Below are positions 1 to 36,805 of a stretch of 36,805 nucleotides of DNA, piece by piece. The position numbers and the translations under genes are program-made. The DNA is taken from positions 1-36,805 of IMG/VR virus record IMGVR_UViG_3300043465_000630; one strand, 5' to 3'. The first letter of the stretch is position 1, and every line of letters starts with the position of its first letter. Origin of the DNA: a virus. The notes below the pieces were generated by a model. That model was not told the DNA's origin. It saw only the letters and a list, made by a program, of their open reading frames with translations, and did not search any database.

Positions 1-624
1 GTAGAAGGACTGAAGGATAGGAGCGGCGTGCAGGTTGCTCATTCTGGCGTTTACACCACGAGGAATGTGCGTGTAGTCGTGAGCATCTGTGAACCCAATA
101 GACCGGAGCATACGAGCCAGCCGACCATGTTCTGGGTCACGAAACATGATCATGCCGCCTTCTTCACCATGCACGATCTTGTTCTTGTAGAAACTCCAGC
201 AAGCAGCAAAGCATCGTTTATCGGGTGGTGTTCCGTGAGCTTCTGACAAGTCCTGAATGAACGGTACTTCGTTCAGTGGCGAGTCCTTGGGGTCGTACCA
301 GTGGCTACAGCCGTAAGTGTCTACCAACATCAAGGCATCGTAAACTGGTGGGAGTTTACGCAAGTCCATTGTGAAGTCTGACTCATGGACATCAACGAAC
401 ACTGGGTCACAGTCAGCCATGGACACTGCACGAGGTACAGCAACCATAGTGTAGTCTGGTACGCAGATACGCATCCGACCATAACCGTGACTGGCACGCA
501 ACACTTCACAGGCAAGGTGAAGTGCTGACGTACCGCTGGAAACAGCTACACAGCATCCAGATGGCACGCCGTATGCACAATCATACTCATCTTCCAATCG
601 TTCAAATGCTTGCTGCTCTTTCAC
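1..624 (-). CDS. DegT/DnrJ/EryC1/StrS sugar aminotransferase (partial, runs off left edge)
   Basis: PLP-dependent aminotransferase of the type that places an amino group on a keto-deoxy-sugar nucleotide. The 208 visible codons read as one open frame. The PLP-lysine region reads SFYKNKIVHGEEGG, matching the family's SFYPTKxxxxGEGG pattern with the second Lys as Schiff-base residue. 'VSSGTSALHLA' near residue 28 fits the phosphate-binding segment and 'NARMSNLHAA' near the edge fits the usual RMSxxQAA motif. The start is GTG at 622-624. Its ribosome site GGAG lies within the TAGGAG that also forms the stop of the upstream cupin gene. No in-frame ATG exists between that stop and this GTG. The C-terminal half is outside the window. 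Together with the SDR, cupin and C-methyltransferase genes it suggests amino-deoxysugar synthesis. Fold assignment is firm; the substrate is unknown. Confidence 0.88.
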   Translation of the reverse strand, partial: MKEQQAFERLEDEYDCAYGVPSGCCVAVSSGTSALHLACEVLRASHGYGRMRICVPDYTMVAVPRAVSMADCDPVFVDVHESDFTMDLRKLPPVYDALMLVDTYGCSHWYDPKDSPLNEVPFIQDLSEAHGTPPDKRCFAACWSFYKNKIVHGEEGGMIMFRDPEHGRLARMLRSIGFTDAHDYTHIPRGVNARMSNLHAAPILQSFY

Positions 625-633
625 TGGACTCTC

Positions 634-1071
634 CTACTTGGTTTGCTCGTGTGCCAGCGGGTTGAAGTACACCTTGTCCGCTGGAGTGTACGGTCCTTGC
701 TTCAACTCGATGAACTGCACATCAGTGATGAAGTTGAAAGCGTGACCACCGGAGTACTGTATGTAGACATCTCCAGTTCGTAAAGCTCTGGCTGATACAA
801 ATACTCCATTTTCGTCAAAGATGTCTACGACAATGTGTCCAGCCTTGACGATCAGGACTTCCTGAGTGCCCGTCACAACTTTCTGGACAGGTAGATGTTG
901 ATGGGCATTGATCAGCGTCCCAGCAGGGCGATGAAGGATGCCCACCTGAATTGAGTGGGAGTTATCAGTTACGAACTCCGTCTTGCTTTTGGCATTGTCG
1001 TTGGGTATGGCGTAGATGTGCGTAGCCAGCAAGCGTTCTGTTGTGGGATGAAAGATGTTTTCAGTGAGCAT
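634..1071 (-). CDS. Cupin-fold protein of polysaccharide clusters
   Basis: 145-residue single-domain cupin. The core runs from about residue 45 to 130, with an NAHQHLP metal-binding type motif, a conserved 'TQEVLIVKAG' strand, 'LRTGDVYIQYSGGHAF' (second cupin motif with His) and the tail 'ELKQGPY'. This set is typical of uncharacterised cupins beside spore-coat and O-antigen sugar genes. FdtA/WxcM-type ketoisomerases share the fold and often neighbour DegT aminotransferases, so a sugar ketoisomerase role is possible but not shown by residues I can identify. Its TAG stop lies 9 bases before the downstream aminotransferase GTG and in the same frame, so suppression of that TAG would give a cupin-aminotransferase fusion. 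A 20-base gap separates it from the upstream methyltransferase gene. Confidence 0.75.
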   Translation of the reverse strand: MLTENIFHPTTERLLATHIYAIPNDNAKSKTEFVTDNSHSIQVGILHRPAGTLINAHQHLPVQKVVTGTQEVLIVKAGHIVVDIFDENGVFVSARALRTGDVYIQYSGGHAFNFITDVQFIELKQGPYTPADKVYFNPLAHEQTK

Positions 1072-1091
1072 TTAACTTATCCTTATGCTGG

Positions 1092-1607
1092 TTACTTCTT
1101 AATTAGTTTGTAGTCACTAACATTGCCGTACTCCATGACTATAACAGTCTTGGCGATCCGGGATACTTCTGCCATGAATTCTGAAGAACCGATTTCTGTG
1201 CAGTTATCGTCAAGCATACCTTCTACTGAGCGTACCAGTGCAAAATCGAATTGGTCTGTTGCGTAGTCTGTGCTCCGCAGATCCTTTACTAGAAACGTGC
1301 TTGATGGGCTACGTATCTTCGCGATATCAATAAGCTCTGGCGACAGATCCACGCCAGTGTACTTTACAGTACGCATTGCTGCACAAGTTTTTAGGTAGCC
1401 TGCAACGGCACCATACCCGCACCCAGCATCGAGTAACGTGCTGTCTAGGGGTATGATCTTCTTCAGGTTAATTACAGTTAGCTCTTGTATGCTGATCCAT
1501 GTAGCGTAGTCAATGTCGTATATACAGGTGTGTAGTTCTCTACCTGTGGCAAATGCTTTAAGGATTCTATGTCTCCAGAATTCAGCCAATGTAACGGGCA
1601 GTTTCAT
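1092..1607 (-). CDS. Class I SAM-dependent methyltransferase
   Basis: 171-residue Rossmann-fold methyltransferase. Motif I (LLDAGCGYGAVAGYL, about residues 58-72) is canonical, followed by an acidic strand end 'YTGVDLSPELID' and 'FDFALVRSVEGML' as the motif IV/post-I region. It is short for the family and lacks an obvious extra substrate domain. Its ATG overlaps the stop of the upstream glycosyltransferase gene as ATGA, so it is translationally coupled in the sugar operon. A plausible job is O- or N-methylation of a sugar or glycan end. The acceptor cannot be told from sequence. Confidence 0.8.
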   Translation of the reverse strand: MKLPVTLAEFWRHRILKAFATGRELHTCIYDIDYATWISIQELTVINLKKIIPLDSTLLDAGCGYGAVAGYLKTCAAMRTVKYTGVDLSPELIDIAKIRSPSSTFLVKDLRSTDYATDQFDFALVRSVEGMLDDNCTEIGSSEFMAEVSRIAKTVIVMEYGNVSDYKLIKK

Positions 1608-2446
1608 CTAAAACACTCCGGGATAGTTCCAGTATAGAGTTGTATTCGGGCACCACGAGGTAGCACAGTCGTCGGGGTCCATGTTTCGAAGCATCGTCTG
1701 CTATCGCAGTACCATGACCGTTTACGATCTACAGCTTCTCCACGATGTTCGTAGTATCTGTTCTTGGCTGCTCTGTTCTTCAGTTGAGAAGCAAAGCCCA
1801 TGTGGACCATGTACGGAAAGTCTTCCCCTTCCATTCTGTTGAGCCGTGTGTCTGATGGGATGCCCCTGTGGCAAGGAGTGTTGTGATTGGTATGGGTCAT
1901 TCCGGGATACCATCGCCATCCACGGCAGTATGGGATATCCCAGAAGCCGCCTGCTGCTTCGTACTGGAATAGTGGCGTCCCATGTTCCTGAGAGTATGGA
2001 GGGTGCCAGATCTCTCTATGTTTGAACACGAATCCGTCACCCAAATTTTGTGGGAGTAAGTGACTGATGTCTTCCTGTGCCTGTAAAGAATAGAACTCGT
2101 CAGCATCCACTACCATGTAGAAGTTAGGCTGTACGCATTCCATTGCTGCAAGATAACGATCACGGGCCTCACACTTTGCTTGAGCCACATCTTTAGCGGA
2201 ACAGAAGCCGTGCTTGATGTGAGTAACTCGACTATCTGTCTTTGCCAGTTCTGTTAAGTACTCTGTGGTACCATCAACGCTGAGACCATCTGCCGAAACC
2301 ATTTCTGGGTTGACAGATGCGTACGATACATCGGCTGACTCGACGAAGATCCACTCGACCATGTCGGGCCAGTTACGATGTTGCTCGTACAGTTTGGGTA
2401 GCCATTCCATCTCGTTTAGGACCAGAGTGCAGAGTACCAGTTTCAT
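1604..2446 (-). CDS. Glycosyltransferase, family 2-like (GT-A)
   Basis: 280 residues from the ATG at 2444-2446, giving N-terminus MKLVLCTLVLNEMEWLP. This start forms an ATGA overlap with the upstream gene, whereas a longer frame would cross into that gene. The opening strand and 'NE' resemble GT2-type 'xxxVxNExxxL' starts. A DxD-like VVDADEFY at residues 112-119 is the expected nucleotide-sugar/metal site. The rest is rich in Trp, Tyr and His ('GFWDIPYCRGWRWYPGMTH') and unlike well-known bacterial GT2 enzymes. One of six glycosyltransferases in this operon. Donor and acceptor are unknown. Confidence 0.7.
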   Translation of the reverse strand: MKLVLCTLVLNEMEWLPKLYEQHRNWPDMVEWIFVESADVSYASVNPEMVSADGLSVDGTTEYLTELAKTDSRVTHIKHGFCSAKDVAQAKCEARDRYLAAMECVQPNFYMVVDADEFYSLQAQEDISHLLPQNLGDGFVFKHREIWHPPYSQEHGTPLFQYEAAGGFWDIPYCRGWRWYPGMTHTNHNTPCHRGIPSDTRLNRMEGEDFPYMVHMGFASQLKNRAAKNRYYEHRGEAVDRKRSWYCDSRRCFETWTPTTVLPRGARIQLYTGTIPECFR

Positions 2447-3471
2447 AGTACGGACTCCAATGCTGCAATGTACAATGGTTTTAGAACAGTCCACGAATTG
2501 GCTTCGGCATACGTCTTACCAGCTAGTGAGATCAGTTCGATGTTCCTGCCGTACCAGCCATCCAGACACATAGCGATAGCTTCAGGATTAATTACGGACT
2601 CTTCGAACTTCAGATGACCACCCATGACTTGGGTGATGCGTGTGCTGGTCACAGGGATAAGAGGAGCGGTAGGCAACCATGTGTTGGCAGGGAACCTGTT
2701 GGTTGTCATAACCATCATGCCGGATGCAAACGCTTCCTGAAGTGGCAGGCTAAGTCCGTTGTACTTCTCTGGAGCGATGTATACGTCATACTGATCGTCA
2801 AACAACTGTTCCCGTGGAATCTCTCCTGTTACGATGGTTGGCTGCACGCAGTCTTTAGGAAGTGCTGCTTCACGGATCAGCTTGTGTAGTCCTTCAGGTT
2901 TCTGGCAACGAATAGTAAGGTCGATAGGCATGGTGAGGTGAGCCAGTGACTTCAGCAACTCCAGTGTGCCCTTGTGGTTTTTGCTGCCGATGTTACCAGC
3001 GTTGTGCAAGAACTTGACAGCGTTCTTTCGTGGGGACCATGTGATGTGATCCTCGACTGGGATCGGGATGTGGATTCCTTCCGGGAAGTATCTCTGGTCC
3101 AGCAGAGAAGGGTTGATGAACAGATCGAACTTGTGAGGTGGTCGTTCCAAGAACCACTCGTACATCGGGATGATGACAGTCTTGACTCCACGCTCGTGGC
3201 AACGGTTGGCGAATGCCCAGTCGAATGGAGTCTCGAAGAACAGTACCACGTCTACGTCGTCGAGGAACCGTTCTACAGCTTCCCCGTCAATACTTCTGGA
3301 CCGAATAACATGCGTGCCTTCTGGGTACCATTCAGTGTGTGTGGGAGCTACAGCTTCTCCGTGTGGATGCTGGTAGATCATGACGCGGTTGATTACGCCA
3401 GCATCAAAGAATGACTTGGCTAGATGACCTAACCCTTGGGATGTGGCGTACACGACGGAACCGACGATCAT
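2443..3471 (-). CDS. Glycosyltransferase, GT-B fold (family 4-like)
   Basis: 342 residues. The C-terminal half contains 'YIAPEKYNGLSLPLQEAFAS' (about residues 231-250) with the E-x10-E spacing and the 'GLSLPLQEAFASG' helix typical of GT4 donor-sugar sites. The N-terminus 'GSVVYATSQGLGHLAKSFFDAG' fits the Gly-rich acceptor-side loop of GT-B enzymes. It would transfer a nucleotide-activated sugar onto a glycan. The gene overlaps both neighbours by ATGA junctions, placing it between the SDR and the GT2-like gene. Retaining GT4 chemistry is inferred from family resemblance only. Confidence 0.8.
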   Translation of the reverse strand: MIVGSVVYATSQGLGHLAKSFFDAGVINRVMIYQHPHGEAVAPTHTEWYPEGTHVIRSRSIDGEAVERFLDDVDVVLFFETPFDWAFANRCHERGVKTVIIPMYEWFLERPPHKFDLFINPSLLDQRYFPEGIHIPIPVEDHITWSPRKNAVKFLHNAGNIGSKNHKGTLELLKSLAHLTMPIDLTIRCQKPEGLHKLIREAALPKDCVQPTIVTGEIPREQLFDDQYDVYIAPEKYNGLSLPLQEAFASGMMVMTTNRFPANTWLPTAPLIPVTSTRITQVMGGHLKFEESVINPEAIAMCLDGWYGRNIELISLAGKTYAEANSWTVLKPLYIAALESVL

Positions 3472-4406
3472 TGGGGGACCTTGTACTTTCTGACTAATGA
3501 AGCAATCAATACTGGTAATGGTTTTCTTAGCTGGCTACCAAGTTTGCGAAGCTTGTCAGATGTGCTAAACAGTTCTGTAGATTTGAATGGGCGAGATGAT
3601 GTTACGTTGCATGACATGTAGTCGCTGTAGTCCAGACCTGCCTCTTTGTATGCTAGGAAGCAGGCGTCACCAACAGTTGACGGTGTTGTATCGCAGATTG
3701 TGTAATCGTCTGGTTTGTCGTGGGTCATAATTTTAAACGCCCAATACATGTAGTCTTTGGCGTACCCTACATGTACCGCGTCTTCTACATCCCACAGTTC
3801 AATCTTCTCTGCTCTGGCAGCAGCCTTACAGATCTTATGCAGCAGGTAGTTACCGTTGCGTCGTGGTGAATCGTGGTTGTAAAGGATGCCAGTGCAGACA
3901 AACATACCGTAGTTCTGACGATACATTCTGGCAAGATGATAGGCAGCTACCTTGGCACAGGCGTAAGGGCTTAGTGGGTTGAATGGTGTTGACTCTGTTT
4001 GTGGTGCTGGTGCGTCTCCGAACATAGTAGCGGAACAGGGAATGAACACATGGGCAGACGGACAGTGACGGCGTACAGATGCCAGCAAGTTGCTGACAGC
4101 TTTGACCGTAACGTCTACCTGATACGCTGGATGAATGAACGACCAGTCTACATTATCCTGATCAGCTTCATGATATACGTGGTGCGGGTCTACTTTGCGT
4201 ATGATCTCGTCCAGACATAGTGCGTCAGTAACGTCTCCCTGAATTAGATGGAAGTTAGGATTACTTAGGTTGTGCCGTACGTTATCGAAGGGGTCCTTAG
4301 ACGAGTGACGGTAAAGTCCGTAGACTTCGTATCCACGTTCCAGAAGTATGTCGGCAAGATAAGATCCGTCTTGGCCACAGACGCCACTAATTAGAGCACG
4401 CATCAT
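3468..4406 (-). CDS. GDP-mannose 4,6-dehydratase-like SDR (altered active site)
   Basis: 312-residue extended SDR. The NAD(P)-binding loop 'SGVCGQDGSYLADILLERGY' (residues 7-26), 'SPYACAKVAAYH' (Tyr148-x3-Lys152) and 'TGILYNHDSPRR' (172-183) match GDP-mannose 4,6-dehydratase closely, although it is shorter than the usual 340-370 residues. The loop that in GMD reads S-T-S-E-L-Y-G here reads C-S-A-T-M-F-G, so the general-base Glu of 4,6-dehydratases is a Thr. That is closer to sugar-nucleotide epimerases/reductases. Likely a sugar-nucleotide modifying enzyme; whether it dehydrates, epimerises or reduces is open. Two ATGs sit in tandem (4406 and 4403); the first gives an ATGA overlap with the C-methyltransferase gene upstream. 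Confidence 0.85.
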   Translation of the reverse strand: MMRALISGVCGQDGSYLADILLERGYEVYGLYRHSSKDPFDNVRHNLSNPNFHLIQGDVTDALCLDEIIRKVDPHHVYHEADQDNVDWSFIHPAYQVDVTVKAVSNLLASVRRHCPSAHVFIPCSATMFGDAPAPQTESTPFNPLSPYACAKVAAYHLARMYRQNYGMFVCTGILYNHDSPRRNGNYLLHKICKAAARAEKIELWDVEDAVHVGYAKDYMYWAFKIMTHDKPDDYTICDTTPSTVGDACFLAYKEAGLDYSDYMSCNVTSSRPFKSTELFSTSDKLRKLGSQLRKPLPVLIASLVRKYKVPQ

Positions 4407-5638
4407 ACGATCCTCAATTCAGGCAGGGGTACGATGAACTTGCCACCAGCTACACGCCATCGTTCATCCTTCTCCCGTTCAATAAATTCTGGGAGAAAAG
4501 CATAAGGAAGAACTAGGAAGTAGTCTGGACGTTGCTGGCGTACGACTGCCTCGGCATAGATCTTGATGTCGGTACCTGCTGTGACCTTGGCCCATTTCTC
4601 AGGTGACTTATCAGCAGCGAACCTGATCAACTCATCGTCCAGTCCGTACCACTGTAGCAGGAAGTTACCTTTGGTTGAAGCACCGTACACGCAGACTACC
4701 TTGCCGTCAGAGACAGCGTCCTGAACAGCATCATAGACTTCATCACGGTTCGCTTCCATACGTGCGATGAACGCCTTGAGGTCGTCCATGATGGTGGCTT
4801 CTGCTGCGAAGGCATCGAGTACACGTCGTGCAGCTTCTTCTGTCTGACCTTCCCAAATCTCGTGTCGGATGGATAGACGGTAGGACTCACCGTTGACATT
4901 GTTGGTTGTAATGTCGGCAATGAACAGACCATGTTCTGACAACAGGACATCGAGACTTCTGAGAGTGTAGAACTCCAGATGCTCATGAGCCATGTTGCCT
5001 ATATCATTACAAGCGATCATGTTCTTCAGGCACATCAGTTGGGCGATGAAGATGCCGTCTGGATGCAGAGTCATCTGCACGGCTGATATGAATGGGCTAG
5101 GATCGTCTAGGTCGTAGAACATACCACAGGCTGTAATGATGGTAGCCTTGTCCTCACCCAGATGCTTGGTGTACGCTTCCTCTGACCAGAAGTCATTGAT
5201 TAACAGATCCACTTTCTCTTGTGGCTCAGAGGCTAGGTTCTTAGCAGGTTCCACGCCAACACGAACTACATCGTCAGGGTAGAAGCCAAGCAGCGTTCCG
5301 TCGTTTGAGCCAATGTCCAGTACCACATCCATGGGCTGCAGATCGACTTGAGACATTGCATCGCGGACCACATCAGCCAAGGCTTCACGCATTGTGGCAG
5401 TAACGCCAGAGCGGTACCAATAGAACCCACTGTAGAGGAGTTCCTGTGGTGCTGTGTGAGGATTCTGCACCAGCGTGCAGTTAGGGCAGGAGACCAACTC
5501 AATCGGGCACGGTTCGCTGTCGTATGCCTGACCGGGGTCTACGAAATTGCTGATGTACTGCTTACCGAAGTTGTATACGGGTTGCAGGTCGGCACAACCG
5601 CAAATGCGGCATGTGTCGCGGGTGGTGTACGCTGACAT
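4403..5638 (-). CDS. Sugar C-methyltransferase (zinc-binding, TylC3/NovU type)
   Basis: 411 residues, the normal length for this family. An N-terminal zinc-binding domain has Cys10/Cys13 and Cys51/Cys54 (CRIC...CPNC). A central SAM-binding domain has LDIGSNDGT at about 107-115. The C-terminal domain has 'VVCVYGASTKGNFLLQW' and ends 'GGKFIVPLPELRIV'. This three-domain layout defines the C-methyltransferases that methylate 4-keto-deoxysugar nucleotides in branched-sugar pathways, though homologues also occur in general polysaccharide clusters. Its stop overlaps the SDR start as ATGA, linking the two enzymes. Domain call is strong; carbon position and sugar are unknown. Confidence 0.88.
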   Translation of the reverse strand: MSAYTTRDTCRICGCADLQPVYNFGKQYISNFVDPGQAYDSEPCPIELVSCPNCTLVQNPHTAPQELLYSGFYWYRSGVTATMREALADVVRDAMSQVDLQPMDVVLDIGSNDGTLLGFYPDDVVRVGVEPAKNLASEPQEKVDLLINDFWSEEAYTKHLGEDKATIITACGMFYDLDDPSPFISAVQMTLHPDGIFIAQLMCLKNMIACNDIGNMAHEHLEFYTLRSLDVLLSEHGLFIADITTNNVNGESYRLSIRHEIWEGQTEEAARRVLDAFAAEATIMDDLKAFIARMEANRDEVYDAVQDAVSDGKVVCVYGASTKGNFLLQWYGLDDELIRFAADKSPEKWAKVTAGTDIKIYAEAVVRQQRPDYFLVLPYAFLPEFIEREKDERWRVAGGKFIVPLPELRIV

Positions 5639-5647
5639 GGGGATGTC

Positions 5648-6586
5648 CTATGGAATTGCTAGGGGATCATAACCGTCGATGTAACATTTGCTGATGGGGT
5701 GCTTTCGGTTCCCCATTGAAGAGACTTCACCTGTGTGCTGAACTAGAGAAGGATTGTGGACGTACTCTGTCCAGCCTTCCAAGTGCATGGCAGAAACTAC
5801 AGCACCATCAATTGATCTGTGACCTTTGACGGCATCCATGATTCTGGTCTGCATATATCGGCTGGACAACAATTTGATGACAGCTTCCTGACTGAAGACC
5901 AGAGCAACTGCACCTCGACCAAGCTGGTGGCCTTGTACTGCTCTTGCTGATGGCATCCAGCCCTTTTGGCTGACTTGCGAAACCATAACATCATTCTCCA
6001 TGAATGTGAAGAGGTTCCAGTATCCTTTTTCAGGATATTCGCAAGATTCCAAATATGCCTTCAGATTCGGTACACAGACGAAGTCGTCTTGGAAGATGGC
6101 GTAGTACTGAGCGTATGGATTCCTGAAGTACAGTTCCTGCAGCGTCAGGTACCAGTGAGCGTACGATCGGATGTTCTCTCCACGGAAGATGAAGTCCCCC
6201 TTCAGCTTGGTGTGCCACACAGGATTGTCCGGGCCATCAATAGAGATGATGGGAGTATCAAATCCACTGGAGGCAAGGGACGCAAGAGTTTCTGGAAGAG
6301 TATTATCCAGACGAGCCAGCACCGATGTCACGGCGTACTGCCATGACTGTGGGACGTATGGTGTCTCGTACTGTGGGCGTTCGTGACCATCGTTGACGAT
6401 CTTCAACGCCTCTATCAAAGATTCTGGAGAACCAGATAGGTCGATGACTCTGCGGATATGGTTGGGATCGACGTTACCAAACTTCCATTTGGTTACGCCA
6501 CGTTCTTCCAGCAGGGTCTTGAACTCTTCGACCTTGCCGTCGTGTACACAACCTACGACGTGTTCAGTGGGGACTATAGCGGGCAT
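5648..6586 (-). CDS. Putative glycosyltransferase (GT-A-like)
   Basis: 312 residues from ATG at 6584-6586, preceded by GGAG at seven bases. The middle reads as a GT-A fold: 'TSVLARLDNTLPETLASLASSGFD' (about 87-110) resembles the opening of enzymes that begin 'VTTxxxRxxxLPxTLxSLxxAGF', and 'YYAIFQDDFVC' at 161-171 supplies the acidic DxD-like QDD site. 'GYWNLFTFMEND', 'GRGAVALVFSQEAVIKLL' and 'IDGAVVSAM' fit the acceptor half. The first 75 residues look like a separate small domain I do not recognise. It sits 10 bases before the C-methyltransferase gene. Confidence 0.65.
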   Translation of the reverse strand: MPAIVPTEHVVGCVHDGKVEEFKTLLEERGVTKWKFGNVDPNHIRRVIDLSGSPESLIEALKIVNDGHERPQYETPYVPQSWQYAVTSVLARLDNTLPETLASLASSGFDTPIISIDGPDNPVWHTKLKGDFIFRGENIRSYAHWYLTLQELYFRNPYAQYYAIFQDDFVCVPNLKAYLESCEYPEKGYWNLFTFMENDVMVSQVSQKGWMPSARAVQGHQLGRGAVALVFSQEAVIKLLSSRYMQTRIMDAVKGHRSIDGAVVSAMHLEGWTEYVHNPSLVQHTGEVSSMGNRKHPISKCYIDGYDPLAIP

Positions 6587-6622
6587 CGGGGGGCTCCACA
6601 GGGTGTGACTGTAACTATGCTT

Positions 6623-7297
6623 TCAGTGCCAGGCTGGATTTGTTTTCCAGGCCGCAATGTCTTTCTCTTTTGTCTCGATGTATTGCGGCGTGTTCGCGTG
6701 CGCGATCATTCTCACCGGCTCATTGGGATTCGTGACGTAACCGACCTGCCATCTGCGTCGCGTGACTTGATAGGATCGCCATCCGTCCTCGTCGAGGTGG
6801 TATTGCCTGCCATCGTCCGCGAAAGGATACGGGCCGATCTCTTTCGCTAGTGCGGGTCTGATTGCGAAACATCCGCCCGCAAGATTCTGCAAGCCCGTCG
6901 CATTACGAAACTGGATGTCTCGAACCTGCGTAACTGGAGCTTGCATCGCGTTAGCCATTAACGCGGACCCCTCCTCGGTTGCGCTGTAGTCAACTCCGCA
7001 CGCTCCAAGTTTTGGAATGCGGTCGAACGCACACGCGATAAAGTGCTGCCAGTTCTCCCCCGGCAGAATATCATCGTCGATCGTTACGTAAATGTCATGC
7101 TTTGCTGGATCTAGCAAGTCAGCCAGAGCCTTGTTCAGAGCGTGGCATTTCGAGGGCGTTCCGTCCAGAATATGAAACTCTGTCGGATAGGTGAAGGATA
7201 GTTGCAGTTCGTCAATCGTCGCCTGAGCCACCGCAAGCCGATGCGTTGGGACGACCACAAGAAAACGTGGACCTGCTGGTGCTGTTGGATCAGCCAT
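6623..7297 (-). CDS. Glycosyltransferase, family 2-like
   Basis: 224 residues when started at the ATG at 7295-7297 (MADPTAPAGPRFLVVVPTHR), which overlaps the upstream stop by eight bases. A longer frame is open but lies wholly inside the upstream gene. 'VVVPTHR' starts the GT-A nucleotide-binding strand and 'YVTIDDDILPG' (70-80) carries the DDD metal site. 'CHALNKALADLL' matches the 'xxxNxGxxxA' helix of GT2 enzymes. 'NLAGGCFAIRPAL' and 'LDEDGWRSY' fit the acceptor region. DNA here is markedly richer in CGCG/GCGC words than the genes below 6.6 kb, suggesting a separate origin. Confidence 0.78.
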   Translation of the reverse strand: MADPTAPAGPRFLVVVPTHRLAVAQATIDELQLSFTYPTEFHILDGTPSKCHALNKALADLLDPAKHDIYVTIDDDILPGENWQHFIACAFDRIPKLGACGVDYSATEEGSALMANAMQAPVTQVRDIQFRNATGLQNLAGGCFAIRPALAKEIGPYPFADDGRQYHLDEDGWRSYQVTRRRWQVGYVTNPNEPVRMIAHANTPQYIETKEKDIAAWKTNPAWH

Positions 7298-8033
7298 TCT
7301 TTTTGTTCTCTTCCAGAACGTATTTGATCTGTTTCTCATTGCGATGCTCGATGTAATTCCCCGAAGCTGTCCCAGAGTCCGCAATGGCTCTCAGGATCGC
7401 TCTCAGGTTTACTGGGATTCGTTTTGAGTCGATCGCCTTCAGTGCCTTCGTGCGATACCTCGGAAGCGTAGATGATGCTGCGTCGCCATGCCGAACCCAA
7501 ATCCATCCGGGGGCATACGAGACGGTGCGAGTTGGCCATCGCTTGTGGTATTGCCAATGCTGTTCTTGATGCGGGTCGGTCATCTTGTCTGTGACTAGCG
7601 TTACAAACTGGATGCCCTTGTGATTCAGTAAAAAGGGAGTCTCTCTCCAGTAGACATATCCGTTTGGCCAAATCAAATTCATTTCGCCGGAATCAGGCGC
7701 TGAGTTCCTTGTGAGGAAACAGAAGTCTTTCGCAATCACGTCGTCGTCATCCATGCGCGAAACGATCTTGCGCCCCTCGGGGAGTTCCCAGTCTTCTTTG
7801 TACAATTTCCATGAGTCGCGATACAGGAACTTGACTTCGCAATTGGTCGACCTGAACGCCGCTTCCCGCTCCGCAAGAAAAGGATCGTTCGGGTTTACCG
7901 CGACGTGAACGATTGGCTTTTGAATCTGGAACCACAGCGAATTGACGCAAGTATGCTTACAGATCTCCAACCGTCGCTCCGACAATCGTGGATCGGTGTA
8001 GGCTGACTGGATGATCATGATGTGTGGAATCAT
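7290..8033 (-). CDS. Putative rhamnosyltransferase-like glycosyltransferase
   Basis: 247 residues. 'RKIVSRMDDDDVIAKDF' (about 88-104) is the hallmark R-x-DDDD site of the putative rhamnosyltransferase family (Pfam Rhamno_transf). The N-terminus 'HIMIIQSAYTDPRLSERRLEI' fits its first strand and the arginines that follow. 'FVTLVTDK' and the basic C-terminus are less conserved. It overlaps both neighbours by a few bases (ATGA with the upstream gene). Donor and acceptor are not visible. It belongs to the GC/CpG-richer block at 6.6-9.1 kb. Confidence 0.7.
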   Translation of the reverse strand: MIPHIMIIQSAYTDPRLSERRLEICKHTCVNSLWFQIQKPIVHVAVNPNDPFLAEREAAFRSTNCEVKFLYRDSWKLYKEDWELPEGRKIVSRMDDDDVIAKDFCFLTRNSAPDSGEMNLIWPNGYVYWRETPFLLNHKGIQFVTLVTDKMTDPHQEQHWQYHKRWPTRTVSYAPGWIWVRHGDAASSTLPRYRTKALKAIDSKRIPVNLRAILRAIADSGTASGNYIEHRNEKQIKYVLEENKKNG

Positions 8034-9103
8034 TGTTGCTTCTCGACGTAGTCGCGGTGTGTTTCCAGAGGACGCCGCTTTACGATGACGGCCCCTTTCT
8101 TCTTGATCACATAAACAGGCTTTGCCGTCTCATGTTCCGCCTCAACACTTGACGGAGTCGGCAGCAGATCCGCGAGGAAGTCATGCAGACCATCGCACCA
8201 AGCGGGCTCAGTGTTATTGATGACGGTCGCGCGTGCGGTCAGTCGCTGAAATGTTTCCTTCTCGGCGTGATGCTGGAAGCGTGCGAAGAAAGGCCGCGTG
8301 CGTTGCGGCGTTCCTCGATAAACATTCCCGTACAGCACTTCCCAAAGCATGGTATTTTCATGCAGATTGAAGTCGTCGAACATCTCTCGCAGCTTGTCTT
8401 TTTCCAGCCAGTGAGGCAGATGCGTTGCGTAGTCATGTTGGGTTAATCCGCGAGCCGCCAGAGCTTCCATTGACGCCGTCTTTCGCCTCTGCCAACTGTT
8501 ACTCTCGTCAGGTCGCCACGGTTCCGCACGAGGCGTCTTGATGTCGTCCAATGTGAACGGCTTCAGGAAATAGATGTCGTCCATCATCCACACGCACTCA
8601 GGATCAATCTCCGCATGTGTTGCGATATAGAACACCTTGCCGAGCATGTCGCGAAACGCTCGATTCGGCTTCGTGTGCGGCACTCGCTTTTTGATGATCA
8701 CATGCCCGTGATACCAGTCAGGCTTGTCGCCGATAATCGTGATCTTTGCCCGGCCCTCGAAAAACGTCTCAACTGATCTGATAGACCATCGCAGTTCGTC
8801 CGCCTGTGCACCACCGTCCCAATACGGCCATACGAATTGCATCGCCGGGGCATCTGGTGCTCGATGTTTTGTTTCGCCGCATCCGCCGCATCCCTTCGCA
8901 GCAACGGTAATTTCTCCACGCCTTGCTTTTTGCACCAGCAACTGGGCTGTTTGTGCGAAGAACCCGATCGCAGGAGGTGTTGAATATGGGCATAATCTGC
9001 AAACGCACGAAGCAACTGACCCATCATGCACGAGGTCATCAGTATTCGTGCATCCGAACGCATTCTCAACGCCGATGTTATGCCGATACACGCACGGTTT
9101 CAT
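8030..9103 (-). CDS. Putative glycosyl/sugar-phosphate transferase with N-terminal Cys cluster (Stealth-like)
   Basis: 357 residues. The first 76 hold a cysteine pattern (Cys4, 18, 33, 35, 38, then GCGGCG at 71-76) that could bind zinc or an Fe-S cluster. The catalytic-looking part, 'FVWPYWDGGAQADELRWSIR' (90-109), 'KITIIGDKPDWYHGHVII' and 'VWMMDDIYFLKPF' (171-183), follows the order seen in Stealth-type phosphotransferases: a D-E-L-R-xS-R segment, an 'IIxDxPxW' strand and a (N/D)DD strand. The C-terminus is Lys/Arg-rich. ATG overlaps the upstream stop as ATGA, with GGAG nine bases before it. First of the eleven sugar genes behind the tail genes. Family call is tentative. Confidence 0.6.
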   Translation of the reverse strand: MKPCVYRHNIGVENAFGCTNTDDLVHDGSVASCVCRLCPYSTPPAIGFFAQTAQLLVQKARRGEITVAAKGCGGCGETKHRAPDAPAMQFVWPYWDGGAQADELRWSIRSVETFFEGRAKITIIGDKPDWYHGHVIIKKRVPHTKPNRAFRDMLGKVFYIATHAEIDPECVWMMDDIYFLKPFTLDDIKTPRAEPWRPDESNSWQRRKTASMEALAARGLTQHDYATHLPHWLEKDKLREMFDDFNLHENTMLWEVLYGNVYRGTPQRTRPFFARFQHHAEKETFQRLTARATVINNTEPAWCDGLHDFLADLLPTPSSVEAEHETAKPVYVIKKKGAVIVKRRPLETHRDYVEKQQ

Positions 9104-9711
9104 GGTGCTGGCTCCAAGCTGACTGATGTCGGGACAGCAGCAACTCCACCAGAAAGCCCTGTGACGGTTGAGTGAAAGCTGTCCCTTGCAGTGTTATTGC
9201 TCGTTATTGGCAACGTGAACGCGGACAGGCAATTGATAGGATTATACGGTGCATTTGCGTTTATGCTGACGTTGCCTAAGTTTGACCCATAAAAAATACC
9301 CGTACTCGAACCGCCGTTTTCAGCACCGATTCCCAATATGTATCGAACACTTGCGGCACCGCCGGGAGTAGATAAACCGTTATTGTAAAAACCAAGAGTT
9401 GCAAGCCTTAAGACCCCGGTATTACAAAGACCTCCAGCCCAGTTAATTCCGAACCCAGATGATCGAAAGGAGCAAAAATCACCGCCGATAGTGAAGAACT
9501 CTAGAATGTACGTTCCCGCTGAGTATGTTGGACCACATCTCGCGGTCTGGTTGTAATTAAATGTCAATTTATACCGGCGTGCAAAAACACTACTAATGCA
9601 GTTTTCGCGGCCACAGTTATTGATAACTTCCGAGATTGGGAGCGACTCCGATACACTCGGCGGCGTCGACTCGCTTGGCGGTGAACCGCAATGGCAGCAT
9701 CCAAGCAACAT
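9100..9711 (-). CDS. Hypothetical virion/tail-region protein with Cys/Ser/Pro-rich N-terminus
   Basis: 203 residues, unrecognised function. It starts 'MLLGCCHCGSPPSES', a Cys cluster followed by a Pro/Ser linker, then a Gly/Asn/Ser-rich beta-type region from about residue 45 with scattered Cys residues. Such Cys-Pro-Ser starts recur in proteins I associate with uncultured phages and Planctomycetota, but I cannot confirm this. The start codon overlaps the upstream stop as TAATG. Position after the tape-measure and distal tail genes suggests a tail-tip or adhesin role. 'MLLGCC' could also be read as a very short lipobox-like start, although no hydrophobic signal precedes it. Confidence 0.6.
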   Translation of the reverse strand: MLLGCCHCGSPPSESTPPSVSESLPISEVINNCGRENCISSVFARRYKLTFNYNQTARCGPTYSAGTYILEFFTIGGDFCSFRSSGFGINWAGGLCNTGVLRLATLGFYNNGLSTPGGAASVRYILGIGAENGGSSTGIFYGSNLGNVSINANAPYNPINCLSAFTLPITSNNTARDSFHSTVTGLSGGVAAVPTSVSLEPAP

Positions 9712-10364
9712 TACACACTCTCCGGACAGCTATCATCAATACTTAAAGAACCTCCCGGACAATCAGCAGCGTATGGTTGCCATTCGCCATCGATATACTC
9801 GACCTTGGCGTATGTTCCGGAGTCGATTGAAATGTTCATGAATCGGTTTGTGACTGTGATTGAGTCGCAGGACGATGTTAGATCGCCGTCTGTTTTTCTG
9901 CGGAGGATTCGTGCGGTCGCTGTGCTTGGATCTCGCTTGGTGTTTACTGCTGCTGCCAAGTCAGTTTCGAAAATAACTTGATGTCGCCGCCCTCCACTGT
10001 TAACAGGGGACCATTCTGATCCGTTGCGAATGACCAACAACAGATCCCCTGCTGAAGCAGAGAATGATTCAAATCTATTAGTGACTTTCACGATACCTGT
10101 CGATGTAGTCGACTCTTCCATGTTGAGAGTAACACCATCGCCCGGTTGAACATATCTGATGACACGTATGTCTGCCTGTGTGTACCCCGTTAATGGATTG
10201 GTTGCAGTAGTTAAGTCTTCCAGTAGTAACGCATAGTACAGCAGGTTGTGGATGGTCTTGTCACGAGTGTTGTCCATAGGAGGCTGAGACATTCGTGTCC
10301 CAAATATCTCCTTATGGATATGCCGTGCGTCACCAACTGTAAATGCACCGATGTTATTGTTCAT
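9711..10364 (-). CDS. Hypothetical phage virion-region protein
   Basis: 217 residues. The N-terminal third is helical and polar ('GDARHIHKEIFG', 'TIHNLLYYALLLEDL'). The remainder shows two 'VTNRF' segments ('VKVTNRFESFSASAGDLLLV' and 'ITVTNRFMNISIDSGTYAKV'), each followed by a beta stretch, and the second ends 'EYIDGEWQPYAADCPGG'. This is an apparent internal repeat of a beta module. No enzyme motif. It overlaps both neighbours (ATGA upstream, TAATG downstream), placing it in the distal tail segment. A baseplate or tail-tip structural part is the best guess. Confidence 0.65.
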   Translation of the reverse strand: MNNNIGAFTVGDARHIHKEIFGTRMSQPPMDNTRDKTIHNLLYYALLLEDLTTATNPLTGYTQADIRVIRYVQPGDGVTLNMEESTTSTGIVKVTNRFESFSASAGDLLLVIRNGSEWSPVNSGGRRHQVIFETDLAAAVNTKRDPSTATARILRRKTDGDLTSSCDSITVTNRFMNISIDSGTYAKVEYIDGEWQPYAADCPGGSLSIDDSCPESV

Positions 10365-11482
10365 GGGATGACAAGTCCGTAGAATGCAACGAATGTTGTT
10401 AGGTCAGCCTCTACAGGGTACAGAGGATCAATAGTCCAGAAGTCAGTCTCTGGGTTAGCAGTAGGTAGTGCGTCGTAAGGAAAACCAATGCCTCTGTTGA
10501 ACCCACCAGCGTTCGTGTAAGCCAACGAAGCAAGCGGCCATGGGGATTGTGCAAAGTCTCCTCGGTCGTTTACGTCGATAGGCACGTAGCCCCAAATTGG
10601 TGTGATAGGGTTCCCAGCGTTGGCCAATTGCATAGTATGCATTGACACACGACGATTGGCTTCTCTGAAGTATCCTTGCACAGACGTACGCCTGTCAATG
10701 ACAAACGTGGCAGTAACGGTTACAAAGTGGTGCGTAGCAATTGCCCCTGTACCTGACTGCCCATTACGGACACCGACATTCTGAGTTCGATAGTTTTCAA
10801 CAGCAGAGCAGGTCTCCAGCAGTACATGCTTGCGAAGTCCTGTGAACACGACAGCGTCGTTTATCTTACCGATGTAAGGTGCAATGTCTGTTTTGAATGT
10901 GAACATAGTGTACTCCACGTTCCATGTGAACGTGTGTACTTCGAGTTCGATCGTAACGTCGATACCTTCTGTCAGTGGGAGATAGTTGGCATGTACCAAC
11001 TTGGCTCCTGCTGAGTCTTGGTACACAGTAGCCTGCACCTGCTTAGTGGAACCGCTCCACGTCGGTGGTTCATCCCAAGGGTACTTGATGAAGTCTGTAG
11101 GATTGGTATCAAGCCGCTTATTACGACCGACGTTTCCTATACCTTGATTTTCGTAAGGAAGTGTCTTGTCCAGCCACTGGGCAGTCTCATACACCAACTC
11201 AACTACCCAGAACGGTCTACCGCTTGTGGGGTGCTCCTTTACGGAAGGTGCCTCTTTCAGTACTAAGTCAGTACGTTCTGGATGGTAGGACAATCCAATT
11301 GTGAACGTAGGTTCTGGAGTCGTACCACCGTCGTATGCTGGCAAGGCATTCTGTACGTTGATTATGTCCTCAAGTGGTGAACTCATTTCGATAAGACAGG
11401 TCTCTGTAACCGTCTGAGAACCCCATGTTGCCGACATGGATTGATCTGGTAACTGGAACCCCCATATCTTGTACAGACCCAT
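10361..11482 (-). CDS. Hypothetical tail protein downstream of the tape measure
   Basis: 373 residues, no recognised domain. The composition is that of a beta-rich virion protein: many Thr, Val, Tyr and Trp, few Lys, no transmembrane segment. The start is ATG at 11480-11482, preceded by a strong GGGAGG site lying at the very end of the tape-measure gene, one base apart from its stop. In siphovirus gene order the first gene after the tape measure is often the distal tail protein, which is the most likely role. No sequence motif proves it. Confidence 0.65.
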   Translation of the reverse strand: MGLYKIWGFQLPDQSMSATWGSQTVTETCLIEMSSPLEDIINVQNALPAYDGGTTPEPTFTIGLSYHPERTDLVLKEAPSVKEHPTSGRPFWVVELVYETAQWLDKTLPYENQGIGNVGRNKRLDTNPTDFIKYPWDEPPTWSGSTKQVQATVYQDSAGAKLVHANYLPLTEGIDVTIELEVHTFTWNVEYTMFTFKTDIAPYIGKINDAVVFTGLRKHVLLETCSAVENYRTQNVGVRNGQSGTGAIATHHFVTVTATFVIDRRTSVQGYFREANRRVSMHTMQLANAGNPITPIWGYVPIDVNDRGDFAQSPWPLASLAYTNAGGFNRGIGFPYDALPTANPETDFWTIDPLYPVEADLTTFVAFYGLVIP

Positions 11483-11483
11483 A

Positions 11484-14303
11484 CTAACCTCCCTGCACTA
11501 CTGTCAGAACGCCATTGTTGGCCAGAGCGGCTCTGATGCCTTTTAACTCTTCTCTGATGTCTTTGAGTTGTGGATTATCCTGTTTAGCAGCATTCTTGTA
11601 CACTTCCTCAAATGCACGACCCTGTGCGGTGAGTGAGTTCTGTTCTAGTCCGCCTTGAGCTATAGGTGCTGTTGACTTAGTAGCTTCAGCAAGTTGCTTC
11701 TCAAGACGAGCTTCTTCCGCAGCCAACAGTTCCATGTTGAGTGCTTGGTCGGCCATCATCTGCATGGCACCAGCAGCACCACCGAATCCCATACCTGCCA
11801 TTGGATTAGCAGCACCCATAGCCATCTGTTCGGCAGATTCCTGTAGCAGTTTGTTCTGCTGCTTCTGCAGTTCGTACAGGTATTTCTGAGCAGTTGTAGC
11901 CTGAGCATAGAACAGCAGTTCGGACTTACGAAGATTCTCTTTATCGTAGGCCATGGATCTTAGCTGCTCTTCAAGTCTTAGCTCCTCAGCTAGTTTCCTG
12001 TTGAACTCGTCCTGCAGTGCCGCCATCGCCATCATCGGGAGTATCATACCTGACATAGACATCATGCCGCCAGAAGCGAATGATGTTGGGCTGAAGATGT
12101 CTGAGGCAACACTACCCACCATACCCGTATGGATATTAGCCATCTGCTGCTGCATGGCCAGTCTACGCTTGTCCAGTTCAGTCATGTGAATGCTGTCAAT
12201 GACTTCCTGAGCATTCTGGTTAACTTCCTGCTGACCAAAAGCTGCTGTAGCTCTTGCTTTCATCGCAGCTACTTCAGTCAGGTGTGCTCTGGCTTCTGCC
12301 AATTCCAGTAATTGTTTCTCAAGCAGTAATTGCTCTCGTTGAATTCTGGTTAGATCGTTACCAGTTTCATTGAGTGTCTTGCGGATTTCATTAAGTCGAT
12401 CCTGATCCTCCTGCCCCCAACCCCACTCACTTGGGAAGGTTTGTTCCAAGGCGTCAAGAGCAGTCAGGTCTCCTATCCAATCAAAGCCATCATCAAGCTC
12501 CATGTTGTTCAGGATCTCGTACATCCTACGTAGGTCATTGATGGCAGTTTCAGGTTTTCCTTGACGTGCAGCCTCACGGATGTTGGACATCAACCGTTCG
12601 AGCTCTACAGCAGCCGCTACTTCCGAAGCTGATCCCTCTGCTTTACTCTGGTCGATTTGTCGTTGAAGTTCCAATACTGCTTCTGAGCCACCAAGTTGAT
12701 TATTTAGGAACTCATTGGAGTCGATAGCAGCTTTACGCTGAGCATCTTGAAGCTCTCGCTCTTTGACCTTAATCTCGTCAAGTACCTTCAAACGCATTTC
12801 ATCAACAGAATTTACATCTGTAAGACCACGCATCTGTGATGCCACACGGAGTTCGTCTCGCATCAACGCAGCGGTCATACGAAATCGTTCAAGCCCAATG
12901 TTGGCATCTTCCAAAGCCTTGGACAACGATCGCACATCCATCTCGGCATAACGTGCCCAGTTGAACGCTGCCAACATAGCTACGGCAGCAGCAGGGATCG
13001 CAATCAACCAGCCCCATACACCTGCGAGGGCAAGTCCTACGCCACCAGAATCTTCACCAACCTGAATAAGCCCTCTAGCAACCATGGTCAGGTTGTTGGA
13101 TGCACCGAGCAGGGCTGTGCGAATATCCCCGAATGCAATACCTTGTATGAAGTCTTCTGCTGCAAAGGATGCTTGGGTCATAACACCGGACATCACTCGT
13201 GCAGAGTCTGCGTGCTGCTTGGTAGCGTTGCCTGCTGCTCTTTCAGCAGCTTCATTACGAAGAAGATCAGCGTTCAATACCTTCAGTGCAGCGTCATACT
13301 GTGCTATAGATATGCGGCCTGCGTCTCTGTGGTGGTTAAGGCGTACCAGTGTAGCTACGTGCTTGTCGTACGCTGACGTACCCATGTCGACAAAACGAGC
13401 GGCATCGACATTGTTGTCGTTGTCTACCTTGGCAGCAGCTTTAAGTTTTGCTTCTGCTGCTTGCTCTTCTGCCAACTGAATCTTCTTCAATGCTGCAAGC
13501 TCGTTAGCGGCTTCTTCAGCAGCGTAGCGTGCAACCATGTCGGCAAGATCTTTACGCTCTCTTGTTCTACGATCAGCGTCTGCCATGCGTTCAGCAGCTA
13601 CAGCATCGGCTTGAGATCTTTCTGCTGCAGCTTCTTGAGCGGCATTGCGTGCGATCATGTCGGCTGTGTCAGCACGTTCCTTTGTCCTGCGGTCAGCATC
13701 GGATGCACGTTCGGCAGCGACGATGTCCATCGCTTTACGCTCATCTGCAGCTTCCTGAGCAGCGTACTTCGAGACCATAGCGGCTGTTTCAGCACGCTCT
13801 TTAGTGCGACGATCAGCATCTGCTGACCTGTCTGCTGCCAAGCTGTCGAGGGACAACTTCTCTAAAGCTGCTTCTTCGATAGCGAGCTTGGAGATCATAG
13901 CCGATACTTCGGCACGCTCCTTAACTCGCCTATCCGTATCGGCTGATCGAGCAGCAGCCAGTGCATCCATTGCTGATCGTTCGTCAGCGACTTCTTGTGC
14001 CACCAGCTTGTTGATCATAGCTGTGGCGTTGACACGGTCACTCAGCCTACGGTCTGCGTCTGCCGTACGGATAGCAGCAAGTTCGTCAGCGGCGTCACGT
14101 TCCAGCTTGATACGAACTTTGTTGGACTCGTCGATTGCAGCAACCTGCTGTGCAAGATTGTGCTCACGTTCGACTGACTCGGCTTTGTCGATCTCTCGTG
14201 ACGCACGTAGAGCTTCGGCAGTGGCGTGCTTCATGCCTGTAGCTACGCCAGTGGCATCAATGCCCAACTTGATCGCGATATCATTGATGCTGCCACTAGA
14301 CAT
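11484..14303 (-). CDS. Tail tape measure protein
   Basis: 939 residues, the longest gene here. It sets tail length and travels down the tail tube at DNA ejection. Residues 1-50 start with 'INDIAIKLGIDATGVATGMK', a common tape-measure opening. Residues 69-268 are five consecutive 40-residue helical repeats built on (A/T)D(A/T)DRR(x)(K/R)ER. A hydrophobic segment 'ALAGVWGWLIAIPAAAVAMLAAF' near 430 and a Met/Gly-rich one near 750 suit membrane penetration. Long coiled-coil stretches fill the rest. Its start overlaps the frameshifted chaperone by eight bases, the classic order. By the usual rule of about 1.5 angstrom per residue it predicts a tail near 140 nm. Confidence 0.93.
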   Translation of the reverse strand: MSSGSINDIAIKLGIDATGVATGMKHATAEALRASREIDKAESVEREHNLAQQVAAIDESNKVRIKLERDAADELAAIRTADADRRLSDRVNATAMINKLVAQEVADERSAMDALAAARSADTDRRVKERAEVSAMISKLAIEEAALEKLSLDSLAADRSADADRRTKERAETAAMVSKYAAQEAADERKAMDIVAAERASDADRRTKERADTADMIARNAAQEAAAERSQADAVAAERMADADRRTRERKDLADMVARYAAEEAANELAALKKIQLAEEQAAEAKLKAAAKVDNDNNVDAARFVDMGTSAYDKHVATLVRLNHHRDAGRISIAQYDAALKVLNADLLRNEAAERAAGNATKQHADSARVMSGVMTQASFAAEDFIQGIAFGDIRTALLGASNNLTMVARGLIQVGEDSGGVGLALAGVWGWLIAIPAAAVAMLAAFNWARYAEMDVRSLSKALEDANIGLERFRMTAALMRDELRVASQMRGLTDVNSVDEMRLKVLDEIKVKERELQDAQRKAAIDSNEFLNNQLGGSEAVLELQRQIDQSKAEGSASEVAAAVELERLMSNIREAARQGKPETAINDLRRMYEILNNMELDDGFDWIGDLTALDALEQTFPSEWGWGQEDQDRLNEIRKTLNETGNDLTRIQREQLLLEKQLLELAEARAHLTEVAAMKARATAAFGQQEVNQNAQEVIDSIHMTELDKRRLAMQQQMANIHTGMVGSVASDIFSPTSFASGGMMSMSGMILPMMAMAALQDEFNRKLAEELRLEEQLRSMAYDKENLRKSELLFYAQATTAQKYLYELQKQQNKLLQESAEQMAMGAANPMAGMGFGGAAGAMQMMADQALNMELLAAEEARLEKQLAEATKSTAPIAQGGLEQNSLTAQGRAFEEVYKNAAKQDNPQLKDIREELKGIRAALANNGVLTVVQGG
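13500..14099 (-). repeat. Five tandem 120-bp (40-residue) repeats inside the tape-measure gene
   Basis: Residues 69-108, 109-148, 149-188, 189-228 and 229-268 align end to end with no gaps. Each has the pattern LAAxRxADADRR, then KERA, then a helix with AM(I/V)(S/A)K and QEAADE. The units are diverged in DNA (not recent slippage) but exact in length, as expected if a fixed helical rise per unit matters for tail length. Confidence 0.9.
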
Positions 14304-14643
14304 TTTTCATACCCTTAATCGCGTTTACTACAGCGAAAAACCCGCTCCTGATGGCAGTAACGGGTTTAGTAATCAGCCTCTGTAAACGGTAGGTGTAATC
14401 ACGTTGCGTAGTCCACGACTTAACCATCCATGGTTGCACAGATGATTTATGGTTAACGGTCTTGATGCTGTGCGTTAACTGCATGGCAAGAAGATCGTCG
14501 TGCATACCCCACTTGTAGTTGTCGTGGAACCAACGATGCTCATTCAATTCTGAGATTGGCATGGACTCAATCTCGGTCAGTGACTTCCCCCAACGGCTAC
14601 ACAGGAACAATACGAACCAGTGTGGATCGTCGGGAGTAATTAG
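14296..14643 (-). CDS. Tail assembly chaperone, -1 frameshift extension (T-like domain)
   Basis: Open frame in the -1 phase relative to the short chaperone, entered by slippage at 14643-14649. Reading resumes at CTA (14643-14641) and runs 115 residues (LITPDDPHWFVLFLCSRWGK...) to the stop at 14296, giving a fusion of about 254 residues. An in-frame ATG exists upstream (14667) but has no ribosome site and lies inside the first gene, so independent start is unlikely. 'EIESMPISELNEHRWF' resembles the 'ixxMxxxELxxW' segment of T-like chaperone domains. It overlaps the tape-measure start by eight bases. Confidence 0.82.
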   Translation of the reverse strand, partial: LITPDDPHWFVLFLCSRWGKSLTEIESMPISELNEHRWFHDNYKWGMHDDLLAMQLTHSIKTVNHKSSVQPWMVKSWTTQRDYTYRLQRLITKPVTAIRSGFFAVVNAIKGMKNV

Positions 14644-15059
14644 TTTTTTACGTCTCTCTCCACCCACAACTGAGTACGGATAATCGTATTCAGTTCTTCC
14701 ATGGAATTGACGTTCAAAGCATCAAGGAAGTAGTCGATGACACGGCACAGGTACGGCGTATCCAGATCGTCCAGAGTCTGACGAATAGAGACACCTTCCT
14801 GAACTTCCAGCGGCCATGCCTCACCATTTTCTGAGTGAAGAGTATTAACCAACTGAGCAAGGAATGGTTTGCCGTGGTCGTACAGGCAGATGAGTACACG
14901 CAGGCCGGAGAAGTAATGACCCAGCACTCGTTCGTTGCCGTCCTGTGGGAGTTCCCGCAGCTTGGTGACGAAGGCGTTGGCAGTACCAGCAGATGGCTCA
15001 ACCATTTCTGCAGTGGTAGAATCAGCAACAGGTACACGCTTGAGAGGTTGGAGCAACAT
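14640..15059 (-). CDS. Tail assembly chaperone, short (G-like) form
   Basis: 139 residues, acidic, mostly helical. It lies between tail tube and tape measure, where lambda G-type chaperones sit. ATG at 15057-15059 is preceded by AGGAA at eight bases. The last codons are GTA AAA AAC TAA, so the stop directly follows a slippery A AAA AAC heptamer. No strong family motif ('LGHYFSGLRVLICLYDHGKPF' looks conserved-type). Role inferred from position and frameshift signal. These chaperones hold tape measure and tail tube for assembly and are absent from finished virions. Confidence 0.82.
   Translation of the reverse strand: MLLQPLKRVPVADSTTAEMVEPSAGTANAFVTKLRELPQDGNERVLGHYFSGLRVLICLYDHGKPFLAQLVNTLHSENGEAWPLEVQEGVSIRQTLDDLDTPYLCRVIDYFLDALNVNSMEELNTIIRTQLWVERDVKN
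14643..14649 (-). promoter_or_regulatory. Programmed -1 ribosomal frameshift site (A AAA AAC)
   Basis: On the minus strand the bases read A AAA AAC in zero-frame register (GTA AAA AAC TAA). This is the ideal X XXY YYZ heptamer with the zero-frame stop immediately after it. The -1 frame continues open for 115 codons. Position between tail tube and tape measure is the conserved place for this event in long-tailed phages. Confidence 0.88.
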
Positions 15060-15106
15060 GAAGGGTTCCTAAGAAAAGGGGTGAAGGGTGTGGGGGTTGG
15101 TCAGGA

Positions 15107-15616
15107 TTAGACTGGAGCAGTAACGTCAATACCACTTAGTCGGAATACAAGTTCGGCTGTACTTCGAGCACCGTTGTCGTCGCTCAGTACAGTGCCCATC
15201 GGCGTGAACTTGTTGCAGTGACCAGTCAGTACCAGAATAGGACCAGTCGTTTCTCCTGCTGATGGAGGGAACTCCACCAGAAGATCGCCAGAGCGACCGT
15301 CGAAGAATGCAGCGTATTCACGACCACCGTTAGTGTCGTCTGGGTCCCAGTCAACAGTAAACGTGAGCGTTCCAAGGTCGACCATCTTACCTCCACGGAA
15401 GGAACGAATCAAGTTCCCCCATGGATCTAGAGTCGAGTTGGAGCAAGTTGTTTCGACATCACCACGGGTGAAGCCGGACCATGTAGGACCGTCAGTAACG
15501 CAGGCGTATACATCGCTTGCGGTATCGACAGCTTCTACTTCTGGACCAGATCCAGTTGGTGCTGTGGCTTGTTCAAACCACTTGATCTTGATTCGTGAGG
15601 CATCGCGATTTGACAT
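15107..15616 (-). CDS. Major tail tube protein
   Basis: 169 residues, beta-rich. 'LGTLTFTVDWDPDDTNGGREYAAFF' (about 82-106) is the diagnostic-looking segment of siphovirus tail tube proteins, followed by 'LLVEFPPSAGETTGPILVLTGHC' and 'ARSTAELVFRLSGI', the closing strands of the tube fold. Strong ribosome site GCTAGGAG before ATG 15616. It lies after the tail terminator and before the chaperone pair, the standard order. Expected to polymerise as hexamer rings around the tape measure. Confidence 0.83.
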   Translation of the reverse strand: MSNRDASRIKIKWFEQATAPTGSGPEVEAVDTASDVYACVTDGPTWSGFTRGDVETTCSNSTLDPWGNLIRSFRGGKMVDLGTLTFTVDWDPDDTNGGREYAAFFDGRSGDLLVEFPPSAGETTGPILVLTGHCNKFTPMGTVLSDDNGARSTAELVFRLSGIDVTAPV

Positions 15617-15625
15617 AGTTAACTC

Positions 15626-16090
15626 CTAGCTAGTAGCTTTACCGGAAAACGACAGGACAAGCATTGTCAAATCAGGATTGGACTGTCCTGTTTTAAGGCT
15701 GGTCACTTCTTCCTGCGACAGTAACCGCAGAAAGTTTATGAAGACGTTGGTGGTCCCAACTTCGTATGCAGTCAACTGAGTTCTTCGACCAGCCACAATA
15801 GGTTGCAGAGCCGACAGGACCGAAGTGACCAACAACTTTCTCTGAGTATTAGAATGTGCAACACAGGCTACGTCCAGCATAAAGCTGTAAGTTTCCAGAT
15901 CTCCAGCTTCCGCAACACCTTCTGAGGAATGGTAGGGTGTGCATTCACTGATGTCGTAGTACACGTAGCCGTCAGGTGTACTCTTCAGGTCGAAGGCAGG
16001 CAGGAACGCTGACTTGGCAACAGGGATTCCGGGGATAGAATCAGCGATCAGTTTCTGAATACCTTCGTCGATGATGTACGGGCTGGTCAT
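15626..16090 (-). CDS. Tail terminator / tail completion protein (putative)
   Basis: 154 residues. Opening 'YIIDEGIQKLIADSIPGIPV' followed by 'YYDISECTPYHSSEGVAEAGDLETYSFMLDVACVAHS' gives the alpha-beta pattern of gpU-like terminators: an N-terminal helix, paired strands with 'xxxFxLDVxC', then a helix 'TQRKLLVTSVLSALQ'. Its ATG overlaps the gp10-like gene stop as ATGA. Position between gp10-like protein and tail tube fits a protein that caps the tail tube. Assignment rests mainly on synteny. Confidence 0.65.
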   Translation of the reverse strand: MTSPYIIDEGIQKLIADSIPGIPVAKSAFLPAFDLKSTPDGYVYYDISECTPYHSSEGVAEAGDLETYSFMLDVACVAHSNTQRKLLVTSVLSALQPIVAGRRTQLTAYEVGTTNVFINFLRLLSQEEVTSLKTGQSNPDLTMLVLSFSGKATS

Positions 16091-16716
16091 GACATAGCTT
16101 TCTTGAAGTGAGACAGTATTTTCTCTTGGAAGATAGCTCTGGCTTGACCTTCTGTTTCCTTACGGACTAATGCGAAGTAGCCCCTTCCTGCGAAGCTGGA
16201 CTTCTTGGACCTGTGAGTAAACCCGTACTCCCAAAGATGCAGGTACCGTGCAGGCCATCGTTTCTGCAGGGCACCGATGTTCCTCTTGATTGTACTTCTT
16301 ACTTCTCTGCGTTCGTTGCGTCGGCTGAGAGTAATCCTGCCGTTCTTCAACCTACGCTTGACTCCGAAGGCTACCTGTCTGTGACGAGCACTGGCGTACA
16401 CAGGTGAGCGTTCAGGAGTAATGGCTTCAAGATGTTTGTTGTCGACACCAACGATGCCGTAGAACCTGAATGGGTTGCTCTTGGAGTTGGCATACTTACT
16501 CGTGAGTGCTCGACCTGTAGCACCAGACGACTGGTCACTGATGTTGGGCAGACTCATAACCTTGGCTTTGAGTGAATTTCTCACTGGGAGTAACGCACTT
16601 CGGATAGCCTCACGGACAATATGTTTCTGCACCTTCTCGATCAGAGATGGAAACCCGTTCCGTATCTCCGATGGAAGTTCAAAGCTGATTACAATCCGTG
16701 GTCTGGGTCGTACCAT
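16087..16716 (-). CDS. HK97 gp10-like head-tail joining / tail protein
   Basis: 209 residues, strongly basic. Helix 'LIEKVQKHIVREAIRSALLPVRNSLKAKV' (about 25-53) and the C-terminal 'ARYLHLWEYGFTHRSKKSSFAGRGYFALVRKETEG' match the gp10-like pattern: an E(Y/F)G turn, then 'P/Y-F' and a final helix. It has a longer Arg-rich insertion (about 110-150) than the usual 130-150-residue members. It overlaps the stopper gene by one base and the terminator gene by ATGA. The product bridges the head completion complex and the tail. Confidence 0.75.
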   Translation of the reverse strand: MVRPRPRIVISFELPSEIRNGFPSLIEKVQKHIVREAIRSALLPVRNSLKAKVMSLPNISDQSSGATGRALTSKYANSKSNPFRFYGIVGVDNKHLEAITPERSPVYASARHRQVAFGVKRRLKNGRITLSRRNERREVRSTIKRNIGALQKRWPARYLHLWEYGFTHRSKKSSFAGRGYFALVRKETEGQARAIFQEKILSHFKKAMS

Positions 16717-17111
16717 TAGATTAGTGTGGGTATAAGTTGGATGGTGATTGGTTGTGCTACATTGTCGATGATGTTGATCTTCAGCTTACGACTGTCTCCC
16801 CATTGGTCTGTTGCTGGTCCTGAGACCGCATAAACTTTCTGGAGATGAGGAATGACACAGAACATGCCAGCAGTGATCTGAGAGGCAGGGGCACACCATT
16901 GGCCGATCAGGTAGAACACTTGCTCTGATTGGGCACGGCTGGCGTCGTTGATCTCGTTGGGGGAACGTGGGATCTCCATGGCAAAGGGACCACGGTAATG
17001 AAGCGAGAACTCTTGTGTGAGTTCTCCGCTGGCAGTGACGACTGTTGACGGGGTCCAGAACTCACAGACATGCCGTAGGTTGGGACGAGAGCGGCGGTTG
17101 TAGTTGTTCAT
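16716..17111 (-). CDS. Head-tail stopper / joining protein (SPP1 gp16-like)
   Basis: 131 residues, beta-barrel type. 'LRHVCEFWTPSTVVTASGELTQEFSLHYRGPFAMEI' and 'YAVSGPATDQWGDSRKLKINIID' follow the phage head-tail joining family: an N-terminal R-H-xxFW strand, a middle strand on the property 'xFxIxG', and a closing 'GxxRxLKIxxxD'. Size agrees with the family (100-130). ATGA overlap with the connector gene. Expected to close the portal channel after packaging. Confidence 0.75.
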   Translation of the reverse strand: MNNYNRRSRPNLRHVCEFWTPSTVVTASGELTQEFSLHYRGPFAMEIPRSPNEINDASRAQSEQVFYLIGQWCAPASQITAGMFCVIPHLQKVYAVSGPATDQWGDSRKLKINIIDNVAQPITIQLIPTLI

Positions 17112-17770
17112 CCACGACTCACTTTCGTCCAGTCGTCTACGATGTACCGGACAGCACGGTGATCGTTGAGCAGGTCCAAGTCTCTGAGGTGACAGTAGCC
17201 CTGTGGGAGTTCTGAGACAGAACCTTCAGAGATGGCATCTCGGTACTCGAACAGATGGTAGGCCAGGATCTTCAACGCACGGATGGTGCTCTTGGGGATG
17301 GCAGCGTAGGAAGCGTAGCCAGTCGTGTACGTGACAGTAACTGGGTATGGCTGTTCGTCATTGATGTCGGCGAACAACTCAGCCCAGTCAGACGCCCAGA
17401 TCTTGGACGGTTCTGCTGGGTAGAGTGTGTAGTCAGAGGAGTCAATGGTGCCAGTGGTCAGGTCGTTCTTGATGTACGAGAAGGTCGTGATGGAGGTTAC
17501 ACGACCGAATGGCAGGAAGAACAAACCATCGACGTTACTGAAGGCTTCATAAGGAAGCGTAAGAGTAACGGACTTGGACAGCAGGAACCTCCACTGTTCC
17601 TTCTCACAGATGTGGAGGCATTCGTGGAGGAGTTCTTCCAGATCGACCGGGAGTAAGTCGGTGGGAGTTTCTGGATCGAAACCAATGTTACGCTTGACGG
17701 ACTTAACGAAGTCGTCAGTCACGATGGTGCTGAGAGCAGCTTCAGTTGAGTAGTCAATGTACATCGGCAT
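17108..17770 (-). CDS. Head-tail connector (gp6/gp15-like adaptor)
   Basis: 220 residues from ATG at 17768-17770, which has GGAGA seven bases before it. The open frame extends to a GTG at 17804-17806, but that GTG lies in the terminator hairpin loop and has no spaced ribosome site. Helix 'LEELLHECLHICEKEQWRFLL', strands 'LPFGRVTSITTFSYI', 'YTLYP', 'YPVTVTYTTGYA' and helix 'IPKSTIRALKILAYHLFEYRDA' follow the phage gp6-like adaptor order exactly. It should form the ring that docks below the portal. Confidence 0.85.
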   Translation of the reverse strand: MPMYIDYSTEAALSTIVTDDFVKSVKRNIGFDPETPTDLLPVDLEELLHECLHICEKEQWRFLLSKSVTLTLPYEAFSNVDGLFFLPFGRVTSITTFSYIKNDLTTGTIDSSDYTLYPAEPSKIWASDWAELFADINDEQPYPVTVTYTTGYASYAAIPKSTIRALKILAYHLFEYRDAISEGSVSELPQGYCHLRDLDLLNDHRAVRYIVDDWTKVSRG

Positions 17771-17791
17771 GAATTGGTCTCCAATGACAAA

Positions 17792-17825
17792 CCGCAGTAC
17801 AGCCACCCCCGAAACTGTACTGCGG
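17792..17825 (-). terminator. Intrinsic terminator after the putative decoration gene
   Basis: Perfect 11-bp stem CCGCAGTACAG/CTGTACTGCGG with a 12-base loop, followed on the minus strand by TTTGTC. A second small hairpin (CCACT-TTCG-AGTGG) lies just upstream at about 17831-17844. Placed between the 145-residue gene and the connector gene, it should lower transcription of downstream genes. The T tract is short, so leakiness is likely. Confidence 0.7.
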
Positions 17826-17851
17826 CTGTTTCCACTCGAAAGTGGTGATCA

Positions 17852-18289
17852 CTAAGCTGTTACGCCTGTTCCAGTTGGAGTCAGATCGTCGTACTGACGG
17901 AATCCGAGTACCTGAACTGCAGCGTCCAGAGTGTTGGTGTTGGTACCAGTCAGACGGAAGACCGTTGACAGGAAGACCACACCAGCAGCGTCCTGAGCGT
18001 AGCTGACTTCTTCACTGTCCACTTCGACAGACATCGCCATGTCGGCCAGAGCCGCACTGAAGACGCACGTCTTGATGGTTGTGAAGCCTGACGTACCGGC
18101 CAGTACTGTTGAACCGGATACGGTGACAGTAAGAGCACCAGTCAGGTCAGCGTTGTTGATGACCAACATTGCTTTGTCGAACGGGTAGGCGATAACGTGT
18201 GCGTTACCGACTGAGCCGTTCATAGTGAGTGTGCCCAGAGCCTTAATGAAAGACTTGCTGGACAAGTGAGTAAACTTCTGAGTAGCCAT
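17852..18289 (-). CDS. Putative head decoration / capsid-associated protein
   Basis: 145 residues, low charge, rich in Ala, Thr, Val and Gly, with alternating beta strands ('AMLVINNADLTGALTVTVSG'). Unrecognised family. It sits directly after the major capsid gene and between two strong transcription-terminator hairpins, as expected for an abundant head protein. A 12-base palindrome (TCCTGTACAGGA, 18298-18309) covers its ribosome site, possibly limiting translation. A decoration or cement protein is the best guess from position. Confidence 0.6.
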   Translation of the reverse strand: MATQKFTHLSSKSFIKALGTLTMNGSVGNAHVIAYPFDKAMLVINNADLTGALTVTVSGSTVLAGTSGFTTIKTCVFSAALADMAMSVEVDSEEVSYAQDAAGVVFLSTVFRLTGTNTNTLDAAVQVLGFRQYDDLTPTGTGVTA

Positions 18290-18332
18290 TATGTTTATCC
18301 TGTACAGGAGAAGAATTAAAAATCGTAAGGAA

Positions 18333-18371
18333 GAGGGGCATGGTTCAGGTGAACCTTACTACATGCCCCTC
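18333..18371 (-). terminator. Terminator-like hairpin after the major capsid gene
   Basis: Perfect 10-bp inverted repeat GAGGGGCATG/CATGCCCCTC whose loop contains a second hairpin (GGTTCA-GG-TGAACC). Minus-strand transcripts would then run into CTTCCTTACG and a T-rich ATTTTTAATT. Located 14 bases past the capsid stop. It likely ends or attenuates a capsid transcript started at the promoter at 19916-19944. Confidence 0.72.
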
Positions 18372-18384
18372 AAACCTGCATGAC

Positions 18385-19836
18385 TTATGCAGTCGTCGCA
18401 GACAGGACAACAAATGGTGACAGAGTCAGACCAGCCTTGGCAGGAGTCAGAACCGACTTCCACCATGGGCGAGCATCGTCGAAGCTCGTGAACAGGAACA
18501 CTTCTTCGCGTTCAAGGAATCGCACATGGATGCTGCGAGTCAGAGTGCCAGTACCGCGTTCACCGTACAGCATCTGAGTTGGGTTGACGCAGGCGAGGAA
18601 GTTAGAATTCCACTCACTGATGACAGAACCATCCTGACCGCTGGTGATACCGTTCATGTACTCTGTCCAGACGATTGGACGACCGAGCAACATGTCTGGA
18701 TTGGCAGAGTCAGCAGGATAGAACAGCTTGACCAGACCAGCGTTGTTAGGCGACTCGATGTGCAGCGTAGCAATCGTTGGGAACAGGTCCAGAGAGCACA
18801 GCCATACTGCGTTCTCGTAGCCCCATACACGCTGACGCATCTTCAGGATGTTGGTGCCGTTAACGATCACTGCTGTAGACTGGCCAGCTTCTCGGAGAAC
18901 AGTCAACAGAGCGTCGTTAGCAGAGTTCAACATACCCAGTGGGCGACCAATGCCGTTACCGTTCAACAGTTCGTTGATTCGGTAAGAGCGAGCTTCCTGA
19001 CGAAGACCCTGATCAATCAGAGCAGCGATAGAGAGAGGACTGTCAGCCATCAACTGGTTGGTAGCAGCGGCTGCACCATTCAGTTCATGTGCCTTCAGAG
19101 AGATCATCTCCATAGCGTTTTTGCTAAGAGTTGGTGAGGCAGTTTCCTTGCCACGGTAAACATTGAACCCACCAGTTACCGAGGTACGGTGGTCTTTGTC
19201 TACTCGGCAAGGAATGTCGACAACAGGTGCCGTCATTGGGATGCGAGTCATCTTGCTGGTCAACTGGTCAGCTTCTGGTTCAAGCTGCATAACCGTGTTG
19301 ATGAAGCCACGAGGAACCGTGATTCCAGCAGCTTCCCAGTTGGCTTTGCTGAACTCGTCAGAGCCAACGGCGTCCATCACAGCAGCCTTCAAGCGTGGGT
19401 CCACAGCGTCAGGACTTCGATGCTTGTAAGCATTGATGACCGCACCGAGGTACTCCTGCTGATTACGGAAACCGAACTTCTCTTTGTCGTCTTCCCATGC
19501 TGGACGAGTAGATACGCCCTTGGAGAAGTCGAAGGTCAGTCCGCTCGTAGCATTGGCGATACGGGACGTAGCAAGCAACGCAGCCTTACGTTCGCCCAGA
19601 CCGACGTTGGTCTTGCTCAGAGCGTTCTGAACGGCTTCAATGCGGTCCAGTGCTTCTGAGTAAGACTGCGTGTCTTCAGGACTGATCTTGTCAGCCTTGG
19701 CGTCGAAGACTTCGGTGACAGTAATCAGGCGAGTGCGTTCGTCCTGAAGCTGGTTGACGGTCATCTTGGTGACATCGTCGTTCTTGAGTGGCGTATCGTT
19801 AAAGACGAGTACGCGAGTAGCAATGGCAGAAGCCAT
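18385..19836 (-). CDS. Major capsid protein, HK97 fold
   Basis: 483 residues from ATG at 19834-19836 (MASAIATRV), chosen because GGAGGT lies seven bases before it. A longer frame to 19944 has no ribosome site and would cross the promoter. Residues 1-95 form a helical, charged delta-domain-like scaffold region ('VNQLQDERTRLITVTEVFDAK'), normally cut off by the protease encoded upstream. From about 165 the body shows HK97 hallmarks: 'MTRIPMTAPVVDIPCRVDKD', 'LKAHELNGAAAATNQLMADS', 'INELLNGNGIGRPLGML' and 'GRPIVWTEYM'. Gene order TerL-portal-protease-capsid is standard. It has its own promoter and terminator. Confidence 0.95.
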   Translation of the reverse strand: MASAIATRVLVFNDTPLKNDDVTKMTVNQLQDERTRLITVTEVFDAKADKISPEDTQSYSEALDRIEAVQNALSKTNVGLGERKAALLATSRIANATSGLTFDFSKGVSTRPAWEDDKEKFGFRNQQEYLGAVINAYKHRSPDAVDPRLKAAVMDAVGSDEFSKANWEAAGITVPRGFINTVMQLEPEADQLTSKMTRIPMTAPVVDIPCRVDKDHRTSVTGGFNVYRGKETASPTLSKNAMEMISLKAHELNGAAAATNQLMADSPLSIAALIDQGLRQEARSYRINELLNGNGIGRPLGMLNSANDALLTVLREAGQSTAVIVNGTNILKMRQRVWGYENAVWLCSLDLFPTIATLHIESPNNAGLVKLFYPADSANPDMLLGRPIVWTEYMNGITSGQDGSVISEWNSNFLACVNPTQMLYGERGTGTLTRSIHVRFLEREEVFLFTSFDDARPWWKSVLTPAKAGLTLSPFVVLSATTA

Positions 19837-19915
19837 GGTATAACCTCCAAAGTTGTTATGTGGCATCTGGCTGCTGCTTGTATGCGTTGCTGTGGGCATA
19901 GCCGTGACTGTATGT

Positions 19916-19944
19916 AGAGTATTCGATATGGGGCTGAACGTCAA
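19916..19944 (-). promoter_or_regulatory. Promoter for the capsid gene (TTGACG-17-TACTCT)
   Basis: On the minus strand TTGACG (19944-19939), 17 bases, then TACTCT (19921-19916), immediately past the protease stop codon. The same -10 hexamer and spacing occur at 28631-28659. Predicted start near 19909 gives a leader of about 73 bases before the capsid ATG. Confidence 0.62.
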
Positions 19945-20682
19945 CTACTTATTTAGAAAATTCTTACGAAGATTCAAAGCACGTAGTTTTAGGGCTGACA
20001 TGTCAATAGGTGGGTTCTGAGCGATGATCACGTCAGCCTTGTTCCTGACTGCGTCTGGAATGTGCAGGCAGTTGAGGATGGCAGTATCAGGCTTAGAGTT
20101 GCGGACTGAGTTGAACAGTCCTTTCGCTACAGCTTCTGAAGCAGACATGTAGGTCTCCACTTCCATTAGGTTCTGCACTTCATCAGCCTTCATAGAAGTT
20201 CTGGTGGTGAAGATATCTACGATGCTGTTGCGATGAGACTCCCAGCGGTTCTGCACATTCTTGATCTCGTTCAGAGAGTCGATCTTGGCGTACAGGTAAG
20301 GGTTGTGCATCATGAACAGGCCACCATTGCAGATCTGTCGGTCAGAACCAGCCATGGCCAACCAGCCAGCAGAACTGAAGGCGTACCCATCGACGATGGT
20401 TGTAACCTTGCCGGGATGTTCCAGCAAGCGATTGTACATGGCCAGAGCAGCACCGACTTCACCACCGGAAGAGTTGATGCGTACGTTGAAGTCTCGTGGT
20501 GCATCCTTCAGGAAGTCGGTTACGTCAGCAGGTGTGGCGAAGTTGAACGTCTCACCATCATACGTCTTCTGAGGCATGATGATGTCGTAGATCAGCAGTT
20601 CGTCTGACTGATTGAACGCCACCTTGCACTCAAGTGTTTCGCCAGAAGGCAACTGCTTACGATTCAATACAAGTGATTTCAT
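19945..20682 (-). CDS. Head maturation protease, ClpP-like
   Basis: 245 residues. 'FNVRINSSGGEVGAALAMYN' (65-84) is the ClpP substrate-groove segment, 'DGYAFSSAGWLAMAGSDR' (98-115) holds the catalytic Ser (Ser103 by alignment with GxAAS), and 'GLFMMHNPYLYA' (121-132) holds the His. The C-terminal helix region 'TSMKADEVQNLMEVETYMSASEAVAKGLFNSV' matches the family's 'xETWlsaxEAxxxGLaD'. It trims the capsid N-terminus during head maturation. Its ATG lies 26 bases inside the portal gene. Length is normal (about 200-250). Confidence 0.93.
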   Translation of the reverse strand: MKSLVLNRKQLPSGETLECKVAFNQSDELLIYDIIMPQKTYDGETFNFATPADVTDFLKDAPRDFNVRINSSGGEVGAALAMYNRLLEHPGKVTTIVDGYAFSSAGWLAMAGSDRQICNGGLFMMHNPYLYAKIDSLNEIKNVQNRWESHRNSIVDIFTTRTSMKADEVQNLMEVETYMSASEAVAKGLFNSVRNSKPDTAILNCLHIPDAVRNKADVIIAQNPPIDMSALKLRALNLRKNFLNK

Positions 20683-22492
20683 TTTCGATTCCTTCTGGTG
20701 ATTGCTGAGTGGATACCCAATCTGCTACTACATTGTCCAGTGTTGTGCTGCCTATGGTGATCAGGTCTTTCCATGGTGCTAGTTGATCCATCAGCATCCC
20801 TTGGAACTTAGTGCCGTAGAACTCTGTCTTGGCAGCATCGAAGTCATCTGGACGTGATTGCTTCTTCTGATCCAGTACACGAGTCTCGTACTGCTTCAGC
20901 CCATTGACTACGTTGAGGAATGCTGCTTTGACTTTCTCTTCAGCATTACGCAGACGCTTGTCGATGTTGTCCTGTGACGGGGACTTGTCCATCTTGCCGC
21001 CTGATGGTGCCTTTGACTCCTCTGCTGACTTTTCAGCTTTCTCTTCTGATGCTTCGTACTCTTCAGCCGATACCATACCGTCGTTGGTTTTTTGGGCACC
21101 CTCAGTCTGTACTGTTAGGGACTTGTTGGCCAATGCTGCACCTTCTTCAAGATGCAGAGAATGCTGGACAGTCATCAGGTTAACTGGCACGTAGCGTAGT
21201 GAACTGGATTCATCATTGGGGTCGATGTGCATACCCAGCAGACCAGCACCGTAGGAACGATCGATGAACCCAATCTCGAACAAGTTTCTGAGAGCAGAAG
21301 AGAACTTATCAATGACGTTGCGGTACAGGTACAGCAGTTCGAACTCAAAGCCGTACAGCATCTGAGAGGGCAATGGTAGTAGCTCTGTGCGGAACTGACT
21401 GGCGATGCGTGTGAGTAACGGGCCAATGCCTGTCTGGACGAACAGAGCAACAGCTTGGGACAGGTCAGCGTTACCAGCTTGGGTGCCCATGTAGCTGTGC
21501 AGCAATGCTGGAGGGACGTTCAATCCACGAGCTACATCTTCCACACTGAATGCACGAGTCTCGATGAACTGGAGGTGCTGGAATGGGATACCCATGTGGA
21601 CTGGCTTTAGTCCCTGTTCAAGTACACGGGTGCGGAAGATGTCTTCCAGTGGAGCGTTGGGATCGTCTGTGAAGTTGGCCTCGATACGCTTCAGTACTTC
21701 AGGTGCCAGTCGGTTCTCTGTGGTCAGGAACATCTGTGTGGCGATGCCCTTGGAGTAGAACTTCCAGCCGAACTCTTCAGACGCACGGTAGAGGTCCAAT
21801 GCCTTGACAGAGTTGGCTACAAAGCCGTGAGCACGGTGGTACTCGTTGTCGAGGACCTTGCCCTTGAAGTGGACCATCATGTCTCGTGAGAGTAACAATG
21901 GCTGGTCTTTGATGTCTCGGTATGACAGGCCGGAGTCGATGCGGTAGAGCAGTTCTCCCTTGGAAGCCTTACGTCCGATGGTCAGGGTCTCTTCACCAGT
22001 AGCACGGAAGATGTTTCCACGAGAGATTCTGGAAGGATGAACATAGTATAGTCGGCTGGTGCGACCTTGTGTGTCGTTCTCTCGAATGAAGTATGCGTTA
22101 CCATCCATCAGAATGTCGTAGACAATGGTCAGCAGACCTTCGTCCGAAGATAGTTCTGGATGGAAGTAATGGGAGAAGATACGAGATGCTGGGTGGTCAG
22201 TTGTAGCGACGACACGAGTCTTGGCCTGAGTACCGGACTCCAGTGCGTACATTCGGCGTGGGATGGAACCGATCATACCAGTGTAGATGTCCAGCCCACA
22301 TTTAACTGCTGACAGCTTCAGAGCGTTGGAAGTGTCACTGGTGTAAGCCTGCTCGTGGTTCAGTGTGCCGAATAGATCTTTCCACGTCATCGTTCCAGCA
22401 TTTGATACTGCTCCAGCAACAATGTCCAGCAGGTTGGATACTGCTGAACGTGAGACGGTGTTACTCTTCTTGCGGCTGAGCCAGTTAAACAT
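20657..22492 (-). CDS. Portal protein, HK97 type
   Basis: 611 residues. Body 1-430 matches HK97-type portals: 'SAVKCGLDIYTGMIGSIPRRMY' (about 61-82), 'LMDGNAYFIREND', 'FHLQFIETRAFSVEDVARGLNVPPALL' type region ('QHLQFIETRAFSVEDVARGL') and 'MLYGFEFELLYLYR'. It forms the 12-mer DNA gate at the head vertex. The C-terminus is unusually long (usual length 400-450): from about 470 a Glu/Lys/Ser-rich stretch, then helices to the end. Such tails sometimes serve as a scaffold or capsid-binding extension, but that is inference. Ribosome site AAGGA precedes ATG 22492. Confidence 0.94.
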   Translation of the reverse strand: MFNWLSRKKSNTVSRSAVSNLLDIVAGAVSNAGTMTWKDLFGTLNHEQAYTSDTSNALKLSAVKCGLDIYTGMIGSIPRRMYALESGTQAKTRVVATTDHPASRIFSHYFHPELSSDEGLLTIVYDILMDGNAYFIRENDTQGRTSRLYYVHPSRISRGNIFRATGEETLTIGRKASKGELLYRIDSGLSYRDIKDQPLLLSRDMMVHFKGKVLDNEYHRAHGFVANSVKALDLYRASEEFGWKFYSKGIATQMFLTTENRLAPEVLKRIEANFTDDPNAPLEDIFRTRVLEQGLKPVHMGIPFQHLQFIETRAFSVEDVARGLNVPPALLHSYMGTQAGNADLSQAVALFVQTGIGPLLTRIASQFRTELLPLPSQMLYGFEFELLYLYRNVIDKFSSALRNLFEIGFIDRSYGAGLLGMHIDPNDESSSLRYVPVNLMTVQHSLHLEEGAALANKSLTVQTEGAQKTNDGMVSAEEYEASEEKAEKSAEESKAPSGGKMDKSPSQDNIDKRLRNAEEKVKAAFLNVVNGLKQYETRVLDQKKQSRPDDFDAAKTEFYGTKFQGMLMDQLAPWKDLITIGSTTLDNVVADWVSTQQSPEGIENEITCIES

Positions 22493-22504
22493 GAGTAGTC
22501 CTTA

Positions 22505-24397
22505 CTATTTCAGACCGCGAATGTCGGATATGGTTTCTACTTCAGGGTAGAATGACGACCCCATGGCCATCAGACCAGCTACAATACCGTCTATTTTATT
22601 AGTGGATTTTGATCGGTCAGGGCGTATTTGTCCATCCCTACTTTGCATAATAACTACATTTCCGATCATCCAGTCCAGTACAGGATGCCCACCGTGGAAG
22701 AACTGGTGATCCATAACCAGAGCTTCCATACGACGGCATGGTTCGTTCATTCCGAGGAATGACTGAGGGTAGGCACGGGCAGGGTAGCCGTACTGCTTGA
22801 GAGATGTGTAAACGTGGTGGGAACCCCATCTGTCAAAGCATACTTCCCTGCAGCCTGTGAAGTGTGCCAGTATGCCTTTGTTGCCATCATCTCCGATTAG
22901 TGCAGTAAGGATTGCGTTCTCGTCTACGGTGTCCAGAGGGGATGTTGCATTGATGACTCCAGCTTCCCACCATTGACTGTAAGGTAGATTCTGCTCCTGT
23001 GATCGTTTGTAGATAGACGCTGCTGGACACCAGCCCCAATGGAGCATAACACCGTAGCGAGGGAACCACATGTTAAACGATGCGATGTCCTGCACTGAAG
23101 CGTTGTCGAATCCAGCGTAGCACTCTTCATCCTTCAGGAAGTCGATCTGTTTGATGAACCATGACCAGTATAACTGGTAACGGCCAATGTACACGTCTAC
23201 CGAAGTAGCCGTTGAGAATTTCTGGTCAAGGCAGATGTTATGCCATGTCGGATGCTCGGACATCCATTGCTTGATAGCCACGATCGACAGTAGTGGGAGT
23301 TCTGGATCTGCGTTACCGTAAGACCAGATGTGTGACGGAATCCATGCTGTCTCTGTCTTGGTTCGTACGTTAAGGTGCAAGCGGAGGAATCGGTTAAGTT
23401 CTACAGGGTTGTCCTGAGCGTTGCGTACCAGTCGTTCGAAGTAGTCTTTACGAATGGACTTACCATAGTTAGGGTTGGCTTTCTGCCACACCTTCTCTGA
23501 TCTGAAGTCGTCATTGATCTGAGCTTCGTAGATCACTGGCAGGAATGTTGGTTCCCACTGTTTGTCGGAAGCTATAGCCTTGGCTTTATCGTACAGACTA
23601 TTGCACACAGAAGGCCGATCATAATCAGCAGTCGTCGTGTACAGTACAAGAGGTTGAGTTCTGGCAGCAGTTCCAGTAAGCATAACGTCGATAAGCTCAC
23701 TGTTCGGGTGAGCATGGACTTCGTCGACGTAAACAAAGTTGGGGGACAATCCGTGCTTTGTGTCAGCAATGCTGGACAGAACTTTATAGATGGCACCATC
23801 GTTGTGCTCAAAGGATCTGGTAGACCTGAAGACACGCTTCTCTCGCAGTCTGGAGATTAGCTTGGGGTTGTTCTCGATCATGTACTGACAGTGGCGGAAG
23901 TTGTTAGACGCTTGTTCCACGTCAGCAGCACAACAGTAGTTTTGTGATCTCTTCTCTTTATCCACGAAGAACATGATCAACGAGATGATGGCACCGAAGG
24001 ACGACGTTTTGCTGTTCTTACGAGGAACGTAGATGAAGCACTCACGATACCTGCGAAGATCAGTGACTTCATGCTTCCAGCAGAACAGGTTGGCGTAGAT
24101 CGCTGACTGCCATCGTTCAGGGATATATGGCAGTCCTGTCAACTCACCTTCTGGAAAGCAGCATTCTGTGACTACGAACGCTATGATACGATCCCATTCG
24201 GCACAGTCAAAGTAGTAACCTTTGGCAGTAACAAATGGGTCGTATCCGGGGATGCCTCTTAGAAAGTCCACGGTCCTTACCTCGATCCACTTCCAGCCAA
24301 TCATCTTATCGTGTTCGTAGATTGGATCTGGAATGCGAAGCGTAGAAAGGCCGTGAATGTAACTGGAGGCAGGTTCGATTTCGAGTTCTAAGTCCAT
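22505..24397 (-). CDS. terL: Terminase large subunit
   Basis: 630 residues from ATG at 24395-24397; a TTG at 24413-24415 would add six residues and overlap the upstream stop, and neither has a clear ribosome site. ATPase part: Walker-A-like 'VPRKNSKTSS' (about 130-139 in the longer numbering; Lys136) and Walker B 'VYVDEVHAH' (228-236), as in the Terminase_1 family (R-K-N-G/S-K form). Nuclease part: 'GFDNASVQDIASF' (near 441), the family's first Asp strand, and 'IDGIVAGLMAMG' near the end. It cuts and pumps phage DNA into the head through the portal encoded next. Confidence 0.95.
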   Translation of the reverse strand: MDLELEIEPASSYIHGLSTLRIPDPIYEHDKMIGWKWIEVRTVDFLRGIPGYDPFVTAKGYYFDCAEWDRIIAFVVTECCFPEGELTGLPYIPERWQSAIYANLFCWKHEVTDLRRYRECFIYVPRKNSKTSSFGAIISLIMFFVDKEKRSQNYCCAADVEQASNNFRHCQYMIENNPKLISRLREKRVFRSTRSFEHNDGAIYKVLSSIADTKHGLSPNFVYVDEVHAHPNSELIDVMLTGTAARTQPLVLYTTTADYDRPSVCNSLYDKAKAIASDKQWEPTFLPVIYEAQINDDFRSEKVWQKANPNYGKSIRKDYFERLVRNAQDNPVELNRFLRLHLNVRTKTETAWIPSHIWSYGNADPELPLLSIVAIKQWMSEHPTWHNICLDQKFSTATSVDVYIGRYQLYWSWFIKQIDFLKDEECYAGFDNASVQDIASFNMWFPRYGVMLHWGWCPAASIYKRSQEQNLPYSQWWEAGVINATSPLDTVDENAILTALIGDDGNKGILAHFTGCREVCFDRWGSHHVYTSLKQYGYPARAYPQSFLGMNEPCRRMEALVMDHQFFHGGHPVLDWMIGNVVIMQSRDGQIRPDRSKSTNKIDGIVAGLMAMGSSFYPEVETISDIRGLK

Positions 24398-24411
24398 GGG
24401 GTGGAGTTGCT

Positions 24412-25917
24412 TCAATTGTCGAAGAGCAAGGTGTCTGTCTCGAACGACATGACTTCTGGGTCAGTACCCGTTCCAACGTAAGGCCAAGTGAAGGTCAGTA
24501 CGCCTGAGTACTTGTAGCCGATAAGCCCCTTAGCAGTTTCTGAGGAAGTAAGCTGTACGACTGCGTATGGAGCACCTGACGTTCCTGTACCTACAGGATC
24601 GGTGAAGGCTGCTGTGCCTGTGATGATGCGTGTGCTGTCTGTTTCCTTGGCACGCTTGATTACAAAGGTTGCTGTGGCGTCAGCGAAGTTCAGAGAGCCT
24701 GTAGACGAGATCTGGTTGCCATCTGTGTCTACAATCGGAATCTGGATAGAACGACCGTTGGCAGTCGTGTAGGAGTCTCCAATCGTGAGAGTATCGGGAA
24801 ACTCAGTGATGGTTCCGGGAGTGAGTACAGATGCAGCTAACAGTGAACTTATGCCCGATGTCGTACCAATCAGGTCTGTCTTGGCTTTTACTTCCAGTAG
24901 AGTAGCCTGTGAGGCATCACCTGCACCACCACCACTCGGAGCAAGCTCAAGCATATTGGCAGTGAACTGGTAAGCAGCACCGTCTACAACCAGTCCGGTA
25001 TCAACCTTGTCTAAAATAGTTTTAGCTGCGGCCAATGCAGTACTCGTCGCCAGCCCACTCTGAATCTGACTAACCGGATGGATATGCAGCGACACGATCG
25101 TAAACGCCACCCCGTTGACCGGAACCGATGTCAACGCCTCCTCTAAGATAATCGTCTTTGTGGCTCCAATATAGTCGTAAATCGCCCGAACCTGTCCGGC
25201 CAATGCCCCATCGGTGAACACCAGCATCGAGTCATTATAGAAGTTATCGACCGCTGAATCGAGTCCAGTAACGAACGTAGTTGTGGTCGCAGACGCATCA
25301 ATGACAGTTGAGTCGATTTGTTGGAATGCAGTTGTTTGACGAAGTCGCTTACCAGATGAAGTGGCGACATTATGCGTGGCACCTGTTAGTGGCTCGTCCC
25401 AGATCAGGTCAACCAGTGCGGCAGTAGCAGTGGAGTCCAGTGCCGCTGCTATTCGTCCGGATTCCAAGGCTGCTGGAATTCGCGTCTGGATGTCGTTCGT
25501 GTCGCTCTGCACCGTTGCAATAGCCGCAAGGACAACATCGTCAGCAGTGCCAAGGGCTGTCGCGAGTTCCGCGTTCGTGGGCAGGTCATCTACAGTACTT
25601 GTCGTTGCTTTGAATGCTGTGATTGGAGCCGATTGAGTCACAGTCGTGTCGCCGCTAACCACCGCAGTGATCCAGAGTTCATAATATTCACCCTCGGCAA
25701 ACCCGTTGCCTGTGGTCACATCGACGCTAAACCTGTAAACGCCCGTTGTGATGTTTGCAACTGTAACCGTAGCCGCTAGTGTTGTTCCGTCACTGATCTT
25801 GTAAACCAGACCTGTCGGAAGGCTATCTGCATTTTTGTTGGCTCCCGTGGAAGGGTTGTACGTGGCCAAAGTGCCACGCAGCGTCGTCGTTAGTTTGGCC
25901 TCATCAAATGATGGCAT
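24412..25917 (-). CDS. Large virion appendage-type protein, apparently chimeric
   Basis: 501 residues. The N-terminal 120 resemble an immunoglobulin-like or BppU-type adaptor domain ('ATVTVANITTGVYRFSVDVTTGNGFAEGEYYELWI'). Residues 125-210 carry helical, Ala/Asp-rich text of a kind common in phage appendages: 'DLPTNAELATALGTADDVVL', 'SDTNDIQTRIPAALESGRIA' and 'IWDEPLTGATHNVATSSGKR'. The C-terminal 160 form beta domains. DNA style changes near 25.05 kb, CpG-rich before it in coding order and like the terL region after it. That suggests the 5' part was replaced by recombination. Lies just upstream of terL. Likely tail fibre or head fibre; partner unknown. Confidence 0.65.
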   Translation of the reverse strand: MPSFDEAKLTTTLRGTLATYNPSTGANKNADSLPTGLVYKISDGTTLAATVTVANITTGVYRFSVDVTTGNGFAEGEYYELWITAVVSGDTTVTQSAPITAFKATTSTVDDLPTNAELATALGTADDVVLAAIATVQSDTNDIQTRIPAALESGRIAAALDSTATAALVDLIWDEPLTGATHNVATSSGKRLRQTTAFQQIDSTVIDASATTTTFVTGLDSAVDNFYNDSMLVFTDGALAGQVRAIYDYIGATKTIILEEALTSVPVNGVAFTIVSLHIHPVSQIQSGLATSTALAAAKTILDKVDTGLVVDGAAYQFTANMLELAPSGGGAGDASQATLLEVKAKTDLIGTTSGISSLLAASVLTPGTITEFPDTLTIGDSYTTANGRSIQIPIVDTDGNQISSTGSLNFADATATFVIKRAKETDSTRIITGTAAFTDPVGTGTSGAPYAVVQLTSSETAKGLIGYKYSGVLTFTWPYVGTGTDPEVMSFETDTLLFDN

Positions 25918-25918
25918 G

Positions 25919-26740
25919 TCAAGACGCTCCTATGACTTCGAGAGAACCGACATTGCCGGTGAATATGTTGTAACGCAGGGATGCCAGAACTGAAACTCGT
26001 GACCTGCGACGTGGAGCGAGTTCGTAGGCGATGCCGCGACGTGAGGCGAGGATGCGGATTTCGTTTTCGGAAACTACTCTGTGATAAATCCTTACATCTA
26101 ACATTTGCCCGTTGAAGTTTCTGCCGGAAACGAACGTGAAGTCTACGCCAAGCACTAACTTATTTGCACTCGTAATCGGTGACACAGCGGCAGTTTTCGA
26201 GCCAACAAGCGAACCGTTAAGATATACCTTATACGTGCTTCCGTCTGCCATCCCTGCAATATGCTGCCATGAGCCATTAGCCACAGTTCCACCAGCAACA
26301 AAACTTACAGCATTTTCGTCGTAAGAAAACTGGATAGCACCAGAGCGAAGTCGAAAAAACATAGGCCCGCCGCTTTGGTCGCTACAGACGACTCCCTGAA
26401 ATCCAGACGTACCACCAGATACGTTGACCGGCTTAATCCATGCGGAAACAAAAAACGGCAGTGAGTTTATTAAAGCACTCCCACTAGCTCCCATATCCAC
26501 ATAGTCGTTCGATCCGTCGAAATCCAGTGCGTACGATTTATCGGTGGCAACCAAGTCCGTTCCTGGGTCCATGTTTGTGAGTGTTCCGTGATTTCCCCTG
26601 CCGCTCCAGTCCCTGAGCGTCAAGCCAGTCGGACCCAGCCCCGGATTCCACGCACCGACGCAACCACGCCATAACTCTGGATAGAGCGGCTGTCCGTCGC
26701 GTGGTGAAAATCCGTTGGCGTATGATCCGGGAAGTATCAT
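25919..26740 (-). CDS. LamG/concanavalin-like appendage protein, copy 1
   Basis: 273 residues. A concanavalin-type lectin fold occupies about 30-225: 'ALDFDGSNDYVDMG', 'FFVSAWIKPVNVSGG', 'WQHIAGMADGSTYKVYLNGSL' and 'NGQMLDVRIYHRVVSENEI' are the strand order of LamG_3 domains. The first 30 residues (MILPGSYANGFSPRDGQPLY...) and the 'GIAYELAPRRRSR' tail are shared with the next gene. Such domains bind glycans and are common on phage surface fibres. Start ATG at 26740 overlaps the upstream stop. A receptor-binding role is inferred. Confidence 0.8.
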   Translation of the reverse strand: MILPGSYANGFSPRDGQPLYPELWRGCVGAWNPGLGPTGLTLRDWSGRGNHGTLTNMDPGTDLVATDKSYALDFDGSNDYVDMGASGSALINSLPFFVSAWIKPVNVSGGTSGFQGVVCSDQSGGPMFFRLRSGAIQFSYDENAVSFVAGGTVANGSWQHIAGMADGSTYKVYLNGSLVGSKTAAVSPITSANKLVLGVDFTFVSGRNFNGQMLDVRIYHRVVSENEIRILASRRGIAYELAPRRRSRVSVLASLRYNIFTGNVGSLEVIGAS

Positions 26741-27525
26741 CGTGCCCCTCGCAGGATCGACGGACGGAGAGCGGAGAACCCCGATGTTATAACTACTGCC
26801 CGTGAACGCCGACGTGGTGCCATCTCGTAGGCGATGCCTGGGCGTGTCGAGTACAGGCGAATTAAATTTTCACTCAATGCGGTATTAAAAATCATCATGT
26901 CGCTAATGCTGCCATTTAGCACTAGCGACGTGACCCCAGTGTTAGTAAATCCTGATCCTATTCTCGCCTCGCCGTTTGTGTAGTTTGCCGTCCGGCTTGC
27001 GGATTTTTCGAGAATGCCCGACACATAGACGCGAGACGTTGTTCCATCGTAAGACGCAGCCAGTGCATACCATACGTCATTTTGCAGCGTCGTTGTGCCC
27101 GTGTCGACATTGGCTCCGTCGATGGCCGTTTCGAATTTTGAGGTAGATGTCAATCTCGTCGTAATGTATGTGCCGCCGCCGCCAATTCTGCCTTGACTAA
27201 ATGGTATTTGCAGCGTGCCGAGCGATGCTGGGCGTACCCAGTGCATGATCGTAAATCGTCCCGATGGTATTGGTGCATCGTTCGTCAGATTGACATAATC
27301 ATCCGATCCGTCGAACGTCACGGCATATTTTCCGTGCGCCGGACCCCACGTCGGCCCGCCCGTCAGTGTGCCATGATTTCCGCGTCCACTCCAATCACGC
27401 AACGTCAACCCGCTCGGCCCCAAGCATGGTGCAGCCGCGAAAACGCAACCACGCCACAACTCTGGATAGAGCGGCATCCCGTCGCGTGGTGCGAATCCGT
27501 TAGCATATGATGCTGGCAGTATCAC
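26737..27525 (-). CDS. LamG/concanavalin-like appendage protein, copy 2 (paralogue)
   Basis: 262 residues starting at GTG 27523-27525 (GTGA overlap with the upstream stop). Domain order equals its neighbour: 'AVTFDGSDDYVNLT', 'FTIMHWVRPASLG', 'WYALAASYDGTTSRVYVSG' and 'NGSISDMMIFNTALSENLI', ending 'RPGIAYEMAPRRRSRA'. The N-terminal 30 residues and the last conserved motif are nearly identical to copy 1, also at DNA level, while the sugar-binding core is strongly diverged. This looks like an old tandem duplication with conserved attachment ends and variable lectin face. Confidence 0.8.
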   Translation of the reverse strand: MILPASYANGFAPRDGMPLYPELWRGCVFAAAPCLGPSGLTLRDWSGRGNHGTLTGGPTWGPAHGKYAVTFDGSDDYVNLTNDAPIPSGRFTIMHWVRPASLGTLQIPFSQGRIGGGGTYITTRLTSTSKFETAIDGANVDTGTTTLQNDVWYALAASYDGTTSRVYVSGILEKSASRTANYTNGEARIGSGFTNTGVTSLVLNGSISDMMIFNTALSENLIRLYSTRPGIAYEMAPRRRSRAVVITSGFSALRPSILRGAR

Positions 27526-28052
27526 TCTTCAATGCTTTCTTCAAGCGGCACTAATCGGATAACCTGATTCGTGTCAGTGCTATGAAACGCAGCGCCACTG
27601 CGATTATCTACCACCAGATTTAAGTAACGTGACTTCGGAAAAATCACACCAACTAAACATTTCTGAACTGTCGCTGTCGTTTGAGCAGTACAAATATGTG
27701 CCCCTAAAAACTCAAGCTGCTTGGTCGATGCGTCCAGATTGCTACTGTAACCACTGTATGCTGCATCGGTTCCGCTGGTGCCGCCAAGTCCCGCCCCTGT
27801 GGTCGTATACCATGACGCAAACAGGTTCACCGCGTTGCCTGCTGTCGGTGTCGCAGCAAACTCAAACTCCGTCTCGATCCGCCATCGCTGTGCCCACAAT
27901 GCACCGAGGTCGAGTGTAACGGCCTGCCGTCCGCCTGCTGTAGTTCCGTTGCCGTTTGCGAGCGATGCCAGCGTGATTGCAGCATCACCGCCGCTGTTTT
28001 TTATGGTTTTGGCAGTACCGCCGAAAATCTTAAAGTAATCCGGAAGGGCCAT
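27522..28052 (-). CDS. Hypothetical virion-type protein
   Basis: 176 residues, beta-rich and low in Lys: 'AITLASLANGNGTTAGGRQAVTLDLGALWAQRWRIETEFEF', then a Gly/Thr/Ser stretch and 'SRYLNLVVDNRSGAAFHSTDTNQVIRLVPL'. No named family recognised, but this 'LASLANG...VDLG' form recurs in phage structural operons as far as I recall. Overlaps both neighbours. Probably part of the same appendage as the LamG proteins. Confidence 0.6.
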   Translation of the reverse strand: MALPDYFKIFGGTAKTIKNSGGDAAITLASLANGNGTTAGGRQAVTLDLGALWAQRWRIETEFEFAATPTAGNAVNLFASWYTTTGAGLGGTSGTDAAYSGYSSNLDASTKQLEFLGAHICTAQTTATVQKCLVGVIFPKSRYLNLVVDNRSGAAFHSTDTNQVIRLVPLEESIEE

Positions 28053-28474
28053 TAGTTACCTCTGCAATCTGAGACTTGATTTGATGTGATTACCTGACTC
28101 ACCGTGGCCCGTGCATCCATGTCAATCGCCTGCTGTGATGTCACCAGTCCGACCGCAACCAGACCGGCCAGCATCCCCACGACTTCAGGCATATCGAAAT
28201 CGATAGGTCTGCCGGATTTGACCCAATCGAGAAACGTGATGCACACGCCCTTGATCTCATCCGGAGTGCCGGACGACTCGCGAGCAATCGTGATCTTGGC
28301 CCAGACTCCGTTGACGCTTGCGTCATACTGGATATCGGCAGCAGGGACCGGAACGCGGATCGTTGGTGCAATTGCCGAGCATCGCTCAGCACATAGCTGG
28401 TCACGAGACGCGACGAAGTGACCGAGGGCCACGCTGTCGGATTCGATCAGTGTTTTTAGTTCTGCGTTCGTCAT
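28052..28474 (-). CDS. Hypothetical small phage protein, first gene of the structural operon
   Basis: 140 residues from ATG at 28472-28474 (MTNAELKTLIESDSVALGHF), chosen because GAGG lies seven bases before it. A longer frame adds 14 residues without a ribosome site. The N-terminal helix and the 'RDQLCAERCSAIAPT' segment recur in small proteins beside phage appendage genes; function unknown. The C-terminal half is helical ('LAGLVAVGLVTSQQAIDMDARA'). Downstream neighbour starts within its TAATG stop. It follows a promoter and a long 5' hairpin. Confidence 0.6.
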   Translation of the reverse strand: MTNAELKTLIESDSVALGHFVASRDQLCAERCSAIAPTIRVPVPAADIQYDASVNGVWAKITIARESSGTPDEIKGVCITFLDWVKSGRPIDFDMPEVVGMLAGLVAVGLVTSQQAIDMDARATVSQVITSNQVSDCRGN

Positions 28475-28558
28475 GTTTTCCTCAATGTTTCTGACAGCAG
28501 CGGAATCGAAGTCCACTGCTACTTAACCAGCTAAACATCATAGCAGTAACGAAGAAAG

Positions 28559-28620
28559 CCCACAGGGACTCAAAGTCTCCTTGAATACCTGCGTAATGGT
28601 GTCGAGACTGAGTATGTGGG
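28559..28620 (-). promoter_or_regulatory. Long imperfect hairpin in the leader of the structural operon
   Basis: Three stem blocks pair in order: CCCACA/TGTGGG, ACTC/GAGT and AGTCTC/GAGACT (16 pairs, two small interruptions, 24-base loop). The promoter at 28631-28659 would start RNA near 28624, so this hairpin would form at the extreme 5' end. It could protect the mRNA or act as a control element. As a terminator of the upstream gene it is weaker: on the minus strand CTTTCTTCG follows. Confidence 0.5.
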
Positions 28621-28630
28621 TTGTACCGTG

Positions 28631-28659
28631 AGAGTATCAAGCTGGCTTATGAGTGTCAA
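28631..28659 (-). promoter_or_regulatory. Promoter upstream of the structural operon (TTGACA-17-TACTCT)
   Basis: Minus strand: consensus -35 TTGACA (28659-28654), 17-base spacer, -10 TACTCT within TGATACTCT (28639-28631). It overlaps the 3' end of the small membrane-protein gene. One of five similar sites; it is the best placed to drive the genes from 28.5 kb leftward. Confidence 0.65.
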
Positions 28660-28897
28660 CGTGATTCTGTTCATTTTGCTCTCTTTGGTACACTGTAAGC
28701 TGGCCCTTCATCTCACCGACACTTGTCGAGATCTCTCTAATCTCTTCGTGTAGCTCTTCAATGCGTATGCGGGACTCTCTGTGCTCAGACTTACATTCCT
28801 GTAGCTGTTTCGCTACCCAATGGCCTACACTCGTGGCTACGCCGCCTAATGCTGTGACTGCTGAAATTGCGACAGTAATCAAAGTTGGATCATCCAT
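28637..28897 (-). CDS. Small membrane-anchored coiled-coil protein
   Basis: 86 residues. One hydrophobic segment near the start ('ITVAISAVTALGGVATSVGHWVA', about 7-29) is followed by a charged helix ('HRESRIRIEELHEEIREISTSVGEMKGQL'). This arrangement is common for small phage proteins near lysis genes, including some holins and haemolysin-XhlA-like proteins. No endolysin lies next to it in this window, so a lysis role is only a possibility. The ribosome site is weak. Confidence 0.6.
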   Translation of the reverse strand: MDDPTLITVAISAVTALGGVATSVGHWVAKQLQECKSEHRESRIRIEELHEEIREISTSVGEMKGQLTVYQREQNEQNHVDTHKPA

Positions 28898-28902
28898 TAG
28901 GC

Positions 28903-28931
28903 TTGTCCCGCAAAGGCAGACTGTTTATTGT
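28903..28931 (+). promoter_or_regulatory. Possible promoter for the DUF559 gene
   Basis: TTGTCC, 17 bases, TATTGT just before the very strong GGGAGGAGG ribosome site. It does not match the TACNNT family seen at the other sites. Weak evidence. Confidence 0.3.
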
Positions 28932-28948
28932 TATGGGAGGAGGTGTTT

Positions 28949-29338
28949 ATGTACCGACTAAAACGAAAGATACCGCGTAAGAAGAAACGATGCAAGGCCG
29001 CTACTGAGGCTTACGCACTGATTCTTCGAAAGAACATGACTAAAGCCGAAGCACTCTTCTGGAAGTTTCTGAAGAAGAGACAGAAGACATGGCTGCATAC
29101 GTTCGATCCGCAGGCTGTAGTTCACGGTTACATACCCGACTTCTATTGCCCTTCATTATTTCTGGCAGTAGAAATAGATGGCAGGATTCACGACAGGAAG
29201 AACGTAAAGCGTAACGACCGCATAAGGACCCGAAGGCTTAACAAACACGGCGTTACTGTCATAAGATTCAGGAACAGCGATGTGTTCAGTGGGGTGCAGA
29301 AACTGCTGGATATACTGGAGGAAGTAGCACTGGATTAA
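28949..29338 (+). CDS. DUF559 (Vsr-like, PD-(D/E)xK) endonuclease
   Basis: 129 residues. Start ATG at 28949-28951 is set by GGGAGGAGG seven bases upstream. A Lys/Arg-rich N-terminus (1-20) is followed by the DUF559 core: 'MTKAEALFWKFLKKRQ' (30-45), 'GYIPDFYCPSLFLAVEIDGR' (60-79; Asp64, Glu75, Asp77), His81 and 'TVIRFRNSDVFSGVQKLLDIL'. The family shares the Vsr mismatch-endonuclease fold. In phages it often appears as a stand-alone, possibly mobile nuclease. It lies on the plus strand against minus-strand neighbours and ends four bases inside the next convergent gene, consistent with later insertion. Target unknown. Confidence 0.85.
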   Translation: MYRLKRKIPRKKKRCKAATEAYALILRKNMTKAEALFWKFLKKRQKTWLHTFDPQAVVHGYIPDFYCPSLFLAVEIDGRIHDRKNVKRNDRIRTRRLNKHGVTVIRFRNSDVFSGVQKLLDILEEVALD

Positions 29339-29607
29339 CGACGATAGCCCAACCCATGTAACTGGATGGCTAGACCATGGGTAATGGCTTCTTCAGTCTT
29401 ATCGGTCAGTACACAGGTCAATCCTGTCTCGTGCAGCACAGCATGGATGACCTCATGTAATTCGATCAGTGCAGGAGACATGTTCGTATGCTCCTCCAGA
29501 TCGTCAGCAATGGTGATTACAGCGTTGCATGGGTCACACAGCCCAAAGTTACCGGGAATGCTGCCACGCCGCACTGTATAGCTTCGCCCACAGATTTTAA
29601 GTTTCAT
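29335..29607 (-). CDS. Mini zinc metalloprotease-like protein (HExxH)
   Basis: 90 residues. 'LIELHEVIHAVLHETG' contains HEVIH (51-55) in a helix, and 'TEEAITHGLAIQL' 17 residues later offers a Glu third ligand, the zincin pattern of ImmA/IrrE-like and phage putative metallopeptidases. Two Cys (24, 27: CDPC) precede it. The small size suggests a minimal zincin; ImmA-like proteases usually exceed 130 residues. Translationally coupled to the phosphoesterase gene (ATGA) and convergent with the DUF559 gene. Substrate unknown. Confidence 0.72.
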   Translation of the reverse strand: MKLKICGRSYTVRRGSIPGNFGLCDPCNAVITIADDLEEHTNMSPALIELHEVIHAVLHETGLTCVLTDKTEEAITHGLAIQLHGLGYRR

Positions 29608-30293
29608 GTTAGCGGCATCCTCTCGAAAAATGCTGTTTGTGAGTCAATCACTACACCACATCCAATTATCGGTTTCGCTGAAAATTTGATACCGTAATCC
29701 ATCTGCATGTGTTTGCGGTCTATTCCGCAGCCAACTTGCATACCAAATATGATGCTGGCTTCATTAGCGTGGTACCAGACTCCTCCTTGGGAGTGGTAAT
29801 GACCTTGCACTACGGACATAAACTCAGCGTGAGCATTCTTAAGGGCAGCGAACTGACCTCCCTTACCTTGGTCTCCGTGCTGATAGAGCACGTCATTGAT
29901 GACCAGTTTGTGGTATCGAGGGAAGACTTCCCATCCTCTGGGGAGAGAGAAGATACTCTTGAAGTCTCGTAACAGTTTCTGAGGTAAACCAGCAGTGGTG
30001 GCTTGCCGTTGGATGAGGGCGTCGTGGTTGCCCAGCAGGAGCTTAACACGGGGGAAGTACTCTGTGAGAGTATTGATCTGAGCAGCAGCATCATCGAGTT
30101 CTACTGCTGAGGTAGCCTCAACTGACCGCTCATGGTAGCTGATGCAGTGAAGGTCTACCAAGTCTCCAATGTGGATGACTTTGGTACAGCGATACTTCTC
30201 ATAGATCCTGAGAAGGAAGTCAGGATAACCATGGAGCATACATGGTGCATGACAATCACCAATAACCAGAGTAGCAGAAGGTTTAGTCATCAT
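29604..30293 (-). CDS. Calcineurin-like metallophosphoesterase
   Basis: 229 residues from the tandem ATGs at 30293/30290, with GAGAG just upstream. All metal-site motifs are present: GDCHAP (12-17), GDLVDLH (43-49), GNHD (88-91) and 'VVQGHYHSQGG' further on, with a 'YQHGDQGKGG' His between. It can hydrolyse phosphoesters; phage homologues act on nucleotides or nucleic-acid ends, but specificity is unclear. The frame stays open to an ATG at 30413, adding a hydrophobic 40-residue N-terminus. I reject this because a terminator hairpin lies there and no ribosome site is seen, though a membrane-anchored form is not excluded. Confidence 0.82.
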   Translation of the reverse strand: MMTKPSATLVIGDCHAPCMLHGYPDFLLRIYEKYRCTKVIHIGDLVDLHCISYHERSVEATSAVELDDAAAQINTLTEYFPRVKLLLGNHDALIQRQATTAGLPQKLLRDFKSIFSLPRGWEVFPRYHKLVINDVLYQHGDQGKGGQFAALKNAHAEFMSVVQGHYHSQGGVWYHANEASIIFGMQVGCGIDRKHMQMDYGIKFSAKPIIGCGVVIDSQTAFFERMPLT

Positions 30294-30384
30294 ACTCTCA
30301 CTGGGGATGGGAGTAATGAATACTGCGTCTACAGCAGCTAGTGTTACTGTGACCATTGCATACCCCTCTATCCCCACGCACAGT

Positions 30385-30407
30385 AAAAACAAGCCTATGG
30401 TGGCTTG
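30385..30407 (-). terminator. Minus-strand intrinsic terminator
   Basis: Minus strand reads CAAGCC-ACCATA-GGCTTG followed by TTTTT. This is a compact 6-bp stem with a U run, 92 bases before the phosphoesterase start. It could stop antisense transcription coming through the thyX region, end a short RNA, or attenuate the phosphoesterase mRNA. Confidence 0.6.
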
Positions 30408-30804
30408 CTTCATTTAACTGCGAGTAAGTTGAGATATGCAACGTCTTTGTGACCATTGACATGTTCCTCCGTCATATTGCTTAACATCGTTGACGAACAG
30501 GTTACATGTTCCTGCCTCTTCCGATGGTGGCGGCTTATTCATCCGGGGTTTCCACATAGCCGATGGTAAGCTCGGCAAACACGCTGAGGCCTCATCTTCA
30601 CCGATTGGACAGGAATTGTCAATCCATATTTACAAATACTCACAATCTGTACCCTCAGCAGACTCAGATACGCTGGAATGCCTCCAGAATCGCACAGAAT
30701 GGCCCTAGAACGCTGTTGGACCGTCAACATGACTCTATTCATCCTGCGTGGAGAAGGGCTTGTAGAGGCTCCTAGAGCGTCATCAATATTCTTGATACCA
30801 ATGG

Positions 30805-30832
30805 TTGACTAATGCTGTAGATCTGATACAGT
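30805..30832 (+). promoter_or_regulatory. Promoter of the thyX operon (TTGACT-16-TACAGT)
   Basis: TTGACT (30805-30810), 16 bases, then TACAGT (30827-30832) within TGATACAGT. It leaves about 30 bases to the thyX ATG, which has GGAGG. Same layout as the other phage promoters found here. Confidence 0.65.
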
Positions 30833-30868
30833 TCACATAGTTCCCCTTAACACTTTCTGGAGGTAGCA

Positions 30869-31687
30869 ATGTTTAACGCCAAGGTACTGGCAGACAGTAC
30901 CAATCTGTGTGGTAACAGACTGATAACGATGGAGATGACCTACCCACGGTTCATCCACGCAGAGCATCTGAGACATCGGATGTTCAGCTTTAACGTAGCA
31001 TCCAGCAGGGCTATCCCTGTGGAGAAGATGATTGAGCAGGTAGAGAACAATCCTGTTATTCCTATGCACTGGGGTAAGGCTCAGAAGGGTATGCAGGCTT
31101 ACGAAGTGTTGTCAGGACTAGATGCCAATGAGTGCAAGGATTTGTGGCTAACTGCCAGAGACTACTGTCTGGGTGCTGCTGAAGCGATGATGATCAATGG
31201 TCTGCACAAACAGATCATCAATCGCATCCTAGAACCGTGGATGTGGTGTACGGTCATCTGTACTGGCAGCCAAGGTGCGTGGAATAACTTCTGGGCATTG
31301 AGATGTCATCCAGAAGCAGAGCCACACATGCAGAATATTGCAGAGCATACACGAGAGGCTGCTAATGCTTCTGAGACAGACAGGTTGTTTGAGGGTGACT
31401 GGCACCTGCCATTGATAGGATTCGATGGTGATGAGCAGTTATCCGCATCAGACGCTGTAAAGGTGTCTGCTGGTCGATGTGCTCGGGTCAGTTACCTGAC
31501 GCATGATGGTGTACGCAATGTGCAGGCAGATATTGATTTGTGCCAGCGTTTAGTAACATCGAAGCACTTTAGTCCTACAGAACATCAGGCTATGTGCAGT
31601 GAGGTCCTTGATGGGCAGGGCGGCAACCTTGGTACTGGATGGGTTCAGTTTCGTAAGACTTTGATTGGAGAGTATCAATGTCAGTAG
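30869..31687 (+). CDS. thyX: Flavin-dependent thymidylate synthase (ThyX-like)
   Basis: 272 residues. It makes dTMP from dUMP using FAD and methylene-tetrahydrofolate. The ThyX signature is present as RHRMFSFNVASSR (35-47), followed by 'AIPVEKMIEQV' and 'PMHWGKAQKGMQA', the form typical of phage and bacterial divergent ThyX proteins. 'LHKQIINRILEPWMWCTVICTGS' and 'NNFWALRCHPEAEPHMQNIA' provide the substrate-binding Arg region. The C-terminal 'SAGRCARVSYLTHDG' and 'HFSPTEHQA' complete the family. GGAGG precedes the ATG. It starts a plus-strand nucleotide-metabolism operon with the next two genes. Confidence 0.9.
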   Translation: MFNAKVLADSTNLCGNRLITMEMTYPRFIHAEHLRHRMFSFNVASSRAIPVEKMIEQVENNPVIPMHWGKAQKGMQAYEVLSGLDANECKDLWLTARDYCLGAAEAMMINGLHKQIINRILEPWMWCTVICTGSQGAWNNFWALRCHPEAEPHMQNIAEHTREAANASETDRLFEGDWHLPLIGFDGDEQLSASDAVKVSAGRCARVSYLTHDGVRNVQADIDLCQRLVTSKHFSPTEHQAMCSEVLDGQGGNLGTGWVQFRKTLIGEYQCQ

Positions 31688-32328
31688 AGTACAGAGAGTT
31701 GGGGCAGCATGAGGTTATAGAGTGGTGTAAGGGAGATCAGACTTGTTTTCATGGAGGCTGGGTAGGAAGTGCTTACGACTTTCCCGACTGCATGACTCCA
31801 TTTAAGGAGGCTCAGGGCCGCGGATATGAGGTCAAGTACCGAAGACCAGTGGATGCTGACGTGATCAGTAAACCTACTGTCCCAGAGCATGTGAAGGACA
31901 CCAATCCCAAAGATGCTATTGGATGCACTAAGCCTCCTATTGCCAATGTTCCCCTCTCAGTAATTTCTGAGGTAGGAATGGCATTGGCTGAGGGTCAGTA
32001 TAAGTATGGAGGGTACAACTGGCGAGTCATTGGTGTCAGGGCGTCAGTGTACTGGGATGCTACCTTCAGACACATGAAAGCATGGTGGGAAGGTGAGGAT
32101 ACAGATCCTGACAGTCAGTTAAATCACGTTACCAAGGCCATCAGTGCGTTGACTGTGCTGCGTGATGCCATGATTCAGGATAATTGGACTGATGATCGAC
32201 CACCCAGAAGCAAGCAGACGGCTAAAGCTGTGTCTGATCAGTACAAGCAGATGCTGGAGAGACTGAAGTCTTTGCAGCCAGAACCAGTCAATGGATACAC
32301 TCAGAAAGGTCTAGACGGTGCCAAGTGA
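31678..32328 (+). CDS. dATP/dGTP diphosphohydrolase-like protein (DUF5664, MazZ-related)
   Basis: 216 residues. Central domain 76-176 matches the DUF5664 / dATP-dGTP diphosphohydrolase pattern: 'NPKDAIGCTKPPIANVPLSV', 'ALAEGQYKYGGYNWR', 'SVYWDATFRHMKAWWEGEDT' and 'NHVTKAISALTVLRDA...DDRP'. The EGED and following Asp residues look like the metal site of all-alpha NTP pyrophosphatases. The family includes phage dNTP diphosphohydrolases related to MazZ, which supplies dGMP in 2-aminoadenine (Z) genome phages. The N-terminal 70 residues are a small extra domain ('HEVIEWCKGDQTCFHGGW'). The gene overlaps thyX by ten bases. Family strong, exact substrate unknown. Confidence 0.82.
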   Translation: MSVEYRELGQHEVIEWCKGDQTCFHGGWVGSAYDFPDCMTPFKEAQGRGYEVKYRRPVDADVISKPTVPEHVKDTNPKDAIGCTKPPIANVPLSVISEVGMALAEGQYKYGGYNWRVIGVRASVYWDATFRHMKAWWEGEDTDPDSQLNHVTKAISALTVLRDAMIQDNWTDDRPPRSKQTAKAVSDQYKQMLERLKSLQPEPVNGYTQKGLDGAK

Positions 32329-32545
32329 ACCAGAAGAACAGAAGAAGCGTAACCAAGGTGACTCAGCAGTGTATGGTATCTCTGCCACACAAGAGTTCTG
32401 GGATAAGATAGCTAAAGTAGCTGCAGCGAAGAAGATCTCACGATCAGCGGCAGTTGTGCTGGCTTGTAGTGATCATTATGGGTTTGGTGACGTGAAGACC
32501 AAGAGACCCGGAAGACCGAGGAAGAAGACTGTTAAAGGCAAGTAA
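32318..32545 (+). CDS. Small basic protein, possible RHH/AT-hook DNA binder
   Basis: 75 residues starting at GTG 32318-32320 (AAAGGT nine bases upstream), overlapping the previous gene. Middle part 'ATQEFWDKIAKVAAAKKISRSAAVVLACSDHYG' has the strand-helix-helix look of ribbon-helix-helix proteins. The tail 'KTKRPGRPRKKTVKGK' contains an AT-hook-like GRPRKK core. Last gene before a strong terminator. DNA binding is an inference from these two features. Confidence 0.62.
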   Translation: MPSEPEEQKKRNQGDSAVYGISATQEFWDKIAKVAAAKKISRSAAVVLACSDHYGFGDVKTKRPGRPRKKTVKGK

Positions 32546-32552
32546 TGAAAAG

Positions 32553-32589
32553 ACCCTGTCAGACTTATCATCTGGCAGGGTTTCTTTTT
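32553..32589 (+). terminator. Strong, probably bidirectional intrinsic terminator
   Basis: 11-bp stem ACCCTGTCAGA/TCTGGCAGGGT (one T-G wobble), 7-base loop, followed by TTTCTTTTTG on the plus strand. On the minus strand the same hairpin is followed by CTTTTC. It separates the convergent plus-strand nucleotide operon and the minus-strand terS-side genes. Confidence 0.88.
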
Positions 32590-32592
32590 GTG

Positions 32593-32874
32593 CTAGTTAC
32601 TTCCTTTGACCGATGAGATGTACTGTCTGCTTCCTCCGGGGTTGTGCATGAATCCGGCTGTGTCGACTACACGCATAGATCTACTGCCGTCTCTGACCTT
32701 CATCAGTGATTTCTGGGTGCAGTAGCTGGTCCAACCTGACCAACACATCACTTTGATCTCCGCATGAATCTCTGAGACAAGAGATGTACGGAAGGCTATT
32801 GATTCCTCCAGAATACGTTGTGCTCGCTGCTGGGGTGTCTCTTCATCGGAAGTAGGTGATTGCTTTGATTTCAT
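32593..32874 (-). CDS. Hypothetical protein next to the small terminase
   Basis: 93 residues from ATG at 32872-32874 (MKSKQSPTSDEETPQQRAQR), inside the end of the upstream gene (32-base overlap). The N-terminal part is a charged helix ('QRAQRILEESIAFRTSLVSEIHAEIKVM'). The C-terminal part has Trp and Gly-rich text ('CWSGWTSYCTQKSLMKVRDGS'). No family recognised. Start choice is uncertain because no strong ribosome site is seen. It ends four bases past the bidirectional terminator. Confidence 0.5.
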   Translation of the reverse strand: MKSKQSPTSDEETPQQRAQRILEESIAFRTSLVSEIHAEIKVMCWSGWTSYCTQKSLMKVRDGSRSMRVVDTAGFMHNPGGSRQYISSVKGSN

Positions 32875-33337
32875 TAGCGATAGCCTCAATAGGTGCTGCG
32901 GAAGATGCTTCTGGAGATACAAGGTATGTTATGTCCCGTGGAGACAGGCCCAGCTTCTCAAGGATCTTGATGAGCATGGGTTGCTGTCGGTTCATGATGG
33001 TGAAGTAAGGATTGGGGATGCTGGACAAGTAGTTGCCCTCATCGTCAAACTTCTCTACTACCAGTCCATCTTCGTCCAGTTTCTCTCTGCAAGTGTGCAT
33101 CAGAGTGATGACCTCAACAAGTTCTGAGATGAGTAGAGTGTAGGTGTTGCTAAGACACTTACGGTTCTCCATGTCAGCTACGATGAAGTCCCACAGTTGC
33201 TTCTTGAGTGGGTCCCGGATAATACGTTCTGGGATGGTAATACTTTGTACAGTGCATAGTTCTGTTCCAGAATCTGGTAAGGGGACACCGGAGAAGTAAA
33301 ACCTCTCCAGTGCTGTACGGAGCTTGGGTCGTGCCAT
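32843..33337 (-). CDS. terS: Terminase small subunit, P27-like (putative)
   Basis: 164 residues. It follows the P27-family pattern: a helical start 'LKKQLWDFIVADMENRKCLSNTYTLLISELVEVI', a linker, then 'IPNPYFTIMNRQQPMLIKILEKLGLSPRDITYLV', where 'NP', a helix and 'LGLSPxD' are the hallmarks. It would bind phage DNA for packaging together with TerL. Unusually it lies about 8.5 kb from terL, with other genes on both strands between. A promoter of the shared type lies about 75 bases upstream of its ATG. Confidence 0.65.
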   Translation of the reverse strand: MARPKLRTALERFYFSGVPLPDSGTELCTVQSITIPERIIRDPLKKQLWDFIVADMENRKCLSNTYTLLISELVEVITLMHTCREKLDEDGLVVEKFDDEGNYLSSIPNPYFTIMNRQQPMLIKILEKLGLSPRDITYLVSPEASSAAPIEAIANEIKAITYFR

Positions 33338-33411
33338 GATGAGTCCTATTGGGGTGATATGGGCATTGAATGGTCTCTAACGAGGATGGTATGGGTGAAT
33401 CAACGTGTCGA

Positions 33412-33439
33412 ATGGTATCAGCATATCCAAAGCTGTCAA
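33412..33439 (-). promoter_or_regulatory. Promoter for terS (TTGACA-16-TACCAT)
   Basis: Minus strand: consensus TTGACA (33439-33434), 16 bases, TACCAT (33417-33412) within TGATACCAT. It lies 75 bases before the terS ATG. Confidence 0.62.
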
Positions 33440-33871
33440 TGCAGGTATCTAATATTTTCAGCAATTCCATATTGGCACCCATTAAATTGCATCATGCGTA
33501 AAGGTCCATCTGTGGTACCAGCTTAACCCTTGGGGGTAGTGTACGCCCTATCCCCTTTGTGGTGACCTATGGTACACTGACATTGTGTTCATGGGCCTTT
33601 GTCACCAGATCGGTCGGCAGCTTGAACTGAACAGGTACCAGCGAACCGGTGAACTCTTCCGCATTGTGGTACGTGCTAGGCTGACTGGTACTGTAGAGCG
33701 TAGGGTAGGATATACCCGCATACCAACAATAGGTGCCATGTGTGACAATCCGCACACTTGAACAGCTACTATGTGCATAGTAGGTCGGTCGCATAGGAAG
33801 CCCGTCAAGAGCCTGTTTTTTTGTGTGTACTCCACCCCGTACTACGAAATCAAAAACATTGGGTTTTTATA

Positions 33872-33890
33872 TAGGGTAAGGAATACCCTA
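33872..33890. repeat. Inverted repeat TAGGGTA/TACCCTA in the candidate origin region
   Basis: Perfect 7-bp arms around a 5-base centre, directly after an AT-rich tract. Could be a protein-binding site or an origin element. Confidence 0.55.
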
Positions 33891-33904
33891 CCATATCCTA
33901 GAAT

Positions 33905-33994
33905 CGCATAGGATAGGCCGCCAGCATTCAGGTTTTGAGGGTGGCCGATATATCGGGTTGTCAGCGGAACGTACCCTATCGACGATCCTATGCG
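33905..33994. repeat. Separated 10-bp inverted repeat with central palindrome
   Basis: CGCATAGGAT at 33905-33914 and ATCCTATGCG at 33985-33994 are exact reverse complements 70 bases apart. The 12-bp palindrome CCGATATATCGG sits between them at 33945-33956. Confidence 0.6.
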
Positions 33995-34112
33995 TTTTGG
34001 TATGTTTTTGGGTGTATATAAGAGGTCAAACTTTTTGCGTCCTGTTCATGCCCGTTTACTGAACACGTTTACAGTGTCACACTTTCGTCGTCAGAATTGT
34101 TGTTGGGAAGTG

Positions 34113-34141
34113 TTGACGATAGCCGATAATTGTGATACCGT
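34113..34141 (+). promoter_or_regulatory. Promoter of the 34.2 kb operon (TTGACG-17-TACCGT)
   Basis: TTGACG (34113-34118), 17 bases, TACCGT (34136-34141) within TGATACCGT. It is followed by a leader of about 50 bases with an AACAGGAG ribosome site. Confidence 0.6.
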
Positions 34142-34198
34142 TGGTACTCAGTCTCTCAATGTGAGGGACGGGGACAACATTTAACAGGAGTGATTGCA

Positions 34199-34477
34199 AT
34201 GAGTGATGTGGTTGAGCAGGTTTTCAGTATTGTTGATGTGGATATGATGGATGCAATACGCGGTAATGATGTACCCGCTATGCTTAAGGCGGTGAATGAG
34301 ATGCAGAGCATTTTAATACGCGCCCTGACAGTTGGTGGCGTTTGTCGTGAGCGATACAGGATCATCTGTGAACTCATTCATAGCGTTGAAATGGACTGTC
34401 ATGACAATCTCGGACAAGTGTCTGACGATACACTTCGAGACTATGACGAAGTGTTCCAATCGTTCATGCTGCGATAG
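34199..34477 (+). CDS. Hypothetical small helical protein
   Basis: 92 residues from ATG at 34199-34201, preceded by CAGGAG at eight bases. Entirely alpha-helical in look ('VEQVFSIVDVDMMDAIRGNDVPAMLKAVNEMQSILIRAL'), acidic, with three Cys. No family recognised. First gene of a plus-strand operon behind a predicted promoter. Codon style differs from the thyX operon (more CGN, GAT and ACG). Confidence 0.65.
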   Translation: MSDVVEQVFSIVDVDMMDAIRGNDVPAMLKAVNEMQSILIRALTVGGVCRERYRIICELIHSVEMDCHDNLGQVSDDTLRDYDEVFQSFMLR

Positions 34478-34515
34478 TGTCGATAGGTCCGTTCACACTT
34501 TTGGGAGTATTGAAC

Positions 34516-35868
34516 ATGGAAACCATTACAGAAAGCATGGTGGCCAGTATGACGATTGACGTTTTGCCAGAACTATTGACGGCGACAATGGACGATACGC
34601 AACGGGCCGAATGTATCGTTGATAAAACGATACTGGAAGGAACGTATCCAGCAGGGTACGGATTGACATTGGAAGGGTTTTTTGTCGTTCGCAACTACAA
34701 AACAGGTGAGCCACAAGTTAAACCGATTGACCATTTGCTGGGTTTGGCTAATAGTCGGGATATCGCACGGGTTACGATTCATAAAGTATGTTCGCCCAAA
34801 CTTCACTACGCGAACGGTGATAGGATACATGATGTCTTCGAATCGTATCGCCCTGGTTCGTGCATGCGATATCCGAACTGTTCGGACTTGCGTGAAATGT
34901 ACGTTCAAAACCCGGATGATGTGTCTTGCGTGTATTGGATAAAAGAGGAAAACGGCATTATCTGTTCGCATGGTTCTGCTTTGTTGTGGCACGGCAAAAA
35001 ACGTGTTTATCTGGATCGGGTTTATTGCGGAGGGTATCTTTCTTTCCCGTGTTGGATTGACAGTTTGTGCGACACAATATCCGCCAAGTATGGCAAGCCT
35101 GTTGTCACACTTTACAATGCGGGCAACGATACGCCGATACACGACAAGACTGTCACGTTTAAGCTTAAAATACCGTCTACAGGCTACGCACCTTACTGCG
35201 ATACTCTTTCCGTTATACGGAAAACGGATACCCGCAATAACTTGTTTTGGTTGTCATCGGACGGACCTGGAACGTCTTGTAATTCAACCGACGGTACGTC
35301 GATAGATGGTAGCGAACGTGAAGGCGTTTATCGCTGCTGTTGTTGCGGTGATAGAGTCTCTGAAGATGACGTATGTACTACGGATGGCGGTGATGGTACT
35401 TACTGCCAGTCGTGCTATGGTGATAACTTTTCACACTGTCAATGGAACGAAGAAGACTATAGTTCAGACGAAGTATCTGAACACGAGGTATACTGCTACG
35501 GTCCCTCACGTTATGCAACACGTTCAAACCGTGGTACGGCACAATGGCATTCGATGTTCATTTCTGACCAGGCATTGTCGGACGATTTTACCGAATTGAA
35601 TGACGGGCGTTATGTTCATTCAAGTCTAGTTGTCGAAGATGTAAACGGGGATTACCATGATCCAGAGGGCGATAGTTTTACCATAACGGAAAACGGGGAT
35701 ATATACCCGGTAGACGAAGTGTGTCAGCTAGTGAATGGTGAATGCCACCCGATTGACGATTGTGTTGAAGTTGACGGTGAATGGTATCTAGATGGAAGCC
35801 AGCCAGAAGTAGAACCAGAAGTAGAATCCACAACAATCAACCAGGAGAATGATAATGCTAACGCCTGA
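34516..35868 (+). CDS. Cys-rich phage protein with zinc-binding cluster, function unknown
   Basis: 450 residues from ATG at 34516-34518 (GGGAG eight to nine bases upstream; an earlier GTG at 34477 lacks a ribosome site). Residues 100-180 ('GSCMRYPNCSDLREMYVQNP', 'SALLWHGKKRVYLDRVYCGG') resemble an uncharacterised phage family with GSCM and 'ALLW...YLDR(I/V)Y' motifs that I recall from other phage genomes. Residues 272-300 hold a compact metal site: Cys274, Cys277, Cys287, Cys297, Cys300 (a Y-x-C-x2-C-G start and a C-Q-S-C end). The C-terminus is acidic with short repeats of 'xNGExxxxDxxVExDGEWY' type. The similar Cys pattern in the next gene is notable. Ends 14 bases inside the next gene. Confidence 0.7.
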   Translation: METITESMVASMTIDVLPELLTATMDDTQRAECIVDKTILEGTYPAGYGLTLEGFFVVRNYKTGEPQVKPIDHLLGLANSRDIARVTIHKVCSPKLHYANGDRIHDVFESYRPGSCMRYPNCSDLREMYVQNPDDVSCVYWIKEENGIICSHGSALLWHGKKRVYLDRVYCGGYLSFPCWIDSLCDTISAKYGKPVVTLYNAGNDTPIHDKTVTFKLKIPSTGYAPYCDTLSVIRKTDTRNNLFWLSSDGPGTSCNSTDGTSIDGSEREGVYRCCCCGDRVSEDDVCTTDGGDGTYCQSCYGDNFSHCQWNEEDYSSDEVSEHEVYCYGPSRYATRSNRGTAQWHSMFISDQALSDDFTELNDGRYVHSSLVVEDVNGDYHDPEGDSFTITENGDIYPVDEVCQLVNGECHPIDDCVEVDGEWYLDGSQPEVEPEVESTTINQENDNANA

Positions 35869-36805
35869 AATACTCGAACCATTCGTACGCCTTGCGTGTT
35901 CAATGTCCGCCGATGAATTGTTTGGCTATCTGCAAACGATAGGCTTTACAGTCGTTGACTATGGTACCGAAACGGGACATAGATGGAGCAAAGACACTAC
36001 CAAAAACCGGTACGCCATACGTCCCGGGTTGAATGAGGATTCACCATTGTTGGTATGCCATGCCGATACTGTCAGACCAATAACTTCGTACCATTACGAC
36101 AATGAATCCGGTAAGGTCACTAGCCTAGGTTTAGACGACAGGCTTGGCATTGCTTTAATGTTGTACGGTATCGCCTATGGTGAACTGTTTGATTGTGCGA
36201 TGTTAGTGTGTGACAATGAAGAAATCGGATGTTCTACAGCTTCCCAATTCGTTTCTGATCAGATGACGCTTCCGACTATCGTTCCCAATATGTTAATTGA
36301 GTTTGATCGTCGCGGGGATGATGTGGTTACCTATTGTTTCGGAGACACTACACTTCATTCATTGTTGCAAAGTGTAGGGTTCAGAATTGGACAAGGTAGT
36401 TTCTCGGACATCTGCTCAATGGAAGAGATGGAGGTGAAGGGTATTAACGTCGGTATAGGATACCATCGTGAACATTCGAACGAGTGCTACGCCATGCTGG
36501 ACGATACATGCAAACAATACGATAAGACTCTTCAGTTTTTAGCATTGTTTGGGCACGTACGACTGGACCATACGATTGTAAAACGTGTTACCAGTCATTG
36601 GGATAATCCCAGACAAAACGATACCGTTACAATCGCGAATGACTGGGATGATATCGCCGACAATGAAGATGACAATGACGGATGGTATATGTGCGATTCT
36701 TGCGGCTTCCATTGTTTGGAAACGGATGATGGTTGTAACGAACTACATAACGGACTTGTGTGTGATAGTTGTTTAGACTGTTCAAAATACCTTGCGAAAA
36801 GAGTT
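35855..36805 (+). CDS. M28/M42-like di-zinc metallopeptidase with C-terminal Cys cluster (partial, runs off right edge)
   Basis: 317 residues visible, no stop before the edge. Start ATG 35855-35857 follows AGGAG at seven bases. All metal ligands of the di-zinc peptidase fold are in place: His69 in 'LLVCHADTV', Asp94/95 in 'LGLDDRLGIA', Glu122-Glu123 in 'CDNEEIG', Asp151 in 'EFDRRGDD', and His207 in 'GYHREHSNE'. 'GSFSDI' (181-186) adds a family-typical loop. Residues 278-309 carry seven Cys (280, 283, 287, 294, 303, 306, 309) like the cluster in the previous gene. Phage members are known to me but uncharacterised; aminopeptidase activity is inferred from ligand conservation. Because the end is missing, total length is unknown. 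Confidence 0.78.
   Translation, partial: MLTPEILEPFVRLACSMSADELFGYLQTIGFTVVDYGTETGHRWSKDTTKNRYAIRPGLNEDSPLLVCHADTVRPITSYHYDNESGKVTSLGLDDRLGIALMLYGIAYGELFDCAMLVCDNEEIGCSTASQFVSDQMTLPTIVPNMLIEFDRRGDDVVTYCFGDTTLHSLLQSVGFRIGQGSFSDICSMEEMEVKGINVGIGYHREHSNECYAMLDDTCKQYDKTLQFLALFGHVRLDHTIVKRVTSHWDNPRQNDTVTIANDWDDIADNEDDNDGWYMCDSCGFHCLETDDGCNELHNGLVCDSCLDCSKYLAKRV

Follow-up and report, generated by a model that had tools for sequence, protein, structure and literature searches.

A phage DUF5664 gene that overlaps a rearranged thyX, and its proposed role in nucleotide supply

The window, by which we mean the whole viral record of 36,805 bases analyzed here (it may be a fragment of its genome), contains a gene of the DUF5664 family that overlaps the gene for a flavin-dependent thymidylate synthase, ThyX, and is a further member of a family with a recurrent ThyX partnership. 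The reading that we favor, and regard as probable, is that the two genes form a thymidylate and dNTP-pool operon in which the DUF5664 enzyme makes dUMP from dUTP and trims dATP and dGTP beside ThyX. The DUF5664 gene would be co-expressed with thyX and probably translationally coupled to it; its product would hydrolyze dUTP to dUMP and pyrophosphate and would also trim dATP and dGTP to the monophosphates; ThyX would convert that dUMP to dTMP; and the two enzymes would together prevent uracil from entering phage DNA and provide thymidylate for replication. Catalysis, the place of dUTP as a main substrate, and the coupling of the two activities are what we infer. The analysis thereby suggests a job, dUMP supply to ThyX, for a widespread and mostly unnamed phage family. 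It also leaves one fewer candidate Z-DNA phage, and shows that 2-aminoadenine DNA cannot be diagnosed from the presence of DUF5664 by itself.

The DUF5664 gene and its surroundings

The thyX gene, the DUF5664 gene and a 75-aa ORF make up a short plus-strand unit flanked by minus-strand genes. The features of the region are as follows.

29335-29607, minus strand: small HExxH protein (phrog_1233)
29604-30413, minus strand: metallophosphoesterase (PF00149, 1.1e-7; phrog_221, 4.8e-45)
30805-30832, plus strand: weak promoter-like site 5′ of thyX (9 of 12 positions; frequency not above that in shuffled sequences)
30869-31687, plus strand: thyX, flavin-dependent thymidylate synthase (PF02511, phrog_85, AF2 model and structural match to solved ThyX)
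31678-32328, plus strand: DUF5664/PF18909 dNTP diphosphohydrolase-like gene (conserved domain at aa 73-176; N-terminal 60 or so aa variable)
32318-32545, plus strand: small basic protein, RHH-like with an AT-hook-like tail (domain reading by eye)
32551-32583, plus strand: intrinsic-terminator-like hairpin ending the three-gene unit (one found; mean of 1.4 in shuffled sequences)

The ORF at 31678-32328 (ATG start, 216 aa) is confirmed as real. Its first 10 bases are shared with the end of thyX, just 5′ of the DUF5664 ATG one can see by eye a GGAGAG stretch inside thyX, and the end of the DUF5664 gene is in turn overlapped by the 75-aa ORF. A PF18909 (formerly DUF5664) domain is recognized at aa 76-174 of the protein (E 1.8e-21); the score of 76.4 bits, against a curated cut-off of 27, places the protein in the family, and it also matches phrog_2252 at 2.4e-53. 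A sequence-only reading of this DNA had proposed a DUF5664-type gene here, a member of a dNTP diphosphohydrolase family that overlaps thyX and is followed by a putative DNA-binding protein; the profile matches and the overlap bear out the family and its place at thyX. In the viral fold library, all of the listed matches that bear a family name are dATP/dGTP diphosphohydrolases, and judging from its sequence the window protein would hydrolyze dNTPs to dNMPs. Many relatives of this phrog_2252 type go by the product name 'endolysin; inhibits RNA polymerase' in phage RefSeq (e.g. Mycobacterium phage Gaia, NC_026590), and this name looks like a propagated misannotation.

Homologues of the protein were confirmed in 107 stretches of viral contigs, the best 80 of which make up our set of DUF5664 loci. 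In an alignment of 61 proteins (the window protein and 60 from the best 80 of the 107 loci) 21 columns are invariant: K73, N76, P77, K78, D79, G82, K85, G106, K109, Y110, N114, R116, Y125, A128, H132, D143, H150, D163, D172, D173 and R174. The proteins of phages Wayne and SH-Ab 15497, both from Z phages and with published activity, are 21-22% identical to the window protein. When they are included in a 16-sequence alignment there are nevertheless 13 invariant columns, among them G106, K109, Y110, N114, A128, H132, D143, H150 and D172-D173-R174. The K73-D79 motif of the window subfamily (KDTNPKDA) is absent from the DUF5664 proteins of Z phages, and PF04447 (DUF550), which scores in two Z-phage proteins, has no match in the window protein. 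The N-terminal 62 aa have no match in phages, and the L004 protein is a 150-aa form that lacks this part. The gene is under strong purifying selection, with dN/dS of about 0.03-0.04 over 104 codons in comparisons with loci L002, L003 and L004; the NG86 estimates over the same number of codons are dN 0.04 and dS 0.99 against L002, and dN 0.05 and dS 1.78 against L003, and third codon positions account for 37 of 47 and 45 of 59 differences, respectively. Confidence in the AF2 model is high for the core (pLDDT of at least 90 in 115 of 216 residues) but not for residues 1-60. Searches with this model, a monomer of a likely oligomer, gave no Foldseek E below 0.9 and no VIA Z above 4.8, and no MazG-type structure appears in either list; since these scores are weak, we claim no solved fold for the protein.

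The product of the 75-aa ORF looks RHH-like in its N-terminal part and ends in a basic tail, GRPRKK, resembling an AT-hook (our own reading, by eye); it gives no library match at a useful E-value. It was rejected as a partner of the pair because it persists in relatives that have neither thyX nor DUF5664. Several other genes of the window deserve mention. A DUF559/REase_MTES_1575-like endonuclease gene (28928-29338) is retained in relative G061, which is without the thyX-DUF5664 block. Adjacent genes at 25919-26740 and 26737-27525 match the same virion/baseplate PHROG families (phrog_24074, phrog_8510) and are probably a tandem duplication. The 463-aa protein encoded at 34477-35868 has no Pfam match; it contains a cysteine cluster (CCCCGD...CQSC) and is conserved in relative G002. 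The TerL proteins of G061 and G064 (L145 6382-9231 and L144 980-3940) are 950-987 aa long and contain an insert of the LAGLIDADG/homing endonuclease type that the window TerL does not have and that is probably an intein.

Pairing with ThyX and the form of the partner

The association of DUF5664 with ThyX is seen in several ways. First, among 50 records (the window and 49 relatives) PF02511 scores in 15, and ten of these have ThyX no more than about 1 kb from DUF5664 (the window, G001-G005, G017, G019, G024 and G046); in the remaining five it is far away (G009, G028, G032, G041 and G043). When the records are collapsed into eight lineages, a grouping of our own, three of the eight have the genes within 1 kb, with a chance of 0.004 under uniform placement. 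Second, a dedicated profile finds ThyX in the searched flank at 13 of the DUF5664 loci (best 80 of 107), at most 680 bases away in 12, several of them overlapping, and at 6.5 kb in one; at the other 67 loci the searched flank has no ThyX. Third, when the search starts from the rearranged ThyX described below (the best 80 of at least 587 loci), DUF5664 is in the flank of 9, either adjacent or one HNH gene apart, and is missing from the flank of the other 71. Neither gene therefore needs the other. In bacterial contigs ThyX is found by DUF5664 in 2 of 32, overlapping in one and 3 kb off in the other. ThyA was also considered as a DUF5664 partner and rejected, as it occurs in 3 of the 50 records and in none within 10 kb of DUF5664.

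The pairing recurs with more than one form of ThyX. In a supported DUF5664 clade (97/94) the ThyX is of the rearranged form at loci L014 and L031 and canonical at L029, L033 and L041, always downstream, so the partner changed form and the pairing was kept. Roseophage EE36phi1 has the gene order dCMP deaminase, DUF5664, ThyX, and the gene table published for DSS3phi2 in 2009 gives the same order, with the middle gene entered as unknown (PMC2784036). Ten distinct terL-related records span the region; seven have both genes, three have neither and none has one alone. The phosphoesterase and HExxH genes are present or absent in the same pattern, so what is lost is a block and more than the pair alone. 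The neighbors of the rearranged ThyX (72 scanned of 88 listed neighbor proteins, with 7 of the 80 loci dropped) include MazG (5), dNMP kinase (4), dUTPase (1) and metallophosphoesterase (3). In three relatives (L004 9462-9971; also L160-L162) the position between thyX and DUF5664 is occupied by a gene for an HNH_3 endonuclease, and in phage SoKa (L242 1444-2899) a phosphoesterase gene directly precedes DUF5664.

The window ThyX matches PF02511 (4.8e-12; profile positions 59-184 on aa 19-164) and phrog_85 (1.6e-61), and the stretch RHRMFSFNVASSR near its N-terminus fits the ThyX signature, RHRxxSxNxxSxR. In the canonical order an AR...HxSPxEH segment precedes the RHR motif; the window protein departs from this order, with the segment at the C-terminal end instead (aa about 200-241). 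In 52 sequences the AR...SYLTH...H.SP.EH block near the C-terminus is marked by invariant R203, R206, S208, Y209, H233, P236, E238 and H239. Second ThyX profile stretches are present in four of six window-clade records (G001, G003, G004 and G005), where profile positions 4-59 match downstream of positions 60-190 in the same frame with E of about 1e-4. The AF2 model (pLDDT 92) aligns through residues 1-171 with solved ThyX structures at Z up to 13.8 (147 residues, rmsd 3.3), and alignment of its residues 1-170 with T. maritima ThyX 8-199 pairs 155 residues, leaving about 37 chain residues unmatched. The first strand seems to stay in place. A moved segment describes the protein better than a clean circular permutation would. 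It is the second stretches, the two-stretch matches, the conservation across 52 sequences and the structural alignment that make the case for a rearrangement. Three further comparisons count against it: a search of the doubled ThyX sequence with a narrow local profile of canonical ThyX failed to pick up the moved segment; comparison of single sequences among eight ThyX proteins found a weak second stretch in L004 only (E 0.42); and rotation of three ThyX proteins raised their Pfam scores by just 0.0-0.3 bits.

The rearranged form is common in phages. A tblastn search with the window ThyX matches 1,023 phage records, 996 of them over at least 80% of the query, and a profile scan confirms at least 587 viral stretches. 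ThyX has been studied as a drug target, and the rearranged protein would represent a naturally occurring change in the topology of that enzyme. In the open literature that we searched, including PMC7824862 and PMC8541194, we found no description of a permuted or rearranged ThyX, and the form is seemingly undescribed as such.

The substrate range proposed for the window enzyme is drawn from phage Wayne, whose DUF5664 enzyme hydrolyzes dATP, dUTP and dGTP to dNMPs, with a kcat of 0.48/s and Km of 20.3 uM for dATP, a kcat,app of 0.22/s and S50 of 12.5 uM for dUTP, and values of 0.053/s and 31.7 uM for dGTP (PMC12884076, Table 1). With the same substrate range, the window enzyme would supply dUMP for ThyX and lower dUTP. 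Searches of window-clade records found class I dUTPase in none of six, dUTPase_2 in none of seven (with a model that is positive in just 1 of 14 control genomes) and dCMP deaminase in none of seven. However, a real dUTPase is encoded besides the DUF5664-ThyX pair in G017, G019 and G024, which counts against an exclusive dUTPase role; G002 has a separate MazG, also a point against; and the tested Wayne enzyme is 21% identical to the window protein, belongs to another clade and prefers dATP. That the KDTNPKDA proteins are a third DUF5664 branch, serving as the dUTPase of ThyX phages in a dUTP-to-dUMP-to-dTMP module with the rearranged ThyX, is a suggestion from sequence that we advance tentatively.

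The preference of the Wayne enzyme bears on an alternative in which the window protein carries out general purine-dNTP trimming, mainly of dATP (and dGTP), rebalancing pools or starving the host, with the adjacency to thyX reflecting a shared operon. The kcat of the Wayne enzyme is highest on dATP, most DUF5664 loci (67 of the best 80 of 107) have no ThyX nearby, and thyX neighborhoods contain mixed nucleotide genes. Nonetheless, repeated adjacency or overlap with two ThyX forms in several lineages is more than a shared region would suggest, and we consider purine trimming of this kind unlikely, though a serious competitor to the dUMP-supplying operon.

Searches for a modified-base system

The sequence-only reading had also called the DUF5664 protein a MazZ relative and raised a link to 2-aminoadenine (Z) DNA, noting that PurZ and DatZ are missing from the window and might lie outside it, and had offered tuning of dNTP pools as a plainer reading. 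The two absences from the window are confirmed by PF00709 and PF12917 searches, and it is the plainer reading that the evidence favors. The PF00709 (PurA/PurZ) search finds nothing in 50 records (the window and 49 relatives) or in a further 37 (the other 31 relatives and six terL relatives), so that PurZ is absent from all 80 related viral records and the window, many of these records being fragments. All four PurZ phages run as positive controls with the second of these sets (S-2L, Wayne, SH-Ab 15497 and Kokobel2) were detected; Lyrsu02 was not. DatZ (PF12917) is found in none of six window-clade records (the window, G001, G002, G003, G005 and G053), with S-2L and SH-Ab positive as controls and the PurZ0 phage Wayne negative.

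Whether the missing genes lie beyond the window is addressed by G002, a close relative with a terminase 76% and a capsid 83% identical to the window's. Its 51.4-kb contig opens with genes homologous to those at the right end of the window and closes with terS; it therefore runs almost once round and lacks little of its genome, and this nearly complete genome has neither PurZ nor DatZ. It carries a family A polymerase, a primase, a Sak4-like ATPase and a separate MazG; the polymerase is 23-24% identical to those of Wayne and SH-Ab, a figure that does not settle its likeness to DpoZ.

The relationship to MazZ was the weak part of the earlier reading: hhalign of the homologues against S-2L MazZ gives a probability of 0.2%, and MazZ homology is rejected. 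DUF5664 itself does occur in PurZ and PurZ0 phages, which hold two separate groups of it (PMC12884076), and our tree of 37 domains, whose deep branches are long and partly weak, agrees with that statement. In this tree the PurZ0 pair forms a clade with the protein of phage Gordon (99/98), and the PurZ pair is separate (99/95); the window protein falls outside both clades, within a group of five thyX-adjacent phages (100/98), and the Z-phage proteins are 21-23% identical to it. A further consideration is that AT-hook proteins bind the minor groove, which Z DNA blocks, and the AT-hook-like neighbor would thus be expected to bind a groove that such DNA obstructs. With PurZ and DatZ absent from the records searched and the controls positive, a 2-aminoadenine system is rejected. 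Since the window itself is a fragment, the rejection draws on the best relatives to hand, such as G002, in which the gene that defines such a system is missing, and we give almost no credence to PurZ and DatZ lying elsewhere in the genome.

Another, undescribed modified-base system, in which the ThyX-like and DUF5664 proteins produce a modified pyrimidine and eliminate the ordinary one that competes with it, would be in keeping with two observations. Among the VIA rows, the longest alignment of the rearranged ThyX (164 residues) is with PolB, a UMP/dUMP methylase, and 6 of 10 scanned proteins of the G002 replication arm have no meaningful Pfam match. Yet no known base-modification family is present among those scanned and the window ThyX retains its catalytic motif, and we regard such a system as very unlikely.

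Relation to known systems

The thymidylate and dNTP-pool operon proposed here can be set beside several described proteins. Wayne DUF5664-1 (Arthrobacter phage, ALY10775.1) has the PF18909 domain and conserved residues of the window protein, but is of a different clade at 21% identity, lacks the KDTNPKDA motif and, unlike the window gene, adjoins purZ0 and a Dut-like gene. The DUF5664-DUF550 protein of Acinetobacter phage SH-Ab 15497, described in its whole form as active, shares the PF18909 domain; it is fused to PF04447, for which the window protein gives no match, and is encoded beside purZ. Cyanophage S-2L MazZ is likewise named a phage dNTP diphosphohydrolase, but has no detectable profile similarity to the window protein. 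The phrog_2252 family, with members in mycobacteriophages, Pseudomonas phage Lyrsu02 and Rhodobacter phage RcCWillis, is the window protein's own subfamily, at about 49-56% identity in the matched part; the loci examined are mostly without a neighboring thyX, with ThyX about 3 kb off in RcCWillis and none in the examined stretch of Lyrsu02. Finally, roseophages EE36phi1 and DSS3phi2 (the latter by its published table) have a DUF5664 gene very divergent in sequence from the window's, that of EE36phi1 on a long branch, and place it directly before ThyX and after dCMP deaminase.
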